Source: Methylobacter sp. S3L5C | Lineage (GTDB): Bacteria > Pseudomonadota > Gammaproteobacteria > Methylococcales > Methylomonadaceae | NCBI RefSeq assembly: GCF_022788635.1 | Contig: NZ_CP076024.1 | Location: forward strand, 3,635,503 to 3,699,502 | DNA: 64,000 nucleotides | Direction: 5' to 3' | Shown: piece by piece, positions 1 through 64,000 of the stretch | How positions within the stretch are numbered: position 1 is the stretch's first letter | Layout of the letters: the number at the start of each line of letters is the position of its first letter | Program-made: the position numbers and the translations under genes | The notes under the pieces: generated by a model | What the model saw: only the letters and a program-made list of their open reading frames with translations | Told to the model about the DNA's origin: nothing | Databases searched by the model: none

Positions 1-124
1 CATGCACGCCGGGGTAATGCAATAACAAAACCATGGCAGTTTGCTGGCCACAGTAGCTGGCTATTTCCTGCATTCGCTCGGGAATTAATTCGGGGGGCAG
101 ATCAAACAAGGGCAAGGATGGCAT
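1..124 (-). CDS. Mor-type middle-operon transcription activator, N-terminus only
   Basis: An ATG at 122-124, preceded by a GGAG ribosome-binding site, opens a frame that runs off the window. The 41 visible residues (start MPSLPLFDLPPELIPERMQE) continue with an alternating pattern of small and aliphatic residues ending HYPGV. This resembles the dimerisation region of the Mor/C activator family, which turns on middle transcription in Mu-like phages. Its position after gemA at the end of the early region fits. The C-terminal helix-turn-helix that would confirm it is outside the window. Confidence 0.55.
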   Translation of the reverse strand, partial: MPSLPLFDLPPELIPERMQEIASYCGQQTAMVLLLHYPGVH

Positions 125-191
125 GGCAAGCTCCAATAAAATAAAGGTAACCGCCACCATTATAAATAATGTTCCTCTATTGAGCGTACAT

Positions 192-215
192 AAAAAACCC
201 CGCGTTAGCAGGGTT
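192..215 (-). terminator. Rho-independent terminator downstream of the prophage lipoprotein gene
   Basis: On the minus strand a GC-rich stem (CCCTGC paired with a GCGGGG-type arm, short TAA loop) is followed directly by six T. It would stop transcription leaving the lipoprotein gene before the Mor-like gene. Confidence 0.6.
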
Positions 216-311
216 AGTGTGGACATTACTGAGAATAGGCTCATATAAGCCAGTCCTGAGTATATTTTTTGTCAAATCTAAACTTTTTTGTGCCTTTCGT
301 CGATATCTAAT

Positions 312-728
312 TTAACAACTTTGGGTCGTATTGCGCTTATCTGCTACTGCCCATGATTCAACCTTAAACTTAGCATCATAGGTAGCGATTCCGGTACATG
401 TGGCACTATCCAGTGCCGTCATCTCCAACGGCCATAAGACAATCTCAGCCAATCCCAATGTAAAGACATCAGCCGCTACATAAAAAACGGCCCTCACTTT
501 GCTGGCTTGATTAAATCCAGACTGGAATTCAAAGATATCCTGCTTATTGCCATTCGCCGCAGTATCGATCATTTTGGGCGCACCTAACTGGATAATTAAT
601 GATTGCCGAGAACTCCCTATACCTATGCCTGATAAATCCGCAGGGCCTGGCTGCGATATTGCTTTATAGGCTGAACAGCCTGCTAATTGCATAGATAGCG
701 CTACCATAATGATTATCTTATTTCTCAT
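312..728 (-). CDS. Small outer-membrane-type lipoprotein, prophage cargo (moron) candidate
   Basis: This 138-residue protein begins with a lipoprotein signal: charged start, hydrophobic core and the lipobox LAGC with the acylated Cys at residue 18. The mature part contains an IGIGSSRQSLIIQLGAP stretch reminiscent of the SmpA/BamE-like small-domain fold, which is a weak resemblance only. It sits between the phage early genes and the Mor-like gene, separated from the upstream early genes by about 70 bases and followed by its own terminator. That is the layout expected of a cargo gene expressed independently of the phage programme. The function is unknown. Confidence 0.7.
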   Translation of the reverse strand: MRNKIIIMVALSMQLAGCSAYKAISQPGPADLSGIGIGSSRQSLIIQLGAPKMIDTAANGNKQDIFEFQSGFNQASKVRAVFYVAADVFTLGLAEIVLWPLEMTALDSATCTGIATYDAKFKVESWAVADKRNTTQSC

Positions 729-750
729 GCTTTAGCCTGTTTTATGTTGA

Positions 751-778
751 AAAAGTAAAGGGTGCACAGTATGGCACC
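751..778 (-). terminator. Possible weak terminator of the prophage early operon
   Basis: On the minus strand a GGTGC/GCACC stem (761-778) is followed by CTTTACTTTTT just before the lipoprotein gene. The stem is only five base pairs, so this is tentative. Confidence 0.3.
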
Positions 779-799
779 ATTTTATTAATCATTATGTTT

Positions 800-1237
800 T
801 TATCGTTTAAACACCCCTTTCATCATCGCTTTAATCCTTACCCGATTAGCTGCTGCCTTCTCTGGCGGATATTCCGGCGCTGACAGTTCCGGCAAGGGGT
901 AAACCCGTGGCGGCAAGTCCTGCCTTAGCTGTCCGGGACTTGGCCAGCGCGTTGACCGGCCTGCCAAGGTTAAAAACGCTATCGTTAACCGTGGTCGGTC
1001 CAGCGCCTCATCCCAGACTATCGGCCAGCCCTTAATCACCCGATACCAAACATCGGCAGTCTGGGTGACGGTTTCACTGCTTGGGCTGCCGTCCAGATGT
1101 AATACCACCAGCGCCGATAAGCCCTTGCCTACCTCGCTCTTTAGCCAGTTAAGCAGCGCTTTGGGTGGCTCACTATCCGACTGTATAGGCCCATCATAAA
1201 TAGTGCCCTCAATAACTATCTTTGCTACTTTATTCAT
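800..1237 (-). CDS. Mu-like prophage early protein of unknown function
   Basis: This is a 145-residue soluble protein, with an ATG start at 1235-1237 overlapping the end of the preceding gene by 8 bases. Visible features are a tryptophan-rich middle (VWYRVIKGWPIVWDEA), a WPSPGQLRQDLPPR segment and a basic C-terminus (KAMMKGVFKR). Proteins with a similar WPSP-x-QLR stretch occur next to small zinc-ribbon proteins in other Mu-like early regions, from memory of the family. It could be a replication or transposition accessory factor, but nothing in the sequence proves a role. Confidence 0.7.
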   Translation of the reverse strand: MNKVAKIVIEGTIYDGPIQSDSEPPKALLNWLKSEVGKGLSALVVLHLDGSPSSETVTQTADVWYRVIKGWPIVWDEALDRPRLTIAFLTLAGRSTRWPSPGQLRQDLPPRVYPLPELSAPEYPPEKAAANRVRIKAMMKGVFKR

Positions 1238-1673
1238 TACCGAACCCCTCTAAGGCTGCTAAAGCCTGTGCTGTTTTTGACCGACCGATAATCTGACCAG
1301 GCATGGCCCGAGACTCTTTCATCGGTAATGGAAAAGGCGTCAACAAAAGCGCCTCTAAGACTTTCTTTAAATAATTATGATTGGTTAATGCCCTGCCACC
1401 TTTGCCTTGCAAGCTCTCCACGGTTTGTTGCATAGCCGCCGCAACCATTTCCCAAGGCGCCAAAGCTAGCGCAGACTTAGCCAACCTTAGCGCCTTATCG
1501 TTAGCCAGATCACGTGTTGTCGAGCGAAACAAACCCAGATAAGCCACCAAGGCGCTACCGGCCTCGGTGTTTAGTTTGCACAATAAACCCAACAGCTCTC
1601 GCCCTGACTCGTCTTGCACCAGGGCATCCACGCCAATACGGGCATGACAGATCGGGCATCTATTCAGTTGCAT
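1230..1673 (-). CDS. Mu-like prophage CxxC (zinc-ribbon-like) early protein
   Basis: The start is placed at ATG 1671-1673 (MQLNRCPICHARIG) because a strong AGGAGG site lies just upstream. The longer reading frame runs through the neighbouring gene. The 147-residue product has one N-terminal CPIC motif followed by H-x-R, then a helical region containing VAYLGLFRS and a C-terminal KKVLEALL segment. A single CxxC could be half of a zinc site in a dimer. It is coupled to its neighbours by short overlaps on both sides. It belongs to a family I associate with Mu-like prophages; the biochemical role is unknown. Confidence 0.7.
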   Translation of the reverse strand: MQLNRCPICHARIGVDALVQDESGRELLGLLCKLNTEAGSALVAYLGLFRSTTRDLANDKALRLAKSALALAPWEMVAAAMQQTVESLQGKGGRALTNHNYLKKVLEALLLTPFPLPMKESRAMPGQIIGRSKTAQALAALEGFGNE

Positions 1674-2136
1674 TGATAACCTCCTCTGGCTGTGCGGCAC
1701 GTAATTTAGCAAACGTCTCATAGTCCAACAGCTCAATCGATGGGTTATGTTTTTTAATGTGCGCAATAAAGGCACCGGGGGTTCTAAATTCCGGCCAGAC
1801 ATAGCAGCTCCTCTCAAGATAGCCGCCTTCCCGACAACCCTTCTTGCCATAAATGTTCACGAGTAGTGCCGCTCGCTTCGCTGGCTGCCCCTTACTGTGT
1901 AGGCAATAGAAGCGCCTGGCGATATTGCTCATTTCCGCCAGCTTGCTCTCTTTGCCACACCAAACGTCTCTACCTCTAAAGTAGCCGTCGACATAAACCA
2001 TGATAACCAACCGCATATTCCGCTGAACAACTCGCGGCGAAAGCAAATAATCATCACACTTCAAATAAACAGCGCTACCGTAAGTCGACGACAACTTGAC
2101 CTTTACATCCGCCCACTCCCCTTTAGATAAACTCAT
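1660..2136 (-). CDS. Mu-like prophage early protein of unknown function
   Basis: A 158-residue protein. I chose ATG 2134-2136 because it overlaps the gemA stop as ATGA and has a GGGAGG site upstream; the upstream in-frame starts lie inside gemA. The sequence is rich in Cys, Tyr and basic residues (C-x-x-D near residue 27, FYCLHSKGQ, KKGCREGGYLERSCYVWPEF), without a motif I can name. Translational coupling with gemA suggests a shared early function. Confidence 0.65.
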   Translation of the reverse strand: MSLSKGEWADVKVKLSSTYGSAVYLKCDDYLLSPRVVQRNMRLVIMVYVDGYFRGRDVWCGKESKLAEMSNIARRFYCLHSKGQPAKRAALLVNIYGKKGCREGGYLERSCYVWPEFRTPGAFIAHIKKHNPSIELLDYETFAKLRAAQPEEVINATE

Positions 2137-2636
2137 CGTTCCCGCCTCCCTTCGCGTGCGGCATTTTTGGTTAACGCAGCAATAAGCCCTGCCAGCTCCT
2201 GACTGTTGCAAAACTCCAGCTTACTTTTTTTATACATTTGCACAGCCATTGCTGTTGCATAAGCCCACGGCCTGCCAGCCTCAGCCAGTAAAGCCTCAAG
2301 CTTTTTAAGCTGTTTGGCGGTAGTAGCAGCACTGTCAATGTTGTGCGGCCTGCCTGGATAAGCGGTTTTTCCGGTAAAGCCTGCCTGCTTCAACTGCTCC
2401 AGCACGGCCGCACGACCCAATGCCGTTAAATACTTTGCTGAAATAACACCTTCAAAGGCTTTGGTTTTACCTATGGCCGTCAAGTATCTGGCATCCAGCG
2501 CATTAACCTTCCTCAATAAATCCCGATAGGTATCATCATCCAACCCCAAATCTTTCTTGGCAATGTGGATCTTGGCCAGCTCTGCCAGTTTTATTTTGTC
2601 AGACGCTGACTTAGGCTTTTCAGTTTTTAGACTCAT
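2133..2636 (-). CDS. gemA: GemA (Mu gp16-like, DUF1018) regulatory protein
   Basis: The 167-residue product starts with a lysine-rich segment leading into LAKIHIAKKDLGLDDDTYRD, the hallmark of the GemA/DUF1018 family. In Mu this family modulates host gene expression and DNA gyrase-dependent supercoiling. The C-terminal half contains the WAYATAMAVQMYKKSKLEFC region, also typical. The start overlaps the DUF2786 stop as ATGA, and the next gene starts the same way. Its position just ahead of the Mor-like end of the early region matches Mu. Confidence 0.85.
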   Translation of the reverse strand: MSLKTEKPKSASDKIKLAELAKIHIAKKDLGLDDDTYRDLLRKVNALDARYLTAIGKTKAFEGVISAKYLTALGRAAVLEQLKQAGFTGKTAYPGRPHNIDSAATTAKQLKKLEALLAEAGRPWAYATAMAVQMYKKSKLEFCNSQELAGLIAALTKNAAREGRRER

Positions 2637-3325
2637 TGCTGATGCTCCACTGCCAATTTGGCATCATCTCTACTCATGCCCCGATCAAGCGTGGCATTTT
2701 TGCCGGCCAACTGACCTTTATAGCCATCAAAAGTAGCCGCCTTAGCTTTGCTGGTTCGTGCATTTGTACTGTTAACGTTACTGTGATTTTTATCCATATA
2801 GGCAGTAATCGCCTGCTCATCGGCCTGACTGGTAGCAATAGCGACCAGCTTATCGACGGCAGTAACCACCCAACCCCGACAATAAGCATCTGCACGTACG
2901 GTTTTAGTCGCCGCAGACCTACAGCGCTTCAGCTCGGTTTTGATGTAATCAGTACGGCTACGCCTGACTTGACGCAGCAACACCTCAAACGCATACCCTG
3001 ATAACTCAGGGGCGGGGCTAATGCCAATAAACGACCAGGCGGCATGCGATGCCCAGCTACTGGTCATAAAAATCAGCTTGCAACCAAAAGCCGTGGCGGA
3101 CTTGTTGGCCAAAAAGGCTTCCCAGTCGGTAGGCTTGGTCTTTACCGTAGACTTGGCATGGGTACTGGAAGCCTCAGCCGCCAGAATATCTGACCGGCTC
3201 AGGTTGTACTTGGCCATTAGCGCCTGCGCCTGCCGAAGTGCGGTTTCCGCCTCGTTGGCATTGGCACTACCAGCCAGCCGCAAGCATTTTCTTATCTTGC
3301 CGACTATCTTGGCTTGCTCAGTCAT
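2633..3325 (-). CDS. DUF2786-type prophage protein
   Basis: A 230-residue protein whose first 45 residues (KIRKCLRLAGSANANEAETA followed by ALRQAQALMAKYNLS) match the DUF2786 signature. The middle carries the usual AFGCKLIFM/WSFIGISPAPELSGYAFEVL region, followed by basic helices (RRSRTDYIKTELKRC). The family is common in phage early regions; its molecular function is not established. It is linked by ATGA overlaps to the genes on both sides. Confidence 0.8.
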   Translation of the reverse strand: MTEQAKIVGKIRKCLRLAGSANANEAETALRQAQALMAKYNLSRSDILAAEASSTHAKSTVKTKPTDWEAFLANKSATAFGCKLIFMTSSWASHAAWSFIGISPAPELSGYAFEVLLRQVRRSRTDYIKTELKRCRSAATKTVRADAYCRGWVVTAVDKLVAIATSQADEQAITAYMDKNHSNVNSTNARTSKAKAATFDGYKGQLAGKNATLDRGMSRDDAKLAVEHQQ

Positions 3326-3660
3326 AACGCACCTCCGGCCCTGACAGCCCTTTCCAAGATAGCGCGACCGATTGCCTTGCTGCCCCGCTTCCAGCCGCGA
3401 CGGATAACTTGCTGTGCCATCGCATCATCAAGGCTTTGCAATTTATTCATTGCTGAGGAGCCTTTCTTGGGGTTCTGATAGGTGACCAAAAAGTCAATAA
3501 TATCGGCTTGCCGCCATAATGAGCGCCCCATACCCACGCCACCCTGCACTGAAGCAGGAAAGGTTGGCTGCTCCCGCTGCATTTTTAGCGTCCAATTCTT
3601 ATCAATATGACCGGCCAGCTTGGCAACGCCTTCAATACCGATTAATTTATTTGCGCTCAT
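3322..3660 (-). CDS. Small HTH-like DNA-binding prophage protein
   Basis: A 112-residue protein. The N-terminal half (GIEGVAKLAGHIDKNWTLKM, later GRSLWRQADIIDFLV) has the layout of an excisionase/AlpA-like winged helix-turn-helix: a helix, a turn, then a W-x-x-x-DI-x-x-FL helix. The C-terminus is strongly basic (RRGWKRGSKAIGRAILERAVR). It is coupled by ATGA to the DUF3164 gene upstream. A regulatory role in the early region is plausible but inferred from the fold resemblance only. Confidence 0.6.
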   Translation of the reverse strand: MSANKLIGIEGVAKLAGHIDKNWTLKMQREQPTFPASVQGGVGMGRSLWRQADIIDFLVTYQNPKKGSSAMNKLQSLDDAMAQQVIRRGWKRGSKAIGRAILERAVRAGGAL

Positions 3661-4274
3661 AACGCCGCCAAGTCTAACGATAACTGCTCATACTTGCCGC
3701 CGGGCTTGTCGCGTCGGTAAATCCGTAAATACGCCTTGGTGCTGACGACTTGCATGGATTCACGCAAAGCTTTCATGGCCTGCTGCCACTGCTCGTCGGC
3801 AATATCCAGCTGCAACAAGGAATAAATACGGCCGATAGAGATATTGCCTTCCTTATCAGTCTGAAAGGCGTGTTCGACCAGTGCTTTGATTTCAATGCGA
3901 CTGCCTTCTGTCCACTTATGGATGCAGATATCGACCAGCTCTTTGGCGGCGTGGATCCTTTCATCAAAAATTTTGACATCAGCCTGGGACAGCTTTAATT
4001 GATACTGACCATCAAAACTGCATAAGGTCACGTTACCTTTAACCCCGCCTAATTTAACGCCGTACTTTTCTGCCGACAATTCAACAAAGGCACCGATATC
4101 GCCCAAGGTATCAACCTTAAAATCAGCCATAATTGCACGTAAATCGAGCACCTTCTCAACAATCTCCAGTACCAGTGCATCGCGGGTTTTATCGATTTCA
4201 CTGATGAGTTCCGATGGCACCAAATGGCCGGCGGTATTGCGTAAATAACCTAAAGGAATGCTATTCGTAGTCAT
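3657..4274 (-). CDS. DUF3164 family prophage protein
   Basis: A 205-residue protein starting MTTNSIPLGYLRNTAGHLVP. The segment KYGVKLGGVKGNVTLCSFDG, the LVEHAFQTDKEGNISIGRIY region and the C-terminal YLRIYRRD are characteristic of DUF3164, a family found in nearly all Mu-like early regions. Some relatives carry the misleading label sulfate transporter. It has no membrane segment and is probably cytoplasmic. The function is unknown. Confidence 0.85.
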   Translation of the reverse strand: MTTNSIPLGYLRNTAGHLVPSELISEIDKTRDALVLEIVEKVLDLRAIMADFKVDTLGDIGAFVELSAEKYGVKLGGVKGNVTLCSFDGQYQLKLSQADVKIFDERIHAAKELVDICIHKWTEGSRIEIKALVEHAFQTDKEGNISIGRIYSLLQLDIADEQWQQAMKALRESMQVVSTKAYLRIYRRDKPGGKYEQLSLDLAAL

Positions 4275-4331
4275 AAAGTTCTCTCTTATCTATAAAGGGT
4301 AGAGACGCACAGGCGTGCGCCTCGTTAATAA

Positions 4332-4499
4332 TCAATCGTCCAGCGTTAGCAGTGCCGACCATAGCCAACTGACCAAGCATTTCAAGCCATGCAGCGCAGC
4401 AAGGTTTACCAGCAACCACAGGGCCAACATAACCATCAAGCCAATCGGACCAAAAAGTACAAATGGAAAGCTACAGTGAAGTGGCAAAGCGACATTCAT
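4332..4499 (-). CDS. Small single-pass membrane protein of the prophage early region
   Basis: A 55-codon frame (MNVALPLHCSFPFVLFGPIG, then LMVMLALWLLVNLAALHG) with one strongly hydrophobic stretch at residues 10-37. Its ATG overlaps the stop of the preceding small gene as ATGA, continuing the coupled chain of early genes. Small membrane proteins in phage early regions may act in superinfection exclusion or host takeover, but no motif supports a specific role. Confidence 0.5.
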   Translation of the reverse strand: MNVALPLHCSFPFVLFGPIGLMVMLALWLLVNLAALHGLKCLVSWLWSALLTLDD

Positions 4500-4645
4500 A
4501 ACACCCCCCGACGTTCCAGTTCTTTGGCAGTACGGCGATTGCGCCGAATCACTTGGGCCAGCGCCAAGGCTGCCAAAGCCTCATTGATGCGGTCCCAAAA
4601 CAAATTACGATTAATTTCCTTTAACAAATCACATTTACGACTCAT
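4496..4645 (-). CDS. Small basic helical prophage protein (49 residues)
   Basis: The frame starts MSRKCDLLKEINRNLFWDRI and ends with basic residues RRNRRTAKELERRGVL. ATGA overlaps join it to both neighbouring genes. The predicted structure is almost wholly helical and positively charged, compatible with binding nucleic acid or a protein partner. I do not recognise a family. Confidence 0.5.
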   Translation of the reverse strand: MSRKCDLLKEINRNLFWDRINEALAALALAQVIRRNRRTAKELERRGVL

Positions 4646-4896
4646 AACACCAACTCCTCATTGCCGGTAGCAACCCGACAGGTATCCAGTAATAAACGAA
4701 TAAAACCCATGCATTCATCGGCGGTCATCACCGTTAAAATGTCCGCCGTACCAGCAATGGTTCTAAACTCGGACACCCCGGAAATACGCAAGGCGATATC
4801 GCCTCGGCCATAATTTTGTACGGTTAACGTGTGGGCGGGGCTTGCGCCACCACTATTGACCTGGTCATCAATGACCATGCTTTCATTAATTAACAT
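4642..4896 (-). CDS. Prophage early protein of unknown function (84 residues)
   Basis: A small soluble protein starting MLINESMVIDDQVNSGG with an AGGA site seven bases ahead of the ATG. It lies 9 bases downstream of the preceding gene, and its stop overlaps the next gene's start as ATGA. The sequence alternates beta-like segments (TLTVQNYGRGDIALRISG) with a C-terminal helix. No family recognised. Confidence 0.6.
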   Translation of the reverse strand: MLINESMVIDDQVNSGGASPAHTLTVQNYGRGDIALRISGVSEFRTIAGTADILTVMTADECMGFIRLLLDTCRVATGNEELVL

Positions 4897-4905
4897 GTGC
4901 AGTTC

Positions 4906-5127
4906 CTAATGGATTTGTGAGGTAAGTGCTTGGCGCTGCTGATAAGCTGCCCTGCCTTCTCTGGACATCGTTATCCAATCCTTGGCGGCATCTACTAGAT
5001 AAGCGCCCAATGACTGCATTTCTTCTGTAGCTTCAGGCGATAGCGCCGGCATACCATCATCCAGCTCCACTTCAGCAGAAACATACATACCATCGAGAGT
5101 TGCCTTTAAATCAATAATATATCTCAT
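4906..5127 (-). CDS. Prophage early protein of unknown function (73 residues)
   Basis: An acidic protein beginning MRYIIDLKATLDGMYVSAEV, with ATG overlapping the preceding stop (ATGA). A beta-rich start is followed by helical segments ending in a glutamine-rich stretch. No motif recognised; the evidence that it is real is its place in the tightly coupled early operon. Confidence 0.55.
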   Translation of the reverse strand: MRYIIDLKATLDGMYVSAEVELDDGMPALSPEATEEMQSLGAYLVDAAKDWITMSREGRAAYQQRQALTSQIH

Positions 5128-5432
5128 GGCTTGTTATCCTTTAATTCACAAAATTGACAGGCTTCCCACCAAATTAACCTGGATAGGCCACCAAACGGGC
5201 GGGGTGCGCTTGATCGAGCGTTACACTGCACGCGCTCAATAACTCGCCCGACATGCGGGCAAACCACCACGTTGATATACTGCCGGGCAAACTGGTTTAA
5301 AATCGCCGTGGGATTAGGATAGTGACCGGTGCCGATCATGCGTACGGCACTGTCTTTAATCCCCAGGGCATCAGCCAATGCCTTGGTGCCGATCTCGGCA
5401 CGCTTGGCGTTAAATGCAGTTAATAACGGCAT
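5124..5432 (-). CDS. Small prophage protein with N-terminal HTH-like segment and CxxC tail
   Basis: A 102-residue protein with a GGAGG site ahead of the ATG. Residues 5-30 (TAFNAKRAEIGTKALADALG) read like the first helices of a lambda/LacI-type helix-turn-helix. The C-terminal half contains a conserved-looking CPHVGRVIERVQC and a final W-x-x-C-x-F-C that could bind zinc. It overlaps the upstream winged-helix gene by 23 bases. A regulatory role is inferred. Confidence 0.55.
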   Translation of the reverse strand: MPLLTAFNAKRAEIGTKALADALGIKDSAVRMIGTGHYPNPTAILNQFARQYINVVVCPHVGRVIERVQCNARSSAPRPFGGLSRLIWWEACQFCELKDNKP

Positions 5433-5772
5433 CGGTCGTCCCTCCTTGTTTTGGATTTATGACTGTCTTGGTATTGGAGTTAAACACCTCACCACCTGCT
5501 CTGACAATCGGCGCAGCAGGGCCAATATCAATCACTAACTTATAGCGACTACCCCCATTATTGGCCTGCTCGGTATCCAGCACACCTACTGCCACTAACT
5601 TAATTAGCCAGCGGCGCAGATTAGCTGTTGCATTTTTTTCACTGCCATCGCAAATAATGTTTTGTATTTCCAGCAAGGTCATGCATTTATTCTTGCGTAA
5701 AAGCCACCAAGTACGGGCGCGTAAGCTACCCGTTCGACGTACTTTTCTTCGTGCTATTGTTGATTGGCGCAT
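5410..5772 (-). CDS. Winged-helix-like prophage protein, copy 2 of a tandem pair
   Basis: A 120-residue protein with basic N-terminus (MRQSTIARRKVRRTGSLRAR) followed by WWLLRKNKCMTLLEIQNIIC, a GGSRYKLVIDIGPAAPIV segment and a short tail. The gene immediately upstream has the same sequence of blocks (R-x-x-WW-x-LRKNK, TL-E-x-x-IC, GG-x-Y-LVIDVGPKAPVI), so the two are paralogues in tandem. The layout fits a winged-helix domain with a basic arm. The start has a GGAG site. Confidence 0.6.
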   Translation of the reverse strand: MRQSTIARRKVRRTGSLRARTWWLLRKNKCMTLLEIQNIICDGSEKNATANLRRWLIKLVAVGVLDTEQANNGGSRYKLVIDIGPAAPIVRAGGEVFNSNTKTVINPKQGGTTDAVINCI

Positions 5773-5854
5773 TGCGCTCTCTCCTGACTGTTTCGTGGTT
5801 ATCGGATGAGTATTGTTTTTTTTAATATGATGACTCGGCCCTTCTCGGCAGTTG

Positions 5855-6250
5855 CTATATCTCCATTGGCAGCTCAGCTTTATCAGTGATCATTTGATTA
5901 CTATTTGGATCAAATACGCGAGTATCATGATGGGTAATTACCGGGGCTTTTGGCCCAACATCGATAACCAGCACATAGCGATAAAACCGCCCCCCAGCTT
6001 TTTCTCCACCAGGATCTCTCGACCTGGCAACCAAGCCTGCCCGAGTTAAGCTTAAAGCCCATTTCCCAAGGTTTAGCCTATCTGTTACTTTATCCTGATC
6101 ACAGATGGCTTGCCTAAGCTCCGCCAGCGTCACTGATTTGTTTTTACGCAAGAACCACCAAGCTTTTTTACGCAAGCCGCAACTTTTAGTACGCGGCATA
6201 ATAACGGTTCTTGTTTTTCGTGCCTTCTTACCGTTAATTTCCATAATCAT
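5855..6250 (-). CDS. Winged-helix-like prophage protein, copy 1 of a tandem pair
   Basis: A 131-residue paralogue of the 5,410-5,772 product: basic N-terminus, KKAWWFLRKNKSVTLAELRQ, and YRYVLVIDVGPKAPVI. Its ATG overlaps the MuB stop as ATGA; a second ATG two codons later is also possible. Position directly after MuB suggests a transposition or early-regulation accessory, but this is not shown by the sequence. Confidence 0.6.
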   Translation of the reverse strand: MIMEINGKKARKTRTVIMPRTKSCGLRKKAWWFLRKNKSVTLAELRQAICDQDKVTDRLNLGKWALSLTRAGLVARSRDPGGEKAGGRFYRYVLVIDVGPKAPVITHHDTRVFDPNSNQMITDKAELPMEI

Positions 6251-6999
6251 TTACGCGCCAACTGATCAGGCGAAGTACGTACCCGTAAGCTACGCATGGC
6301 ATCTTCACAGAGCAAATACCCTCTTACGTCTGATTCTGCCAGCTCTGATTTATTCAACTTTGCTGCCAGCGCTTCCAGCGTATTAATTGCTGAAGTCATT
6401 AATCGATAGCGGCCGCGTGATTGCTCCAAAACTTGCCGGGCAATGCCTTCATCAACCAGCACCTCGCATAACTCTCTCAAATACAGTTGGGTATCAAGCA
6501 GATTGGCGGGCTTAAAATCCACTACAGCACTAATACGCGTCGCAATATGCGCCAGCTTATGCTCGGCAAAGCGGTGCTTTTCTGAAGAATGGCAGACCAG
6601 AATAAAGACCACGCCAACTTGGTCAGCAATACGGCGCAAATACTCCAGCACTGCGGCCTTCTTTTCCAGACCGTGCTGCGCCTCATCCAGGATGATGGGT
6701 TGACGATTGCGCGACATCGCTTCGATAATCGCTTTTTGCAGAGCAAAACCTTTCAACCCGGTTACAGCCAATTCATAAGCAAGCAAGTCACGCACATAAC
6801 TAATTGTCATCCCCGGCATACCTTCTATATAGATGGCGTTGCGCTCAGCACCATAATGATCGGCAGTCGTGCTTTTACCTGCACCTGGATCACCGGCGAT
6901 TACTATGCCTTTGGCACCTTTTGCTGCCCCCGTCTCAACGGCGTTAACCAGCGACATAAACAACTGATGGTTACTTGTCTTTACATATTTAAAGCGCAT
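6247..6999 (-). CDS. MuB-like transposition target/ATPase subunit
   Basis: A AAA+ ATPase of 250 residues. The Walker A motif GDPGAGKST is at residues 36-44 and the Walker B PIILDEAQ at about 101-108, followed by RIADQVGVVFILVCHS (sensor region). I place the start at ATG 6997-6999 because AAAGGAC lies just upstream; the longer in-frame start lacks a site. MuB relatives bind DNA, choose insertion targets and activate the MuA transposase. Adjacent downstream of the MuA gene, as in Mu. Confidence 0.88.
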   Translation of the reverse strand: MRFKYVKTSNHQLFMSLVNAVETGAAKGAKGIVIAGDPGAGKSTTADHYGAERNAIYIEGMPGMTISYVRDLLAYELAVTGLKGFALQKAIIEAMSRNRQPIILDEAQHGLEKKAAVLEYLRRIADQVGVVFILVCHSSEKHRFAEHKLAHIATRISAVVDFKPANLLDTQLYLRELCEVLVDEGIARQVLEQSRGRYRLMTSAINTLEALAAKLNKSELAESDVRGYLLCEDAMRSLRVRTSPDQLARK

Positions 7000-7132
7000 A
7001 ATAATGTCCTTTATTTTTAAAATTAGCCGTCCCAAAGTGGGTTCGACATTCAATTGGCGAGTGTGCATCGCCGGTTTTTAAGCCTGTCCGTTGTGGTAAA
7101 CGGTCGGGCTTGTTTTTTGGCGGGTAAGGCCG

Positions 7133-9439
7133 TTATTCGTTATCTTTTTCGCTGTTTCCATATAGAAACAGCCGCGGGTCTTTTAATTCATCTTGTCTTC
7201 CTTCTTGTTCGTTAAAATCCTCATCAACAATGAAGAGTTTTAACGGCTCTTCACGTGCCATGACTATTGGATCAATCCGCACCAATCCGGCAACTTCACC
7301 ATCAATAACAGTGCCGTCAATAAGTTGCCCAGGGCTTTGTGCTATCGCTGTTTCAGCTTTTATCTCCAGTCGCCTTAATTTCTGCTTCAGGCGCTTTTCG
7401 TTATCAGCTTCTTGCGCTGTCATCGCGTGATAGCGTGTCGATTCAACAAACGTCGCCTCACAAATGGGCGCCCCTTTCATATCTTTCACCCAAACCCGAC
7501 TGTAATCATCGATATCATAAGCAACGATGACTTCTTTCCCGGTCCAATGGCTCAAAATATCCGGGTTCCGGTAGCGCATGCCGTTGTGCGGCGTAACGGT
7601 TTCTCGCGTTACCTTAACCACCACATGTGGCATAAAGGCTTCTATTAGCTCCTGTTTATCCAGCGCTACTGGCTCCCAGCCATCGCGGATAAACTCGTTA
7701 AGCGCTTCTCGCGGAGTCTGATGCTGACGTTTACCGGTCTTCTCGTCAGTAACCATTTTTAAAGCACTGTGAGGGCGGTCGTTATACTCGTAACAAATCT
7801 GGATAATCCAGTCGCGGGCTTGGTTATAACTATCAAATACTAAGCCTTTCCCCATCCGCTCGGCTTCGCGCTTCTTTTGCTCATATTCAACAACATTGCC
7901 CTTGTTGCGCGCCTTAACCATCTGCCCAGTCAACTTCCTGACGCGCTTAAAAGTAAGCTTATCCATATTTTCTTTATTTTGATAAGTAGCCAGTAGCTTT
8001 GAGCACTTATCGAGATAGCTGGTATTAAAGTTTTCCGATATCCCGTTAGCTTGCGAGTTACCAACTTCCGCCGGATGCGACCAGGTAAAACCCAGCCTCT
8101 CTTCAAGCGAATGTAATGCTTTAGTAAACTTTGCCGAACCTTTAACCACCTTTGTACTATCAGTTTGCACCCGTGCCGGAACGCCCAGCTCACGAACACA
8201 ATGCTCCAGCGCTTTGGCAATAACGGCCGCGTTTTCAGTCAAACCGATACCCGGCTCCGGCACGTAACGGGTAGCTACATCATGAAAATGCCACACTTCA
8301 TAAGTGACAAACTCGCCTGTTTTCGGGTGCGGCGCGTTAAAATGCGTATTCCAACCATCAGCATGTACTAATGATGCAGGGTCAAGGCCTTCGGATGTGC
8401 GATGCTGGTAAAACTTTTTCGACTTCAACTGCGAGCCGGAATAGCGCCCTTTTAACAAGTCAATTTGGCTGGCTTTTTGGCGAAACCAGCTGCACAACAC
8501 TGAATACTCCGGAGCTTCCTCGCCAAACTGAACGACCAACTGCTCTTGTATCCACCGCTTTACGCTGCCTTGTGGGCGCTGGCACAAAGCCATTGCCAGT
8601 GCATGCCACGGCTTATAAGAAAAATCCTCTTCCCGTTTCAGTGGTGCGTAATGCCCCCGGCTTTTAAAGTTTGCCAGCCACTTGTCGTAAGTATTAAGAC
8701 TTAACACACTACTGGAACGTTTTTTTTCCCAGGCATTGTCGATAGCCCATTGCAGCGCTCTGGGCAGTGTCCCGTCAGCATGTCCAGTATTAAGATAAAT
8801 TAACGCTTTTTGTTTGGATAAACCGCTGCCCTTAACAAACTTGACAAGGTTCTGGATAGCGCTGTTTATCTTAAGTTGTGCCTTATTTAGCGGAGGCAGA
8901 CCGGATTGATGGTGGCTTGAATCATATCGTGCAGGTATGCCAGCCAATACTGGAGCGATTGCGCCCCCAGTGTCGTTAACTGTCCAGTCTTGCTGTTTGT
9001 AAATTCCAGGTAACCCATCCTGTTCAGGTCTAACATTATTTCTGCTTCCGATATCTGAGTTGATGCCTCTTTCCGCGCAACCCTCATTAGTGTCAATAGT
9101 TGATTTACTGTTAACCAGCATTTCATGCTGTTCATCTCCTGAGCGCCTGCAAGCGTTAGCGCTGCCGGAGACTGTGGTTTTCGTTCTTCTGGCATTGTTG
9201 TTATCCTGTGATTCGTTGTCGACCTGGTCTATATTGCCAAGCCGCTTAATAGCTATTTTTGTCCGAATATCTTCATCTTTTATATCTTTAAGCTCATAAT
9301 ATTGCTGTTTATTCTTGCCTATAGTGAATTTCCAGCCTTCTTTTTTAGCCTTACGCTCAATAGTGCGTTTTTTTATTCCAGTTGCGTCGGAAATTTCTCC
9401 CAGTGTTGACGACTTATTAATATCATTGATTGTTGGCAT
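7133..9439 (-). CDS. MuA-like DDE transposase
   Basis: A 768-residue transposase. The N-terminus (residues 8-50, LGEISDATGIKKRTIERKAK) is the Mu-type DNA-binding domain. The catalytic RNase-H core shows D361 in HADGWN, D427 in VQTDST and E469 in NGISENFN, the DDE triad with spacing normal for the family. A Mu-transposase C-terminal beta domain follows (about 600-680). It cuts the phage ends and joins them to target DNA during lysogenisation and replication. The ATG at 9,437-9,439 has a GGAGG site. It is preceded by ner and followed by MuB. Confidence 0.93.
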   Translation of the reverse strand: MPTINDINKSSTLGEISDATGIKKRTIERKAKKEGWKFTIGKNKQQYYELKDIKDEDIRTKIAIKRLGNIDQVDNESQDNNNARRTKTTVSGSANACRRSGDEQHEMLVNSKSTIDTNEGCAERGINSDIGSRNNVRPEQDGLPGIYKQQDWTVNDTGGAIAPVLAGIPARYDSSHHQSGLPPLNKAQLKINSAIQNLVKFVKGSGLSKQKALIYLNTGHADGTLPRALQWAIDNAWEKKRSSSVLSLNTYDKWLANFKSRGHYAPLKREEDFSYKPWHALAMALCQRPQGSVKRWIQEQLVVQFGEEAPEYSVLCSWFRQKASQIDLLKGRYSGSQLKSKKFYQHRTSEGLDPASLVHADGWNTHFNAPHPKTGEFVTYEVWHFHDVATRYVPEPGIGLTENAAVIAKALEHCVRELGVPARVQTDSTKVVKGSAKFTKALHSLEERLGFTWSHPAEVGNSQANGISENFNTSYLDKCSKLLATYQNKENMDKLTFKRVRKLTGQMVKARNKGNVVEYEQKKREAERMGKGLVFDSYNQARDWIIQICYEYNDRPHSALKMVTDEKTGKRQHQTPREALNEFIRDGWEPVALDKQELIEAFMPHVVVKVTRETVTPHNGMRYRNPDILSHWTGKEVIVAYDIDDYSRVWVKDMKGAPICEATFVESTRYHAMTAQEADNEKRLKQKLRRLEIKAETAIAQSPGQLIDGTVIDGEVAGLVRIDPIVMAREEPLKLFIVDEDFNEQEGRQDELKDPRLFLYGNSEKDNE

Positions 9440-9477
9440 AGATATAACCTCCGGCCACTGCTTTAATTACCGCTTAG

Positions 9478-9855
9478 TTAGGTAGCTAGAGTATTATCAC
9501 ACTCGCAATCAATAGCCTTGATAGCAGGCCTGATTCGGTTAAACTGCATGGCATGAAAGCCACGCGGCTTAATATCACCATTATCGTAATACCGGCTTGG
9601 CCATATAGTTTTTGGATGTAAACCAAGAACATCAGCGATGCGCTTCTCTGCAATCGGATAGCTACTAACCAATGCTTTTGATAATGTATTTGATGAGGTA
9701 AGCCCATGCTCATGGGCCAATGCTGTCATTGTCCATCCAGCTTTATGCAAGGCTGCCTTTACATCAGCTGGGTGCCAATCAATAGCAGGATCATTTTCGT
9801 TGGCGACAGTTGATTCTTTGCTAATACTGGAGTATTTTTCTATCTTTTTATTCAC
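9478..9855 (-). CDS. ner: Ner/Nlp-like early regulator
   Basis: The core (DWHPADVKAALHKAGWTMTA, LAHEHGL, YPIAEKRIADVLGLHPKTIW, PSRY) is the Ner/Nlp signature: a small helix-turn-helix repressor that in Mu limits early transcription. I place the start at GTG 9,853-9,855, which has an AGAGG site. A longer reading frame begins at a TTG inside a good sigma70 promoter (9,891-9,919), so it cannot be translated from that transcript. The product is 125 residues, longer than Mu Ner because of a 35-residue N-terminal tail. It is followed by the transposase gene. Confidence 0.85.
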   Translation of the reverse strand: MNKKIEKYSSISKESTVANENDPAIDWHPADVKAALHKAGWTMTALAHEHGLTSSNTLSKALVSSYPIAEKRIADVLGLHPKTIWPSRYYDNGDIKPRGFHAMQFNRIRPAIKAIDCECDNTLAT

Positions 9856-9890
9856 TTTCTTAACCTCTAATTGGTTGTTTGCGTGATTGT

Positions 9891-9919
9891 ATTTAAAGCC
9901 CAATCGAGATTATTGTCAA
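9891..9919 (-). promoter_or_regulatory. Predicted sigma70 early promoter of the prophage
   Basis: On the minus strand TTGACA (9,914-9,919) and TTAAAT (9,891-9,896) are 17 bases apart, about 40 bases ahead of the ner GTG. The -35 hexamer is perfect; the -10 matches four of six positions. Confidence 0.5.
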
Positions 9920-10012
9920 TATAAAAATAATCCCTTTTGTGCTTGTCGCACACGCCCAATAGAGATTTATTTATTATTATAAAATATATGCATATAAATC
10001 AATATCTTGAAT

Positions 10013-10074
10013 GTGCGTCATGTGACGCACTTACTTTTTTTTATATGACGCACTTATCGGCAATGAGTGCGTCA
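10013..10074. promoter_or_regulatory. Prophage operator array: four copies of TGACGCAC
   Basis: The octamer TGACGCAC or its complement GTGCGTCA occurs four times: 10,013-10,020, 10,023-10,030, 10,046-10,053 and 10,067-10,074. The first two form a perfect palindrome with a two-base spacer, and the last two form a second inverted pair 13 bases apart. The last copy overlaps the repressor ATG by one base. A related TGTCGCAC lies at about 9,944. This is expected for the operator bound by the divergent repressor (and/or Ner), allowing autoregulation. Confidence 0.75.
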
Positions 10075-10814
10075 TGAGTATCGGTGAGAGATTAAAGCAA
10101 TGGAGAGCATATAAGAATCTTAAACAAGATGACATAAGCGCCTTATTGGGTATCCCATTCAGCACATATCAAAAATACGAGATGGGAAATAGAAAGCCTG
10201 GTGCTGATGCAATGGAGGTGTTTTCGCGAGCAGGAATTAACGCTAATTGGTTGTTAACTGGTAGTGGTGAGATGCTGCTTAAACCACATCAGCCTTATAT
10301 GGGGATTGAGGCTAATCGTGAGTCTGGCCCTAATAGCTATAAGGAATATCCTAAGGTAGAGATGGGGCCAAAGGTAAAGCCTATAATAATGCTGCTACAG
10401 GATTTTGTAACGATACCTCGGCATGGGATTGAATTATTGGAAGAGAAGATTTCACTATCCAATGAACTCCTTCAAGTAGGCCAAGTCGCCTTTAGAAAGG
10501 ATTGGATAAGTAAAAGAAAGCTTCTATCTGAAGATTGTGTGCTGATTAAGGCTAAAGGTGACAGTATGGAGCCAACTATCTGCAATGGTGACTTACTCCT
10601 GGCAGATAGGCGTATCAACTTTATAAAAGATGATGCCATATATGTAGTGTGCGTGGATAATAGCCTGGTCGTTAGGCGTATCCAGAAGGGTATTGATGGC
10701 TCGCTAACTATTATTAGCGATAATAAGAAGTATAAGGAGCAAATTATAAGCTCCGAACAAGTCGGCAAGATTAAAATAGCTGGCCGTGTAATTTGGTATA
10801 GTCATGAGATATAA
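10074..10814 (+). CDS. Phage repressor: HTH plus S24 LexA-like domain
   Basis: A 246-residue repressor. Residues 1-60 are an XRE helix-turn-helix (GERLKQWRAYKNLKQDDISA, TYQKYEMGNRKPGADAME) with the NANWLLTGSGEM linker typical of phage C proteins. The C-terminal S24 domain carries the nucleophile Ser164 in KGDSMEPTI. At the position where the general-base lysine normally occurs in the V-K-R motif, the sequence reads VVRRIQ (Arg201), so self-cleavage may be lost. It is divergent from ner and separated by the operator array. Its role is to maintain lysogeny. Confidence 0.88.
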   Translation: MSIGERLKQWRAYKNLKQDDISALLGIPFSTYQKYEMGNRKPGADAMEVFSRAGINANWLLTGSGEMLLKPHQPYMGIEANRESGPNSYKEYPKVEMGPKVKPIIMLLQDFVTIPRHGIELLEEKISLSNELLQVGQVAFRKDWISKRKLLSEDCVLIKAKGDSMEPTICNGDLLLADRRINFIKDDAIYVVCVDNSLVVRRIQKGIDGSLTIISDNKKYKEQIISSEQVGKIKIAGRVIWYSHEI

Positions 10815-10836
10815 AAAACCGTTAAATTTGGAAAAT

Positions 10837-10903
10837 ATTTATGCCAAATATCTCCCCAACATTTTAACTATTTTAATTGTCGCACTGATTTATGCCAAAT
10901 ATC
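10837..10903. repeat. Two direct copies of ATTTATGCCAAATATC: candidate MuA-binding sites at prophage left end
   Basis: The same 16-mer is at 10,837-10,852 and 10,888-10,903, 51 bases apart, between the repressor stop and the neighbouring host gene. Mu-like ends carry several transposase-binding sites with this kind of spacing. No other function for the 226-base gap (10,815-11,040) is apparent. Confidence 0.55.
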
Positions 10904-11040
10904 CCGCTAATTTTAAAAATGGCCTAAGCCCTTGTTCCGTGTAGTCCCAGCAGGTTCCGCCTCATTCTGCTAATACTCCAAACATCCACCCCCTTCACAG
11001 TACCTTATATTAATTATCTATTTTTACGGAATATACAGAC

Positions 11041-14000
11041 ATGAACACAGATAAAACCCTCAATCAAACATCAGCAGACCTTAATACAAGTTTGTCATCT
11101 TTGGTAAACACTATTGACTTAACCACAGTCGTGCCTCAGCGCACCGAAATCGTCTTTATCGAAAGCAACATCGGTGATTACCAGACTTTGATTGATGGTA
11201 TTAATCCCGGTGCAGAAATATATATATTGGATGCTTCCGGAGACGGCTTAGCGCAAATTGCACAAATTCTTAATGGCCGCAGCGGCATTGATGCCATCCA
11301 TATTGTCTCCCACGGGGCCGAAGGACTGGTTGGATTGGGTTCGCTGAATCTCACTACGCAAAACCTGCAACAGCACAGCACCGATTTAGCGAGCATAGGC
11401 AACGCATTGAACCAGGATGCCGATATTTTGCTGTATGGCTGTAATGTGAGTGCAGGCTCTGATGGTGCGGCGTTTATCTCGCAACTGGCCAATCTGACCC
11501 ATGCCGATATAGCGGCCTCCAACGATTTGACCGGGGCGGCGGCAAAAGACGGCAACTGGGTGCTGGAAAGCGCCAGCGGTCAGATTGAGACAGCGGCTTT
11601 ACAGTTTTCCGGATTCCAAGGTATTTTGCCCAGCGTTGCCGGGACCATCGCGCCGACGAGTGCGAATAATGGCTTCGATTTTGGCTCGGTGTTTATTGAC
11701 GGCGAAGGCGGCTCGACCGATATCGCAGGGATTGAATACGATTTCTATTGCGTTGATGGTGCAAATAATCAGATCAATACTGTGGCGGTATTCACTTCCA
11801 CGTTCACCGGCACTTCCTATACGGGAATGTTAAACAGTGCACTCGACTCGTCGGCGGATGGGGTGGTGTTCAAGAGTTCTGCAGGAGAGAATTTCAAACT
11901 GACAAGTTTTTTTATTCAGGATGCCGACGGGATGGATGGGACCTGGACGGTCACTGCGTATGAAAATGGCAACCCGGTGGGCACTCCCCAGACATTTACG
12001 ATTGCCCATTCTGGAGAATATGCCACGACAGTCAATTTATCGAGCGACTTTCAAAATATCGACGAAGTTCGCATCACTGTAGCCGGAGGCACCAGCGGCG
12101 GCCATATATATGCAACCCTGTTCAGCGACTTCGTCGTTGCTGATCCCGTGCTTCCCGATGTCACGGCGCCCACGGTGGGCATCGTCGTCGCGGACAATGC
12201 GCTCCTGGCCGGCGAGACCTCCCTAGTGACTTTCACCTTTTCGGAAGCGGTGACGGGTTTTGGCAATGGCGACTTGACGATACCGAACGGCACATTGAGT
12301 GCGGTCAGTTCCAACGATAGCGGCGTTACTTGGACCGCAACCCTGACGCCCAACACCGGCGTGACCGACGCCACCAATATGATCGCCATCGACATGACCT
12401 CGCTGACTGATGCGGCGAGTAATCCCGGCGTGGGCACCACCAATTCAAATAATTACGCTGTGGCGACGGTACGCCCGACAGCGGGCATCGTGGTGGCCGA
12501 TAATGCGATGGCAATCGGCGAAACCTCGCTGGTCACAATCACCTTCTCGGAAGCAGTGACCGGCTTTAGCAATGCCGACTTGACGATCGCCAACGGCAGT
12601 CTGTCCGCCGTCGATTCGGTCGATGGCGGCGTCACCTGGACCGCGACGTTCACGCCGACAAGCGCGGTGACCGACGCCACCAATCTCATCACGCTGGCCA
12701 ATAACGGCGTAAGCAATGCTGCCGGCAATACGGGCAGCGGCACGACCGACTCAAACAACTACGCGATTGACACGGTACGCCCGACAGCGGGCATCGTGGT
12801 AGCCGATAATGCGATGGCAATCGGCGAAACCTCGCTGGTGACAATCACCTTCTCGGAAGCAGTGACCGGCTTCACCAACGCCGATTTGACGATCGCTAAC
12901 GGCAGCCTTAGCACCGTAGATTCGATAGACGGCGGCATCACCTGGACGGTGACGTTGACACCGACAAGCGTCACCACCGACGCCACCAACCTTATCACGC
13001 TCGACAACACTGGAGTGATTGATACCACCGGCAATGCGGGCAGCGGCACGACCGACTCAAACAACTACGCGATTGACACGGCGCGCCCGACAGCGGGCAT
13101 CGTGGTAGCCGATAATGCGATGGCAATCGGCGAAACCTCGCTGGTGACAATCACCTTCTCGGAAGCAGTGACCGGCTTCACCAACGCCGATTTGACGATC
13201 GCTAACGGCAGCCTTAGCACCGTCGATTCGATAGACGGCGGCATCACCTGGACGGCGACGTTGACACCGACAAGCGTCACCACCGACGCCACCAACCTTA
13301 TCACGCTCGACAACACGGGAGTGTTTGATACCGCGGGCAATGCGGGCAGCGGCACCACGGACTCAAACAACTACGCGATTGACACGGCGCGCCCGACAGC
13401 GGGCATCGTGGTAGCCGATAATGCGATGGCAATCGGCGAAACCTCGCTGGTGACAATCACCTTCTCGGAAGCAGTGACCGGCTTCACCAACGCCGATTTG
13501 ACGATCGCTAACGGCAGCCTTAGCACCGTCGATTCGATAGACGGCGGCATCACCTGGACGGCGACGTTGACACCGACAAGCGTCACCACCGACGCCACCA
13601 ACCTTATCACGCTCGACAACACGGGAGTGTTTGATACCGCGGGCAATGCGGGCAGCGGCACCACGGACTCAAACAACTACGCGATTGACACGGCGCGCCC
13701 GACAGCGGGCATCGTGGTAGCCGATAATGCGATGGCAATCGGCGAAACCTCGCTGGTGACAATCACCTTCTCGGAAGCAGTGACCGGCTTCACCAACGCC
13801 GATTTGACGATCGCTAACGGCAGCCTTAGCACCGTCGATTCGATAGACGGCGGCATCACCTGGACGGCGACGTTGACACCGACAAGCGTCACCACCGACG
13901 CCACCAACCTTATCACGCTCGACAACACGGGAGTGAGTGATACCGCGGGCAATGCGGGCAGCGGCACCACGGACTCAAACAACTACGCGATTGACACGGC

Positions 14001-17000
14001 GCGCCCGACAGCGGGCATCGTGGTAGCCGATAATGCGATGGCAATCGGCGAAACCTCGCTGGTGACAATCACCTTCTCGGAAGCAGTGACCGGCTTCACC
14101 AACGCCGATTTGACGATCGCTAACGGCAGCCTTAGCACCGTCGATTCGATAGACGGCGGCATCACCTGGACGGCGACGTTGACACCGACAAGCGTCACCA
14201 CCGACGCCACCAACCTTATCACGCTCGACAACACGGGAGTGAGTGATACCGCGGGCAATGCGGGCAGCGGCACCACGGACTCAAACAACTACGCGATTGA
14301 CACGGCGCGCCCGACAGCGGGCATCGTGGTAGCCGATAATGCGATGGCAATCGGCGAAACCTCGCTGGTGACAATCACCTTCTCGGAAGCAGTGACCGGC
14401 TTCACCAACGCCGATTTGACGATCGCTAACGGCAGCCTTAGCACCGTCGATTCGATAGACGGCGGCATCACCTGGACGGCGACGTTGACGCCGACAAGCG
14501 TCACCACCGACGCCACCAACCTTATCACGCTCGACAACACGGGAGTGAGTGATACCACGGGCAATGCGGGCAGCGGCACGACCGACTCGAACAACTACGC
14601 GATTGACACGGCGCGCCCGACAGCGGGCATCGTGGTGGCCGACACGGCACTATTGGCGGGCGAAACCTCCCTGGTGACCTTCACCTTCTCGGAAGCGGTA
14701 TTGGACTTTGACAATACCGATCTGACCATAGCCAACGGCAGCTTGAGCGCGGTCAGTTCCAGTGATGGCGGCACCACGTATACCGCAACATTCACGCCCA
14801 CCGCAAGCATTACCGATGCCACCAACGTCATCACGCTTGCCAACACCGGCGTCACGAATACGGCGGGCAATGCCGGCAGCGGCAGCACCGACTCGAATAA
14901 TTACGCCGTTACGACGGTACGCCCGACGGCGGGCATTGTGGTCACCGACACAGCACTATTGGCGGGCGAAACGTCGTTGGTGACCTTCACCTTCTCGGAA
15001 GCGGTATTAGACTTTGACAATACCGATCTGACCATAGCCAACGGCAGCTTGAGCGCGGTAAGCTCACAGGATGGCGGCACCACGTATACCGCAACATTCA
15101 CGCCCACCGCAAGCATTACCGATGCCACCAACGTCATCACGCTTGCCAACACCGGCGTCACGAATGCGGCGGGCAATGCCGGCAGCGGCAGCACCGACTC
15201 GAATAATTACGCCGTTACGACGGTACGCCCGACGGCGGGCATTGTGGTCACCGACACAGCACTATTGGCGGGCGAAACCTCCCTGGTGACCGTCACCTTC
15301 TCGGAAGCGGTATTGGACTTTGACAATACCGATCTGACCATAGCCAACGGCAGCTTGAGCGCGGTAAGCTCACAGGATGGCGGCACCACGTATACCGCAA
15401 CCTTCTCCCCGACCGCCAGCATTACCGATGCTACCAACGTCATCACGCTCGCCAACACCGGCGTGACTAATGCCGCGGGCAATGCGGGCAGCGGCAGCAC
15501 CGACTCGAATAATTACGCGATTGACACGGCGCGCCCGGCAGCGGGCATCGTGATAGCCGATAATGCGATGGCAATCGGCGAAACCTCGCTGGTGACAATC
15601 ACCTTCTTAGAAGCGGTGACCGGCTTTAGCAATGCCGATTTGACGATCACCAACGGCAGCCTTAGCGCCGTCGATTCGATAGACGGCGGCATCACCTGGA
15701 CGGCAACGTTGACGCCGACAAGCGTCACCACCGATGCCACCAACCTTATCACGCTCGACAACACGGGAGTGAGTGATACCGCGGGCAATGCGGGCAGCAG
15801 CACCACGGACTCAAACAATTACGCGATTGACAACGTGCGCCCCACTGTCTCCATCGTGGTCTCAGACACAGCCCTGTTGGTCGGCGAAACATCCCTGGTG
15901 AGATTCACCTTCTCCGAGGTAGTGAACGGTTTCTCCAATGCAGATTTGACCATAAACAACGGCACCTTGAGTGCAGTCAACTCTCAGGATGGTGGCTATA
16001 CTTACACTGCCACCCTGACCCCAACGGCCAGCACCATCGATGCCACCAACTTGATTACCATCGATAATACCGGCGTCGCGGACAGCTTTGGGAACGCAGG
16101 CAACGGCAGCACCGACTCGAACAATTACGCCATTGACACGGTGGGCATTGTGGTTACCGGCAATGTCACACAAAATGAAATACTGGCGGCAGTTACTACA
16201 CTGGCAGATGTCGATGGTTTGGGCATTATCAGTTACCAATGGTTGGCAGGTGGCACTGCCATTATTGGCGCAACAGCTTCAACATTAACGCTAACCCAAG
16301 CAGAAGTCGATAAAACCATCAGTGTAACAGCCGGTTATACTAACCTGCAGGGTACCCCTGTAACGGTAACCAGCTTTGCAACCACTGCCGTAGTTAATGT
16401 TAATGATGCACCGACGACTTCTTTAATCATTCTGGCATCAATTCTCGAGCATAGCCAAGCTCGCGTAATTACACAAGCCGAGTTGTTGGGCAATGCAGCA
16501 GATTTGGATGGTAATAACCTAATCGCAACTGATCTTAGCCTTGCGTCCAGCAACGGTACTTTGGTCGACAATACTGATGGTACCTGGAGTTATACGCCAT
16601 TATTAAATGATGTTACATCGGTGAATTTTACCTACACCATCACCGATAGTGTCAGTCCAACTGCAGGAACAGTAGCAGCCACAGCGACGCTGGCTATTAC
16701 GCCAGTGACTCTAACGGCTGATCCGGTTACAGACTTGTACAAATCCTTTGGTAATGATACCAACACCTATATTAAACCTGAGGCGTATGTACAAAATCCC
16801 GGACAAAATTTGGATTTGAAATACCAGCTAATTGACGAGTCACCTGATGCAATCATTATCGGTACAACCAGCAATGATTTTATCAAGCTGGCTGGCACAG
16901 GTAATAAGGCAGCCAATGGTGCTGGCGGTAACGATGTCCTTGATGGCTCAACCGGCTCCAGCTTTTTGAGTGGTGGCGATGGCCTCAATACTTTTTTTAT

Positions 17001-17376
17001 GGATGGAAGAGCAACTGGCGTGACATGGTCAACGCTGACTGATTTTGACAAAGGTCAAGATCACGCCACGATTTGGGGTTGGGTTAAAGGCCTCAGCACG
17101 ATTAATGCCGGTTTTACCGACTTTAATACCGGTGGCGCAACCGGTTATACCGGTTTGACTTTGCATATTCAGAATCTGCTACCGGATGGCTCTGCCAGTG
17201 GCGCGACTAATTCCGCGTTAAATTCACTGACACTAACCGGACATACCTTGGCAGAATTTGGCGCGTCTTCTCTGACGGAATTGAATACTCAAATTATCAA
17301 TGGTACCAATACGCATTTTATTGTCGGGCAAACCACTGATAACTTAGGGGATCATGGTTATTTGTTGATCAGTTAG
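11041..17376 (+). CDS. Giant repeat protein: DUF4347 head, 13 Ig-like repeats, RTX-like tail
   Basis: A 2,111-residue protein. Residues about 38-195 are a DUF4347 domain (HIVSHGAEGLVGLGSL, ILLYGCNVSAGSDGAAFI), common at the start of very large secreted or surface proteins. Residues 376-1,701 are thirteen Ig-like domains (ETSLVTITFSEAVTGF, TTDSNNYAI), each exactly 102 residues. Cadherin-like/VCBS-like segments follow (SYQWLAGGTAIIGATA, DGTWSYTP). The tail has GGNDVLDGSTGSSFLSGGDG, an RTX-like calcium-binding turn, consistent with type I secretion; no N-terminal signal peptide is seen. The likely role is adhesion or biofilm. No transporter genes are adjacent. A terminator follows. Confidence 0.85.
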   Translation: MNTDKTLNQTSADLNTSLSSLVNTIDLTTVVPQRTEIVFIESNIGDYQTLIDGINPGAEIYILDASGDGLAQIAQILNGRSGIDAIHIVSHGAEGLVGLGSLNLTTQNLQQHSTDLASIGNALNQDADILLYGCNVSAGSDGAAFISQLANLTHADIAASNDLTGAAAKDGNWVLESASGQIETAALQFSGFQGILPSVAGTIAPTSANNGFDFGSVFIDGEGGSTDIAGIEYDFYCVDGANNQINTVAVFTSTFTGTSYTGMLNSALDSSADGVVFKSSAGENFKLTSFFIQDADGMDGTWTVTAYENGNPVGTPQTFTIAHSGEYATTVNLSSDFQNIDEVRITVAGGTSGGHIYATLFSDFVVADPVLPDVTAPTVGIVVADNALLAGETSLVTFTFSEAVTGFGNGDLTIPNGTLSAVSSNDSGVTWTATLTPNTGVTDATNMIAIDMTSLTDAASNPGVGTTNSNNYAVATVRPTAGIVVADNAMAIGETSLVTITFSEAVTGFSNADLTIANGSLSAVDSVDGGVTWTATFTPTSAVTDATNLITLANNGVSNAAGNTGSGTTDSNNYAIDTVRPTAGIVVADNAMAIGETSLVTITFSEAVTGFTNADLTIANGSLSTVDSIDGGITWTVTLTPTSVTTDATNLITLDNTGVIDTTGNAGSGTTDSNNYAIDTARPTAGIVVADNAMAIGETSLVTITFSEAVTGFTNADLTIANGSLSTVDSIDGGITWTATLTPTSVTTDATNLITLDNTGVFDTAGNAGSGTTDSNNYAIDTARPTAGIVVADNAMAIGETSLVTITFSEAVTGFTNADLTIANGSLSTVDSIDGGITWTATLTPTSVTTDATNLITLDNTGVFDTAGNAGSGTTDSNNYAIDTARPTAGIVVADNAMAIGETSLVTITFSEAVTGFTNADLTIANGSLSTVDSIDGGITWTATLTPTSVTTDATNLITLDNTGVSDTAGNAGSGTTDSNNYAIDTARPTAGIVVADNAMAIGETSLVTITFSEAVTGFTNADLTIANGSLSTVDSIDGGITWTATLTPTSVTTDATNLITLDNTGVSDTAGNAGSGTTDSNNYAIDTARPTAGIVVADNAMAIGETSLVTITFSEAVTGFTNADLTIANGSLSTVDSIDGGITWTATLTPTSVTTDATNLITLDNTGVSDTTGNAGSGTTDSNNYAIDTARPTAGIVVADTALLAGETSLVTFTFSEAVLDFDNTDLTIANGSLSAVSSSDGGTTYTATFTPTASITDATNVITLANTGVTNTAGNAGSGSTDSNNYAVTTVRPTAGIVVTDTALLAGETSLVTFTFSEAVLDFDNTDLTIANGSLSAVSSQDGGTTYTATFTPTASITDATNVITLANTGVTNAAGNAGSGSTDSNNYAVTTVRPTAGIVVTDTALLAGETSLVTVTFSEAVLDFDNTDLTIANGSLSAVSSQDGGTTYTATFSPTASITDATNVITLANTGVTNAAGNAGSGSTDSNNYAIDTARPAAGIVIADNAMAIGETSLVTITFLEAVTGFSNADLTITNGSLSAVDSIDGGITWTATLTPTSVTTDATNLITLDNTGVSDTAGNAGSSTTDSNNYAIDNVRPTVSIVVSDTALLVGETSLVRFTFSEVVNGFSNADLTINNGTLSAVNSQDGGYTYTATLTPTASTIDATNLITIDNTGVADSFGNAGNGSTDSNNYAIDTVGIVVTGNVTQNEILAAVTTLADVDGLGIISYQWLAGGTAIIGATASTLTLTQAEVDKTISVTAGYTNLQGTPVTVTSFATTAVVNVNDAPTTSLIILASILEHSQARVITQAELLGNAADLDGNNLIATDLSLASSNGTLVDNTDGTWSYTPLLNDVTSVNFTYTITDSVSPTAGTVAATATLAITPVTLTADPVTDLYKSFGNDTNTYIKPEAYVQNPGQNLDLKYQLIDESPDAIIIGTTSNDFIKLAGTGNKAANGAGGNDVLDGSTGSSFLSGGDGLNTFFMDGRATGVTWSTLTDFDKGQDHATIWGWVKGLSTINAGFTDFNTGGATGYTGLTLHIQNLLPDGSASGATNSALNSLTLTGHTLAEFGASSLTELNTQIINGTNTHFIVGQTTDNLGDHGYLLIS
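12166..16143 (+). repeat. Thirteen tandem 306-bp units encoding Ig-like domains
   Basis: Unit borders fall at 12,166 + 306n with no insertion or deletion. Units 3-8 (12,778-14,613) are nearly identical at the DNA level; units 4 and 5 read as identical. Units 9-11 form a second type (LAGETSLVTF, LDFDNTDLT), and unit 12 returns to the first type. Units 1 and 13 are the most diverged. Confidence 0.92.
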
Positions 17377-17420
17377 CAGATCAACTTTACGGCACCCGTA
17401 AATTAACACCTAGTAGTAAT

Positions 17421-17459
17421 AAAAAAGCGTGACGGGGTTTTAAACCCTGTCACGCTTTT
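17421..17459. terminator. Bidirectional terminator hairpin
   Basis: An almost perfect inverted repeat (AAAAGCGTGACGGGGTTT paired with AAACCCTGTCACGCTTTT) lies after the giant gene and before the convergent 17,646 gene. A/T runs on both sides allow termination in either direction. The rest of 17,460-17,645 shows nothing I can support. Confidence 0.8.
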
Positions 17460-17645
17460 AACCCTATAAGCATCTTCAATAGTTTTAAATTTCATCGGTG
17501 CCGGCATTGCTTAATGTTGGAACAACCGACGCAGCAAACAATAAAATTGTACGACACAGAATCCTTCCGGTATTTTTTAAAACGGCATGAGCTAATGCAC
17601 CGAATACGCTTATTTTCGCTTACCCTTAACAGCACTGTACTACGC

Positions 17646-18215
17646 TTAAATTGCACCAACTGCGGCTTTTTTAACCACTACAATGGTATTTTCCTGGGCT
17701 TCTGAAAAGGAAACCAACGGTGTTTTCGGCTGATACGATTTGGCTGCTGTGTAAGCAATGGTTACTTTATTTTCAGGAGATTGATTCTTTAGCTCGCTTT
17801 TTTCGATATACAACTCTTCCAGTAATTCATTCCATACCAAGCCTTCTTTGAACGGTATTAATTTATAAGTAACACCTTCCAGTTCAACTTGCATGCCTTT
17901 AGCGATATTTTCAACATAAACCAACGCATTGCAATCCGGTGCTATATCGTCTTTATATTTTTCCACGAAAACCGGTAGTAAATCGAGCGTAGGCAACAGG
18001 CCATTGACAAATTTAATCTTGTCATTTTCAATCAATAAAGCCGAGTGAATAAAAAGCGCTTCCGGGGGTTTACGGTCCGTTGTTGAACCTTCACGTAGAG
18101 TGCCTTCTTTTAAAACCAGGTCACCACGATAAGCATAAACACCAGCGTCACTGGTTTGACCGTTAACCAGCGTGACCGTCAGTAAGCCTTTAGCTTGATA
18201 AGTTTCTAGTAGCAT
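17646..18215 (-). CDS. Unknown protein, partner of the SIR2-like protein
   Basis: A 189-residue soluble protein starting MLLETYQAKGLLTVTLVNGQ with GGAG ahead of the ATG, 41 bases after the SIR2-like gene on the same strand. It looks beta-rich at the N-terminus (SDAGVYAYRGDLVLKEGTLR) and has two PPEALFIHSALLIENDKIKF and DCNALVYVENIAKGMQVELE segments. No signal peptide, membrane segment or known motif. Because it shares a transcript and a sigma54-type promoter with the SIR2-like gene next to nifH, it probably works with it in nitrogen fixation. I do not recognise the family. Confidence 0.75.
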   Translation of the reverse strand: MLLETYQAKGLLTVTLVNGQTSDAGVYAYRGDLVLKEGTLREGSTTDRKPPEALFIHSALLIENDKIKFVNGLLPTLDLLPVFVEKYKDDIAPDCNALVYVENIAKGMQVELEGVTYKLIPFKEGLVWNELLEELYIEKSELKNQSPENKVTIAYTAAKSYQPKTPLVSFSEAQENTIVVVKKAAVGAI

Positions 18216-18256
18216 CGTTTGTTCTCCAAGATAAGTTCACGTAAAAAAATCATTGT

Positions 18257-19093
18257 TTAGCAAACAGCGTCGAGTAATTCTTCTGTGCTTGCATCGATAA
18301 TTTCCAAGCCTATTTTTTTGCAAAACCGCTGTTCCTTATCGGTTGGATTTTTGTTCAAAACCCAACCTTTTTGTGGCGCTGCCCCATAAACAATATCGCT
18401 CATCACCATACGCTCTGAATCCCGGTTTAAGGGCATACCTATAAATAGATATTGCTTACCCTTGCGGTACTCTTTAAGAAAGTCAGGAATAGCAAAGCCC
18501 CCCATCAACTCGGTTATGTAATCGACATAATCGGCATCAGAAGCGATGTAGTTGGCTTCCGGTTTAGGCGTTCCCATAGGTTTAAATAAAATAGGTAGTC
18601 TGGCATCAACCTGTTCCTGTGGAATTTCAAAATAATCACTGCCATCAAAGTGAAATATTTTATAGCGAAAGTCGCTGGCGGTAATTCTTGCAACACCCAC
18701 AATCAGCGTGTGCTCTTCATCGGCATAGCTATTTTGCAGCTGGGTATCCCTGTTGATATCAATAACATAAGCAGGTTTCCATTCTGCCAGCCAATCGTGT
18801 ACTGCCGCGCGCGTCCATTCTGTATCGCCATATAGCTTGGTGAGAAACTGACCCAGAAAATTTCTGCCTTTTTTAAGCTCCTGATTCATGGCGGCTCTGG
18901 GGAACTCATACATCAGTTTGGGTGCCATCGGGTTACCGTTATTCATGGCCAAAATCAGACTGTTACTATCAGCAGGCATGGCAGCTCCTGTTAATTTATT
19001 GGTGGCATCAAAAAGTACACCCGGCCCCAGATAAGGTATAACCCGATTTTCATATAAACCGTTTAATATTTCAGAAAAGACATTGGAAGACAT
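18257..19093 (-). CDS. SIR2-like (NAD-binding fold) protein divergent from nifH
   Basis: A 278-residue protein. Residues 20-26 (PYLGPGV) match the SIR2-like glycine motif after ENRV. VIDINRD (110-116) stands where SIR2-like proteins have TTN-Y-D, and YLFIGMPLNRDSERM (215-229) matches the C-terminal fLGyslrD block. The catalytic K-LHG position reads KPMG (171-174), so the histidine seems missing. I chose ATG 19,091-19,093 because GGAG lies six bases upstream; an upstream in-frame ATG at 19,105 lacks one. The likely role is binding NAD or ADP-ribose rather than hydrolysing it (inference). A sigma54-type promoter lies at 19,132-19,146. Confidence 0.7.
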   Translation of the reverse strand: MSSNVFSEILNGLYENRVIPYLGPGVLFDATNKLTGAAMPADSNSLILAMNNGNPMAPKLMYEFPRAAMNQELKKGRNFLGQFLTKLYGDTEWTRAAVHDWLAEWKPAYVIDINRDTQLQNSYADEEHTLIVGVARITASDFRYKIFHFDGSDYFEIPQEQVDARLPILFKPMGTPKPEANYIASDADYVDYITELMGGFAIPDFLKEYRKGKQYLFIGMPLNRDSERMVMSDIVYGAAPQKGWVLNKNPTDKEQRFCKKIGLEIIDASTEELLDAVC

Positions 19094-19131
19094 TGCAAAC
19101 TCCATTCGTTATTGTTTGTTCTTGTAATTAA

Positions 19132-19146
19132 GCAATAATCAAACCA
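19132..19146 (-). promoter_or_regulatory. Predicted sigma54 promoter of the SIR2-like operon
   Basis: On the minus strand TGGTTTGATTATTGC has GG and GC separated by ten bases, as sigma54 requires. Transcription would start near 19,120, ahead of both possible start codons of the SIR2-like gene. Confidence 0.55.
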
Positions 19147-19242
19147 GTTCTTTATTACCTGTAAAAAATAGATTATAGTCAATATAAACAATGTCTTATA
19201 AATATTTCCATCTTAAATTCCAGGACTGTACGGTTATTATTT

Positions 19243-19258
19243 TGTTCTTTTTATGACA
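19243..19258. promoter_or_regulatory. Candidate NifA upstream activator sequence (SIR2-like operon)
   Basis: TGT-N10-ACA is the NifA recognition pattern. This copy lies about 97 bases upstream of the minus-strand -24 element, a normal distance. Confidence 0.45.
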
Positions 19259-19311
19259 ATTTTGGATTGATTAATCCGACTACCGACACAGGAAAAAATC
19301 GGTAGCAAGTA

Positions 19312-19440
19312 ATGAATACAACATCACTAAACTTATCGTTAGTGACAGCATTATTATTGCAGTCTGGTTTTGTCCTGGCCGGTTACGTTGATATAAAGAA
19401 AAATAATAACCCTACTGTTAACAAGCTTACAGAAGACTAA
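19312..19440 (+). CDS. Possible 42-residue exported peptide in the nifH leader region
   Basis: The frame reads MNTTSLNLSLVTALLLQSGF followed by VLAGYVDIKKNNN; the first 25 residues resemble a signal peptide. The ribosome-binding site is weak and the frame overlaps a NifA-type motif, so it may be chance. Confidence 0.2.
   Translation: MNTTSLNLSLVTALLLQSGFVLAGYVDIKKNNNPTVNKLTED
19416..19431. promoter_or_regulatory. Candidate NifA upstream activator sequence (nifH)
   Basis: TGTTAACAAGCTTACA is a perfect TGT-N10-ACA, 98 bases upstream of the nifH -24 element. The remainder of the 19,106-19,591 gap is AT-rich. Confidence 0.7.
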
Positions 19441-19507
19441 CAAAATGTTTGAAACATAACGTCACCCACCCGTTACCATTAAAGAAATAATCATTATTAA
19501 TCAATAA

Positions 19508-20476
<969 letters not shown>

Positions 20477-20488
20477 CACCAAAGAACC

Positions 20489-20612
20489 GTAGAGACGCGA
20501 TTTATCGCGTCTCTGACTGTAGAGATGCGATTTATCTCGTCTGATTGTAAAGCGATAAATCAAGCGTTAAATCAAGACGCGATAAATCAGATGCGATAAA
20601 TCGCGTCTCTAC
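20489..20612. repeat. Palindromic repeat cluster (GTAGAGACGCG family) between nifH and nifD
   Basis: GTAGAGACGCGATTTATCGC (from 20,489) recurs as a variant at 20,519 and in inverted form ending at 20,612, so the spacer can fold as local hairpins or as one long stem between the outer arms (20,489-20,512 and 20,589-20,612). Relatives occur at 23,868-23,894 and 55,464-55,491. It may stabilise or limit read-through of the nifH message. Confidence 0.85.
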
Positions 20613-20674
20613 AGAATTCCCGTCCTGAAACCTGTCTGTTGGGAGATTACCCACGGCATAAGTAGGAGATAATC

Positions 20675-22156
20675 ATGGCAGCTCTAACAAGAGAAGAGAC
20701 CGAAGCGCTTATTCAAGAAGTGCTGGAAGTCTATCCCGAACAAGCCAGAAAAGATCGCGCCAAACATTTGGCGGTTAACGATCAATCCCTGGAAAAATCA
20801 AACAAATGTATTACTTCAAATCGTAAATCTCAGCCCGGCACCATGACCATTCGTGGTTGTGCTTATGCCGGTTCCAAAGGGGTGGTTTGGGGGCCGATTA
20901 AAGATATGATCCATATCTCGCATGGTCCGGTGGGCTGTGGTCAGTATTCACGGGCAGGTCGTCGTAATTACTATGTCGGCACCACCGGTATCAATACGTT
21001 TGGCACGATGAACTTTACCTCTGATTTTCAGGAAAAAGATATTGTTTTCGGCGGCGATAAAAAGCTTGCCAAAATCATGAACGAAATCGAACAATTATTC
21101 CCGCTGAATAAAGGTATCAGTATTCAATCAGAATGTCCGATCGGTTTGATCGGTGATGATATTGAAGCGGTCGCCAAAAAAGCCAACAAAGAAATCGGTA
21201 AACCGGTCGTACCCGTTCGCTGCGAAGGTTTTCGCGGTGTATCACAATCATTGGGCCATCACATTGCCAATGATGCCATTCGGGACTGGGTACTCGAAAA
21301 CCGCGATGGTGACGACAGCTTTCCTACCACACCTTATGATGTCGCTGTTATCGGTGACTACAACATCGGTGGTGATGCCTGGGCTTCACGAACTTTACTG
21401 GAAGAAATGGGTTTACGCGTTGTCGCCCAGTGGTCTGGTGACGGGACCATTGCGGAAATGGAAAAAACCCCCAAGGTGAAACTAAATCTGATCCATTGCT
21501 ATCGTTCAATGAACTACATTGCACGGCACATGGAAGAAAAATACAAAATCCCCTGGCTTGAGTACAACTTCTTTGGCCCGACCAAAATTGCTGAAAGCTT
21601 GCGCAAAATTGCCGCGTTATTTGATGAAACCATTCAGGCTGGCGCTGAAAAAGTGATCGCCAAATATGAGTCTGAATACCAAGCAGTAATCGACAAATAC
21701 AAACCACGCCTGCAAGGTAAACGCGTCATGTTGTATGTCGGCGGCCTGCGTCCACGTCATGTGATCGGCGCGTATGAAGACTTGGGTATGGAAGTGGTGG
21801 GTACCGGTTATGAATTTGGTCATAACGATGACTATGATCGCACCATTAAAGAAATGGGCAATGCAACACTGATTTACGATGATGTAACCGGTTATGAATT
21901 TGAAGAATTCGTTAAACGGGTACAACCGGATTTGATCGGTTCCGGTATCAAGGAAAAGTACATTTTTCAAAAAATGGGCATCCCTTTTCGGCAAATGCAT
22001 TCCTGGGATTATTCCGGCCCTTATCACGGTTATGACGGCTTTGCCATTTTTGCCCGCGATATGGACATGACGTTAAATAACCCCTGCTGGAAACAAGTGA
22101 AAGTGCCCTGGAAAACAGCAGAAAGTACCCCGGTAGCCGTTGCCGCAGGCGCGTAA
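20675..22156 (+). CDS. nifD: Nitrogenase molybdenum-iron protein alpha chain NifD
   Basis: A 493-residue alpha subunit of dinitrogenase. Visible landmarks are the P-cluster cysteines in [17 protein letters not shown] and [11 protein letters not shown], the [17 protein letters not shown] region carrying the substrate-site histidine, the FeMo-co cysteine in [12 protein letters not shown] and the FeMo-co histidine in [17 protein letters not shown]. These are features of the Mo, not V or Fe, enzyme. The ATG has AGGAG ahead. Forms an alpha2-beta2 complex with NifK. Confidence 0.98.
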
Positions 22157-22167
22157 TTTTTGAGTTT

Positions 22168-22240
22168 GTAGGGTGCTCATCGCGCACCTTTTGCAAGTCA
22201 TGCGATGTACTTTGTAGAAGGTGCGCAATGCCCGCCCTGC
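22168..22240. repeat. Inverted repeat (GTAGGGTGCGCA family) between nifD and nifK
   Basis: Arms at 22,168-22,190 and 22,218-22,240 are largely complementary (GTAGGGTGCTCATCGCGCAC against GTGCGCAATGCCCGCCCTGC). Related elements lie at 27,517-27,550 and 33,129-33,188. Confidence 0.75.
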
Positions 22241-22288
22241 CCTTCCTTCAACCGTCGTCCACAGATTAGTGGCGCGTAGGAGATTATC

Positions 22289-23860
22289 ATGAGTCAAGAA
22301 GTAGATAACATTCAACCCAGCTATCCGTTATTCCGCAATGATGAGTACAAGGAAAGTCTGGCCAATAAACGTGAAGCTTATGAAGAGCGGCACCCCCAGG
22401 AAAAGATTGATGAAGTCTTTCAGTGGACAACCACTAAGGAATATCAGGAGCTCAATTTTAACCGCGAAGCCTTGACCGTCAATCCGGCTAAAGCCTGCCA
22501 ACCCTTGGGTGCGGTACTTTGCGCACTGGGTTTTGAAAAAACCATGCCTTATGTACATGGCTCGCAAGGTTGCGTCGCTTATTTTCGCACCTATTTTAAC
22601 CGTCATTTTAAAGAACCTGTCGCTTGTGTTTCAGACTCTATGACCGAAGATGCAGCGGTATTTGGCGGTCAAAAAAATATGATGGCCGGTTTGGAAAATG
22701 CCAAAGCCTTATATAAACCGGAGATTATTGCCGTATCCACCACCTGTATGGCTGAAGTTATCGGTGACGACTTAAATGCCTTTATCAATAACGCTAAATT
22801 AGCCGGGCATATCGAACAGGATTTCCCGACACCTTATGCGCATACCCCAAGCTTTGTCGGTAGTCATACCACCGGTTGGGATAACATGTTCGAGGGCATG
22901 ATCAAGTATTTCACGTTAAATCATATGGAAGGCAAGAAAGTCGGTTCAAACGGCAAGATCAACCTGGTCCCCGGTTTTGAAACGTATTTGGGTAACTACC
23001 GCGTCATCCGCCGCATGATGAAGGAAATGGATGTCGACTATACGTTAATGTGTGATCCTTCTGAAGTTTTGGATACCCCCGCAGACGGCACTTTCCGCAT
23101 GTATGCCGGTGGCACTACCCAAGCTGAACTAAAAGACTCGCCCAATGCGATTGATACCTTGTTGTTACAGCCTTGGCAGTTGGATAAAACCAAAAAATAT
23201 GTGCAAAACATTTGGCATCAACCTGCTACAGCCATTAACATTCCAATGGGTCTGGAATGGACCGATGAATTTCTGATGAAAGTCTCTGAATTGACCGGTA
23301 AACCCATTTCTGCTTCTCTGGAACTCGAACGTGGCCGCCTGGTTGACATGATGACTGACTCGCACACCTGGATGCACGGCAAAAAGTTTTCCTTGTACGG
23401 CGATGCTGATTTTGTCATGGGTATGACCAAATTCCTGTTGGAAATGGGCGCTGAACCTGCCGATGTATTATGTAACCATGCCAACAAACGTTGGGCGAAA
23501 GCGATGGATAAAATGCTGAAAGATTCCCCTTATGGACAAAAGACTGTCGTCCATACCGGTAAAGATTTATGGCATTTTCGCTCTTTGGTCTTCACCAACA
23601 AACCCGACTTCATGATCGGTAATTCTTATGGCAAGTTTATTCAACGGGATACTTTTTATAAAGGCGAAGCGTTTGAAGTACCGTTAATTCGTATCGGCTT
23701 TCCAATCTTTGACAGACATCATCTGCACAGAATGACAACACTGGGTTATGAAGGCGCTATTTATATGCTGACAACCTTGGTTAATGCCGTACTGGAGCAG
23801 TTGGACAAAGAAACCAAAGGCATGGGTACAACAGACTATAACTACGATTTGATTCGTTAA
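22289..23860 (+). CDS. nifK: Nitrogenase molybdenum-iron protein beta chain NifK
   Basis: A 523-residue beta subunit. The P-cluster cysteines lie in PAKACQPLGA, HGSQGCVAYFRTYFNRHF and STTCMAEVIGDD. The N-terminal extension and length match Mo-type NifK of gammaproteobacteria. The ATG follows GTAGGAG. It is the third gene of the nifHDK transcript and pairs with NifD. Confidence 0.98.
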   Translation: MSQEVDNIQPSYPLFRNDEYKESLANKREAYEERHPQEKIDEVFQWTTTKEYQELNFNREALTVNPAKACQPLGAVLCALGFEKTMPYVHGSQGCVAYFRTYFNRHFKEPVACVSDSMTEDAAVFGGQKNMMAGLENAKALYKPEIIAVSTTCMAEVIGDDLNAFINNAKLAGHIEQDFPTPYAHTPSFVGSHTTGWDNMFEGMIKYFTLNHMEGKKVGSNGKINLVPGFETYLGNYRVIRRMMKEMDVDYTLMCDPSEVLDTPADGTFRMYAGGTTQAELKDSPNAIDTLLLQPWQLDKTKKYVQNIWHQPATAINIPMGLEWTDEFLMKVSELTGKPISASLELERGRLVDMMTDSHTWMHGKKFSLYGDADFVMGMTKFLLEMGAEPADVLCNHANKRWAKAMDKMLKDSPYGQKTVVHTGKDLWHFRSLVFTNKPDFMIGNSYGKFIQRDTFYKGEAFEVPLIRIGFPIFDRHHLHRMTTLGYEGAIYMLTTLVNAVLEQLDKETKGMGTTDYNYDLIR

Positions 23861-23867
23861 TTTGCCC

Positions 23868-23894
23868 GTAGAGACGCGCACATCGCGTCTCTAC
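23868..23894. repeat. Palindromic repeat between nifK and nifT
   Basis: A near-perfect palindrome with arms GTAGAGACGCG and CGCGTCTCTAC, from the same family as the nifH-nifD spacer repeats. Confidence 0.85.
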
Positions 23895-23925
23895 ATACAA
23901 CCCAATGCGCATAACGGAGAACTCC

Positions 23926-24150
23926 ATGCCCAGTGTCATGTTGAAAAAGAATACCGAAGGCAAATTAATCTTCTACGTACCCAAAAAAGATTTGGAAGAA
24001 GTAGCTGAATCGGTTGAATTTGATAGTCCCGAAAAATGGGGTGGTGAAGTTTTACTTAGTGATGGTTCAAAATATTACTTTGAACCTGTTAATGCACAGC
24101 CCGACTTTCCCGTTACCTTACGCGCAAAACGTTTAGATTCAGGAGAATAA
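23926..24150 (+). CDS. nifT: NifT/FixU family protein
   Basis: A 74-residue protein (start MPSVMLKKNTEGKLIFYVPK) with the KWGGEVLLSDGSKYYFE core of NifT. I chose ATG 23,926 because CGGAGA precedes it and the length then matches the family; the upstream ATG at 23,905 is inside the leader. NifT is small, acts in or near nitrogenase maturation and is usually dispensable. Three bases separate it from the ferredoxin gene. Confidence 0.9.
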   Translation: MPSVMLKKNTEGKLIFYVPKKDLEEVAESVEFDSPEKWGGEVLLSDGSKYYFEPVNAQPDFPVTLRAKRLDSGE

Positions 24151-24152
24151 TC

Positions 24153-24353
24153 ATGGCCTTATATATTGTTGAAGCAGATTGTATTTCTTGTGGCGATTGT
24201 GAACCTGTCTGCCCTACCAATTCAATCACCGAAGGTTCTATTGTTTTTAAAATAGACAAAAAATCGTGTACCGAATGCGAAGGGGATTTTGACATACCCC
24301 AGTGTATCAAGGTATGTCCCATTGATAATTGCATACTACCACTGGAGGCATAA
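24153..24353 (+). CDS. 2[4Fe-4S] ferredoxin, nif-type (FdxN-like)
   Basis: A 66-residue ferredoxin with two cluster-binding motifs: CISCGDCEPVCP at residues 10-21 and a second set CTECEGDFDIPQCIKVCP at 39-56, whose seven-residue insert between cysteines is typical of nif-linked and Alvin-type ferredoxins. It is the likely low-potential donor to NifH or the cofactor machinery. It lies between nifT and nifY in the nifHDK operon. Confidence 0.9.
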   Translation: MALYIVEADCISCGDCEPVCPTNSITEGSIVFKIDKKSCTECEGDFDIPQCIKVCPIDNCILPLEA

Positions 24354-24357
24354 TCTC

Positions 24358-25071
24358 ATGAGCAGTCAAGATATCATGTTAAGAGAACTGGCTTTACGTA
24401 TTGGTTTGGCTGCCCATGCTTTACCGGACACCGATGCCAGACGTCTGTTTACCGTGCTGACCGACTGCGTTAGCTTGCCTATAACTGAAGCTAAAATTAG
24501 CAGCATCAACTTGAAAATGCTAAAGACTGCTCAACAAGGCGAATTTTCAACCATTGATGACGCTTTACTAAGAAAGGCCTTACACATTCTTAAAACCAAT
24601 GTGGAAACCGGTGAAATACCGAAACCGGAAATTCTTAGACTTGCTGAAGGAGAAATGCCGGGGTCTGTTCGTATTGCTTGTGCCAGCAATGATGCCATCA
24701 ATGTCGATGGTCATTTTGGTTCTTGTACGCAATTTATGATTTACCAGGTTTCCGCCGATGAAACCCGTTTAATCGACATACGCCCAACCAACAGTCTTGA
24801 TGGTTTGGATATGGAGGACAAAAACCGGTACAGAGCAGAGCTTATACAGGATTGTCAGGTGATTTATATGGCATCAGTAGGCGGTCCTGCTGCGGCGAAA
24901 ATTGTCAAGTTAGGCATACATCCGATGAAACTTCCGGATGTTGAGCCCATTACCGACATCATCGACCAACTACAAACCGTTATTGCCGGTACACCACCAC
25001 CCTGGTTGGCTAAAGTTATGGGTATTGAAGCAACCAATCGATTTAGATTTGAACGGGAAGCAACGGGATGA
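24358..25071 (+). CDS. nifY: NifY/NafY-type dinitrogenase cofactor-binding protein
   Basis: A 237-residue protein. The N-terminal about 100 residues (RELALRIGLAAHALPDTDAR) form the apo-dinitrogenase-binding domain, and the C-terminal half (RIACASNDAINVDGHFGSCT) is the NifX-like FeMo-co-binding domain. This two-domain layout is NifY/NafY rather than NifX. The chosen ATG has GGAGG upstream and leaves 4 bases after the ferredoxin stop. It would hold apo-NifDK open and deliver cofactor. Confidence 0.88.
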   Translation: MSSQDIMLRELALRIGLAAHALPDTDARRLFTVLTDCVSLPITEAKISSINLKMLKTAQQGEFSTIDDALLRKALHILKTNVETGEIPKPEILRLAEGEMPGSVRIACASNDAINVDGHFGSCTQFMIYQVSADETRLIDIRPTNSLDGLDMEDKNRYRAELIQDCQVIYMASVGGPAAAKIVKLGIHPMKLPDVEPITDIIDQLQTVIAGTPPPWLAKVMGIEATNRFRFEREATG

Positions 25072-25334
25072 TTACCACACAACAAGTCACGGCAATAGCG
25101 GCAAAAATTGCCGCATCAGGTGTTGATGAATCGACTGTTTTGACGTTAAGACAGGAATATCAACCCATTCATTTCACTTATTGTATGGATGATGATCTTC
25201 CCAATAACACGCCAATTATTGAACATAAAGGCTTCAATCTTTATTTAATTGATGGCCGTGAGCATTGCCTGTGTCTGACTAATGACTACGATGCGGCAAC
25301 CGGCATTATCGTTGCTGAAACTGTCCCTGATTAA
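25068..25334 (+). CDS. Small conserved nif-cluster protein (88 residues)
   Basis: Starts MITTQQVTAIAAKIAASGVD with its ATG overlapping the nifY stop (ATGA). The sequence runs LRQEYQPIHFTYCMDDDLPN and ends HCLCLTNDYDAATGIIVAET; Cys residues are at HCLC and YCMDDD. A small gene sits at this place between nifY and lrv in Azotobacter, from memory of that cluster. The function is unknown; coupling with nifY suggests a role in nitrogenase maturation. Confidence 0.75.
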   Translation: MITTQQVTAIAAKIAASGVDESTVLTLRQEYQPIHFTYCMDDDLPNNTPIIEHKGFNLYLIDGREHCLCLTNDYDAATGIIVAETVPD

Positions 25335-25346
25335 ACGGAACTTCCC

Positions 25347-26123
25347 ATGCCCGGTCGTGAAAGCCCTGTTAGCATTCCTGTCGCTGATTGTTCTCTTTGT
25401 CCTTTTCGTGGCAAAACCCTGCTAATGGGGCGCTGTATGCCGGGTGACACCTGTGTCTGTGTGGAAAGTGGCCGGCAAATTGACCGTTTTTTTCGCGTTA
25501 ATCCAAACTATGCCGAGCAATATCTACACGATGGTTTTTGGGAAAGACGGGCCATTGCCGTTCGTTATGCGCCACAAAAATCATTGGCTGACTTGATTCA
25601 TGATGAAGATGAAGTGGTTAGACGTGCAGTTGCCTATCGCCTGCCGCAATCTTTGTTGACTCAACTGCTTGATGATCCCGATCGGGAAGTGCGCATGACT
25701 GTTGCTGATCGCATTGCCTTAGAGGAATTGGAAAAACTGGCTAATGACTCTGACTATATTGTTAGATTAACGGTTGCCAGACGACTGCCGACAGGTCGCC
25801 TGTTTCGTCTTATTCGGGATAGAGATGCACAAGTCAGAAAAGTGGTTGCTGAACGTTTGCCAGAGGTTAGTCTGGGATTAATGACTCATGACGATGCCCC
25901 TGAAGTCAGGCGCATTATCGCTGAACGTATGAGTACTGAAGATGCCGTCACCTTATTAAATGACCCTGATTGGGTGGTGCGTTATACCGCTGCCCAGCGT
26001 GTCGCACCCGAAGCCTTGGTCTGTCTGCTTGATGATCCCGAACCTGATGTCAGGGCAGTAGCGCGGGAACGATTAGTTGGCCATGCCGGTCAGGCCCATG
26101 GCAACCAGAAACCGGAGGCATAA
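25347..26123 (+). CDS. LRV (leucine-rich-repeat variant) Fe-S protein
   Basis: A 258-residue protein. The N-terminal domain has four cysteines (CSLCP, GRCMPGDTCVC) that bind a [4Fe-4S] cluster in the Azotobacter LRV protein. About eight helical repeats follow (LIHDEDEVVRRAVAYRLP, LANDSDYIVRLTVARRLP, LLDDPEPDVRAVARERL), the LRV solenoid. This gene lies downstream of nifHDKTY in Azotobacter too. Its exact role in nitrogen fixation is not established; the form suggests an Fe-S-carrying scaffold. Confidence 0.88.
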   Translation: MPGRESPVSIPVADCSLCPFRGKTLLMGRCMPGDTCVCVESGRQIDRFFRVNPNYAEQYLHDGFWERRAIAVRYAPQKSLADLIHDEDEVVRRAVAYRLPQSLLTQLLDDPDREVRMTVADRIALEELEKLANDSDYIVRLTVARRLPTGRLFRLIRDRDAQVRKVVAERLPEVSLGLMTHDDAPEVRRIIAERMSTEDAVTLLNDPDWVVRYTAAQRVAPEALVCLLDDPEPDVRAVARERLVGHAGQAHGNQKPEA

Positions 26124-26124
26124 G

Positions 26125-27132
26125 ATGGCTACTCAACCTTTTCAACTGGATGGACAACAACTTGCAAAAATTTGCAAACACAGCCTGCCCGGCTCCGATG
26201 GCATGGGTACAGAAGCTGGAGCAGCACAGCGATATGTCGAGGATGATAAATTCTTGTTATCGACACTGCAAGCGCTTAACCCTGATTATCCCGTTCGTTT
26301 AGTCAAAACGGATGAAGAATGGTATCGCTTGGGCGGTATAGTTGATAAGGAAGGCAACCGTATTGCCAGCGATCTGATTGAGTGGACGGAAAGAACTTAT
26401 ATCGAATGCGGCAAAAATTTGCAAACCCTGATTGACCATGCCCAGGAACAGAAACTGATTGCCACGCGGCAAACGGGTAATACCCTGCATTTTGTTGTGC
26501 AAACCGGCAATAAAGCCGAACAATTTACACAGATCGACATTGATAAAACGCATGAAATAGCAGATCGTTTACTGGTCAGCGAACACAATCCGCCTGAGGA
26601 TTTAGAAGAATTTATTGATCCACTAGAACCGGAATATGTAGAAACATTCTGTATCGGAACCCCGCGTTATTCTTATCGACGTAAAACTGACGTGGCGATT
26701 TTCATGGCTGAAATCAATAAATACCATAGTGATGAACATCCTGTACAACGCTTTATGGATGACTGGAACCGTAGTAGCGCCCTGCAAAAATCCATACTTT
26801 CCAATGACTGGATTGTTCGGCCGTTCCGGCATACCGGCCGCTTTGGAGAACAAATCATTAATATTGAAATCATCAACATCCAGCAAAAACACCTGCCGCA
26901 ATTGGATAATATTAATGGTAAAAAAGGTATCTCACTACAAAACCTGTTAACACGTTTTGATCGCCAGGCAGGCTATCCTTTTGCCTGGTTTTTTTATATG
27001 GTTAAAGGCAAATTGGTTTCTCCGGATAGCGGTGTCGCTGTTTTTAAAGATATTAGCGGAGATTTTTCTTATTTACCGGAACGTGATGTTGCTGTACTCA
27101 AAGATTGGGTAAACACCCCTTATAGCGTGTAG
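26125..27132 (+). CDS. Unrecognised nif-cluster protein (335 residues)
   Basis: I place the start at ATG 26,125 (MATQPFQLDGQQLAKICKHS), one base after the lrv stop and behind CCGGAGG. The protein is soluble with no signal, no cysteine motif and no helical repeats; it contains ALNPDYPVRLVKTDEEWYRL early and YPFAWFFYMVKGKLVSPDSG late. The early segment with GAAQRYVED and WYRLG reads like an enzyme or binding fold, but I cannot assign one. Co-transcription with lrv and nifHDK suggests a nitrogenase-related role. Confidence 0.7.
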   Translation: MATQPFQLDGQQLAKICKHSLPGSDGMGTEAGAAQRYVEDDKFLLSTLQALNPDYPVRLVKTDEEWYRLGGIVDKEGNRIASDLIEWTERTYIECGKNLQTLIDHAQEQKLIATRQTGNTLHFVVQTGNKAEQFTQIDIDKTHEIADRLLVSEHNPPEDLEEFIDPLEPEYVETFCIGTPRYSYRRKTDVAIFMAEINKYHSDEHPVQRFMDDWNRSSALQKSILSNDWIVRPFRHTGRFGEQIINIEIINIQQKHLPQLDNINGKKGISLQNLLTRFDRQAGYPFAWFFYMVKGKLVSPDSGVAVFKDISGDFSYLPERDVAVLKDWVNTPYSV

Positions 27133-27202
27133 TCATGCTACTTATTTTCATCAACTGCTTTGTAATGCAAAGCTTATTTTTCAAACAAAAGAGGTAAACA
27201 CC

Positions 27203-27421
27203 ATGTCAATCGCACAAATAAAAGCCTTCTCTGAACACGCTAAAACAGATTCCGGCTTAAAAGAAAAACTGTTGGCGGTACAAAAAATCAGGGAACTTAT
27301 TGCCTTGGGCAAAGAATATGATTTTGAACTTGATGAAGTCGAGCTTTATCCACCCAACGAACCGCAGTTCGTCGAAGCACAACTTTCTGAAAGAATGGCC
27401 AAAGCGTTACTGAGAGTTTAG
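27203..27421 (+). CDS. Nif11-type small protein
   Basis: A 72-residue protein beginning MSIAQIKAFSEHAKTDSGLK, with a later IRELIALGKEYDFELDEVEL, which matches the Nif11 domain (x-x-x-FLEKVKTDxxLQEKL, then A-x-EAGF-x-x-x-x-EL). GAGG precedes the ATG. Nif11 domains occur as free proteins in nif clusters and as leader segments in peptide natural products; no maturation enzyme is adjacent, so it is the nif version. Confidence 0.8.
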   Translation: MSIAQIKAFSEHAKTDSGLKEKLLAVQKIRELIALGKEYDFELDEVELYPPNEPQFVEAQLSERMAKALLRV

Positions 27422-27516
27422 TTCTTTGTAAGTTAACGGTAAGACCTAGCCCGATAAGATTAACAAGCAAAAGCCAATACCACGAAAAACACGAAAAGCA
27501 CGGCAAGGTCTGCTAT

Positions 27517-27550
27517 GTAGGGCGTCAATAGCGTAGGATATGCGCCCTAC
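27517..27550. repeat. Inverted repeat between the Nif11 and autotransporter genes
   Basis: GTAGGGCG (27,517) pairs with CGCCCTAC (27,543-27,550); likely a member of the same family as the nifD-nifK element, and could serve as a terminator for the convergent genes. Confidence 0.6.
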
Positions 27551-27569
27551 TTCTAATCCGTCTTACGGG

Positions 27570-29402
27570 TTAATAGGTAATACGCAAACCTGCGGTACCG
27601 GCATGCATGGATGCCCCACTGGCCAATGCACCGTCATAACGCAGAAAAAAATTGACCGACTTCAACGTAAAGCTCGCCCCGGCACCAACCAAACCTTGGT
27701 CACGTGGTGCTTTTGCCCCTTGAACAGTAAATATTGCACTCGGCAAGCCCTCAAAACTGGCCGTGCTGTTACGGGTCACCTCGGCAAAGTCATGTCCCCA
27801 CCCCGCCCGTAAAGTTAACAACAACGGTGATGCCAAGCCAATCGGCAGACCTTGTGACAGCTCCGTCCCTAAAACGCTACGCGCTGAGGCAGTGGTGTGA
27901 GTACGCATCTGCAAATTGATTGCTCCTGCCCCACTTTCATTAAAGCTGTCTTGAGAGATCACAATGCCTTGCATGGCAAGCAGCGGAGTTAAGACCGTCC
28001 GTTCACCCAAGGTAAAGTGGCGACCGGCTTCTAGGCTGGATTGGAACTGGTTGGCATTGGGGTTTCCACTGGCATTACGCGCCAAATCAGAGAAAATAAT
28101 AGTACGGCTCAGTGTCCCCTGACTGCGGCCATAACCCAACATACCGTCAATATACCAAGACCCTGGCGAGTAGCTTGAATAGGTTTCAGCCGAGAACGAA
28201 TCGATAGTGCCGTTACCCGATATGCCGTTGGTATTTAAAGTGCTGTGTGTATAGCCCAATGCCAAGCCAGCCAACAATTCAGCATTAAACCGGTGATCGA
28301 TACCCGCAGCAATGCCACCGGCGTTATAACTCAAACCGTGAGTATCGCCATTGCCGTCCAAACCTCCACCACCACCAAACCCGCTAAGCCAAGGCCTTAC
28401 AGTACCAATATTCCTTTGACCATTGGCCTCACCGGTTAAGGCACCCACTGCAACGGAGCCCGCCAAACCACCCGAACCCCGTCCGAGACGCATCTGATCA
28501 TGCACAACACGCTGAAACATTTGCGCGGCAACGATTTCAACCGATGCCACATCGGCATATGCTTCGCCATCCAGTTGGGTCAGTGCATATTGCAGTGCCG
28601 CCGGGTTGCCAAAATTGAGCACGTCCAGTCTGTTGTAAACGCCATCCATATCCGTGAATAGCGCTGGCGGCATTGTCAAATCCAGTGCAGAGGCAACTGC
28701 GCTGGCATTGCCAAAACCTGCCCTGGGTCGATACGATAGCGCATAAGCACCTATTAGCTGCTGATTAATGTAACTACCGGCACTCAGGAATTGGGCATTG
28801 CCACAATCCGTTGGGTTTGCATTTCGGCCAATCAGCCTTTCTTGAAATACGCCGCCATTACCCCACGGCCCTGACGTAGGAATTGAAGGTGGATTAGCCG
28901 GGAAATTGCCCATGATCGGCGCGGCTGTACCAACCAATAGACAAGTTCCCGCCGGCACTTGCACGATTGTGTAAGAATCAGGCTGATAAGGTAAAGCCAG
29001 TACATCGCGCACCTGTTCAGGTGTGGCGCCGCGCACTGCGTTTGAACCGGCAATAAAACCACCGATTGGGTTGGTCACTCCGGCAGTGTAGAAACGCATA
29101 TATTGCGTTGGTTCATTCGTAATAACAACTCGCGCTGCAAGCGATGGCGTAAAGGATTCGGTTGGCGGTGTGCTTTTAATATAAAGATTGGCATCAGCAC
29201 CCGTATTAATTGAAGGTACAGATGTTCCATCCGATCGCTTTACCGGACCGGAAATTATCTGGCCAGGGGGTAGCGGTAAATCGACCGGGTCTTGTTGCGC
29301 CAAGGCTCCGGCAGAAAGTGTTGCCAGTATCACACTTACAAAAAGAAGCCTTAACCCCGGGAATGGCCGTTGATATTTACCGGTTACCTTTTTGTCCATC
29401 AT
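27570..29402 (-). CDS. Autotransporter-domain outer-membrane protein
   Basis: A 610-residue protein with a signal peptide (LRLLFVSVILATLSAGALAQ). The passenger region is Pro/Gly/Asn-rich with GGFIAGSNAVRGATPEQVRD and DGEAYADVASVEIVAAQMFQ, the latter being the junction that commonly precedes the barrel. The last about 260 residues are alternating beta strands typical of the autotransporter barrel, ending in aromatic GLRITY as expected for BAM recognition. It is minus-strand inside the nif cluster, unlike its neighbours. GAGG precedes the ATG. The passenger function is unknown. Confidence 0.85.
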   Translation of the reverse strand: MMDKKVTGKYQRPFPGLRLLFVSVILATLSAGALAQQDPVDLPLPPGQIISGPVKRSDGTSVPSINTGADANLYIKSTPPTESFTPSLAARVVITNEPTQYMRFYTAGVTNPIGGFIAGSNAVRGATPEQVRDVLALPYQPDSYTIVQVPAGTCLLVGTAAPIMGNFPANPPSIPTSGPWGNGGVFQERLIGRNANPTDCGNAQFLSAGSYINQQLIGAYALSYRPRAGFGNASAVASALDLTMPPALFTDMDGVYNRLDVLNFGNPAALQYALTQLDGEAYADVASVEIVAAQMFQRVVHDQMRLGRGSGGLAGSVAVGALTGEANGQRNIGTVRPWLSGFGGGGGLDGNGDTHGLSYNAGGIAAGIDHRFNAELLAGLALGYTHSTLNTNGISGNGTIDSFSAETYSSYSPGSWYIDGMLGYGRSQGTLSRTIIFSDLARNASGNPNANQFQSSLEAGRHFTLGERTVLTPLLAMQGIVISQDSFNESGAGAINLQMRTHTTASARSVLGTELSQGLPIGLASPLLLTLRAGWGHDFAEVTRNSTASFEGLPSAIFTVQGAKAPRDQGLVGAGASFTLKSVNFFLRYDGALASGASMHAGTAGLRITY

Positions 29403-29646
29403 GACCTCGCTATCGTTGACTTAAGTTCGACATAAGCCAATAAAATCTCATAGTAAAATAAACACCCCGTATCCTACAATAGGTAATTCTACGTATAAGC
29501 CGGAGATAACTGCAATGGAATTACCTCTGCTAACCAGAACCTTTACTTTTACATTCAACTTTCTAATTTGGCTGGCGCAGCAACCGCCATCATCACCGTC
29601 ACTATTGCTCCAATAAATCTGTTTGTAATAACGGACCCAGCTGCTT

Positions 29647-29662
29647 TGTAAGTTTTACTACA
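29647..29662. promoter_or_regulatory. Candidate NifA upstream activator sequence (nifE)
   Basis: TGTAAGTTTTACTACA fits TGT-N10-ACA, 46 bases upstream of the -24 element, closer than usual. Confidence 0.45.
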
Positions 29663-29707
29663 AAAAAAATACCCATAAAAGCCAATATATTCAATTGCTT
29701 ATAATAA

Positions 29708-29723
29708 TGGCATAAGCTTTGCT
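29708..29723 (+). promoter_or_regulatory. Sigma54 promoter of nifENX
   Basis: TGGCATAAGCTTTGCT fits the -24/-12 consensus with correct spacing, 38 bases before the nifE ATG. Confidence 0.8.
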
Positions 29724-29761
29724 ATGATCAATATAAACAAGGCTATCGGATATAAGCAACC

Positions 29762-31201
29762 ATGAAATCAACAAAAGATATTGCTGCGCTACTGGATGAA
29801 CCTGCCTGTGAGCATAACAAAAAGGAAAAGTCAGGCTGCGCCAAGCCCAAACCCGGAGCTTCTGCGGGTGGCTGTGCTTTTGACGGTGCCCAGATTGCCT
29901 TGCTGCCTATTGCCGATGTTGCTCATATCGTCCACGGGCCTATTGCCTGTGCCGGTAGTTCGTGGGATAACCGGGGGACGCGATCTTCCGGAGCGGATTT
30001 ATATCGCATTGGTATGACCACTGATTTAACCGAACAAGACATTATTATGGGTCGCGCGGAAAAACGTTTGTTCCATGCCATTAAACAGGCAATCGACACT
30101 TACGCTCCGCCTGCGGTGTTTATTTATAACACCTGTGTTCCGGCGTTAATTGGCGATGATATTACTGCGGTCTGTAAATCTGCTCAGGAGCTCTGGGGCG
30201 TTCCGGTAGTGCCCATTGATTGTGCCGGGTTTTACGGCACCAAAAATCTGGGTAACCGCATTGCCGGTGACGCGATGGTTAATCATGTGATTGGTACGCG
30301 AGATCCTGATCCACTGCCTAAAATCGCAGCGCATTCCGGTATTAAGGTTCATGACGTTAATCTGGTCGGTGAATATAATATTGCCGGTGAATTCTGGCAT
30401 GTTTTACCGTTACTGGATGAATTGGGTTTGCGCGTATTGTGTACGCTGTCGGGTGACGCACGCTTTCGTGAAGTGCAAACCATGCACAAAGCCGAAGTCA
30501 ATATGATGGTGTGCTCAAAAGCAATGGTAAATGTCGCCCGCAAGTTACAGCAACAATACGGTACACCGTGGTTTGAAGGCAGTTTTTACGGCATTACCGA
30601 CACCAGCCAGGCATTAACGGATTTCGCCAAAGCGCTAAACGATACCGATTTAACCGCACGTACCCAAGCACTGATAAAGCGTGAAGAAACCCGTGTCAGA
30701 GCAGAACTTGAACCCTGGAAAGCCCGCCTCAAAGGCAAGCGGGTGTTGTTGTTTACTGGCGGCGTAAAAAGCTGGTCAGTCATTTCAGCCCTGCAAGATT
30801 TAGGCATGGTGGTGGTTGCTACCGGCACCAAGAAATCTACTGAAGAAGATAAAGCCAGAATACGTGAATTAATGGGTGAAGATACCGTCATGATTGATGA
30901 CGGCAGCCCCAGAGCGTTACTGAAAATCGTCCATGATTATCAGGCCGATATTCTGATCGCCGGAGGTCGCAATATGTATACGGCTTTAAAAGCCAAAGTA
31001 CCGTTTTTGGATATTAATCAGGAACGTGAATTTGGTTATGAAGGCTATCAGGGCATGCTGGAACTGGTGCGCCAATTGGCACTGACTATTGAAAGTCCGG
31101 TATGGGATGCCGTCAGGGCACCGGCACCCTGGAAAAAATACCAAGATGCCGGTCGGCAAAAAAGCCTGCCCGCCCTGGAACAAGAGGTCGCACATGGTTG
31201 A
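29762..31201 (+). CDS. nifE: NifE, FeMo-co scaffold alpha subunit
   Basis: A 479-residue paralogue of NifD. Cysteines in [20 protein letters not shown] and [12 protein letters not shown] bind the scaffold cluster, while the active-site cysteine/histidine set of NifD is altered, as in NifE. It forms an alpha2-beta2 complex with NifN on which the NifB-derived precursor is converted to FeMo-co. Overlaps nifN by 8 bases. Confidence 0.96.
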
Positions 31202-32603
31202 TATCCTGAAAAGAAACAAAGCCCTATCCGTAAATCCGCTGAAAGCCAGCCAGCCCATAGGCGGTTCCCTGGCTACACTGGGGTTTAATCGCTCAATACC
31301 CATGCTGCATGGCTCGCAAGGTTGCACCGCTTTTGCCAAAGTATTTTTTGTTCGTCATTTCAGAGAGCCCATTCCGTTGCAAAGTACGGCAATGGATCAG
31401 GGTAGTTCGGTTATGGGTGCCGACGAAAATGTACGTGAGGGTATTAGAACCATTGCAGAAAAATCACGCCCTGCCCTGATCACTATTTTGACGACGGGAC
31501 TGGCAGAAACCCAAGGCGCTGATGTACACCGTAATGTCAGGGAATTTAGAGAAGCTAACCCGGAATTTGCCGACATTGCCGTCGTCGCTGTCAATACCCC
31601 TGATTTTACCGGCAGTGTTGAGACGGGCTACGCCGCGACACTCACGGAAATAATCCGTGCTTTAGTGCCGGATGCCAAAGATGCAGGGACTTGCCCGGGC
31701 ACACGCAAACGTCAGGTTAATGTTTTGGCAAATTACACACTAACACCGGGCGACCTGGAAGCACTTCGGGATATATTTGAGCAATTCCAGCTCAGACCTG
31801 TTTTTGTACCTGATATTTCTGATTCGCTGGATGGCTGTTTGACGGATGAAGATTTTAGCCCGGTGACTATTGGCGGTACCCCTTTGTCAGAAATGACAAC
31901 GCTGGGCGATGCCTTGGCAACTGTAGTTATTGGTGCCTCTCTTTGTAAAGCGGCAGAATTACTGGAAGAAAGAACCGGCGTGCCAACGGTTAGCCTGGAT
32001 CATCTTTACGGCTTGAAAGCCAATGATGCACTGATCAGCGCATTGGCTGAAATCAGCGGCCGAAAGGTGCCTGAACGCATTGAACGGCAGCGGTCACAAT
32101 TGCAGGATACCATGTTGGATACCCACTTTATGCTGGGTCAGTTAAGGATTGGGATCGCCGCCGATGGCGATTTACTGGGGGCATTTGTTGATCTGGTTCA
32201 GGAAATGGGCGCTGAAGTTGTTGCTGCGGTCACGTCGTGCAACGTGCCTTTGTTGGCGCGTATTCCCGTTGCCAGTATTAAAATTGGCGATCTTGAAGAT
32301 ATGGAAATTATTGGTAAAACCAATAAAGTTCAACTGGTGATTGGCAATTCTCATGCGGTTGATACGGCCCAAAGACTCGGCGTACCTATTTTAAGGGCTG
32401 GATTTCCGTTGTTCGACATTATTGGCGGTTATCAAAAAACTTGGGTAGGTTATCGCGGCACTAGGCAAACGCTGTTCGATTTAGCCAATCTGGTCATCAA
32501 TTATTCGCATGAAGAAATACCGGTTTACCATTCCATATATGCCCAAAAACCGGCCAGCGAACTCACCGAACTTCATTCAAGTAAAGCGCTGTCATGTCAT
32601 TAA
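31194..32603 (+). CDS. nifN: NifN, FeMo-co scaffold beta subunit
   Basis: A 469-residue paralogue of NifK starting [23 protein letters not shown] 31,194 overlaps nifE by 8 bases and has GAGG upstream, whereas a longer frame runs back into nif[19 protein letters not shown] keeps one cluster cysteine of the family. Partner of NifE in cofactor assembly. Overlaps nifX by 10 bases. Confidence 0.95.
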
Positions 32604-33127
32604 CCCGACGTATGCACGTTGTGCAATCTATTGATAAAAGGAATCTTATGGAAACAGCAATAAAAGTCGCTTTTGCTACTACCGATATGGAAACGGTTAA
32701 TCAGCATTTCGGTTCGGCAAAATCCTTTGCGGTCTATGCCGTCGATAGGAATAATTCAGAACTGCTGGAAGCCGCCCAGTTTGGCGAGCTTAATCAGGAT
32801 GGTAACGACGACTGCAGGGATGCAGGAGGTAGAGCAATGCAGGGAGCAATTGCCGAAGATAAATTGTCCGTCAAGATTGATTTACTGAAAGGTTGTGCTG
32901 CCGTTTATTGCCAAGCCATTGGTGGCTCAGCGATTAATCAGCTTATCCTGAAAAATATACAACCCGTTAAAGTACATGAAAACAGCAAGATTAAAGACTT
33001 AATCATTGATCTGCAAAATGAAATAAAAGCCGGACCTTCAAATTGGTTGGCAAAAGCCATTAATCTACATAAAAGTCCGGATCCTGATCGCTTTAAGAAA
33101 ATGGAGGATGAAGGTTGGGATGAATAA
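32594..33127 (+). CDS. nifX: NifX, cofactor carrier, with an in-frame palindromic-repeat insertion
   Basis: A 177-residue protein that carries NifB-co/VK-cluster between NifB, NifEN and the nitrogenase. KVAFATTDMETVNQHFGSAK is the NifX core. The start at 32,594 gives an N-terminus like that of Azotobacter NifX; ATG 32,648 with a better AAGGA site is the alternative. Between FGELNQDGN and EDKLSVKIDLL, where relatives read straight through, residues about 72-87 form an extra 16-residue segment encoded by a repeat that also occurs at 54,492. The frame is kept, so the protein may still function. Confidence 0.92.
   Translation: MSLTRRMHVVQSIDKRNLMETAIKVAFATTDMETVNQHFGSAKSFAVYAVDRNNSELLEAAQFGELNQDGNDDCRDAGGRAMQGAIAEDKLSVKIDLLKGCAAVYCQAIGGSAINQLILKNIQPVKVHENSKIKDLIIDLQNEIKAGPSNWLAKAINLHKSPDPDRFKKMEDEGWDE
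32807..32856 (+). repeat. Copy of a dispersed palindromic element inside nifX
   Basis: This 50-base stretch matches 54,492-54,540 except for one substitution and one extra G. The 54,492 copy is one arm of a larger inverted-repeat element; the nifX copy has only that arm. Confidence 0.85.
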
Positions 33128-33128
33128 T

Positions 33129-33188
33129 GTAGGGTACGCACCGCGTACCTTCTATAACTTTGAAAAAGGGACGCAATGCGTACCCTAC
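33129..33188. repeat. Inverted repeat between nifX and the DUF269 gene
   Basis: GTAGGGTACGCA (33,129) pairs with TGCGTACCCTAC (ending 33,188), same family as 22,168-22,240. Confidence 0.75.
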
Positions 33189-33214
33189 TCACTTTTTATT
33201 TAACGGAGAAAAAA

Positions 33215-33688
33215 ATGGCCACTGCTGAATTAGTCGTACAAGAAAATGATGTTAATTTAACTTCCGACATTGTCAAAGATTATATTAAACAATTACGTGC
33301 CATAGATACCTATGATACTTATGACGGTTGGTCGGAAGCAAAAATTATTGATCCGGTCGTATTAACCAAAGAACGCAAACAGAAAATTCCGGTTATCGGT
33401 GACCCTGAAGAAATAACTATTGCCCGTTTAAAAGCCTATTACAACTCACTCGCGACACTGATTGAAAAAAAGACCGGCTTAATGGCAGCACCTATGATTA
33501 ACGTTACCCATGAAGGGTTTGGACGCGCATTAATCATGGTGGGAAGATTAATTGTCGTCGACAAAGTATTACGCGATACCCATCGGTTTGGCTTTTCAAG
33601 CCTGGAAGATCTGTGCGAAAAAAGTGATAAAGCGATAGAGAAAGCACTCGGATTAATCGAAAAATATAACAACGCAGCTACCGATTAA
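33215..33688 (+). CDS. NifX-associated protein, DUF269 family
   Basis: A 157-residue protein: FTSDIVKDYIKQLRAIDTYD-like start (TSDIVKDYIKQLRAIDTYDT), DGWSEAKIIDPVVLTKERK, and ALIMVGRLIVVDKVLRDTHR identify DUF269, a family almost always next to nifX. ACGGAGA precedes the ATG. The precise role is not known; context implies FeMo-co assembly. Confidence 0.92.
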   Translation: MATAELVVQENDVNLTSDIVKDYIKQLRAIDTYDTYDGWSEAKIIDPVVLTKERKQKIPVIGDPEEITIARLKAYYNSLATLIEKKTGLMAAPMINVTHEGFGRALIMVGRLIVVDKVLRDTHRFGFSSLEDLCEKSDKAIEKALGLIEKYNNAATD

Positions 33689-33699
33689 GGAGTATTTCC

Positions 33700-33915
33700 A
33701 TGAGCCCTGAAGACTTGAAAAAGTTGGAAAAAAATGTCAAAAAAACCAAACGCCTGGCCAGCGAACAGGCGATGGAATTACATGATCTGATTGAAGACCG
33801 CTTACCTGATGCTTACGATGAAATAATGGGGATTGCACAAGCGACCTACGATGCCTGCAAAGCATGGGATGAAGCCACTCAAAAATTGAATGCCGCCCAA
33901 TCTGAAGCGGCTTAA
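33700..33915 (+). CDS. Rop-like nif protein (DUF683/CCE_0567-type)
   Basis: A 71-residue helical hairpin protein ([40 protein letters not shown]). The family is a small metal-binding helical bundle coded after the DUF269 gene in most nif clusters, as here (11 bases downstream). AAGGAG precedes the ATG. Confidence 0.88.
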
Positions 33916-33929
33916 CCGGGAGATTAATC

Positions 33930-34247
33930 ATGTCTGAATTTGTAACCGGCGTAACCTTTGGCGGTACCCAATGGACGCCTGCTTATGTAACTGACATCAA
34001 TCAAAACACCTGTATCGGTTGTGGCCGTTGTTTTAAAGTCTGCCCACGTGATGTTTTTGATTTGGTTGAAAAGACCGAAGCCCTTAATCCAGAGGATTTT
34101 GATGACGATTATGGCGATTTTGAAGACGATGACGACAACAGCATGGTCATGAGTATAAAAAACGGCCTTGATTGCATCGGCTGCGAAGCTTGCTCCAAAG
34201 TATGCCCGAAAGACTGTTTTACTCATATACATAAACAAGCGGCTTAA
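33930..34247 (+). CDS. fdxB: Ferredoxin III, nif-specific (FdxB)
   Basis: A 105-residue 2[4Fe-4S] ferredoxin with [12 protein letters not shown] and [12 protein letters not shown] flanking an acidic insert ([14 protein letters not shown]). This long acidic linker and the [16 protein letters not shown]-terminus are those of FdxB. It is a likely electron donor for cofactor assembly or nitrogenase. Confidence 0.93.
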
Positions 34248-34324
34248 CATTATCATAACAAGCATTGATCCACAAAAGACACGAAAACGTTTGTAGCTCT
34301 TAATTTTATATCAGGATCACGATC

Positions 34325-34648
34325 ATGCCAAAACCAGAAAAACATGTATTTGTTTGCACACAAAACCGCCCACAAGGACATCCCAGAGGTTCTTGTGCCA
34401 GTAAGGATTGTGCCGAAATCATGAATGAATTCATGAATGAAATACAAAGCCAAAATTTATTTGAAAAAATTGGTCTGACCAATACCGGCTGCATGGGACC
34501 TTGTATGATGGGTCCCAGTGTCCTGGTTTATCCGGAAGGTATTATGTACGGAAACCTGAAAAAAGCTGACGTCAAAACCATTATCGATCAGCATCTGCTC
34601 GGTGGTACTCCCGTTATCAGTTTGATGGTTCCTGCAGAAATCTGGTAG
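34325..34648 (+). CDS. Thioredoxin-fold [2Fe-2S] ferredoxin
   Basis: A 107-residue protein: HVFVCTQNRPQGHPRGSCAS, then TGCMGPCMMGPSVLVYPEGI. The four cluster cysteines are visible (VCTQNR, GSCAS, GCMGPC). It matches the Clostridium pasteurianum/Azotobacter type 2Fe-2S ferredoxin, known to interact with MoFe protein. It is preceded by a 77-base spacer after fdxB. Confidence 0.9.
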   Translation: MPKPEKHVFVCTQNRPQGHPRGSCASKDCAEIMNEFMNEIQSQNLFEKIGLTNTGCMGPCMMGPSVLVYPEGIMYGNLKKADVKTIIDQHLLGGTPVISLMVPAEIW

Positions 34649-34652
34649 GCCG

Positions 34653-35027
34653 ATGGATTTATCTGCACACATCACCAAGCATCATTATTTGGCGGAATGT
34701 ATCTGCCAGCGACTGAGTGAAGAAATCAACAAGCTGGGTTTTCCACCTGGAGAGATCAAACACTATCCACATTACGATGAAGCCAGTTATGTACTTATTA
34801 AAGACCCTTATACGGGAGAACATAACTTAACCTGCTATTGGTACGATGAGTTTAAAAAATTACGCATCGGCAGGCTGCAATTTAATAGTGACGGCACCTT
34901 TTACGCGGAATATGATGTAATCAAAACCCATCCGGGTAAATCTAAATGGTTTGTTGAAGGCGTTACTGCCTGGGGTAAAGCTGAAAATATTAAAGCTGAA
35001 GCCAAGTTATTACAAATACCCGACTAA
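34653..35027 (+). CDS. Unrecognised nif-cluster protein (124 residues)
   Basis: Starts MDLSAHITKHHYLAECICQR four bases after the ferredoxin stop. It is rich in His, Tyr and Trp (HYPHYDEASYVLI, NLTCYWYDEF) with a GRLQFNSDGTFYAEYDVIKT beta region; the His/Cys content may hint at metal binding. No signal or membrane segment. It is part of the nifENX-fdx transcript by spacing. Confidence 0.75.
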   Translation: MDLSAHITKHHYLAECICQRLSEEINKLGFPPGEIKHYPHYDEASYVLIKDPYTGEHNLTCYWYDEFKKLRIGRLQFNSDGTFYAEYDVIKTHPGKSKWFVEGVTAWGKAENIKAEAKLLQIPD

Positions 35028-35032
35028 CCGAT

Positions 35033-35992
35033 ATGAACAAACTCTCACGAATATATCAGCTATTACTGGATCACGCCGATAGTGACATCGCCGTCAAGGA
35101 AGTTACCATTGGTTTGGTTTGGACCGTGTGTAAAACAGGGCAACTGGGTTTGGCAATGAGTCCCGGCATGCCAACCCGAACCTTGTCATGGCCAGGATCA
35201 TTGGCCGGTAAAACGCTGGGTGAACTGGCCGAATGGATTACGGATTGGGAACCTTACAAAGCGACTGTAGGCATGGCGGCTATAAATTGTAGCTTAAACC
35301 GTTTTGAATTACCATCGGGCATAACCCTGCTGGCGGCTACAGACAGGGGTAATCTGGCCGTTTTTGAACATTTCCTGCCCCAACTTAAAGATAAAAAAGT
35401 CGTTGTGGTTGGTCGTTATCCGGGTATTGAACGTTACGCTGAACAAATCAACCTGAGTATTCTGGAACGCCAACCGCTGTACAACGATTACCCTGATCCC
35501 GCCTGCGAATTTTTATTGCCCGATGCTGACTGGGTATTTTTAACGGCCAGTTCGATCACCAATAAAACTTTCCCGCGTCTTGCCGAACTGGCACAAAACG
35601 CGACTACCGTATTGATGGGACCCACAGTGCCGTGGTTACCGCAATGGCATGAGTTTGGCATCAATTATCTGGCAGGTTTGGAAATTGTCGATCCGGTAAA
35701 ACTGTACCAGACTGCGGCAGAAGGCGGCGGCGTACGCATTTTTGAAAACGGTGCCCGTTACCGGATAGTTGAGTTAACGCCGGATAACAGCATGACTTGG
35801 CTGAAAAACCGGATAAGTCATGACTATGCTGAAAAACAACAACTGACGTTAGCCATGGAGCAGTGGTATGCCGGTGGCAAAAATGGCCGGTTTCCTGATT
35901 TTAACCAACTGCATCAAGTCACAACGCGCCTTTCGCATCTGGACATCAGTTATAAGTGCCTGTGGGATATCCATCACAGAGAGCCATCATGA
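35033..35992 (+). CDS. DUF4213/DUF364-type putative metal-chelation protein
   Basis: A 319-residue protein. The N-terminal half (KEVTIGLVWTVCKTGQLGLA, GELAEWITDWEPYKATVGMA) corresponds to DUF4213, and the C-terminal Rossmann-like half (KKVVVVGRYPGIERYAEQIN, DADWVFLTASSITNKTFPRL, VLMGPTVPWLP) to DUF364. Family members are proposed to bind heavy metals or cofactors. Six bases after the preceding gene, it may handle molybdenum or iron for nitrogenase; that is inference. Confidence 0.82.
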   Translation: MNKLSRIYQLLLDHADSDIAVKEVTIGLVWTVCKTGQLGLAMSPGMPTRTLSWPGSLAGKTLGELAEWITDWEPYKATVGMAAINCSLNRFELPSGITLLAATDRGNLAVFEHFLPQLKDKKVVVVGRYPGIERYAEQINLSILERQPLYNDYPDPACEFLLPDADWVFLTASSITNKTFPRLAELAQNATTVLMGPTVPWLPQWHEFGINYLAGLEIVDPVKLYQTAAEGGGVRIFENGARYRIVELTPDNSMTWLKNRISHDYAEKQQLTLAMEQWYAGGKNGRFPDFNQLHQVTTRLSHLDISYKCLWDIHHREPS

Positions 35993-36426
35993 CCGACTTC
36001 TTAAATCGCAGCCGGCTTATCCTTTATTATAATGGTGCCATCAGCGCTCTGACCCTGTTCGTGCAACATCCTGACGGCAGTGTGTGCAAGCCCTCCCCTT
36101 TACCCGCAAGGTCTTCGGTTCTGGAAGAAGATGAACTGTCTCTGACTATCGTACACACACCTCCTGCTATCGTCGTGAGCACTATCAGCAATATCATGGG
36201 CTTACCGGCCAATCTTCTGCAAGCTGATACCGGTTATCGGGAACAGGTTGATACCCCGGATGGCATCATCACTGTTTATCTGGCGCATTTTACTATGCTG
36301 GATCCTCCCCGCCAGTTGATGGCTGACAAAGGCTGTCAATTAAGAACATTGACTGAACTAAGAAACAGGCCGCCGGCAGAATTGGAATTATTACGCCGCG
36401 CTTATGTACTGGTAATGGAATCATAG
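35989..36426 (+). CDS. Unrecognised nif-cluster protein (145 residues)
   Basis: The ATG at 35,989 (MTDFLNRSRLILYYNGAISA) overlaps the preceding stop as ATGA. It contains SPLPARSSVLEEDELSLTIV and YLAHFTMLDPPRQLMADKGC; the second half has the proportions of a small alpha/beta domain, perhaps degenerate Nudix-like, but no Nudix box is present. It is coupled to the DUF364 gene and 2 bases from the GlcF-like gene, so all three may act together. Confidence 0.7.
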   Translation: MTDFLNRSRLILYYNGAISALTLFVQHPDGSVCKPSPLPARSSVLEEDELSLTIVHTPPAIVVSTISNIMGLPANLLQADTGYREQVDTPDGIITVYLAHFTMLDPPRQLMADKGCQLRTLTELRNRPPAELELLRRAYVLVMES

Positions 36427-36428
36427 CC

Positions 36429-37733
36429 ATGTTTGAATTTATTGACGATTACTCCAGCGATAACGTCATTTATCCTCAAGACGGTTTATATATACCCGAT
36501 GCAACAGAGTGTATGCGTTGTGGACTCTGTATCAGCTTGTGTCCGACGTATAAACTATTCCGGATTGAAGCAGAAACACCACGTAGCCGTCTGCGTACCA
36601 TCGATAAAATCATTAATGAAAATACGGCTGTTTCCGATAAAGAGCTCAAGCACCTGAACAATTGTACCCAGTGCCGAGCCTGCGAAACAATCTGCCCCGG
36701 TAAAATGGCTTACGGTCATTTGTTTGATCTCGCTCGTGAACAACGTTGCCAGACAAATGCTTTAGACAGGCGCGGCAATTTTCTTACAACAATAGGTTTT
36801 AAATTGATTGAACATAAAGCCTTGTTGACTGCAGCAACTGTCATTATCCGGCTATATCAAAAAACCGGATTACAGTTTCTGTTAAGAAAAACCGCTTTAC
36901 TTCGGCTGTTTAAACTTGATAAGGCGGAGTTGCTAATGCCGGAAGCCGACATCAGCAATCTGGCCCGGCGCTATCCCACAGACAAGCAACACCGTGGCAA
37001 TGTGGCCTTGTTTACCGGCTGCATCAGTGATCATTTTGACCGCAAAACCTTGCTTGCTGCAGTTAAATTGTTAAATGTTATCGGTTTTGATGTTCTTGTT
37101 CCAAAAGCACAAACCTGTTGCGGTGCCATTCATCAACATCAAGGAAAAACCGACATCGCCGATAAAATGGCGACACTCAACATTGATGTATTCAATTCAC
37201 TGGATATTGAAGCCATTATCTTCACTGCCAGTGGCTGTGGCTTGATGCTGAATGAATATGAGCAAAAAGCTGGTGATGCCCCAAAAAATTTCAGTAACAA
37301 CCTGTTCGATATTACCGAATTTCTAAACAGGCACTGGCCGGACGATATCAAACTGAAAGAGCCCCACGCTAACGCGAGGAAAGTCGCCGTACATGAACCC
37401 TGTAGCCAACGTAACGTTCCCAAACCGGAGCTTGGGAACAAGGACGCTTGGAGCCGGCATCAGCACGTCTATGCCTTACTGGAAAAAATTCCTGAAATAA
37501 CCGTAATTTCGTTACCCGAGAATCAAATCTGCTGTGGTGCCGGTGGCGTTCATATGCTGACCCATCCCGAAATAGCCGAGCCACTCAGAAATATCAAACT
37601 GGCTCACTTTGAACAAACCAAAGCAGACTTTCTGGTATCGACCAACATCGGTTGTGCCTTACATTTAACTACAGGACTGCCCCGGAATAAGGTTATACAT
37701 CCGGTGGTTCTGTTGGCGGAGCTGTTACCTTGA
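36429..37733 (+). CDS. GlcF/HdrD-like Fe-S oxidoreductase with in-frame palindrome insertion
   Basis: A 434-residue protein. Two [4Fe-4S] motifs (CMRCGLCISLCP at residues 28-39, CTQCRACETICP at 79-90) are followed by two CCG domains (TCCGAIHQ and ICCGAGG). This is the layout of the glycolate-oxidase Fe-S subunit and heterodisulfide-reductase-like electron carriers. No flavin partner (GlcD/E) is adjacent, so it may transfer electrons within the nif/Rnf system. Between EPCSQRNV and HQHVYALLEKIPE, where GlcF relatives read RNVLK-x-x-x-VYALL, about 13 residues are added by the palindrome at 37,416. Convergent with the rnf operon. Confidence 0.82.
   Translation: MFEFIDDYSSDNVIYPQDGLYIPDATECMRCGLCISLCPTYKLFRIEAETPRSRLRTIDKIINENTAVSDKELKHLNNCTQCRACETICPGKMAYGHLFDLAREQRCQTNALDRRGNFLTTIGFKLIEHKALLTAATVIIRLYQKTGLQFLLRKTALLRLFKLDKAELLMPEADISNLARRYPTDKQHRGNVALFTGCISDHFDRKTLLAAVKLLNVIGFDVLVPKAQTCCGAIHQHQGKTDIADKMATLNIDVFNSLDIEAIIFTASGCGLMLNEYEQKAGDAPKNFSNNLFDITEFLNRHWPDDIKLKEPHANARKVAVHEPCSQRNVPKPELGNKDAWSRHQHVYALLEKIPEITVISLPENQICCGAGGVHMLTHPEIAEPLRNIKLAHFEQTKADFLVSTNIGCALHLTTGLPRNKVIHPVVLLAELLP
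37416..37439. repeat. Palindrome GTTCCCAA-N8-TTGGGAAC inside the GlcF-like gene
   Basis: A perfect inverted repeat lying in frame and coding for NVPKPELGNK. Its form (GTTCCCA...TGGGAAC) is that of a small dispersed palindrome rather than of a protein-coding constraint. Confidence 0.7.
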
Positions 37734-37786
37734 AATACCCTCTTGTCCCTTTCCACGCATAGCATTAAAAGGTAGCGGAACAATCG

Positions 37787-38233
37787 TTAACGCTTTCTCA
37801 AGCAAACCAACTGTGTCGATTGCCAGCCCTGTTTTTCATAAAAATCCAAAGCCGACCGGTTATTTTTATCCGCCAATAACTGCAGACGTTTAAGTCCCTT
37901 AACCTCAGCCCAATCAACAGCGCCTGCAATCAATTTTTCCGCTATACCCTGACGACGAAAGTCTGCTGCAACAATCAGGTCTTCAAGTAAACCAACGGCG
38001 CCGCCTTCCGCCGTTGAAAGCAATGTTTGTACCGTACACATACCCAATATTCTATTATCACTTTGTAATTGCGCAACCAAAATACAATCTTTTTCACTTT
38101 TTAACAGTAGCGTCAAGCCATGCCCCTGTTTATTCTGATCAAACGCAAAATCTGCCTCGATACTAAAAAGTACTTTTAAGAGCGCAACAAGTTGTGGAAT
38201 GTCGGATGGTTTTGCAGTTCTAATAGTGATCAT
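37787..38233 (-). CDS. GNAT family N-acetyltransferase
   Basis: A 148-residue GNAT protein: start MITIRTAKPSDIPQLVALLK, acetyl-CoA-binding DLIVAADFRRQGIAEKLIAG (RRQGIA is the R-x-x-G-x-A motif) and NRSALDFYEKQGWQ. The substrate is unknown. It is the last gene of the rnf transcript, 15 bases after rnfH, and may be a passenger or modify a component. Confidence 0.88.
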   Translation of the reverse strand: MITIRTAKPSDIPQLVALLKVLFSIEADFAFDQNKQGHGLTLLLKSEKDCILVAQLQSDNRILGMCTVQTLLSTAEGGAVGLLEDLIVAADFRRQGIAEKLIAGAVDWAEVKGLKRLQLLADKNNRSALDFYEKQGWQSTQLVCLRKR

Positions 38234-38248
38234 TATTACTAACTGATA

Positions 38249-38509
38249 TTAGCGTCTGCGCCGTTGCACAGTTTGCGGATCAACGGTTATCTGCCGATAA
38301 ATTTCCACTCGATCTCCTTCCTTGACAAGAGTATCCAATGCCGCAATTTTACCGAATATGCCAACTTTTTGGTTATCCAGGTTTATGTCAGGGTAGAGTT
38401 TTAACAAGCCCGAGAGATTAATTGCTTCCTGTATCGTACTGCTATCGGGCACTTCCAGGCGCATCCATAACTGCCTGTCGACTTCTGCATAACAAACTCC
38501 GACATTCAT
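38249..38509 (-). CDS. rnfH: RnfH
   Basis: An 86-residue beta-grasp (ubiquitin-like) protein of the RnfH family: MNVGVCYAEVDRQLWMRLEV, GIFGKIAALDTLVKEGDRVE, IYRQITVDPQTVQRRRR. It accompanies rnf operons; its role is not settled. Confidence 0.9.
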   Translation of the reverse strand: MNVGVCYAEVDRQLWMRLEVPDSSTIQEAINLSGLLKLYPDINLDNQKVGIFGKIAALDTLVKEGDRVEIYRQITVDPQTVQRRRR

Positions 38510-38527
38510 AATAATTCCTTAATTTTT

Positions 38528-39217
38528 TTATTCAGTTGTTGCTTCGTGAAATAAAGCGACTGGGACTTTTCTCAGCGCAAGCTTTTGATCTATCAAGCGC
38601 TTACCGACAATCAAAAAAGCCAGCATAATGAAGCCGCCCGGAGGTAGTGCCATTAATAAAAAGCCTTTGTAGTTAGGGATAACAGTCACTTCCAGAAACT
38701 TAAACGACTCACCCAGTAACAATGAAGCATTAGCAAATAGCGTACCTGCAGAACTTATTTCTCTTAGCCCGCCAAGGGCGACAAGGACAAGGGTAAAGCC
38801 CAGCCCCATCATCAGGCCATCCCATAAAGCAGCCTTTACCGGTTGCTTGGAGGCAAAGGCTTCGGCCCGACCTAACAGCGCGCAATTGGTAACAATCAAG
38901 GCAATGAACAGGCCCAGTACTTTATAAAGTTCATGCGCCCACGCATTCATTAAAATATCCACCAAGGTCACTAAGGTGGCGATAAGCAACACAAAAATCG
39001 GGATGCGAATTTCACCGGGAATTAAGTGCCGGGTTAATGAAATAAGGCCATTGGATGCCGTGATAACAACCAGTGTAGCGATACCCATCCCCAAGCCATT
39101 GGTTGCTGTTCCGGTTACTGCCAGTAAAGGACACAGCGCCAGGTTTTGTCCGAAAACAATATTATTGTTCCAGATTCCATCAATAGCGATCTTACGATAA
39201 GTTTCTGATAGTAACAT
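38528..39217 (-). CDS. rnfE: RnfE, membrane subunit
   Basis: A 229-residue polytopic membrane protein (about six helices): NNNIVFGQNLALCPLLAVTG, LFIALIVTNCALLGRAEAFA. The paired cysteines in ALCPLL and TNCALL bind the shared cluster with RnfA. The start is at ATG 39,215-39,217, with GAGG upstream. Confidence 0.93.
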   Translation of the reverse strand: MLLSETYRKIAIDGIWNNNIVFGQNLALCPLLAVTGTATNGLGMGIATLVVITASNGLISLTRHLIPGEIRIPIFVLLIATLVTLVDILMNAWAHELYKVLGLFIALIVTNCALLGRAEAFASKQPVKAALWDGLMMGLGFTLVLVALGGLREISSAGTLFANASLLLGESFKFLEVTVIPNYKGFLLMALPPGGFIMLAFLIVGKRLIDQKLALRKVPVALFHEATTE

Positions 39218-39227
39218 GACGGTTTCC

Positions 39228-39938
39228 TCAGGGATTAATGAGTTGTGCTTGATGGGCTTTAAACCATTGCAAGCCGCGATAAGTCGCTTGTACTGACTTG
39301 CGAGGGGTGATGGTTGCACCGGCAAATTGGTCGAAAATGCCGCCATCTTTTTTAACCGTCCATTGTGACGACGTTAAATTGTCCAAAGAGTGACCGACAA
39401 AGCTCAATATCCAGTCTGATTTAGCGACTTCAATTTTGTCGCCCAAACCCGGTGTTTCTTTGTGAGCAAGAACGCGCACGCCCAAAATATTACCATCCCG
39501 ATCCAGCCCCATAATCATGTTTATTGGGCCCGAATAGCCGTCAGGCGCACTAAATTTAAAGCACACAGCAGTCACTTGCCCGGATTTTTTAGCCAGATAC
39601 ACGGTGGTTTTGTCAGCGCCGATATTATAGTCAGCAGACGATATCGTTAATGTGTCTTGCCGTAAGTCATTATCATAAAGACTGGCGGGTACCACTTCTT
39701 GCAGCGATTTGTTTAAATCTTCATCAAGACGCTGTTGAATGGTGCCTTGCGTACTGCAATTGGTAACACCCAGCAAGATACTGGCCAGTAAGGCAAAGCC
39801 GGCTAAAATACCCGTTTGAAACTCCAACCGGGGTCTAAGACGTGCCAGATTGGCAGGCTCCAACCAGTTTTTTATAAATTCCCTGTAAACGGCAATTTTA
39901 TCTTGTAAGCGTTGACGTGTTGCGGGGTCAAGTTTCAT
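39228..39938 (-). CDS. rnfG: RnfG, FMN-bearing subunit
   Basis: A 236-residue protein with one membrane anchor (LAGFALLASILLGVT, residues 49-63) and a periplasmic FMN domain; FAGATITPRKSV has the threonine that carries covalent FMN. Unusual is a charged cytoplasmic extension of about 45 residues before the anchor. Confidence 0.92.
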   Translation of the reverse strand: MKLDPATRQRLQDKIAVYREFIKNWLEPANLARLRPRLEFQTGILAGFALLASILLGVTNCSTQGTIQQRLDEDLNKSLQEVVPASLYDNDLRQDTLTISSADYNIGADKTTVYLAKKSGQVTAVCFKFSAPDGYSGPINMIMGLDRDGNILGVRVLAHKETPGLGDKIEVAKSDWILSFVGHSLDNLTSSQWTVKKDGGIFDQFAGATITPRKSVQATYRGLQWFKAHQAQLINP

Positions 39939-39969
39939 GGTTTACGCTCTAGCTTAATCATTGTAAAAC

Positions 39970-41043
39970 TTACGATTTTGGAATTTCAAGAGGCTTGCCT
40001 TTGCGATCGCGCCCGTAAATTCTGGGGCGTATGTAATGATCTATCAGCGGTGTCGCAGCATTCATCAACAATACCGCAAACCCGGCGCCTTCCGGATAGG
40101 CTCCCCAGCTACGAATGACGAAAATAAAAAGCCCGCAACCTGCACCAAATACCAATTGCCCTGCTTTGGTGTTGGGAGAGGTAACATAGTCAGTCGCTAT
40201 AAAAAATGCCACCAACATTAATGATCCTGAACTCAAATGTAGAAATGGACTGACATAATGTTGATCGTCCATGACATGAAAAAAACCGGATAACAGCACG
40301 ACAGTCAATAATAAAGAGACAGGAATATACCATTTAATAACGCCCTGCCTGATTAACCAAAAGCCGCCCAAACCCAGTAACAACGTTGAAGTTTCGCCCA
40401 GGCTACCTCGTGTCCAGCCGATGAAATTAAAAAACCCGGAATAGTCTTTTAAAATATCAACCAACAACCGATTTTGCGAGAATTCAGTTTTGGTAAATCC
40501 CAGCGTAGTCGCACCCGTGCTTGCATCGATATTTTCCAATCCTGCTAAAGTGATATGCCAACTTTCAATAATCCCCGGTGAACTTGAAAAAAATAATGGT
40601 GACACATTAGCCCAAGTCGTCATTTCGACAGGAAAAGAAATTAACAAGGCGACTCTGGCCAACATGGCAGGGTTAAACAGATTTTGTCCCAGACCGCCAT
40701 AAACCTGTTTACCCAAAATAATCGCCAGTCCGGAACCAACCACCCCAATCCACCACGGAGCCCAGGGTGGCAGCGTCATAGCCAATAACCAGCCGGTCAA
40801 TACGGCAGAGCCATCCATAATGACGGGTTTGGCAACTCTTCCGGCCAGGCGCAGACAAAAGACTTCAAAAAAAACTGCGGATAACACGGTAATAATGAAT
40901 AAGTTTAAAGCCGGCCAACCAAAACACCAGAGTCCAAAGACAGTCGCGGGCGTAATAGCCAGCATGACTTGCCACATAATATGACTGACATTGGCTTTAA
41001 CGCCAACATGTGCGCCGCAGCCAGGTTTTATATTGGCAATCAT
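39970..41043 (-). CDS. rnfD: RnfD, membrane flavin subunit
   Basis: A 357-residue membrane protein with ten or so helices. ASTGATTLGF carries the covalent-FMN threonine. The N-terminal SHIMWQVMLAITPATVFGLW is typical of RnfD. Its ATG overlaps the rnfC stop (ATGA). Confidence 0.94.
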   Translation of the reverse strand: MIANIKPGCGAHVGVKANVSHIMWQVMLAITPATVFGLWCFGWPALNLFIITVLSAVFFEVFCLRLAGRVAKPVIMDGSAVLTGWLLAMTLPPWAPWWIGVVGSGLAIILGKQVYGGLGQNLFNPAMLARVALLISFPVEMTTWANVSPLFFSSSPGIIESWHITLAGLENIDASTGATTLGFTKTEFSQNRLLVDILKDYSGFFNFIGWTRGSLGETSTLLLGLGGFWLIRQGVIKWYIPVSLLLTVVLLSGFFHVMDDQHYVSPFLHLSSGSLMLVAFFIATDYVTSPNTKAGQLVFGAGCGLFIFVIRSWGAYPEGAGFAVLLMNAATPLIDHYIRPRIYGRDRKGKPLEIPKS

Positions 41044-42662
41044 GTTGTTGCCTCCTGCGCGGCTTTTAGCCTTTCCCGTTCGGCTTTTGCCGCTATCCGT
41101 GCCAGCTCTTCTTCGTGTTGTTGCCTGGCGATGCGCTCCATGCGCAAATTACGATCATCAATCAAGCGTTTGGTTTGCCCGGATTTATGTTGGGCTTGCT
41201 GTCTGGCTGCGACTTCACCGGAAGCATACTTAAAATATTGCACCAGAGGAATATTGGAAGGACAGATGTAAGAACAGCAACCGCAACTGATACAGTCCTT
41301 TAAGCCTAAATCAACAGCAATATCCAGTTGGTTGATACGGATATTATTCGCCATATCCAAAGGGCGTAATCCGGCCGGACAAACGCTGATGCAACTGGCA
41401 CAACGAATACACGGCTGTTCATCGGTATTTTTTAATTCGCCATGGGTTAAGGCCAGAATACCGCTAGTGGCCTTGACCGTCGGTAATCCCGTATGCGGCA
41501 AAGAGTCACCCATCATCGGCCCCCCCATGATAATGCGGGCAGTTTGCTCCGGATTTACCTGGCAAAAACCAAATAGTTCCGAGATTAAAGTCCCCAACGG
41601 CACTTCTACGTTCATAGGCCTGGCAACCGCACCGCCTGATACGGTAATAACCCGGCTCACCAGCGGTTGTCCGTAACGAATGGCTTTATGAACAGCATGA
41701 GCCGTGCCGACATTATGAATCGTCACACCGATTTCCGATGAGCGGCAACCTACCGGAACTTCCTTACCCGTCACATAGCGAATCAATTGTCTGTCCCAAC
41801 CCATCGGATAACGCGTAGGGATTTGTATCACTTTAATTAGCGGGTACGGCTGTGCTGCCGCTTGCATAGCAAGATAGGCTTTCGGTTTGTTATCTTCAAT
41901 CGCCACGACTGCGCTTTCGGCCGCCATGCCATGCAGCATCAAACGCACACCGTCGATAATCTGTTCGGCACGTTCCTGCATCAAACGATCGTCACAGCTT
42001 AAGTAAGGCTCACATTCTGCCCCATTAATAATCAGCGTATCTATCTGATTTTCACGCCCCATATTAAGCTTAACCGCTGTCGGGAATGTTGCGCCGCCCA
42101 AACCGACAATTCCCGCCGCACCTACGCGTAAACTAATATCTTCAGGTGTTAACAGGAACGGATCGGCAACCGGTTTGGTTGCCAGCCATTTATCATTACC
42201 GTCAGTTTCCAGCACGATCATACGAATCGGCAAGGCCGATGGATGTGGGGCAGGATAATCATTAACATCAACAATGATGCCAGAACTCGGTGCATGCACA
42301 GGCGCGGAAATCATACCTTGACTGTAGGCCAATAGCTGACCCTTTAGTACTTTATCACCGACTTTAATTAACGGCTCGGCAGGTTTGCCGACATGCTGTT
42401 GCAGAGGAATATACAGTTTTTTTGGTAACGGGAAATTTGTTACTATGCCTTGTGTCGCCGTTATGGTTTTGTGTTGTTCCGCATGCACACCACCCCGTAT
42501 ACGCGGTTTTGAGAAAAAATCCGGTAGCCGTTTAAAAACGTCAGACCCGCTTTCTGAGTAAGGCGTAAAAGAGCGAAAAAAAGGCAAATACAGGAAATTT
42601 TTAAGCGCTTTCGCAACGCCATCAGGAATTAATTCAGCAGTGTTTAAATAGCTTTTTAACAT
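41040..42662 (-). CDS. rnfC: RnfC, NADH/ferredoxin-side subunit
   Basis: A 540-residue peripheral subunit. It has the SLBB/Complex-I 51-kDa-like region (GAAGIVGLGGATFPTAVKLN, INGAECEPYLSCDDRLMQER) and two [4Fe-4S] motifs (CIRCASCISVCP, CISCGCCSYICP). A Lys/Arg/Glu-rich C-terminal helix follows. It links NAD(H) to the membrane subunits; in diazotrophs, Rnf uses ion-motive force to reduce ferredoxin. Confidence 0.94.
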   Translation of the reverse strand: MLKSYLNTAELIPDGVAKALKNFLYLPFFRSFTPYSESGSDVFKRLPDFFSKPRIRGGVHAEQHKTITATQGIVTNFPLPKKLYIPLQQHVGKPAEPLIKVGDKVLKGQLLAYSQGMISAPVHAPSSGIIVDVNDYPAPHPSALPIRMIVLETDGNDKWLATKPVADPFLLTPEDISLRVGAAGIVGLGGATFPTAVKLNMGRENQIDTLIINGAECEPYLSCDDRLMQERAEQIIDGVRLMLHGMAAESAVVAIEDNKPKAYLAMQAAAQPYPLIKVIQIPTRYPMGWDRQLIRYVTGKEVPVGCRSSEIGVTIHNVGTAHAVHKAIRYGQPLVSRVITVSGGAVARPMNVEVPLGTLISELFGFCQVNPEQTARIIMGGPMMGDSLPHTGLPTVKATSGILALTHGELKNTDEQPCIRCASCISVCPAGLRPLDMANNIRINQLDIAVDLGLKDCISCGCCSYICPSNIPLVQYFKYASGEVAARQQAQHKSGQTKRLIDDRNLRMERIARQQHEEELARIAAKAERERLKAAQEATT

Positions 42663-43210
42663 ACGGCATTACTCGCTTCAGGTAAAGCAGGTTTGGTCCA
42701 GCGCCAGTTACGCAAGGTCACGTCAATCGGGTGCATCTGCAAACATTCAGTCGGACAAACCTCAATACATTTTTTGCAACCTATGCAAGCATCGGCAACC
42801 ACAACATGAATTTGCTTGGGCGCACCCACAATAGCATCGGTAGGACAGACTTTAAAACAACGAGTACAGCCGGTGCAGGTAGCTTCGCTGACTCTGGCTA
42901 CCAGTAATTCAGGTTCTTTTACCGCACTTAAATCCAGCTCCAGTCCCAATAAAGCGGCAATTTGTTCGGCCAGGGCACTGCCACCGGGAGGGCATATCGT
43001 AGAAGCCGCTTTACCTGCGACCAACGCTTCTGCGGCAGGCCTGCAACCAGGAAAACCGCATTGACCGCATTGTGAACCGGGCAATAAAGATTCCAGTTCA
43101 TCAACAATTGGACTGCTTTCTACTTTTAAGTATTTGGCAGCGATACCCAATAAAAAACCTAAAACCAGACCTAACAAGGTCAAACTGATAATCGCGGATA
43201 AAACATACAT
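42656..43210 (-). CDS. rnfB: RnfB, ferredoxin-like subunit
   Basis: A 184-residue protein with N-terminal anchor (MYVLSAIISLTLLGLVLGFL), the CGQCGFPGC cluster-binding region and two ferredoxin motifs (CTGCTRCFKVCP, CIGCKKCIEVCP). Overlaps rnfC by 7 bases. Confidence 0.94.
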   Translation of the reverse strand: MYVLSAIISLTLLGLVLGFLLGIAAKYLKVESSPIVDELESLLPGSQCGQCGFPGCRPAAEALVAGKAASTICPPGGSALAEQIAALLGLELDLSAVKEPELLVARVSEATCTGCTRCFKVCPTDAIVGAPKQIHVVVADACIGCKKCIEVCPTECLQMHPIDVTLRNWRWTKPALPEASNAVC

Positions 43211-43275
43211 GGCTGCTTTCCTGTCACATTTTTGTTAAGGCGATTTCCTGCGAAGGATATATTCATTCCCGGATA

Positions 43276-43851
43276 TCACCCGAGACCGGCAAACCCCATA
43301 AATGCCAGCGATAAAATACCGGCGGTGATAAACGCAATCGGTGTCCCGGCAAATAACACCGGAACTGCCATCAAGGCCAAACGCTCACGTAAACCTGCAA
43401 ACAGCACCATGACCAAGGTAAAGCCCAATGCGGAACCAAAACCAAAAATCATGCTTTGCATAAAACCGTATTGTTCCTGCACATTTAATAATGCTACCCC
43501 CAACACGGCGCAATTAGTGGTAATCAACGGCAAGAAAATACCCAGTATTTGATACAGAACCGGACTGGTTTTATGCACGACCATTTCGGTGAACTGCACC
43601 ACCGCAGCAATCACCAGAATAAAGGCGAGTATGCGCAAAAACTGGATATTAAATGGCGCGAGCACAAAATGCTCCAGTATCCAGCTGGTCATAGCCGCCA
43701 AGGTCAGCACAAACGTTGTTGCCAGTCCCATGCTTAATGCGGCATCCAGTTTTTTTGACACGCCCATAAACGGGCATAATCCCAAAAACTTTACCAGAAC
43801 CACGTTATTGACTAAAGCCGTGCCTAATAAAAGCAAAAGATATTCACTCAC
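43276..43851 (-). CDS. rnfA: RnfA, membrane subunit
   Basis: A 191-residue membrane protein ([32 protein letters not shown]). I place the start at GTG 43,849-43,851, which gives the family's normal N-terminus and length. The upstream ATG (43,903-43,905) and TTG lie inside a sigma54-type promoter, so they cannot be on the message. Confidence 0.9.
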
Positions 43852-43900
43852 TGTTTTTTCCACGCGGTTGAGCTGTATACCAGCATTTATAATTTCTTGA

Positions 43901-43916
43901 AGCATCAATTATGCCA
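43901..43916 (-). promoter_or_regulatory. Predicted sigma54 promoter of the rnf operon
   Basis: On the minus strand TGGCATAATTGATGCT has GG-N10-GC spacing; the start of transcription would be near 43,890. Confidence 0.65.
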
Positions 43917-43953
43917 AGGTAAAATTAACCGGTGATTGCCAGCTTGGCGCGCA

Positions 43954-43978
43954 GATATTGTGCAATCGGTACAATATC
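43954..43978. promoter_or_regulatory. Perfect dyad GATATTGT-N9-ACAATATC between rnfA and nifL
   Basis: Eight-base arms are perfectly complementary and lie between the candidate NifA site (43,992) and the rnf -24 element. It looks like a dimeric-regulator site. The rest of the 43,852-44,206 gap shows no clear nifL promoter. Confidence 0.5.
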
Positions 43979-43991
43979 AGTGCAATAAAAC

Positions 43992-44007
43992 TGTGATAAG
44001 TCCAACA
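43992..44007. promoter_or_regulatory. Candidate NifA upstream activator sequence (rnf)
   Basis: TGTGATAAGTCCAACA fits TGT-N10-ACA, 76 bases upstream of the rnf -24 element. Confidence 0.5.
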
Positions 44008-44206
44008 TACCCGTACCGATAAAAATAATTATGTCGCAAATCCTACAAAAATAGTTATGCTTATCGCTATACTCTTTTTAGCTGCTGCTAATCGACAGCA
44101 GTTATAGGTAGGGCGAATGACAACAATGCAAAATGCTATTATCAACAAAGGCATGATTTTTGCTTTCTATAATTTATAGTCACTCTCCAGCACTAATCAT
44201 AAATCT

Positions 44207-45835
44207 ATGAAAAAGAAGTCATTACAATATTTACGGATGCATACCAATATGGAACGTGTTATTGATGAGCTGGCACCTAATTTTCTGGATGAGGCCTATA
44301 GTAATTGCGACGATGACAAAGTCCCTTATGGCTTGTTTATTGAAGCAGTTGAACAAGCGCCCATTGCCATTTCTATTACTGATAAAAAATCCAACATACT
44401 TTACGTTAATGAAGAATTTTCCAGAGTCACCGGTTACCAATCGGCTGATATTCTCGGGGAAAACGAATCATTGCTATCAGATAAATCGACACCCAGAGCC
44501 CTGTATTACGATTTATGGCATACCATCAGATCCAAGAAAATATGGCATGGAACGTTATGTAACCGACATAAATCCGGTCATCGCTATCTCGCTGACTTAA
44601 CCATAGCCCCAATGCTAAACGAATGGGGGACAATTACTCACTACATAGGCATGCACCGGGATATTACCCAGTCTTATGAATCTGAAAAAAAAATCATTAA
44701 TCACAAATTATTGATTGAATCGGTGATTAATTCATCCCCTATAGCCATGGTGGTTATTGATGATCAGGATCGGGTAATTTTGGATAATCACATGTATAAA
44801 ACATTGGTCACCGATCTGGCTAAAGGTGAACCGGCAACTTGTTTTTTGCAATTGCTGCGTGATGAAATGGGCGACTTATGGCAACAAATACAAAGTAATG
44901 AGCAGGGCTTTAATAACCGTGAATTCAGGATAGAAGGCAAAGGGAGTCGCAAGGCTCACTGGTTTTCCTGTGCCGGCAACTGGTTTATGGAAAATTCGGT
45001 TAATGCCGATGCCTTTTTTGAGAACACGTCAAAACAGTATCTGATACTGACAATAACGGATATCACCCGGCAACGCCAACAGCTCGAAGATCTCCATCTG
45101 CAGACCTTAAAAACCCTTATGTCAGAGGATGAACGTGTGCGTAGCATCAGGGAAACATTGCTGGGTGCGATGCATCAAATTCAAATGCCTATGAACCAAA
45201 TCAAGGCCGCCGAGCAGATTTTAAAGCATAAAAAAGAGATTCAACATATAGGGCTGTTACAGAGTTTGCAACAGATTCAACAATCCGGTGAAGAAGCCAT
45301 TGCAACGATGCAAAAATGTATCCCCGAGATTTTGCAAAGTGCTGTTATTCCGGTTAATTTGAATAAAATTTTGCATGAAGTATTATTATTCAGTGACCAT
45401 CAAATTTTGAGTAAGGGTATCGATGTACATTGGCAACCACTGTCCGAACTGCCTAACATGCTGGGTTCTGAAAATCGCCTGCGCATATTGTTTAAGCAGT
45501 TGATAGATAATGCCATTGATGCCATAAGCGCATCTCGCAATGAAGAACAGCGTCTCAAGATTACTACGGATGCTGACGCTGATTTGATTTATGTCTACAT
45601 TGAAGATAGCGGGCCGGGCATCCCCTTTGAGAAACGCACCAAAGTATTTGAACCTTTTTATACTACCCGTCCCATGGGTGGTAATCAGGCCGGTATGGGA
45701 CTAGTTATGGCAAAGGAGATTGTCAACCAGCATCAGGGATTTATTGATATCGATGCAACTTATAATCAGGGCTGCCGGCTAAAAATAAGCTTCCCCCTGC
45801 ACAGACAGGAGTCCCATAGGGAACATAATGTCTGA
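44207..45835 (+). CDS. nifL: NifL, redox/nitrogen-sensing anti-activator
   Basis: A 542-residue flavoprotein-type sensor. PAS1 (residues about 45-165: APIAISITDKKSNILYVNEE, GHRYLADLTIAPM) binds FAD in relatives; PAS2 follows (about 165-300). A coiled linker leads to a histidine-kinase-like region: LLGAMHQIQMPMNQIKAAEQ in the H-box position, then a GHKL ATPase fold (LIDNAIDAI, EDSGPGIPF, GMGLVMAKEI). NifL binds and inhibits NifA in oxygen or fixed nitrogen. It overlaps nifA by 8 bases. Confidence 0.95.
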   Translation: MKKKSLQYLRMHTNMERVIDELAPNFLDEAYSNCDDDKVPYGLFIEAVEQAPIAISITDKKSNILYVNEEFSRVTGYQSADILGENESLLSDKSTPRALYYDLWHTIRSKKIWHGTLCNRHKSGHRYLADLTIAPMLNEWGTITHYIGMHRDITQSYESEKKIINHKLLIESVINSSPIAMVVIDDQDRVILDNHMYKTLVTDLAKGEPATCFLQLLRDEMGDLWQQIQSNEQGFNNREFRIEGKGSRKAHWFSCAGNWFMENSVNADAFFENTSKQYLILTITDITRQRQQLEDLHLQTLKTLMSEDERVRSIRETLLGAMHQIQMPMNQIKAAEQILKHKKEIQHIGLLQSLQQIQQSGEEAIATMQKCIPEILQSAVIPVNLNKILHEVLLFSDHQILSKGIDVHWQPLSELPNMLGSENRLRILFKQLIDNAIDAISASRNEEQRLKITTDADADLIYVYIEDSGPGIPFEKRTKVFEPFYTTRPMGGNQAGMGLVMAKEIVNQHQGFIDIDATYNQGCRLKISFPLHRQESHREHNV

Positions 45836-47372
45836 GCGTACACAACTAATCGAAGCCGAACTGGATACCTTGTACCTTATCAGTCAGGTACTAAACAGCA
45901 CCGATGATTTGCATGCAAAATTACAAGCCGTTCTGGAGATACTTCATAAAAGATCAGGCATGCGCTCAGGAATGATAACGCTAAAAGAAATAGAAAATAA
46001 CAGCATGATAGTCAGTGCCGTGCACTCTGACGGGGCCATTAAACTGAATCAACCGGTCAGATACAACCCTGGTGAAGGTTTAATGGGAGCCATACTGGAT
46101 GAGGGTTGTACTATTGTTGTTGAAAAAGTATCTGAAGAACCGCGTTTTTTAGGTCGCTTGGGATTATATGACCCTGAGTTACCTTTTATAGGCTCACCCA
46201 TTTATATCAAAGAAGGCGATACCATTGGTATATTGGCCGCCCAACCGGATAACTGTCTTTTCCTGGGTGAACGTGCCCGGTTTATGGAGATGGTAGCCAA
46301 CCTGATTGCGCAAAGCGTTAAAATGTTGCGCGTGATTGAGCGCCAACAGCTTAACCTGCAAAACGAACGCGATCATCTCAAGCTGGCGTTAATTAAAAAT
46401 TATCGTTTTGAAAACATTGTTGGCCACTCATCGCCCATGTTAAAAGTATTTGATTTAATCCGCCAGGTTGCAAAATGGAATACTACCGTATTGATTCGAG
46501 GCGAATCGGGCACCGGTAAAGAGGTCGTGGCTAATGCCATTCATTTTAATTCGGGTTGTGCCGGTGGCCCCTTTTTAAGACTGAACTGTGCTGCCCTGCC
46601 CGATACCTTATTAGAGTCTGAATTGTTTGGTCATGAAAAAGGGGCATTTACCGGTGCGACCAATCTGCGTAAAGGCCGTTTTGAATTAGCCGATAACGGT
46701 ACTCTGTTCCTTGATGAAATCGGTGATATTTCGGCCTCATTCCAGGCTAAATTGCTACGCGTATTGCAAGAAGGTGAATTTGAGCGAGTCGGTGGAACGC
46801 ATACGATTAAAGTCAATGTACGCATTATTGCCGCCACCAATCGTAATCTTGAAGAAGAAGTCACCAATGGCAATTTCAGGGAAGATTTGTATTACCGACT
46901 TAATGTCATGCCTATCCAAATGCCGGCCTTACGGGATAGACTGGAAGATATCCCTAAATTATCCGAATTTTTGCTCGGTAAAATTTCGCAACAACAAAAT
47001 GGACGCCCGTTGGAAATTAAGGAAAGCGCTATCAGGATATTAATGAAACACGACTGGCCCGGTAATGTCCGCGAACTGGCAAATTGCCTGGAACGCGCGG
47101 CTATCATGAGTTCTAACGGAATTATTGATCGCGATGTGATGGTCAATACGGGTCTTGAAGATGTAGTTGCACAAGCAGGCTTTAGCAGTAAACCGTTAAA
47201 GACCCTTACGGTCGATTTTAGCAATGAAAACATGGATGATCGTGAACGTGTGATTGCCGCGCTGGAACAAAGCGGTTGGGTGCAAGCCAAAGCCGCTCGT
47301 CTGCTCAATATGACGCCGAGGCAAATCGCTTACCGCATTTTGACTCTGGATATCACCATGAAGCAGATTTAG
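45828..47372 (+). CDS. nifA: NifA, sigma54-dependent nif activator
   Basis: A 514-residue activator with an N-terminal GAF domain (about 20-170), AAA+ domain (Walker A GESGTGKE, sigma54-contact loop SELFGHEKGAFTGA, Walker B GTLFLDEIGDI) and C-terminal Fis-type HTH (AKAARLLNMTPRQIAYRI). The linker between AAA+ and HTH has no cysteine pair, as in NifL-controlled NifA proteins rather than oxygen-sensing ones. Confidence 0.97.
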   Translation: MSERTQLIEAELDTLYLISQVLNSTDDLHAKLQAVLEILHKRSGMRSGMITLKEIENNSMIVSAVHSDGAIKLNQPVRYNPGEGLMGAILDEGCTIVVEKVSEEPRFLGRLGLYDPELPFIGSPIYIKEGDTIGILAAQPDNCLFLGERARFMEMVANLIAQSVKMLRVIERQQLNLQNERDHLKLALIKNYRFENIVGHSSPMLKVFDLIRQVAKWNTTVLIRGESGTGKEVVANAIHFNSGCAGGPFLRLNCAALPDTLLESELFGHEKGAFTGATNLRKGRFELADNGTLFLDEIGDISASFQAKLLRVLQEGEFERVGGTHTIKVNVRIIAATNRNLEEEVTNGNFREDLYYRLNVMPIQMPALRDRLEDIPKLSEFLLGKISQQQNGRPLEIKESAIRILMKHDWPGNVRELANCLERAAIMSSNGIIDRDVMVNTGLEDVVAQAGFSSKPLKTLTVDFSNENMDDRERVIAALEQSGWVQAKAARLLNMTPRQIAYRILTLDITMKQI

Positions 47373-47388
47373 GCAGATTAAGTTTTCT

Positions 47389-47426
47389 CACCACGAACGA
47401 CTGCATTCATGCAGTCGTTCGTGGTG
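47389..47426. terminator. Strong hairpin after nifA
   Basis: A perfect 16-bp stem (CACCACGAACGACTGC) with a six-base loop. It lacks a downstream U-run, so it may be a Rho-type, processing or repeat-derived hairpin. Confidence 0.5.
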
Positions 47427-47472
47427 AATAAAAAATATTTAAAGGCTTTTCATCAACCCGTTTGGAGCAATA

Positions 47473-47733
47473 ATGACCATTTTATATGTGCAACACGATT
47501 ATGCCGTTTTCGGCTTCGGTGAAACCCGGCAAGATGCCATCGTTATGGCAGCGCAATGGCTGAAAAATGAAACCGGCAAAGAAGGCTGTTCTGTTGATTA
47601 TGCTGAAAGTTTACTGGTAACTTCACCAAAACCCGGACAAATGACGCTCTACGAAACCGATGAAATAATACCACCCGATGCCGAAAACTGGGGCGGGGAA
47701 GAACTTTTAGACTGGTATTACGATGTCGCTTGA
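47473..47733 (+). CDS. Small unknown protein after nifLA (86 residues)
   Basis: Starts MTILYVQHDYAVFGFGETRQ with a GGAG site. Acidic, with AQWLKNETGKEGCSVDYAES and a C-terminal NWGGEELLDWYYDVA. Not recognised; it may be transcribed with nifLA if the hairpin at 47,389 lets polymerase through. Confidence 0.6.
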   Translation: MTILYVQHDYAVFGFGETRQDAIVMAAQWLKNETGKEGCSVDYAESLLVTSPKPGQMTLYETDEIIPPDAENWGGEELLDWYYDVA

Positions 47734-47969
47734 GGTTGTTGCTGTATTCACCGCCACTTAAATGTGATGTGGCCGCAAAACAACCAGGTTATAAAATGAA
47801 AAAATTCTTGTATAAACAGCTTTGTTAGGCAGAAGAGAACTCCCCATAAAAGTGGCCACAGAGTCGCAGATTATAAATAAATTAATCGGTCAATCTGTGG
47901 CAGTTTGTTTTTCGCACGTCATTTTAAGAACACACTATTCAGCCCATAAATATAAATCGTGGACACGTA

Positions 47970-48071
47970 TTACTTTTGTATAACATCTCGATCAAACCAC
48001 CCTTTAGTTTCTTGACCAAAAATCATTACTTTTATATCGGCATGAGCAACTTTCTGTTCATTAATACCCAT
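47970..48071 (-). pseudogene. Remnant resembling the N-terminus of a uracil-DNA-glycosylase-like protein
   Basis: A 33-codon frame reads MGINEQKVAHADIKVMIFGQ then ETKGWFDRD. The VMIFGQET-x-GW block resembles the start of a glycosylase-like family, but the frame ends at once. No larger coding remainder is evident. Confidence 0.3.
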
Positions 48072-48214
48072 CTACTTTCCTTATTAATCGTGAGCTATAA
48101 ACTTTCAGAAATTAAATTTTCAATTCACGTCACTGTAAGTTCACACAGATAACATCCCTTCAATGGATATTATCTGTCGACATTGAATTATTTATCTGAA
48201 AATATATAATTTAA

Positions 48215-48254
48215 AAATATGTAAATATGTAAATATGTAAATATGTAAATATGA
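48215..48254. repeat. Octamer tandem repeat (AAATATGT)x5
   Basis: Four exact copies and a fifth with one change, 62 bases downstream of the SagB-like gene stop (minus strand). Confidence 0.8.
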
Positions 48255-48316
48255 CCGAGACTATATCAAACACCAAAGAATGACAAACAAATAACGCCTC
48301 ATCTTAATTTGGTAGC

Positions 48317-49912
48317 CTATTCTGCCATGCAGCTTAAATGCCCATAAGCAGGTAACGTTTCAATCCGCTTATCTTCGAGCGGCTTACCCACTGTAAAGTG
48401 ATAAAGACTTTGAAATTGTTCATCCTTGAAGCCTAAAAGTTCATGTACGTTGTCATCAAAGTAACAACCGATTCCGGTACCGCGAATGCCTGCGGCTTCT
48501 GCTTCCAGATAAAACACTTGTCCTATCAACCCGCATTCCCAGAACAGACGGCGATAAAGCCAAGGCTTGGTTTCGATGGTTTCGTTAAATTCTGCGACCA
48601 TTCCCAAGCTAAAAGCGCTGTCACTGGCGATAGGTTGATGACAGGAAAGGTTTTTGGCGGTTAGCCTGAAATCCCCGTAATACAAATGATAAAGCGGAAT
48701 TGCTTCAGTTACTTTTTGCCAGTCAAAATCAACCAGGGTTGCAGCTTGTAATTTTTCCAGAGCATCACGATCTCTTGGCAGTGCATATAAACCGGGTTCC
48801 AAACCGTCAACTCGATGCACAAAAATAAATAAATGTATTTTAGATGGCCAACGCCAGTGATCAAAAGCGGCAGATGCCGGTAACACGGCAGCTAGCATCC
48901 GGTAAAAGTCGGTTTGTGGCAAGGGCGACATTTTGCCATCAAACTGTTGGGCACTGCGGCGTTGACGGATAATGGCTGTGGCTTTTTGGTTACCAAATGA
49001 TTTTATGGTGTGCTTGCGGATGCCTTGCCATTCAGGTTCGACCGTCGGTGGCTTGCTGGTGGCAATGGCGACTTCATCAATGATCGGCCATTTATATAAG
49101 TGATAAGCGCGAAGGCTATCGGCTTTACCAAACCAGTCTCCTGATTGTGCGCTTTCCAACAACGCTTCGATGTCTAACGGCATGCTATCTGTATGCGTAT
49201 TAATCCGGCAAATAAGGTCGGGGGTTTCCTGTTCCAGTGCTATAAAATCGTCGTTTCGATTAAGTCCCAAAAGATTGGCGATGTCATCGTCCGACCATTC
49301 AGCTTGCAATTCAACCGACCAGCCCAGCGTCGCTGCCGCGTAACGCAAAGCTCCCAAGGCATGGCCAATATCATGCTGGCAATAGCGAAAAGCTCTTTCC
49401 CCATATTTCCAGGCTTCCCGCCAATGGATTGACGACAAGCCGATCAATAGACCGGCATCAGGTAAATCACCTGCAAGCCGGCAACGCTGCTCAAGGCTGT
49501 GATCGTGACTGACGTAGTGATAAACCCCTGAGTTAATAAAAGCATTGCCGGTACTGATCAGATAAGCTTCAGTCGGGTGCAGGTTTCCGCTGGAAGGATT
49601 ACAGCGCAAAGCCCAACGACTGGGCCCGAATTGTTTCCAGGCTGACAGGCCAAAAGCCAGTTCCAGCAATAAACCGACATTAGCCAAATTTACCGGCTTT
49701 GATGGTATTGTTTCCGGATTATCCAGATCGGCAAACAACGCTTCAAGTTCTGTCCCCGATTTTGGCAGCGTTACAATCTCACAACCAGAAAAATGCCGGA
49801 ATTGATCGGGTTGATCGTCCCAGTCAATTGATTCCGGGCCTTTTGCATAGCGCTCCAGGCTATGCTTGGTGCGATTGTGGTAATTTAAAATTGTTTCAGT
49901 TTTCTTGATCAT
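48317..49912 (-). CDS. SagB/ThcOx-type nitroreductase-fold oxidoreductase
   Basis: A 531-residue protein made of two tandem nitroreductase-like domains. The first has RWALRCNPSSGNLHPTEAYL and GVYHYVSHDHSLEQRC, and the second IRQRRSAQQFDGKMSPL, GLYALPRDRDALEKLQ and GIGCYFDDNVHELLGFKDEQ. In SagB/ThcOx families these bind FMN and may oxidise azolines in peptides, but no YcaO gene or precursor peptide is near, so the substrate is unknown. Position beside nif genes may be coincidental. Confidence 0.82.
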   Translation of the reverse strand: MIKKTETILNYHNRTKHSLERYAKGPESIDWDDQPDQFRHFSGCEIVTLPKSGTELEALFADLDNPETIPSKPVNLANVGLLLELAFGLSAWKQFGPSRWALRCNPSSGNLHPTEAYLISTGNAFINSGVYHYVSHDHSLEQRCRLAGDLPDAGLLIGLSSIHWREAWKYGERAFRYCQHDIGHALGALRYAAATLGWSVELQAEWSDDDIANLLGLNRNDDFIALEQETPDLICRINTHTDSMPLDIEALLESAQSGDWFGKADSLRAYHLYKWPIIDEVAIATSKPPTVEPEWQGIRKHTIKSFGNQKATAIIRQRRSAQQFDGKMSPLPQTDFYRMLAAVLPASAAFDHWRWPSKIHLFIFVHRVDGLEPGLYALPRDRDALEKLQAATLVDFDWQKVTEAIPLYHLYYGDFRLTAKNLSCHQPIASDSAFSLGMVAEFNETIETKPWLYRRLFWECGLIGQVFYLEAEAAGIRGTGIGCYFDDNVHELLGFKDEQFQSLYHFTVGKPLEDKRIETLPAYGHLSCMAE

Positions 49913-49970
49913 AATGCGTTAAGTTTAAGTAGGATCAACTATTATCTATGATTTTATTCTTAACGATACC

Positions 49971-50014
49971 GGTCGGGTTTGCAACCCCAACCGAAACGTT
50001 TAAAGTCTTCAATA
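49971..50014 (+). repeat. Dispersed repeat copy (GGTCGGGTTTGCAACCCC type)
   Basis: This segment, including AACGTTTAAAGTCTTCAATA, resembles 59,494-59,539, which has the same layout. It is an intergenic repeat family of unknown function. Confidence 0.6.
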
Positions 50015-50040
50015 GATTTCAAAACATGAAAATTGGATGG

Positions 50041-50304
50041 TTAATTAATCAGCTTGGGCTCCATCGTCAAATCTTCAACCCAGCAGCCAACCGGACTCCC
50101 CAGATTCATGTCTTTATCTTCAAAGCGTACCAGAAAAACGCTACGCGCCTGTTCTTCTTCTACATAACCAATCAGGGTAATTACGCCACGAGTTCCGGCT
50201 TCAGCCAATATTTCACCTTCGAGACCATCAGGAATTGAGCCATCATCAATAATGGTATTAGCGGCATAAATGACATCACCAATATCTAAATCTTCTACGT
50301 TCAT
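50041..50304 (-). CDS. NifZ-like short protein
   Basis: An 87-residue protein (start MNVEDLDIGDVIYAANTIID; ATG with AGGGGA upstream). DIGD, NTIIDDG, EILAEAGTRGVITLIGYVEE and VFLVRF parallel the NifZ domain (the window's true NifZ has VTRNIRNDGTYPG, LVRRGSAGNILNVGTFLQDQ, VHFL). It is shorter and only distantly similar. Divergent from iscA; a NifA-type motif lies at 50,321 between them. Confidence 0.75.
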   Translation of the reverse strand: MNVEDLDIGDVIYAANTIIDDGSIPDGLEGEILAEAGTRGVITLIGYVEEEQARSVFLVRFEDKDMNLGSPVGCWVEDLTMEPKLIN

Positions 50305-50320
50305 TTTATATCCCCTATTT

Positions 50321-50336
50321 TGTAGCAAAGCTGACA
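50321..50336. promoter_or_regulatory. Candidate NifA upstream activator sequence (iscA-nifUS)
   Basis: TGTAGCAAAGCTGACA fits TGT-N10-ACA, 109 bases upstream of the iscA -24 element; it could also act on the divergent NifZ-like gene. Confidence 0.55.
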
Positions 50337-50444
50337 TTGTCAGTTGATTGTGTGATTGAAACCTGTTTGACAAGACGTTGTTTATGATATTGATCAATTA
50401 TTAAAACAATATTAAAACAACAAGTTAACTAATAATCAACGAAA

Positions 50445-50460
50445 TGGCATACAGGTTGCT
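50445..50460 (+). promoter_or_regulatory. Sigma54 promoter of iscA-nifUSV
   Basis: TGGCATACAGGTTGCT matches the -24/-12 consensus exactly in spacing, about 47 bases before the iscA ATG. Confidence 0.85.
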
Positions 50461-50506
50461 ATAAGTATTAACAAGAACGATGCCACACATTCAGGAGAGC
50501 TTAAAA

Positions 50507-50860
50507 ATGATTACATTAACAGACAAAGCCGTTACCGCTGTTGGCCGCTTTATTGCCGGTTCGGAAACACCTTTGGCAGGTTTACGAATAGAAGTCACTG
50601 ATGGCGGTTGTTCAGGTTATCAATACGGCTTGAAGCTTGAAGGCAGTCATTCACCGGAAGATACTGTTATTGATTGTGGTGACGTGAAAGTGTTTATTGA
50701 TCCGGTCAGTCTGCCGATGCTCGACGGTATGTCTATTGATTTTCTGGACAGTATTGAAGGTTCGGGATTTAAGTTTACCAATCCTAATGCGGCTAAAAGT
50801 TGCGCTTGTGGGACGTCTTTTAATACCAGTACCGAAGCGACAGGAAAACCCTGTTCTTAA
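50507..50860 (+). CDS. iscA: Nif-type A-type Fe-S carrier (IscA-nif)
   Basis: A 117-residue A-type carrier with the three conserved cysteines (GGCSGYQYG, CACGTSF). I chose ATG 50,507 because AGGAGAG lies upstream; ATG 50,480 nine codons earlier is possible but lies only about 8 bases after the expected transcription start. It precedes nifU as in Azotobacter and would help deliver Fe-S clusters to nitrogenase. Confidence 0.92.
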   Translation: MITLTDKAVTAVGRFIAGSETPLAGLRIEVTDGGCSGYQYGLKLEGSHSPEDTVIDCGDVKVFIDPVSLPMLDGMSIDFLDSIEGSGFKFTNPNAAKSCACGTSFNTSTEATGKPCS

Positions 50861-50864
50861 AGCA

Positions 50865-50942
50865 GGGTGGGCAACGTTTTTTTGCCCACCTTTTATTGCA
50901 CATATTGCCTTGTGCGGTGGACAGAAAAGCGTTGCCCACCTT
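50865..50942. repeat. Inverted repeat between iscA and nifU
   Basis: GGGTGGGCAACG (50,865) pairs with CGTTGCCCACC (50,930-50,940); an internal GCCCACC at 50,884 gives an alternative short hairpin. It may modulate read-through. Confidence 0.75.
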
Positions 50943-50975
50943 ACACCTACACCCAGTTAATCCGAGGATAAAGCC

Positions 50976-51881
50976 ATGTGGGACTATTCAGATAAAGTAA
51001 AAGAACATTTTTTTAACCCGAAAAATGCAGGTGCGGTCGTTGATGCCAATGCCACCGGCGAAGTCGGTTCAATTAGTTGTGGCGATGCGTTAAGGCTGAC
51101 CTTGAAGGTTGATGATGATAGCGAAATCATTCTGGAAGCCGGTTTTCAAACCTTTGGTTGTGGTTCAGCGATAGCCTCGTCATCGGTACTGACTGAAATC
51201 ATTAAAGGCATGACACTGGATGAAGCCGCCAAGGTAACCAACCAGGATATTGCCGATCAACTCGAAGGCTTGCCACCCGAAAAAATGCACTGTTCGGTGA
51301 TGGGACGGGAAGCACTACAAGCGGCGATAGCGAATTATCGAGGTGAAGTATGGCAAGATGATCATGAAGAAGGTGCCCTGATCTGTAAATGTTTCGCGAT
51401 TGATGCGGTGATGATTGAAGAAATGGTCTGGGCCAATAAATTGCGTACCGTTGAAGATGTGACCAATTTTACCAAAGCAGGCGGTGGCTGTGCCTCTTGT
51501 CATGAAGACATTGAAGCCATTCTGGAAAAAGTGCTGGCCGAAAAAGGCGAAAAATTCGACCCGACTGCCACACCGATAGAAGCCATTACAAAAATTGCCG
51601 CCGTTAAAGCACCGCTAACCAATTTACAACGCATTAAAAAAATTGAGCAGGTTTTAGAATCGTTAAGACCGGCATTAATGGCAGACGGTGGAGATGTAGA
51701 GTTGGTTGAGGTTATTGGTAATACCGCTTATGTCAACATGACCGGTGCCTGTAACGGTTGCCAAATGGCAGCAATGACCATTGCCGGGATACAACAACGC
51801 TTGATGGAAGTCATGGGCGAGTTTATTAAAGTCGTACCGGCTTCGGAAATGAAAAAATTAGTCAATATTGAGGTGGCATGA
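50976..51881 (+). CDS. nifU: NifU, Fe-S scaffold
   Basis: A 301-residue three-domain scaffold: IscU-like N-terminus (residues 1-125; cysteines in ISCGD, FGCGSA, MHCSVMG), a central [2Fe-2S] domain (CKCFAID, GGCASCH) and a C-terminal Nfu domain (GACNGCQMA). It builds clusters with NifS and passes them to NifH and NifB. ATG overlap with nifS. Confidence 0.97.
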
Positions 51882-53089
51882 TGAAAGATATTTACCTGGA
51901 TAACAATGCTACCACCAAGGTTGATCCCGCCGTTGTCGATATGATGATTCCTTATTTTTTGGAGCAATACGGCAATCCGTCTTCCATCCATAAATTTGCT
52001 GACGGTGTGGCGAAAGGCCTTAAGCACGCCCGCCAACAAGTTCAGGCACTGATCGGTTGCGAGCATGACTCTGAAATAATTTTTACTTCTTGCGGTACTG
52101 AATCCAACTCCACAGCCATTTTGTCTGCGATTAAAGCCCAGCCCAACAAGAAAGAAATCATTACCACGATGGTGGAACATCCGGCCATTTTAAGCGTCTG
52201 TGACATGCTTGAAAAAGAGGGTTATACCATTCACAGAATGCCGGTTGATAAAGCCGGCCGCCTGAACTTAAATGCTTACAAGAATTTATTATCCGACAAC
52301 GTCGCCATTGTCTCGGTGATGTGGGCCAATAATGAAACCGGTACTATTTTCCCGGTCGAAGAAATGGCGGATATGGCTAATGCAGAGGGAGTCATGTTTC
52401 ATACCGATGCAGTGCAGGCAGTGGGCAAAATTCCCATGAATCTGCAATATACCAAAATTGATATGTTGTCATTATCGGGACACAAGTTACATGCTCCCAA
52501 AGGCATCGGTGTTTTGTACCTGCGTCGTGGTACGCGTTATCGTGCCTTGTTACGCGGCGGCCATCAAGAACGTGGCAGACGGGCAGGAACTGAAAACAGC
52601 GCATCAATTGTTGGTTTGGGAAAAGCCTGTGAGTTGGCGCTAGAGTTTATCAAGTATGAAAACACCCAAGTAAAAGCCATGCGTGACCGTCTGGAACGTG
52701 GCCTTACTGACCTGATTCCACATTGTTTTATCACTGGTGACATTTATAATCGTTTGCCTAATACCACGGATATCGCTTTTGAATATATCGAAGGTGAATC
52801 CATTTTGATGTTACTGAACAAGGCAGGGATCGCTGCATCCAGTGGCTCAGCCTGTACTTCGGGATCGTTGGAACCTTCACATGTGATGCGGGCGATGGAT
52901 ATCCCCTACACCGCCGCACACGGCACCATTCGCTTTTCCTTTTCGCGCTACAACGACATGTCCGAAGTCGATGAAGTGTTGCGAGTGATGCCGGGGATTG
53001 TCGCCACGTTGCGTAAATTGTCGCCGTATTGGGATGGTAACGGCCCGGTAGCTGATCCTGAAAAAGCCTTTGCACCGGTTTATGCTTAA
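51878..53089 (+). CDS. nifS: NifS, cysteine desulfurase
   Basis: A 403-residue class-I PLP enzyme. The PLP lysine is in [14 protein letters not shown] and the catalytic cysteine in [17 protein letters not shown]. It supplies sulfur to NifU. Its start overlaps the nifU stop. Confidence 0.97.
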
Positions 53090-53142
53090 GACACAACAAC
53101 TCGGCAGCAAAATCAAACGCCACAAATTCACAGATTAAACTG

Positions 53143-54267
53143 ATGAAAACACAAACCCGCCAAATTATCATAGATGACACGACGCTTAGGGATGGTGAGC
53201 AATCGGCGGGTGTAGCTTTTTCGCTACATGAAAAGTTGGAGATTGCAAACCGGTTGGCGGACTTGGGTGTCCCCGAACTGGAGATTGGCATTCCGGCAAT
53301 GGGCGCGGTAGAAAGAGATGAAATCAAGGCTATTGCCGCTTTAGGATTGCCTTCAACGCTACTGGTCTGGTCAAGAATGCGGCGTGATGATTTATATGCC
53401 TGTTTAGGTTTGAATGTGCACAAGGTTGATTTATCCATTTCGGCTTCCGACCAGCATATCCACCATAAGCTTAAACAAAGTCGACCATGGGTTTTAAACA
53501 CCATTAACAGTTGTGTGCAGGAAGCGAGAAGTCTGGGCTTGGACGTGTGTGTCGGGATGGAAGATGCTTCCCGGGCAGACGTGGATTTTTTAATCCGTAT
53601 GGTTGAAACTGCGCAACAGGCCGGGGCGAGTAGAATCCGTTTTGCCGATACAGTCGGTATTATGGAACCGTTTGGCGTTTTTGAAACAATCAAAAAGTTA
53701 CGGGCGGCAACGGATCTTGAAATTGAAATGCATGCTCATGACGATCTGGGGCTTGCTACCGCCAATACGCTGGCAGCGGCTTTGGCTGGCGCAACCCATG
53801 TTAATACCACGGTTAACGGACTGGGTGAACGTGCCGGCAATGCGGCTTTAGAAGAGGTTGTCGTCGGCTTGACACAATTGTATGGCTTTAAAACCGGCAT
53901 ATCGTTACAGAATTTCCCCTTGCTGTCCGAGCAGGTTGCGCGAGCATCGGGAGATGCCATAGGCAGCCGAAAAAGCCTGATTGGAAAAAATGTATTCAGT
54001 CATGAAGCCGGTATTCATGTTGATGGACTATTAAAAGACCCCAATAATTATCAAGGTGTAGATCCTGCCATTGTCGGGCGCTGTCATCAATTGGTGCTGG
54101 GTAAACATTCCGGTACCCAAGGTGTTATTCATGCTTATAAGCAAATAGGCATAGCAGTAACGCGGTTACAGGCACAAAAATTGTTGACTGTAATCAGGCT
54201 TTTTGTCAGTAACACGAAAAAATCACCAAAAACCGAAGACTTAAATCTTTTTCATCAAAATTTGTAA
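53143..54267 (+). CDS. nifV: NifV, homocitrate synthase
   Basis: A 374-residue enzyme of the isopropylmalate-synthase superfamily (DDTTLRDGEQSAGVAF, EMHAHDDLGLATANTLAAAL, GLGERAGNAALEEVV). It condenses acetyl-CoA and 2-oxoglutarate to homocitrate, the organic ligand of FeMo-co. No regulatory LeuA domain, as in NifV. Confidence 0.95.
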   Translation: MKTQTRQIIIDDTTLRDGEQSAGVAFSLHEKLEIANRLADLGVPELEIGIPAMGAVERDEIKAIAALGLPSTLLVWSRMRRDDLYACLGLNVHKVDLSISASDQHIHHKLKQSRPWVLNTINSCVQEARSLGLDVCVGMEDASRADVDFLIRMVETAQQAGASRIRFADTVGIMEPFGVFETIKKLRAATDLEIEMHAHDDLGLATANTLAAALAGATHVNTTVNGLGERAGNAALEEVVVGLTQLYGFKTGISLQNFPLLSEQVARASGDAIGSRKSLIGKNVFSHEAGIHVDGLLKDPNNYQGVDPAIVGRCHQLVLGKHSGTQGVIHAYKQIGIAVTRLQAQKLLTVIRLFVSNTKKSPKTEDLNLFHQNL

Positions 54268-54281
54268 AAGGACACTTTATC

Positions 54282-54431
54282 ATGAATGAACAGGCTGAGC
54301 TAGAGTCATGCGAACCGGAAGTAAAAGAAACGGTAGAAATACCGGTTCAAGATGATGATCGATATCCGGGTTCCTTTTTTAGAATACCAGGGCGACCAAC
54401 CTTGGGAAAAAGCAGTTGGAGCTTAAGTTAA
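54282..54431 (+). CDS. Small acidic protein between nifV and cysE (49 residues)
   Basis: Begins MNEQAELESCEPEVKETVEI and ends with a basic SFFRIPGRPTLGKSSWSLS tail. AAAAGGAC precedes the ATG, 14 bases after nifV. It has the look of a small nif accessory peptide; not recognised. Confidence 0.5.
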   Translation: MNEQAELESCEPEVKETVEIPVQDDDRYPGSFFRIPGRPTLGKSSWSLS

Positions 54432-54502
54432 TATGCTTGGCTTAGATGTGTGGTGATTTAAGTTCCCTCTCTTGTTGGAGATGGCTGAGGTGACGACTGC
54501 AC

Positions 54503-54622
54503 GGATGCAGGAGGTAGAGCAATGCAGGAGCAATTGCCGAGGAGAGTAAAATCAAGCAGTTACATTCCCCTCACCCAACCCTCTCGGCAACTGCTCCTGC
54601 GTTGCTCTACTTGCCTACATCC
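54503..54622. repeat. Large imperfect inverted-repeat (MITE-like) element upstream of cysE
   Basis: Arms 54,503-54,546 and 54,581-54,622 are mostly complementary (GGATGCAGGAGGTAGAGCAA against TTGCTCTACTTGCCTACATC). The left arm, extended to 54,492-54,540, is the sequence found inside nifX. No coding capacity. It occupies most of the 269-base gap before cysE. Confidence 0.8.
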
Positions 54623-54700
54623 ATGTAGGCATCCCTTTGGAGAGCGCTTGAATCGACATTGCATACAACATCATCGGCACACTTACCGGGAGCTTTGAAA

Positions 54701-55507
54701 ATGGTTATGGTCATGCCAAATAATATTAAAAGCCGGACAGAAACACCTCAGGGTTTTCTTGCCCAATGGCATGAAGATGTCTACTGTGTTTTTGGCCGGG
54801 ATCCGGCGGCACACAGTGTCTGGGAAATATTATTGACCTATTCCGGTGTTCATGCAGTATTAGTACACCGAATCAGTCACCGTTTATGGAAAGCCAACTG
54901 GAAATTGACCGCCAGAATTTTGGCAGCAATGGCCAGAATACTGACAAATGTTGAAATTCATCCAGGCGCGACCATCGGACGACGTTTATTTATCGACCAC
55001 GCCTTGGGCGTAGTGATCGGTGAGACAACCGAAATTGGTAATGATGTGACTTTATATCATGGCGTAACCTTGGGTGGTACGACCTGGAACAAGGAAAAAC
55101 GCCATCCAACACTGGGCAATAACGTATTGGTGGGTTCGGGAGCCAAAATTCTTGGCGCCATTACCTTGGGCAATAACGTTCGGGTTGGTGCCAATTCAGT
55201 GGTTGTTAAAGATGTTCCACCTTGCTGTACGGTAGTGGGTATTCCGGGACGTATCATTCAAAGTAAAGGCACGCAAATACAAAGCCTACAGGGTATTGAC
55301 CTGAATCATCATCTCATTCCGGACCCGGTAGGAAAGGCAATTTCTTGTCTGATTGAACGGCTTGATGAACTGGAAGCCAGACAAAACCAGTTCAATAAAA
55401 TAACTAGTGACGAAAACTGTGATAACTGTGAAGCAGAAAGTGTGTGTATTCCCAAGAAAGAGAGTAGAGAAACGATTAATCGCGTCTCTACCAGAGCGAG
55501 GATTTAA
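54701..55507 (+). CDS. cysE: Serine O-acetyltransferase, nif-linked, with repeat-coded tail
   Basis: A 268-residue CysE: N-terminal helical domain, then a left-handed beta-helix of hexapeptides ([34 protein letters not shown]) with the active-site histidines. It makes O-acetylserine for cysteine, feeding NifS. I chose ATG 54,701 with GGGAG upstream. The last residues ([14 protein letters not shown]) are encoded by a GTAGAGA palindrome (55,464-55,491), suggesting the original stop was displaced. Confidence 0.92.
55464..55491. repeat. GTAGAGA-family palindrome at the 3' end of cysE
   Basis: GTAGAGA...TCTCTAC arms with an ATTAATCGCG centre; same family as the nifH-nifD spacer repeats, here read as protein. 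Confidence 0.75.
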
Positions 55508-56011
55508 ATGGATCTGTTGGATTTTGAAGCACAAGGTTTGTATTTTGAAGAACCGGATATAGCAGGCGTTAAAGAAATGATAACGGCTGCCGCAGAAAAT
55601 TATGCATCAGGTGACGCCGAACTACCGTTATTAAAAGCGTATTTTCTGGCACCTGAATCGTTGAACGTATTGATTGCCTTAAACCGTTTTTATTATTACC
55701 AACATCGCTTGGAAGAGGCGTTACAGGCAACCCTTAAAGCCTTGGCAGTTATCAGGGCTTTGCTGGATTTTCCTGAGGACTGGCGTAATTTACACACCGG
55801 TCATATTCAATATACTCCGGCAGAATTATTAACCCAAGTCAGATTGTATTTGTTTACCTTGAAAGCCATTGGTTTTTTAAATATGCGCCTGGATAATCTG
55901 GCGCTAAGTCAGCAGATTTTTGAGAAGCTGGTGGGCTTGGATGACAAGGATCGAATCGGCGCAAAGGGCTTGCTGGAGTTGGTTGTTAAACGACAAGATG
56001 AAGTCGTGTAG
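55508..56011 (+). CDS. TPR-like helical protein in the nif cluster
   Basis: A 167-residue helical protein starting MDLLDFEAQGLYFEEPDIAG directly after cysE. It contains TPR-like helix pairs (LNVLIALNRFYYYQHRLEEA, LRLYLFTLKAIGFLNMRLDN-type, residues about 60-150). No enzymatic motif. Cluster position suggests an assembly or scaffold role for NifW/NifZ-type maturation factors. Confidence 0.72.
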   Translation: MDLLDFEAQGLYFEEPDIAGVKEMITAAAENYASGDAELPLLKAYFLAPESLNVLIALNRFYYYQHRLEEALQATLKALAVIRALLDFPEDWRNLHTGHIQYTPAELLTQVRLYLFTLKAIGFLNMRLDNLALSQQIFEKLVGLDDKDRIGAKGLLELVVKRQDEVV

Positions 56012-56086
56012 CTTGGGTTATGACATGAATGCAAAAACCATGGGCCTGACCCAACACAGAAAAGATTTTATTACCGGAGCAAGATT

Positions 56087-56197
56087 ATGTTGAAAGATAA
56101 AAATGCTTTATTAAAGGGAATAGTGAGCCTGGCTGTATTTATCATTCTGGTAATTTACCTGCTGACTCAGGATGTCTCTTTAGTCGGGCCTATTTAA
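56087..56197 (+). CDS. 36-residue single-pass membrane protein before nifW
   Basis: Reads MLKDKNALLKGIVSLAVFII then LVIYLLTQD; one membrane helix at residues 11-27. CCGGAG precedes the ATG at a good distance. It is 19 bases from nifW. It could tether a partner such as Rnf or maturation factors to the membrane (inference). Confidence 0.5.
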   Translation: MLKDKNALLKGIVSLAVFIILVIYLLTQDVSLVGPI

Positions 56198-56216
56198 TGA
56201 TAACCGGAGAAACCTC

Positions 56217-56531
56217 ATGAATTTTGAAGAAGAAATAGAAGAACTGGAGTCCGCAGAAGACTTCTTGCAATACTTTACACTGGACTACGAACCAAGTGTG
56301 GTGCATGTCAATCGCTTACATATTCTGCAACGCTTTCATGATTACTTACAAAAAGCCGGCACTGACATGCCTGAAAATGAGTCGGCAAAGCGGGCTGTCT
56401 ACAGTAAATTATTACTGCGGGCTTATCAGGATTTTGTTGAGTCCGATGCGCAAACAGAAAAAGTGTTTAAGGTGTTTTCCATGGGCCAAGCACAAACTGC
56501 CTTCGTTGCTCTGGGTGATATAAAAACATGA
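56217..56531 (+). CDS. nifW: NifW, nitrogenase-stabilising protein
   Basis: A 104-residue protein (SAEDFLQYFTLDYEPSVVHV, NRLHILQRFHDYL). NifW binds and protects the MoFe protein, including against oxygen. CCGGAG precedes the ATG; overlaps nifZ by 4 bases. Confidence 0.92.
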   Translation: MNFEEEIEELESAEDFLQYFTLDYEPSVVHVNRLHILQRFHDYLQKAGTDMPENESAKRAVYSKLLLRAYQDFVESDAQTEKVFKVFSMGQAQTAFVALGDIKT

Positions 56532-57007
56532 ATCCCGAGCGTTTCGACGAAGGTCGGTTTGAATTTGGTGAAGCGGTTCGGGTCACCAGAAACATCCGTA
56601 ATGACGGTACCTATCCGGGAATGGATGTTGGTAACTTATTGGTTCGCCGAGGCAGTGCCGGCAATATCCTTAATGTGGGCACTTTTTTACAAGATCAGGT
56701 TATTTATACCGTCCATTTCCTGGCTGTTGACCGAATGGTGGGTTGTCGACTGGAAGAGCTGATCGGTGCAGATGAACCTTGGAACCCCAGTCGCTTTGAA
56801 TTTAGGGACCGGGTTGTTTGTAATATTGATTTAGGCATGCAAGGTAATATCCTGTTTGAAAAAGGTACTGAAGGCGAAGTCTTCAAGGTACTCAGAGACA
56901 GTAAACAGATTCAATATCATGTTGCCTTTCAGGGCAGAACCTTGCAAGTGCCTGAATCGGCGCTGGCGCCCGCACACCCTGAATCATTTAATGAGCCAGA
57001 GGTTTGA
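56528..57007 (+). CDS. nifZ: NifZ, P-cluster maturation chaperone
   Basis: A 159-residue protein with two NifZ-like repeats (FEFGEAVRVTRNIRNDGTYP; FEFRDRVVCNIDLGMQGNIL). NifZ promotes formation of the second P-cluster in NifDK. It overlaps nifW by 4 bases, and nifM follows. Confidence 0.93.
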   Translation: MNPERFDEGRFEFGEAVRVTRNIRNDGTYPGMDVGNLLVRRGSAGNILNVGTFLQDQVIYTVHFLAVDRMVGCRLEELIGADEPWNPSRFEFRDRVVCNIDLGMQGNILFEKGTEGEVFKVLRDSKQIQYHVAFQGRTLQVPESALAPAHPESFNEPEV

Positions 57008-57008
57008 T

Positions 57009-57857
57009 ATGAACCCGTTCAAACAGACTATCCATAACTATCCTTATGCTTTGTTAAGAGCGGCTCTGACGCTATTTAAAAAAACACCGGATGAGTTACC
57101 AACCGCTGAATTAAGACAGGCAGAAATTCAGGCTCTCAATGAGGTTAAAATTGAAAGCCGAATTCTTAATACGCAAGAAGCTGCAGCCGTTATTATTTCC
57201 GCTCAGGAATTACAGGATGCTTATCAGGAAATCCGCGGTCGTTATACTGATGATGAGTCATTTTTTAGTGATCTGAAAAAAAACCAGCTCAGCAAGGATA
57301 GTCTGGAAGCGGCGCTTTATCGTCAGTGCAGGGTTAATGTGGTGTTGGAATTTATAGCGTCACGTGCACCCGATATCAGCGAAGTAGAGATAGGCATTTA
57401 TTACCATTTACATAGCGAACAATTTAATCGTCCCGAACGGCGTGAAGCTTGTCATATATTGATCAGTATTAATCCTGACTACCGCGAAAATACCCGTGTA
57501 ACGGCTTTTTCCAGAATGCAGGAAATCAGCGAGAAATTACAAAAGAAACCCCATAAGTTTGCTGACCTGGCCTTAAAACATTCTGAATGTCCGACTGCGC
57601 TGCAAGGCGGTTTTTTGGGATTAGTACCCCGTGGCAAGCTGTATCCGGAATTGGATACGGTACTTTTTAGTATAAAAGTCGGTGAAGTCAGCGACATTGT
57701 CGAATCGGAAATCGGTTTTCATCTTGTTTTATGCCGACAAATACAAAAAGCAGAAACGTTGTCATTACAAAAAGCGACACCCAAAATACGTGAAATAATG
57801 CGTGATCGTTTGCGGCGAACTTGTCAGCGCGAATGGTTGGCCGGTTTATCTGACTGA
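57009..57857 (+). CDS. nifM: NifM, peptidyl-prolyl isomerase for NifH maturation
   Basis: A 282-residue parvulin-type isomerase. An N-terminal helical chaperone region is followed by the PpiC domain at about 155-255 (ACHILISINPDYRENTRVTA, HSECPTALQGGFLGLVPRGK). NifM folds the iron protein. I chose ATG 57,009; the longer frame runs back into nifZ. Confidence 0.92.
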   Translation: MNPFKQTIHNYPYALLRAALTLFKKTPDELPTAELRQAEIQALNEVKIESRILNTQEAAAVIISAQELQDAYQEIRGRYTDDESFFSDLKKNQLSKDSLEAALYRQCRVNVVLEFIASRAPDISEVEIGIYYHLHSEQFNRPERREACHILISINPDYRENTRVTAFSRMQEISEKLQKKPHKFADLALKHSECPTALQGGFLGLVPRGKLYPELDTVLFSIKVGEVSDIVESEIGFHLVLCRQIQKAETLSLQKATPKIREIMRDRLRRTCQREWLAGLSD

Positions 57858-58198
57858 CGTTACGCACGCTCGGTGAGCCATGAAAGCCATGGAAAGAAGA
57901 TTGTCCACGAAAACCAAAAGTAGGCACTTTTAGGCGGCACAAAGGACACGAAAACAGGCAAAATAGAGCAATAAGTTACATTCTTACAGGAATCCACTTG
58001 TTGGTATGGATAGCTTGATTGATTGATTGAGCTACATTATTCCTTGTAAGACTGCCCTGTGTGCTCACATTAATTCAGGACTATATAACCTGTGACAGCT
58101 CTTTTGATTTTTTTTCGTGCTTTTCGTGCTTTTCGTGGACAAAAAAATTTTTACCATAAATAACATCAGTTAGCCAAAGTAACCTTAAGGAATTATCC
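57858..58198. other. Gap before clpX with terminal inverted repeats
   Basis: TTGTCCACGAAAA (57,901) and its complement TTTTCGTGGACAA (58,129-58,141) bracket a non-coding 240-base stretch, MITE-like. A TTTTCGTGC unit is repeated beside the right arm. I see no coding sequence here. Confidence 0.5.
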
Positions 58199-59476
58199 AT
58201 GAGCGATAAAGAAATTAAACACTGTTCCTTTTGCGGCATAGCTCAATCACCTACGGTACCTTTGATTGCAGGTAGCGATGGCACTATTTGTGGCGATTGC
58301 GTTTTGCTGGCCAGTCAGGTTGTCAGCAATTGGAGCAGGAAAAAAGAGCTTTCTGAAATGCAGGGCCCGTTACCTATCCCGGCAAAGATAAAGGCGCATC
58401 TTGATCAATATATTATTGGTCAGGATCTGGCTAAAGAAATTCTATCTGTTGCTGTTTATAACCATTACAAACGGCTCAAACATGAAGGTGGCAACGCAGG
58501 ACTGGGTGAATTTGATAAAGATGTTGAAATCGGCAAAGCCAATATTCTGTTGATAGGCCCATCCGGTACCGGTAAAACCTTATTAGCCAGCACGCTGGCT
58601 AAAATTGTCGGCGTCCCTTTTGTCATCGCTGATGCGACAACGCTAACCCAGGCCGGCTATGTAGGCGACGATGTAGAAAATATTCTGGTCAGATTATTGG
58701 ATGTCGCAGAAGGCAATATGGCCAATGCAGAATGGGGTATTGTCTATCTGGATGAAATTGACAAAATTGCCCGCAGTCCAGAACAACAAACCGGAACGCG
58801 TGATGTTTCCGGTGAAGGTGTCCAACAAGCATTACTGCGTTTGGTTGAAGGTTCGCATGTTAAGGTTTCCGGAAAAGGTCAACGCAACAAAGACAGTGAA
58901 ATGACCATTGATACGCGTAATATTCTGTTTATTGCCGGCGGTTCCTTTCCGGGCCTGGAGAAATATGTAGAAAAACGCTTGGTGCCTACCAATTCTGCCA
59001 TCGGTTTTCATGCTGAAGTGAACGACCCGTCTGATAAACCGGCACTTGAAGCCTTGCTTAATGCCACACAACCCAGTGATTTACGTAAATTTGGTTTGAT
59101 TCCTGAATTTATTGGTCGTTTCCCGGTATTGGCACCGTTGGAACCTTTGGATATAGATTCATTGATCAGGATTTTAACCGAACCTAAAAATGCGCTGGTT
59201 CGTCAATATCAACAATTATTTGCCTACGATGGTGTAGAGCTAAAGTTTGAACCCGATGCCCTGGTTGAAATCGCCAAAAAAGCCATAGAACGTGAAACAG
59301 GCGCCCGAGGCTTACGAAGCATTTTGGAACAGATACTCAGAAGAACCATGTTTGATATTCCTTCCTGTGACGATATTGAGCAATGCCTAGTTGATGCCGA
59401 AGTCGTTAGAGGAGAAGGTGAAATCAGATTGATTAAAAAAGCTGAAATCAAACTCAGGCAACAGGCGGGAACATAA
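58199..59476 (+). CDS. clpX: ClpX-type unfoldase, nif-linked copy
   Basis: A 425-residue AAA+ unfoldase: zinc-binding N-domain (CSFCG, CGDC), Walker A GPSGTGKT, pore-loop GYVG, Walker [10 protein letters not shown], and C-terminal [19 protein letters not shown] precedes the ATG. A dedicated ClpX copy closes the nif cluster in Azotobacter as well, where it participates in turnover of NifB/NifEN. No clpP is adjacent. Confidence 0.93.
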
Positions 59477-59493
59477 GAACTATAACCAATGCC

Positions 59494-59539
59494 GGTCTGG
59501 GCTTGTAACCGCGACCGGAACGTTTAAAGACTTTAATCG
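59494..59539 (+). repeat. Dispersed repeat copy (GGTCTGGGCTTGTAACCGC type)
   Basis: Similar to 49,971-50,014, including AACGTTTAAAGACTTTAAT; followed by the GGCAACCGGGTTGC palindrome. Confidence 0.6.
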
Positions 59540-59551
59540 CCTTAAAAACGC

Positions 59552-59567
59552 TGGCAACCGGGTTGCA
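59552..59567 (+). promoter_or_regulatory. Possible sigma54 promoter of the Grx-BolA gene
   Basis: TGGCAACCGGGTTGCA has perfect -24/-12 spacing, about 84 bases upstream of the next ATG. It is also part of a GGCAACC/GGTTGC palindrome from the neighbouring repeat family, so it may be a chance match. No TGT-N10-ACA seen. Confidence 0.35.
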
Positions 59568-59635
59568 AACCTAGTCATACTTGGCTTCGTGGTCATTATT
59601 TAACTCTTTACATTAGACAATAAAACGGGAATATC

Positions 59636-60250
59636 ATGAAAACCGAAGACAAAATCCGCCATCAACTGGCAACCAACCCTGTCATTTTATATATGAAAGG
59701 CGTGCCTGATAATCCGCAATGTGGATTTTCCGCCAAATCGGTAGGTATTTTAAATGCAACCAATTTTCCTTACGCTTATGTGAATGTGCTGGAAGCTCCT
59801 TTCATCCGTGAAAAGTTGCCGAGTATTTCACACTGGCCAACTTATCCGCAACTGTTCATTAACGGCGAACTGGTCGGCGGTTGCGACATTATTGAGGAAA
59901 TGTCTAACGATGGTAGTTTGTTATCCCTGTTAACAACAGCTGCACCAAAGACAGTAGAAGCCGAAAAAGAGGGCCTATCCATTAGTGCTATTGAACAACT
60001 GGTGCAATCAGGCATTCCTGATGCAAAAGTTCTGGTCGAAGGCGAAGGCTGTGATTTATTGATTACTGTGGTTAGCGAACAATTTACTGACCTGGCTTTG
60101 GTTAAAAAACAGCAAGCGGTTATGGTAACGTTGAAAGAGCCGCTGGCTTCAGGAAAACTCCACGCCGTCAGCGTAAAAGCTTATACCCCCAACGAATGGC
60201 AGGAAAAACAGATAAACAAGGAAGCCGGACTGCTACAAATAAAACTTTAA
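59636..60250 (+). CDS. Monothiol glutaredoxin-BolA fusion
   Basis: A 204-residue protein. Residues 1-105 are a Grx4-type monothiol glutaredoxin with CGFS at 29-32 and the WPTYPQLFINGELVGGCDII glutathione/cluster-binding region. Residues about 112-200 are a BolA-like domain (AIEQLVQSGIPDAKVLVEGE). Grx4 and BolA normally form a [2Fe-2S]-bridged heterodimer; here they are one chain. It follows clpX at the end of the nif cluster. Confidence 0.9.
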   Translation: MKTEDKIRHQLATNPVILYMKGVPDNPQCGFSAKSVGILNATNFPYAYVNVLEAPFIREKLPSISHWPTYPQLFINGELVGGCDIIEEMSNDGSLLSLLTTAAPKTVEAEKEGLSISAIEQLVQSGIPDAKVLVEGEGCDLLITVVSEQFTDLALVKKQQAVMVTLKEPLASGKLHAVSVKAYTPNEWQEKQINKEAGLLQIKL

Positions 60251-60313
60251 TAACCTATTAACCTGCCCTGAAATTAAAACATCAGGCGTCCATTTTATGT
60301 AAGTGAGGAAGTC

Positions 60314-60847
60314 ATGGCTAAAGTAGGCGTTTTTTTTGGGACTGATACCGGTAATACCCGACGTATTGCCAAAGATATTGCAACGGTATTGGGTTCGGCA
60401 GTTGCTGCCAAACCGGTAAATATACGCAATGCCAAGGTAACTGATTTGTTGGCGTTTGATATCTTGATTTTAGGTACCCCGACTTATGGCGAAGGCTTGT
60501 TACCGGGATTGTCAACCGGCAACGCGACTGAAAGTTGGGAGGAGTTTTTGCCAACACTGACAGGGCAAGATTTTAGCGGTAAAAAAGTGGCTATTTACGG
60601 GCTGGGTAATCAAAAAAGTTATCCCGCTGAATTCGTTGATGCGATATTTTATCTATACGAACAGTTTAAACAATGTGGTGCCACCATTATTGGTGAATGG
60701 ACGACAGACAGTTATAAATTTCAGTCCTCCAAGGCTGTAATTAATGGCCACTTTGTAGGTTTGGCCTTGGATCAGGAAAATCAGAAAGACCTGACGCCGG
60801 ACAGATTGGCTGCCTGGTTAGAAATGTTGGCAAAAACTTGGGATTAA
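60314..60847 (+). CDS. nifF: Long-chain flavodoxin, NifF-type
   Basis: A 177-residue flavodoxin: FMN phosphate loop FGTDTGNTR, GTPTYGEGLLPGLS, TESWEEFLPTLTGQDFSGKK and the long-chain insert GLGNQKSYPAEFVDAIFYLY. It closely follows Azotobacter NifF in layout; it donates electrons to NifH. GTGAGGAAG precedes the ATG. Confidence 0.93.
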   Translation: MAKVGVFFGTDTGNTRRIAKDIATVLGSAVAAKPVNIRNAKVTDLLAFDILILGTPTYGEGLLPGLSTGNATESWEEFLPTLTGQDFSGKKVAIYGLGNQKSYPAEFVDAIFYLYEQFKQCGATIIGEWTTDSYKFQSSKAVINGHFVGLALDQENQKDLTPDRLAAWLEMLAKTWD

Positions 60848-60921
60848 TATCTTAAGGTTCAAGGTAAAGATTATCCCAGATAATCAAAGGGTTATAATCA
60901 ATTATGAAAGCAGGAGTAGCT

Positions 60922-61287
60922 ATGGCAAACGACAATAAAAAACCGGCTTGCACTCGTCTTGAACTACAGGAAACCAACTTTTTAATTCGTCACGTCAACT
61001 ATAAAAAACAGCCTGTTTCAGTCATAATTTTCGTTTTTGAAGCATCGACTTACGCATACATCAATAATTGTATGCACATGCACAGGCCTTTAAATTGTCA
61101 ACAGGATGCTATCTTTGATGAAACCGGAAAATATCTGCGTTGCTCCATGCACGGCTTTGTCTTTGATCCAAAAACCGGTGAGTGCCAAAGTCCGGTTTGT
61201 TTTGGACAATGCTTGCAGGCACTACGACTGGAAGAAATTGATGACACACTTTTTTTTGCCGAAAAGCATCTGACACTTAACGATTAA
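60922..61287 (+). CDS. Rieske-type [2Fe-2S] protein
   Basis: A 121-residue soluble Rieske protein with C50-x-H52 (NNCMHMHRPLN) and C74-x-x-H77 (LRCSMHGFVFDPKTGECQSP). I chose ATG 60,922 with AGGAG six bases upstream, over ATG 60,904. No anchor or signal. It is probably an electron carrier, between the flavodoxin and the RseC-like gene. Confidence 0.88.
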   Translation: MANDNKKPACTRLELQETNFLIRHVNYKKQPVSVIIFVFEASTYAYINNCMHMHRPLNCQQDAIFDETGKYLRCSMHGFVFDPKTGECQSPVCFGQCLQALRLEEIDDTLFFAEKHLTLND

Positions 61288-61297
61288 TGGAGTAGTT

Positions 61298-61735
61298 ATG
61301 ATTGAAGAATTAGCGGTCGTGGTAAAAATAGAAAATCACCAGGTCTGGGTCGAAAGCGGACAAAATAATGCTTGCGGTGGTTGCCAACAAAAAGCATCTT
61401 GTACAACCAACGCCATTGGCAGCGTTCTTAAAAAAAAATCAGTGCCGGTAGATTGCAACATTCAACTAAAAACCGGTGATGAAGTTATGGTGGCCATTGA
61501 TGAAAACCTGTTACTACGTGCATCTTTACTTTTATATCTAACGCCTTTAATCGCCCTGTTTACCGGTGCCGGTATTGCCGATTGGATGCTGCCGGATAAT
61601 GACCGATATGCAGACTTGTGGATTGCGTGTAGCGCCCTGCTCTGCTTTGTTCTATCGCTGTGGCTGATCAATAAAGCCCAAAGCCTGTTGATACTGAACT
61701 ATTACGCTCGACCTGTTGTTGTCAGGAAAATTTAA
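61298..61735 (+). CDS. rseC: RseC/SoxR-reducing-system family membrane protein
   Basis: A 145-residue protein: cytoplasmic domain with NACGGCQQKASC cysteine cluster (26-36), then two membrane helices (LLLYLTPLIALFTGAGIADW; LWIACSALLCFVLSLWLI). The family works with Rsx/Rnf complexes; in E. coli RseC and Rsx reduce SoxR. Its presence with rnf genes in this locus makes sense. Confidence 0.9.
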   Translation: MIEELAVVVKIENHQVWVESGQNNACGGCQQKASCTTNAIGSVLKKKSVPVDCNIQLKTGDEVMVAIDENLLLRASLLLYLTPLIALFTGAGIADWMLPDNDRYADLWIACSALLCFVLSLWLINKAQSLLILNYYARPVVVRKI

Positions 61736-61813
61736 AAAGTCGTGCCTAACTCGGTTATATTAATATGGCTATAGCTTATCTTTTTACCTGTCCTTATCAA
61801 TCAAATCCTGTTT

Positions 61814-63251
61814 TGCAATACCTTCGCCAATTGGCATGAGTAATTTATAGATGTCGGAGGAAGGAGAAAGGTCAGAGAAGGTAGAATAGAGCTTCTAACA
61901 GAGCATTCGCACCCAAACTGACCATGAATGAAATCATGGCAATACTAAATACCGTAAGTCCACATTTAAAAGCCTGCACGCTAAAGCAGATGACCCTGCT
62001 TATTGAAGCCATGCTGTCGATGACGGGACGAGTAACCATGCTGAGTTTGTCGCGTTGGACTGAAAAAGGTGGCAGCTATCGAACGGTACAACGTTTTTTA
62101 AAGAAAAAATAGCGTGGTCAGCGTTACGTTGGCAACTCATAAAGCAACATACACAGGAAACTAAAGGTATATGGTTGCTGATTGGGGATGAGGTCATGGT
62201 GACCAAATCAGGGAAAGAAACGCATGGCTTAGGGGTTTTTTTTCTTCGATTTATAACAAGCCATTGCCTGGGCTGTGTTTTTTAAACCTGTCCTTGTTAT
62301 CTGTCGAAACGCGGACGGCTTATCCTTTAATCACCGAATAGCTGGTACGTGGCGATGTTCAAACCAGTGCGCCCAAGGCCGTTAAACCAAAAACTCGAAA
62401 CCTGGCAGGCCTAAGGGCAGTGTTAACAAAAACCGGAAAGTTGTTAAACTATGGTCTTTTCAACGACAGTTGCAAGCCTGTATTAATGCGGCATTAACGC
62501 TGATAGGGTTGAATTTGGGAATCGTCTACTTTGTTTACGATGGCCCACTGGGCAACAATGCTGGCCTACAAGCCGTTATACAAACGGGGCTACACTTTAT
62601 TTGCAAGCTACGCCATGATTCAACGCTTTACTTGCCCTACTCGGGCAAGTATTCAGGAAAAGGTAAGCCGCGTAAATACGGTGAAAAACTAACACTGGAA
62701 ACATTAACAGACGCGCATCGGAAATCGGAGGTCGTGGAAAAAGGCATTCAAACGTGTATCTATCAGGTGCACGTTTAGCACAAAAACTTTCCTGAATTGC
62801 TCAATGTCGCCATCATTGTAAAGACCAACCTAAAAACAGGACGGATCGCAAAGGTGCTGTTGTTTAGTGATGACCTGACACTGGCCAGTGAAAAATTGCT
62901 CAGCTACTACGCTTTGCGGTTTCAAATCGAGTTTAACTTCCGCGATGCCAAGCAATATTGAGGGTTGGAAGATTTTATGAATGTCAAAGAAACGCAAGTC
63001 AATAATGCGGCTAACTTCTCCTTGTTCATGGTCACTTTTTCACCGCTTTTATCGGCAAAAATAGAGGGAACCAACAAGGGCAGTATGCTGGATTTAAAAA
63101 CCATCTTCAGAGCCCGAAAATACACGCAGCGGATTATTAATTCGTTGGACAAAAATGATGACACATTTTTAATCGACGACCGTATCTTCCAAGCCGCAGA
63201 AATTGGCAGGATTCATGCAAGAGCGGCTTAAATTTTGGCGAAGGTATTGCA
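61814..63251. mobile_element. Degenerate IS4-like insertion sequence
   Basis: The ends are perfect 17-base inverted repeats, TGCAATACCTTCGCCAA (61,814-61,830) and its complement (63,235-63,251). Inside is a transposase gene broken by stops and frameshifts. I see no clear target duplication flanking it. Confidence 0.85.
61924..63231 (+). pseudogene. IS4-like transposase, inactivated
   Basis: Fragments in different frames line up along one transposase: MLSLSRWTEKGGSYRTVQRF (then stop at 62,110), a middle DDE region LGIVYFVYDGPLGNNAGLQA and LICKLRHDS-type (LHFICKLRHDSTLYLPYSGK) to a stop at 62,776, and the C-terminal FQIEFNFRDAKQY then a stop, continuing LEDFMNVKETQVNNAANFSL. Several internal stops and at least one frameshift mean no functional product. 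Confidence 0.85.
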
Positions 63252-63364
63252 TAAGGGATTCTTTTAAAATTAGCTATAAGGATTATGTTCATGTAGCAAG
63301 CTATTTTTTTATATTGGATGTGGATCCCGTCCTATTGCTTTTGTTTCATGATTCAAATTAAGCT

Positions 63365-64000
63365 TTACATCTGAAATCCCGAGACAAGCCTCTCTTCTAA
63401 TAAAGTATGCCGAATTTGCGAGGATAAGTTATCGATAAGGTTAGCCAGAAAATCCCAAAAGGCTTGCTGATCTGCAGTTTGAGTGACCAATTCGGAAGGT
63501 AAAAAACGTCGCATCTCTTTTCTAAACTCTAACGCTACCTTGGGATCTGTTTTGAGTAATGCACAACGCTTATCAAACAGATCCAAAAACTGCTGAGGAT
63601 CACTTTTATGGTCTGCTAGCTTTACTGGAATTAAGTCCATTTGTGGTTTTACACCTTGTTGATATAACCAGGTTATATCCCATAAATCGCGATTCTTAAT
63701 TCGATTGGGTCGAAGTGCAAAGGCACAAAGCTTGTCAGTAAAAATTTCTTCCCGGCTTTCAACTTGCAGAATTAAACCACTGGTACCCATCTCAACGCCA
63801 TGGGGGTTTAATAAAAGCATAGGGCGTGGTTGATAACTTGGAATAGCACACACATCAATATTGATTCTCTGAGCCGGTAGATCTTTACGCCCCGGTCGCA
63901 TTTGCACCTTCAACTTCCAGGTATCGACGTTGCCTACATCTCGAGTTGGTTCACTCACTGTAATTTCAAGACCGTATTTAGCCATCATTTTCGTTACCAA
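63365..64000 (-). CDS. AbiEii-type nucleotidyltransferase toxin, 5' part outside window
   Basis: The visible 211 residues are the C-terminal part of an AbiEii/AbiGii-like protein: LILQVESREEIFTDKLCAFA, RIKNRDLWDITWLYQQG and the late FRKEMRRFLPSELV. The N-terminal nucleotidyltransferase active site would lie to the right of base 64,000. Such toxins pair with an AbiEi-type antitoxin usually coded just upstream, also out of view. It could be part of a phage-defence or stabilisation module next to the IS element. Confidence 0.75.
   Translation of the reverse strand: MVTKMMAKYGLEITVSEPTRDVGNVDTWKLKVQMRPGRKDLPAQRINIDVCAIPSYQPRPMLLLNPHGVEMGTSGLILQVESREEIFTDKLCAFALRPNRIKNRDLWDITWLYQQGVKPQMDLIPVKLADHKSDPQQFLDLFDKRCALLKTDPKVALEFRKEMRRFLPSELVTQTADQQAFWDFLANLIDNLSSQIRHTLLEERLVSGFQM

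Follow-up and report, generated by a model that had tools for sequence, protein, structure and literature searches.

Palindromic repeats that code for protein segments have so far been best known from the obligate intracellular Rickettsia. The Rickettsia palindromic elements (RPEs; Ogata 2000, 2002) are presented, in the passages devoted to them in PMC10969869 and PMC3733652, as short palindromes lying in frame within unrelated and apparently working genes. The GTAG REPs, intragenic ones included, are described in PMC3733652 (Di Nocera 2013), where two Xanthomonas species are reported to have REPs at roughly one and the same place in recB. From the sections of PMC8266576 that deal with its substrates (Corneloup 2021), the transposase TnpAREP cuts at a CT that is chosen with the help of the GTAG, and this GTAG resides on the substrate's own strand. 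Bacterial MITEs with coding potential, as they are introduced in PMC10969869, are non-autonomous and form in-frame fusions.

The window examined here (the whole stretch of 64,000 nucleotides) comes from Methylobacter sp. S3L5C, whose genome, designated G000, is a single contig of 4.816 Mb. Inside nifX it contains an element that would best be described as a REP-type hairpin that bears a GTAG tag and is preceded by another hairpin, the whole measuring 47 or 48 nt. A sequence-only reading of the window had likened it to the RPEs. This likeness stood for behaviour, as both insert in frame into unrelated protein genes (the RPEs having one preferred coding frame), but not for family. The RPEs measure ~150 bp and belong to Rickettsia in the account of PMC10969869, whereas our element has 47 or 48 nt, two short hairpins and a GTAG tag, and occurs in methanotrophs and mainly in Gammaproteobacteria among the genomes searched; its presence at the same nucleotide of nifX in four lineages is a feature of its own.

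With the GTAG REPs, as characterised in the same sources, the element shares the unpaired GTAG at the foot of a covarying hairpin, compensatory changes in the stem (5 of the 7 pairs of hairpin 2), tens of copies per genome, and an arrangement as single, tandem and inverted-pair copies, some of them inside genes. However, the GTAG REP unit is of 20–40 bp with a terminal GTAG, while in our element the GTAG is internal, behind hairpin 1; and GTAG REPs have a RAYT gene as neighbour, whereas no RAYT was found beside an intact copy in the four genomes examined. The RAYT/TnpAREP REPtrons have the GTAG tag, the hairpin and a CT/AG junction dinucleotide in common with it but possess a cognate transposase, of which none was found beside the copies in these four genomes. 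The element and the MITEs are both non-autonomous, but the element shows no target duplication and its ends are not inverted repeats of each other.

Words beginning with "methylo" are absent from the main texts of PMC3733652 and RepRanger (PMC12306157), and a literature text search with four pieces of the element sequence returned no paper. Among the papers listed on Methylobacter or Methylococcales together with REP or palindromic repeats, the titles and abstract beginnings hold no description of the element. Within the literature searched, to the extent just given, the element is a new family of a known kind, the in-frame palindromes. The new part is the recurrent entry into one gene, nifX, at the same nucleotide. 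A system like that of Rickettsia now turns out to extend across methanotrophs and into other Gammaproteobacteria. One protein may receive the same peptide again and again from small selfish repeats.

The filled and empty nifX site

32594 to 33127, plus strand: nifX open reading frame of 177 aa (PF02579, 6.1e-17; TIGR02663 nifX, 110.7 bits against a cut-off of 112).
32809 to 32856, plus strand: 48-nt element, inserted in the frame of nifX, by which the protein gains 16 residues (from alignment of filled and empty sites, with G034, G028 and G031 and with G245 and its sisters).

Translation placed the extra residues at 72–87 of the 177-aa frame, exactly where they had been proposed, and the reading frame is kept. 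The likelier start is the ATG at 32648, which yields a protein of 159 aa (91% match in G004 over 1–159) with the extra residues at 54–69. The protein reads GN-DDCRDAGGRAMQGAIA-EDKL, its insert peptide includes the stretch GRAMQGAIAEDK, and no native residue is replaced. The sequence-only reading also had NifX run straight from GN to EDKL. We found this direct junction at the empty sites of G034 and of the sisters of G004 and G245, and likewise in the sequence of the solved NifX, 9ian, which lacks the extra segment.

The limits of the insert were set by the empty nifX site of G034. In G000 alone they could be shifted by up to 3 nt, because CGA flanks both ends. The nif locus of G034 is 98.6% (left) and 99.8% (right) identical to that of G000 over 3.4 kb; around the site there are 3 differences in 576 flanking bases, none of them from −132 to +76, and the two NifX proteins are 100% identical apart from the insert. 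G034 has the exact empty site, GGTAACGA followed directly by AGATAAA, and G000 has the same bases with 48 nt in between. The junction is thus a clean insertion between an A and a purine, for which a target-site duplication is unnecessary. As the insert is absent from the near-identical G034 and from the other aligned relatives except the carriers described below, a gain in G000 is the simplest reading. Filled and empty alleles in near-identical genomes also make the tolerance of the protein to inserted peptides directly testable.

We compared the segment with the second copy in the window. The match of 32807–32856 to 54492–54540 differs, as had been noticed, by one substitution (G versus C in CANGG) and one extra G. 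The window holds two matches, whereas 100 shuffles gave a mean of 0.00. That the segment is a native NifX loop resembling the repeat by chance, or an effect of annotation, is an explanation to which we give practically no weight: none of the 100 shuffles had a match, G034 and other relatives have the empty site, 9ian passes from GN to EDKL, and the same peptide occurs in cbiE and in unrelated genes. These observations rule out a chance match and refute the native loop. An assembly error in a single genome is disfavoured by the four separate carriers. A search of Rfam gave no match within nifX.

The insert has a practical consequence. The NCBIfam nifX model (cut-off 112 bits) scored the insert-bearing proteins of G000 (32648–33124) and G004 at 110.7 and 107.2 bits, respectively, while three relatives without the insert scored 117.5–122.5 bits; for the insert-free protein of G034 the score was 121.4 bits. 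An insert-bearing NifX can therefore fall below the NCBI cut-off for the name, and automatic annotation may miss such proteins.

Structure, spread and target of the element

32812 to 32825, plus strand: hairpin 1, 5-bp stem and 4-nt loop, from the fold (in helix 1, 95.8% of the cells pair, and both partners have changed in 2 of the 5 pairs).
32829 to 32832, plus strand: GTAG tetranucleotide, unpaired, at the 5′ foot of hairpin 2, from conservation in the alignment of copies.
32834 to 32853, plus strand: hairpin 2, a bulged stem of 7 bp (in helix 2, 92.6% of the cells pair, and both partners have changed in 5 of the 7 pairs).
54494 to 54540, plus strand: 47-nt copy of the element between nifV and a cysE-like ORF, from sequence match.
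54583 to 54631, minus strand: second copy, diverged and inverted, whose hairpin 1 is longer (TGCCTACA-TGGA-TGTAGGCA; R1 match 57.5 bits).

Two hairpins are maintained by paired changes. In an alignment of 62 distinct copies, 94.0% of the cells of the two-hairpin structure pair and 7 of the 12 pairs are changed on both sides; 33 cells changed on both sides were observed against 11.1 in shuffles, and 0 of 500 shuffles reached as high. When the structure was slid along the alignment, at most 53.5% of cells paired. The control slid by −1 had 8 pairs changed on both sides against 7 in the real structure, these lying in 16 cells with 16% of cells paired. The clearest covariation is that of columns 31 and 42 (C-G in 33 rows, T-A in 22). 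Within the GTAG of these copies the T is invariant, the A and the last G are conserved in at least 90%, and the first G in at least 70%. Most full units have either 47 nt (GCAGGAGC) or 48 nt (GCAGGGAGC or GCATGGAGC). Some elements are nested one within another and have a CCCC/GGGG-like hairpin 1, namely L145, L159 (leuS), L144 (DEAD-box helicase) and L157 (mltG).

The copy at 54492 had been read as one arm of an inverted repeat before cysE. We observed this pair at 54514–54541 and 54583–54610, 93% complementary; the ORF downstream (54659–55507) is putatively cysE, a name taken from its own sequence and not from a search. Matches to microRNA precursors and CRISPR repeats in Rfam at this inverted pair were below the cut-offs, and we read them as hairpin artefacts.

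One of the two refutations foreseen was that the match at 54492 might not be a genome-wide repeat, and this fails. In G000 the wider repeat gave 37 BLAST pieces (E 1 or less), its core had 15 sites with three mismatches at most (0 with the reversed control pattern), and there were at least 24 model matches, all 24 candidates scored being matches. The element was present in 125 of 251 genomes and 24 of 48 genera of the order (E 1e-4), and in 38 of 398 genomes of the phylum (E 1e-8; G000 included, and some outside the class). The strict 48-nt pattern gave at least 120 stretches in named genomes; the genera among the matches listed comprise Methylobacter, Methyloglobulus, Methylovulum, Methylomonas, Methylomicrobium, Sedimenticola, Endozoicomonas, Thiohalomonas and others. 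Seven of 72,556 plasmid records carried the element, 5 of these 7 being from Pseudoalteromonas; 0 of 50,697 phage records did so, and viral contigs gave 7 stretches. Intergenic copies such as L016 and L034 reside within larger composite repeats (CACCACGAA...TTCGTGGTG). The L016 place holds another, unrelated repeat in G034, so that there is no clean empty site there, and it was rejected as a filled/empty pair.

Next, we considered how the element chooses its target, using 76 distinct sites other than nifX, with tandem copies and near-duplicate flanks left out. The base before the insert was A in 55 and T in 16, the base after it was G in 63 and A in 10, and each remaining position held at most 0.32 bits. 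The preferred target is A^G on the strand that bears the GTAG and C^T on the complementary strand. From this preference we infer that the element probably moves in single-stranded form, a Y1/HUH transposase cutting and joining it in trans. The dinucleotide target and the missing target-site duplication at nifX agree with such an enzyme. However, TnpAREP substrates carry the GTAG on the strand that is cut at CT, and our element has A^G there and the CT opposite, so the fit is only partial. The sole RAYT recognised in G000 (L172, G000:C1:4590875-4591198; NF047646, 199.8 bits) was rejected as the mobiliser, its flanks bearing another palindrome; this different palindrome (TAGGATGGGCTGAGG...GATGCCCATC) flanks it on both sides and represents a second REP system in G000. 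Around 33 Y1 places in 4 genomes, ~1.5 kb on each side, there was no intact copy and one weak compound match (31 bits).

Recurrence at one nucleotide of nifX

We surveyed NifX in 301 genomes of the order at a match threshold of E 1e-25. A match was present in 133, and 4 of these 133, from three genera, carry the insert; the segment is not general in NifX, and the carriers other than G000 (G004, G245 and G256) also have the repeat itself. The other foreseen refutation, that NifX proteins of lineages lacking the repeat would show this segment, fails as well. A span of 477 nt is found in G000, in G004 of the same genus and in G245 of another genus, and the fourth carrier, G256 of a third genus, is in a row cut by a contig end. 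Seven of the 133 rows cover part of NifX: the carrier G256, five empty ones (G032, G017 and G046, called empty by abutting pieces, and G252 and G264), and G293, whose row ends at a contig end short of the site. The remaining rows were judged by their span and not read singly.

All four carriers have the insert at the identical nucleotide, GGYAAYGA-insert-RGAYAA, and near each of them there are insert-free relatives (G034, G028, G138/G185 and G234). On a maximum-likelihood tree of 35 nif loci (the carriers and relatives with locus DNA, with the sparsely filled insert columns dropped; an earlier tree had 34) the insert needs 4 changes, and the starred branches by themselves force 4. A single change sufficed in 0% of 200 bootstrap trees, and the four carriers as one clade were rejected (AU p 1.3e-62). 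Four lineages that stay apart on the nif-locus tree have this one nifX site filled.

The inserts are nevertheless very similar. Pairwise they are 0–2 of 48 bases apart, those of G004 and G245 being equal, whereas the carrier flanks are 15–26 of 120 bases apart on the left and 21–34 of 120 on the right. The insert peptide DDCKDAGGRAMQGAIA is the same in three carriers, with K changed to R in the fourth. Among 102 other 48-nt copies at distinct sites, 0 are equal to the G004 insert, 3 are one base away and the rest are 2–5 away. The four inserts are closer to one another than to most other copies, which may point to a shared origin of the insert as opposed to separate entries.

Target preference is no explanation for the recurrence, as base composition does not favour the site: among 826 positions it ranks 40, 41, 72 and 78 in the target model for the four empty nifX genes scored. 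When the measured preference was combined with stop-free positions in a simple model, three coincidences at one nifX site had p 7.8e-4. The recurrence poses a sharp question: selection for one peptide, a site-directed choice of target or an insert-only transfer may underlie it.

We judge it probable that the nifX segment got there by recent insertion of a short, mobile palindromic element and that its recurrence arose by repeated independent insertion; for the recurrence itself, repeated independent insertion filtered by selection is the likeliest account. A non-autonomous element would enter as a single strand between an A and a purine with a Y1 enzyme supplied in trans, and copies in genes would persist if they have 48 nt, keep the frame and fall in a fold-tolerant loop. 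Survival of the 48-nt copies is suggested by their consensus, which is stop-free in 5 of 6 frames. In nifX, selection would admit few tolerated positions and one peptide variant, DDC[K/R]DAGGRAMQGAIA.

A different history is that an ancient nifX insertion was retained in four lineages and cleanly lost elsewhere. There is GA on both sides of the insert, so one deletion between these repeats could restore the empty site, and hairpins favour deletions between short flanking repeats. This history would nonetheless demand ~16–20 exact losses among the 35 rows alone (a hand count on the tree), and it leaves an insert that is 96–100% identical within flanks that have diverged by 13–28%; we regard it as very improbable.

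Somewhat better placed, yet still unlikely, is a lateral transfer of the insert alone. A single nifX insertion in Methylococcales would have spread via short-tract recombination that keeps the 48-nt loop but restores the mismatched bases of the flanks; such spread would resemble homing, with no nuclease involved. The closeness of the four inserts, with G004 equal to G245 and none of the 102 other copies equal to G004, speaks for such a transfer. A nested two-element insert in leuS points in the same direction: it occurs at the same site of G007 and G013, with 3 differences in 96 nt between flanks that are 80–85% identical. The flanks of nifX, on the other hand, show no donor-like DNA. G000 equals G034 from −132 to +76 and differs from G004 at −3 and +4, and the flanks of G245 group with G138, G185 and G274 and not with G000 or G004; these flanking differences gave no sign of gene conversion from a G004-like donor. 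Flanks that have diverged by 16–20% are moreover poor substrates for homologous recombination. For leuS a single origin was not rejected (AU p 0.075), which weakens its bearing on transfer and removes it as a second proven recurrence. Among the 55 genomes with a leuS match, the insert residues are in G007 and G013 only, and G046 has an element-free loop of similar length at the insert place.

The peptide itself may have been adaptive, the insert being selected in NifX or in cofactor-handling proteins and the recurrence being convergent. Three carriers have the same peptide and the fourth a single change (K to R), and inserts are also found in nifN, cbiE, cobN and hypF, genes of cofactor or metallocentre maturation. 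But only 4 of 133 NifX matches have it, and uvrC, relA, cusA, mltG and transposases without a common function have inserts too, so we consider this improbable.

Beside repeated insertion filtered by selection, we entertain a bolder reading with some doubt, namely homing of the element to a single exact nucleotide of nifX: the same peptide-coding variant would have entered there, in four or more lineages from three genera, and brought no flanking DNA with it. Its routes would be sequence-directed insertion or the insert-only transfer, the latter undescribed for REP-type elements in the portions of the literature compared. If the homing reading is true, the element would repeatedly supply a nitrogenase maturation protein with an in-frame peptide.

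Copies in other genes

The search for further copies inside genes, which had been suggested earlier, found the same peptide frame within cbiE of G000. With the insert, cbiE has 738 nt in G000 and G034 against 687–690 nt in five genus relatives and 672 nt in the more distant G046, and the insertion is consistent with the same boundary placing as in nifX. In domain scans, profile matches span the insert in 12 gene families: NifX, NifN, UvrC, HypF, squalene-hopene cyclase, DEAD-box helicase, hydroxyacyl-CoA dehydrogenase, CusA, CobN, YceG/MltG, RelA and CbiE. In a histidine kinase (HATPase_c) and in the RAYT transposase L240 the match is split into two stretches, and in HrpA, MurB, HisZ, FliK and a cupin protein the insert is outside the matched domain. 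The sequence-only reading had included neither these further invaded genes nor the recurrence in nifX.

To count such copies irrespective of frame, we defined a gene-like frame as at least 100 open codons on each side that are continuous if the element is removed. Loci collected for nifX, leuS, cbiE or Y1 reasons were left out, as were tandem copies, those with near-duplicate flanks and any lying no more than 330 nt from an end. Gene-like frames were found for 14 of 82 copies of 48 nt and 1 of 35 copies of 47 nt (Fisher p 0.037), the two samples having been gathered differently. Nine of the 14 were scanned and all had a family match; the rest (L208, L228, L234, L253 and L304) may be spurious frames. 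Gene-like ORFs read the element as DDCxDAGGRA.., as TxAxMQEVEQ.. or in one of three antisense frames. In an exploratory comparison (L204–L323), the T-A hairpin subtype was in gene-like frames more often than the C-G subtype, with 8 of 13 versus 13 of 66 at 60 codons and 5 of 13 versus 9 of 62 at 100 codons.

RAYT genes themselves provide a second, less complete case like the nifX recurrence. In L082 (1131–1179), L240 (774–822) and L316 (2724–2772) the element is in frame at the same codon and directly follows the presumed active-site motif, which reads HMH, HLH and YLH, respectively. The RAYTs of L082 and L240 are 43% and 68% identical to the RAYT of G000.

Some single copies deserve mention. 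In a Methylococcaceae nifN (L235, JAGXGJ010000152.1) the element is read in a different frame, PGKR-TTAWMQEVEQRREQLPE-RQVNV. At the end of hisZ before a purA-like ORF (L131, G035), a tandem array of elements makes a repeated in-frame C-terminal tail of HisZ. The copy at L031 (G000:C1:972088) gives the first codons of an ORF that may begin like a group II intron reverse transcriptase. A variant of the element lies in frame in the BREX gene pglX of a Salmonella plasmid (L416:1501-1533, NZ_CP133280.1; MFNA-DDCMDAGGRATQDAKA-DNRY), and the pglX of a Moellerella plasmid has the same 33-nt match.
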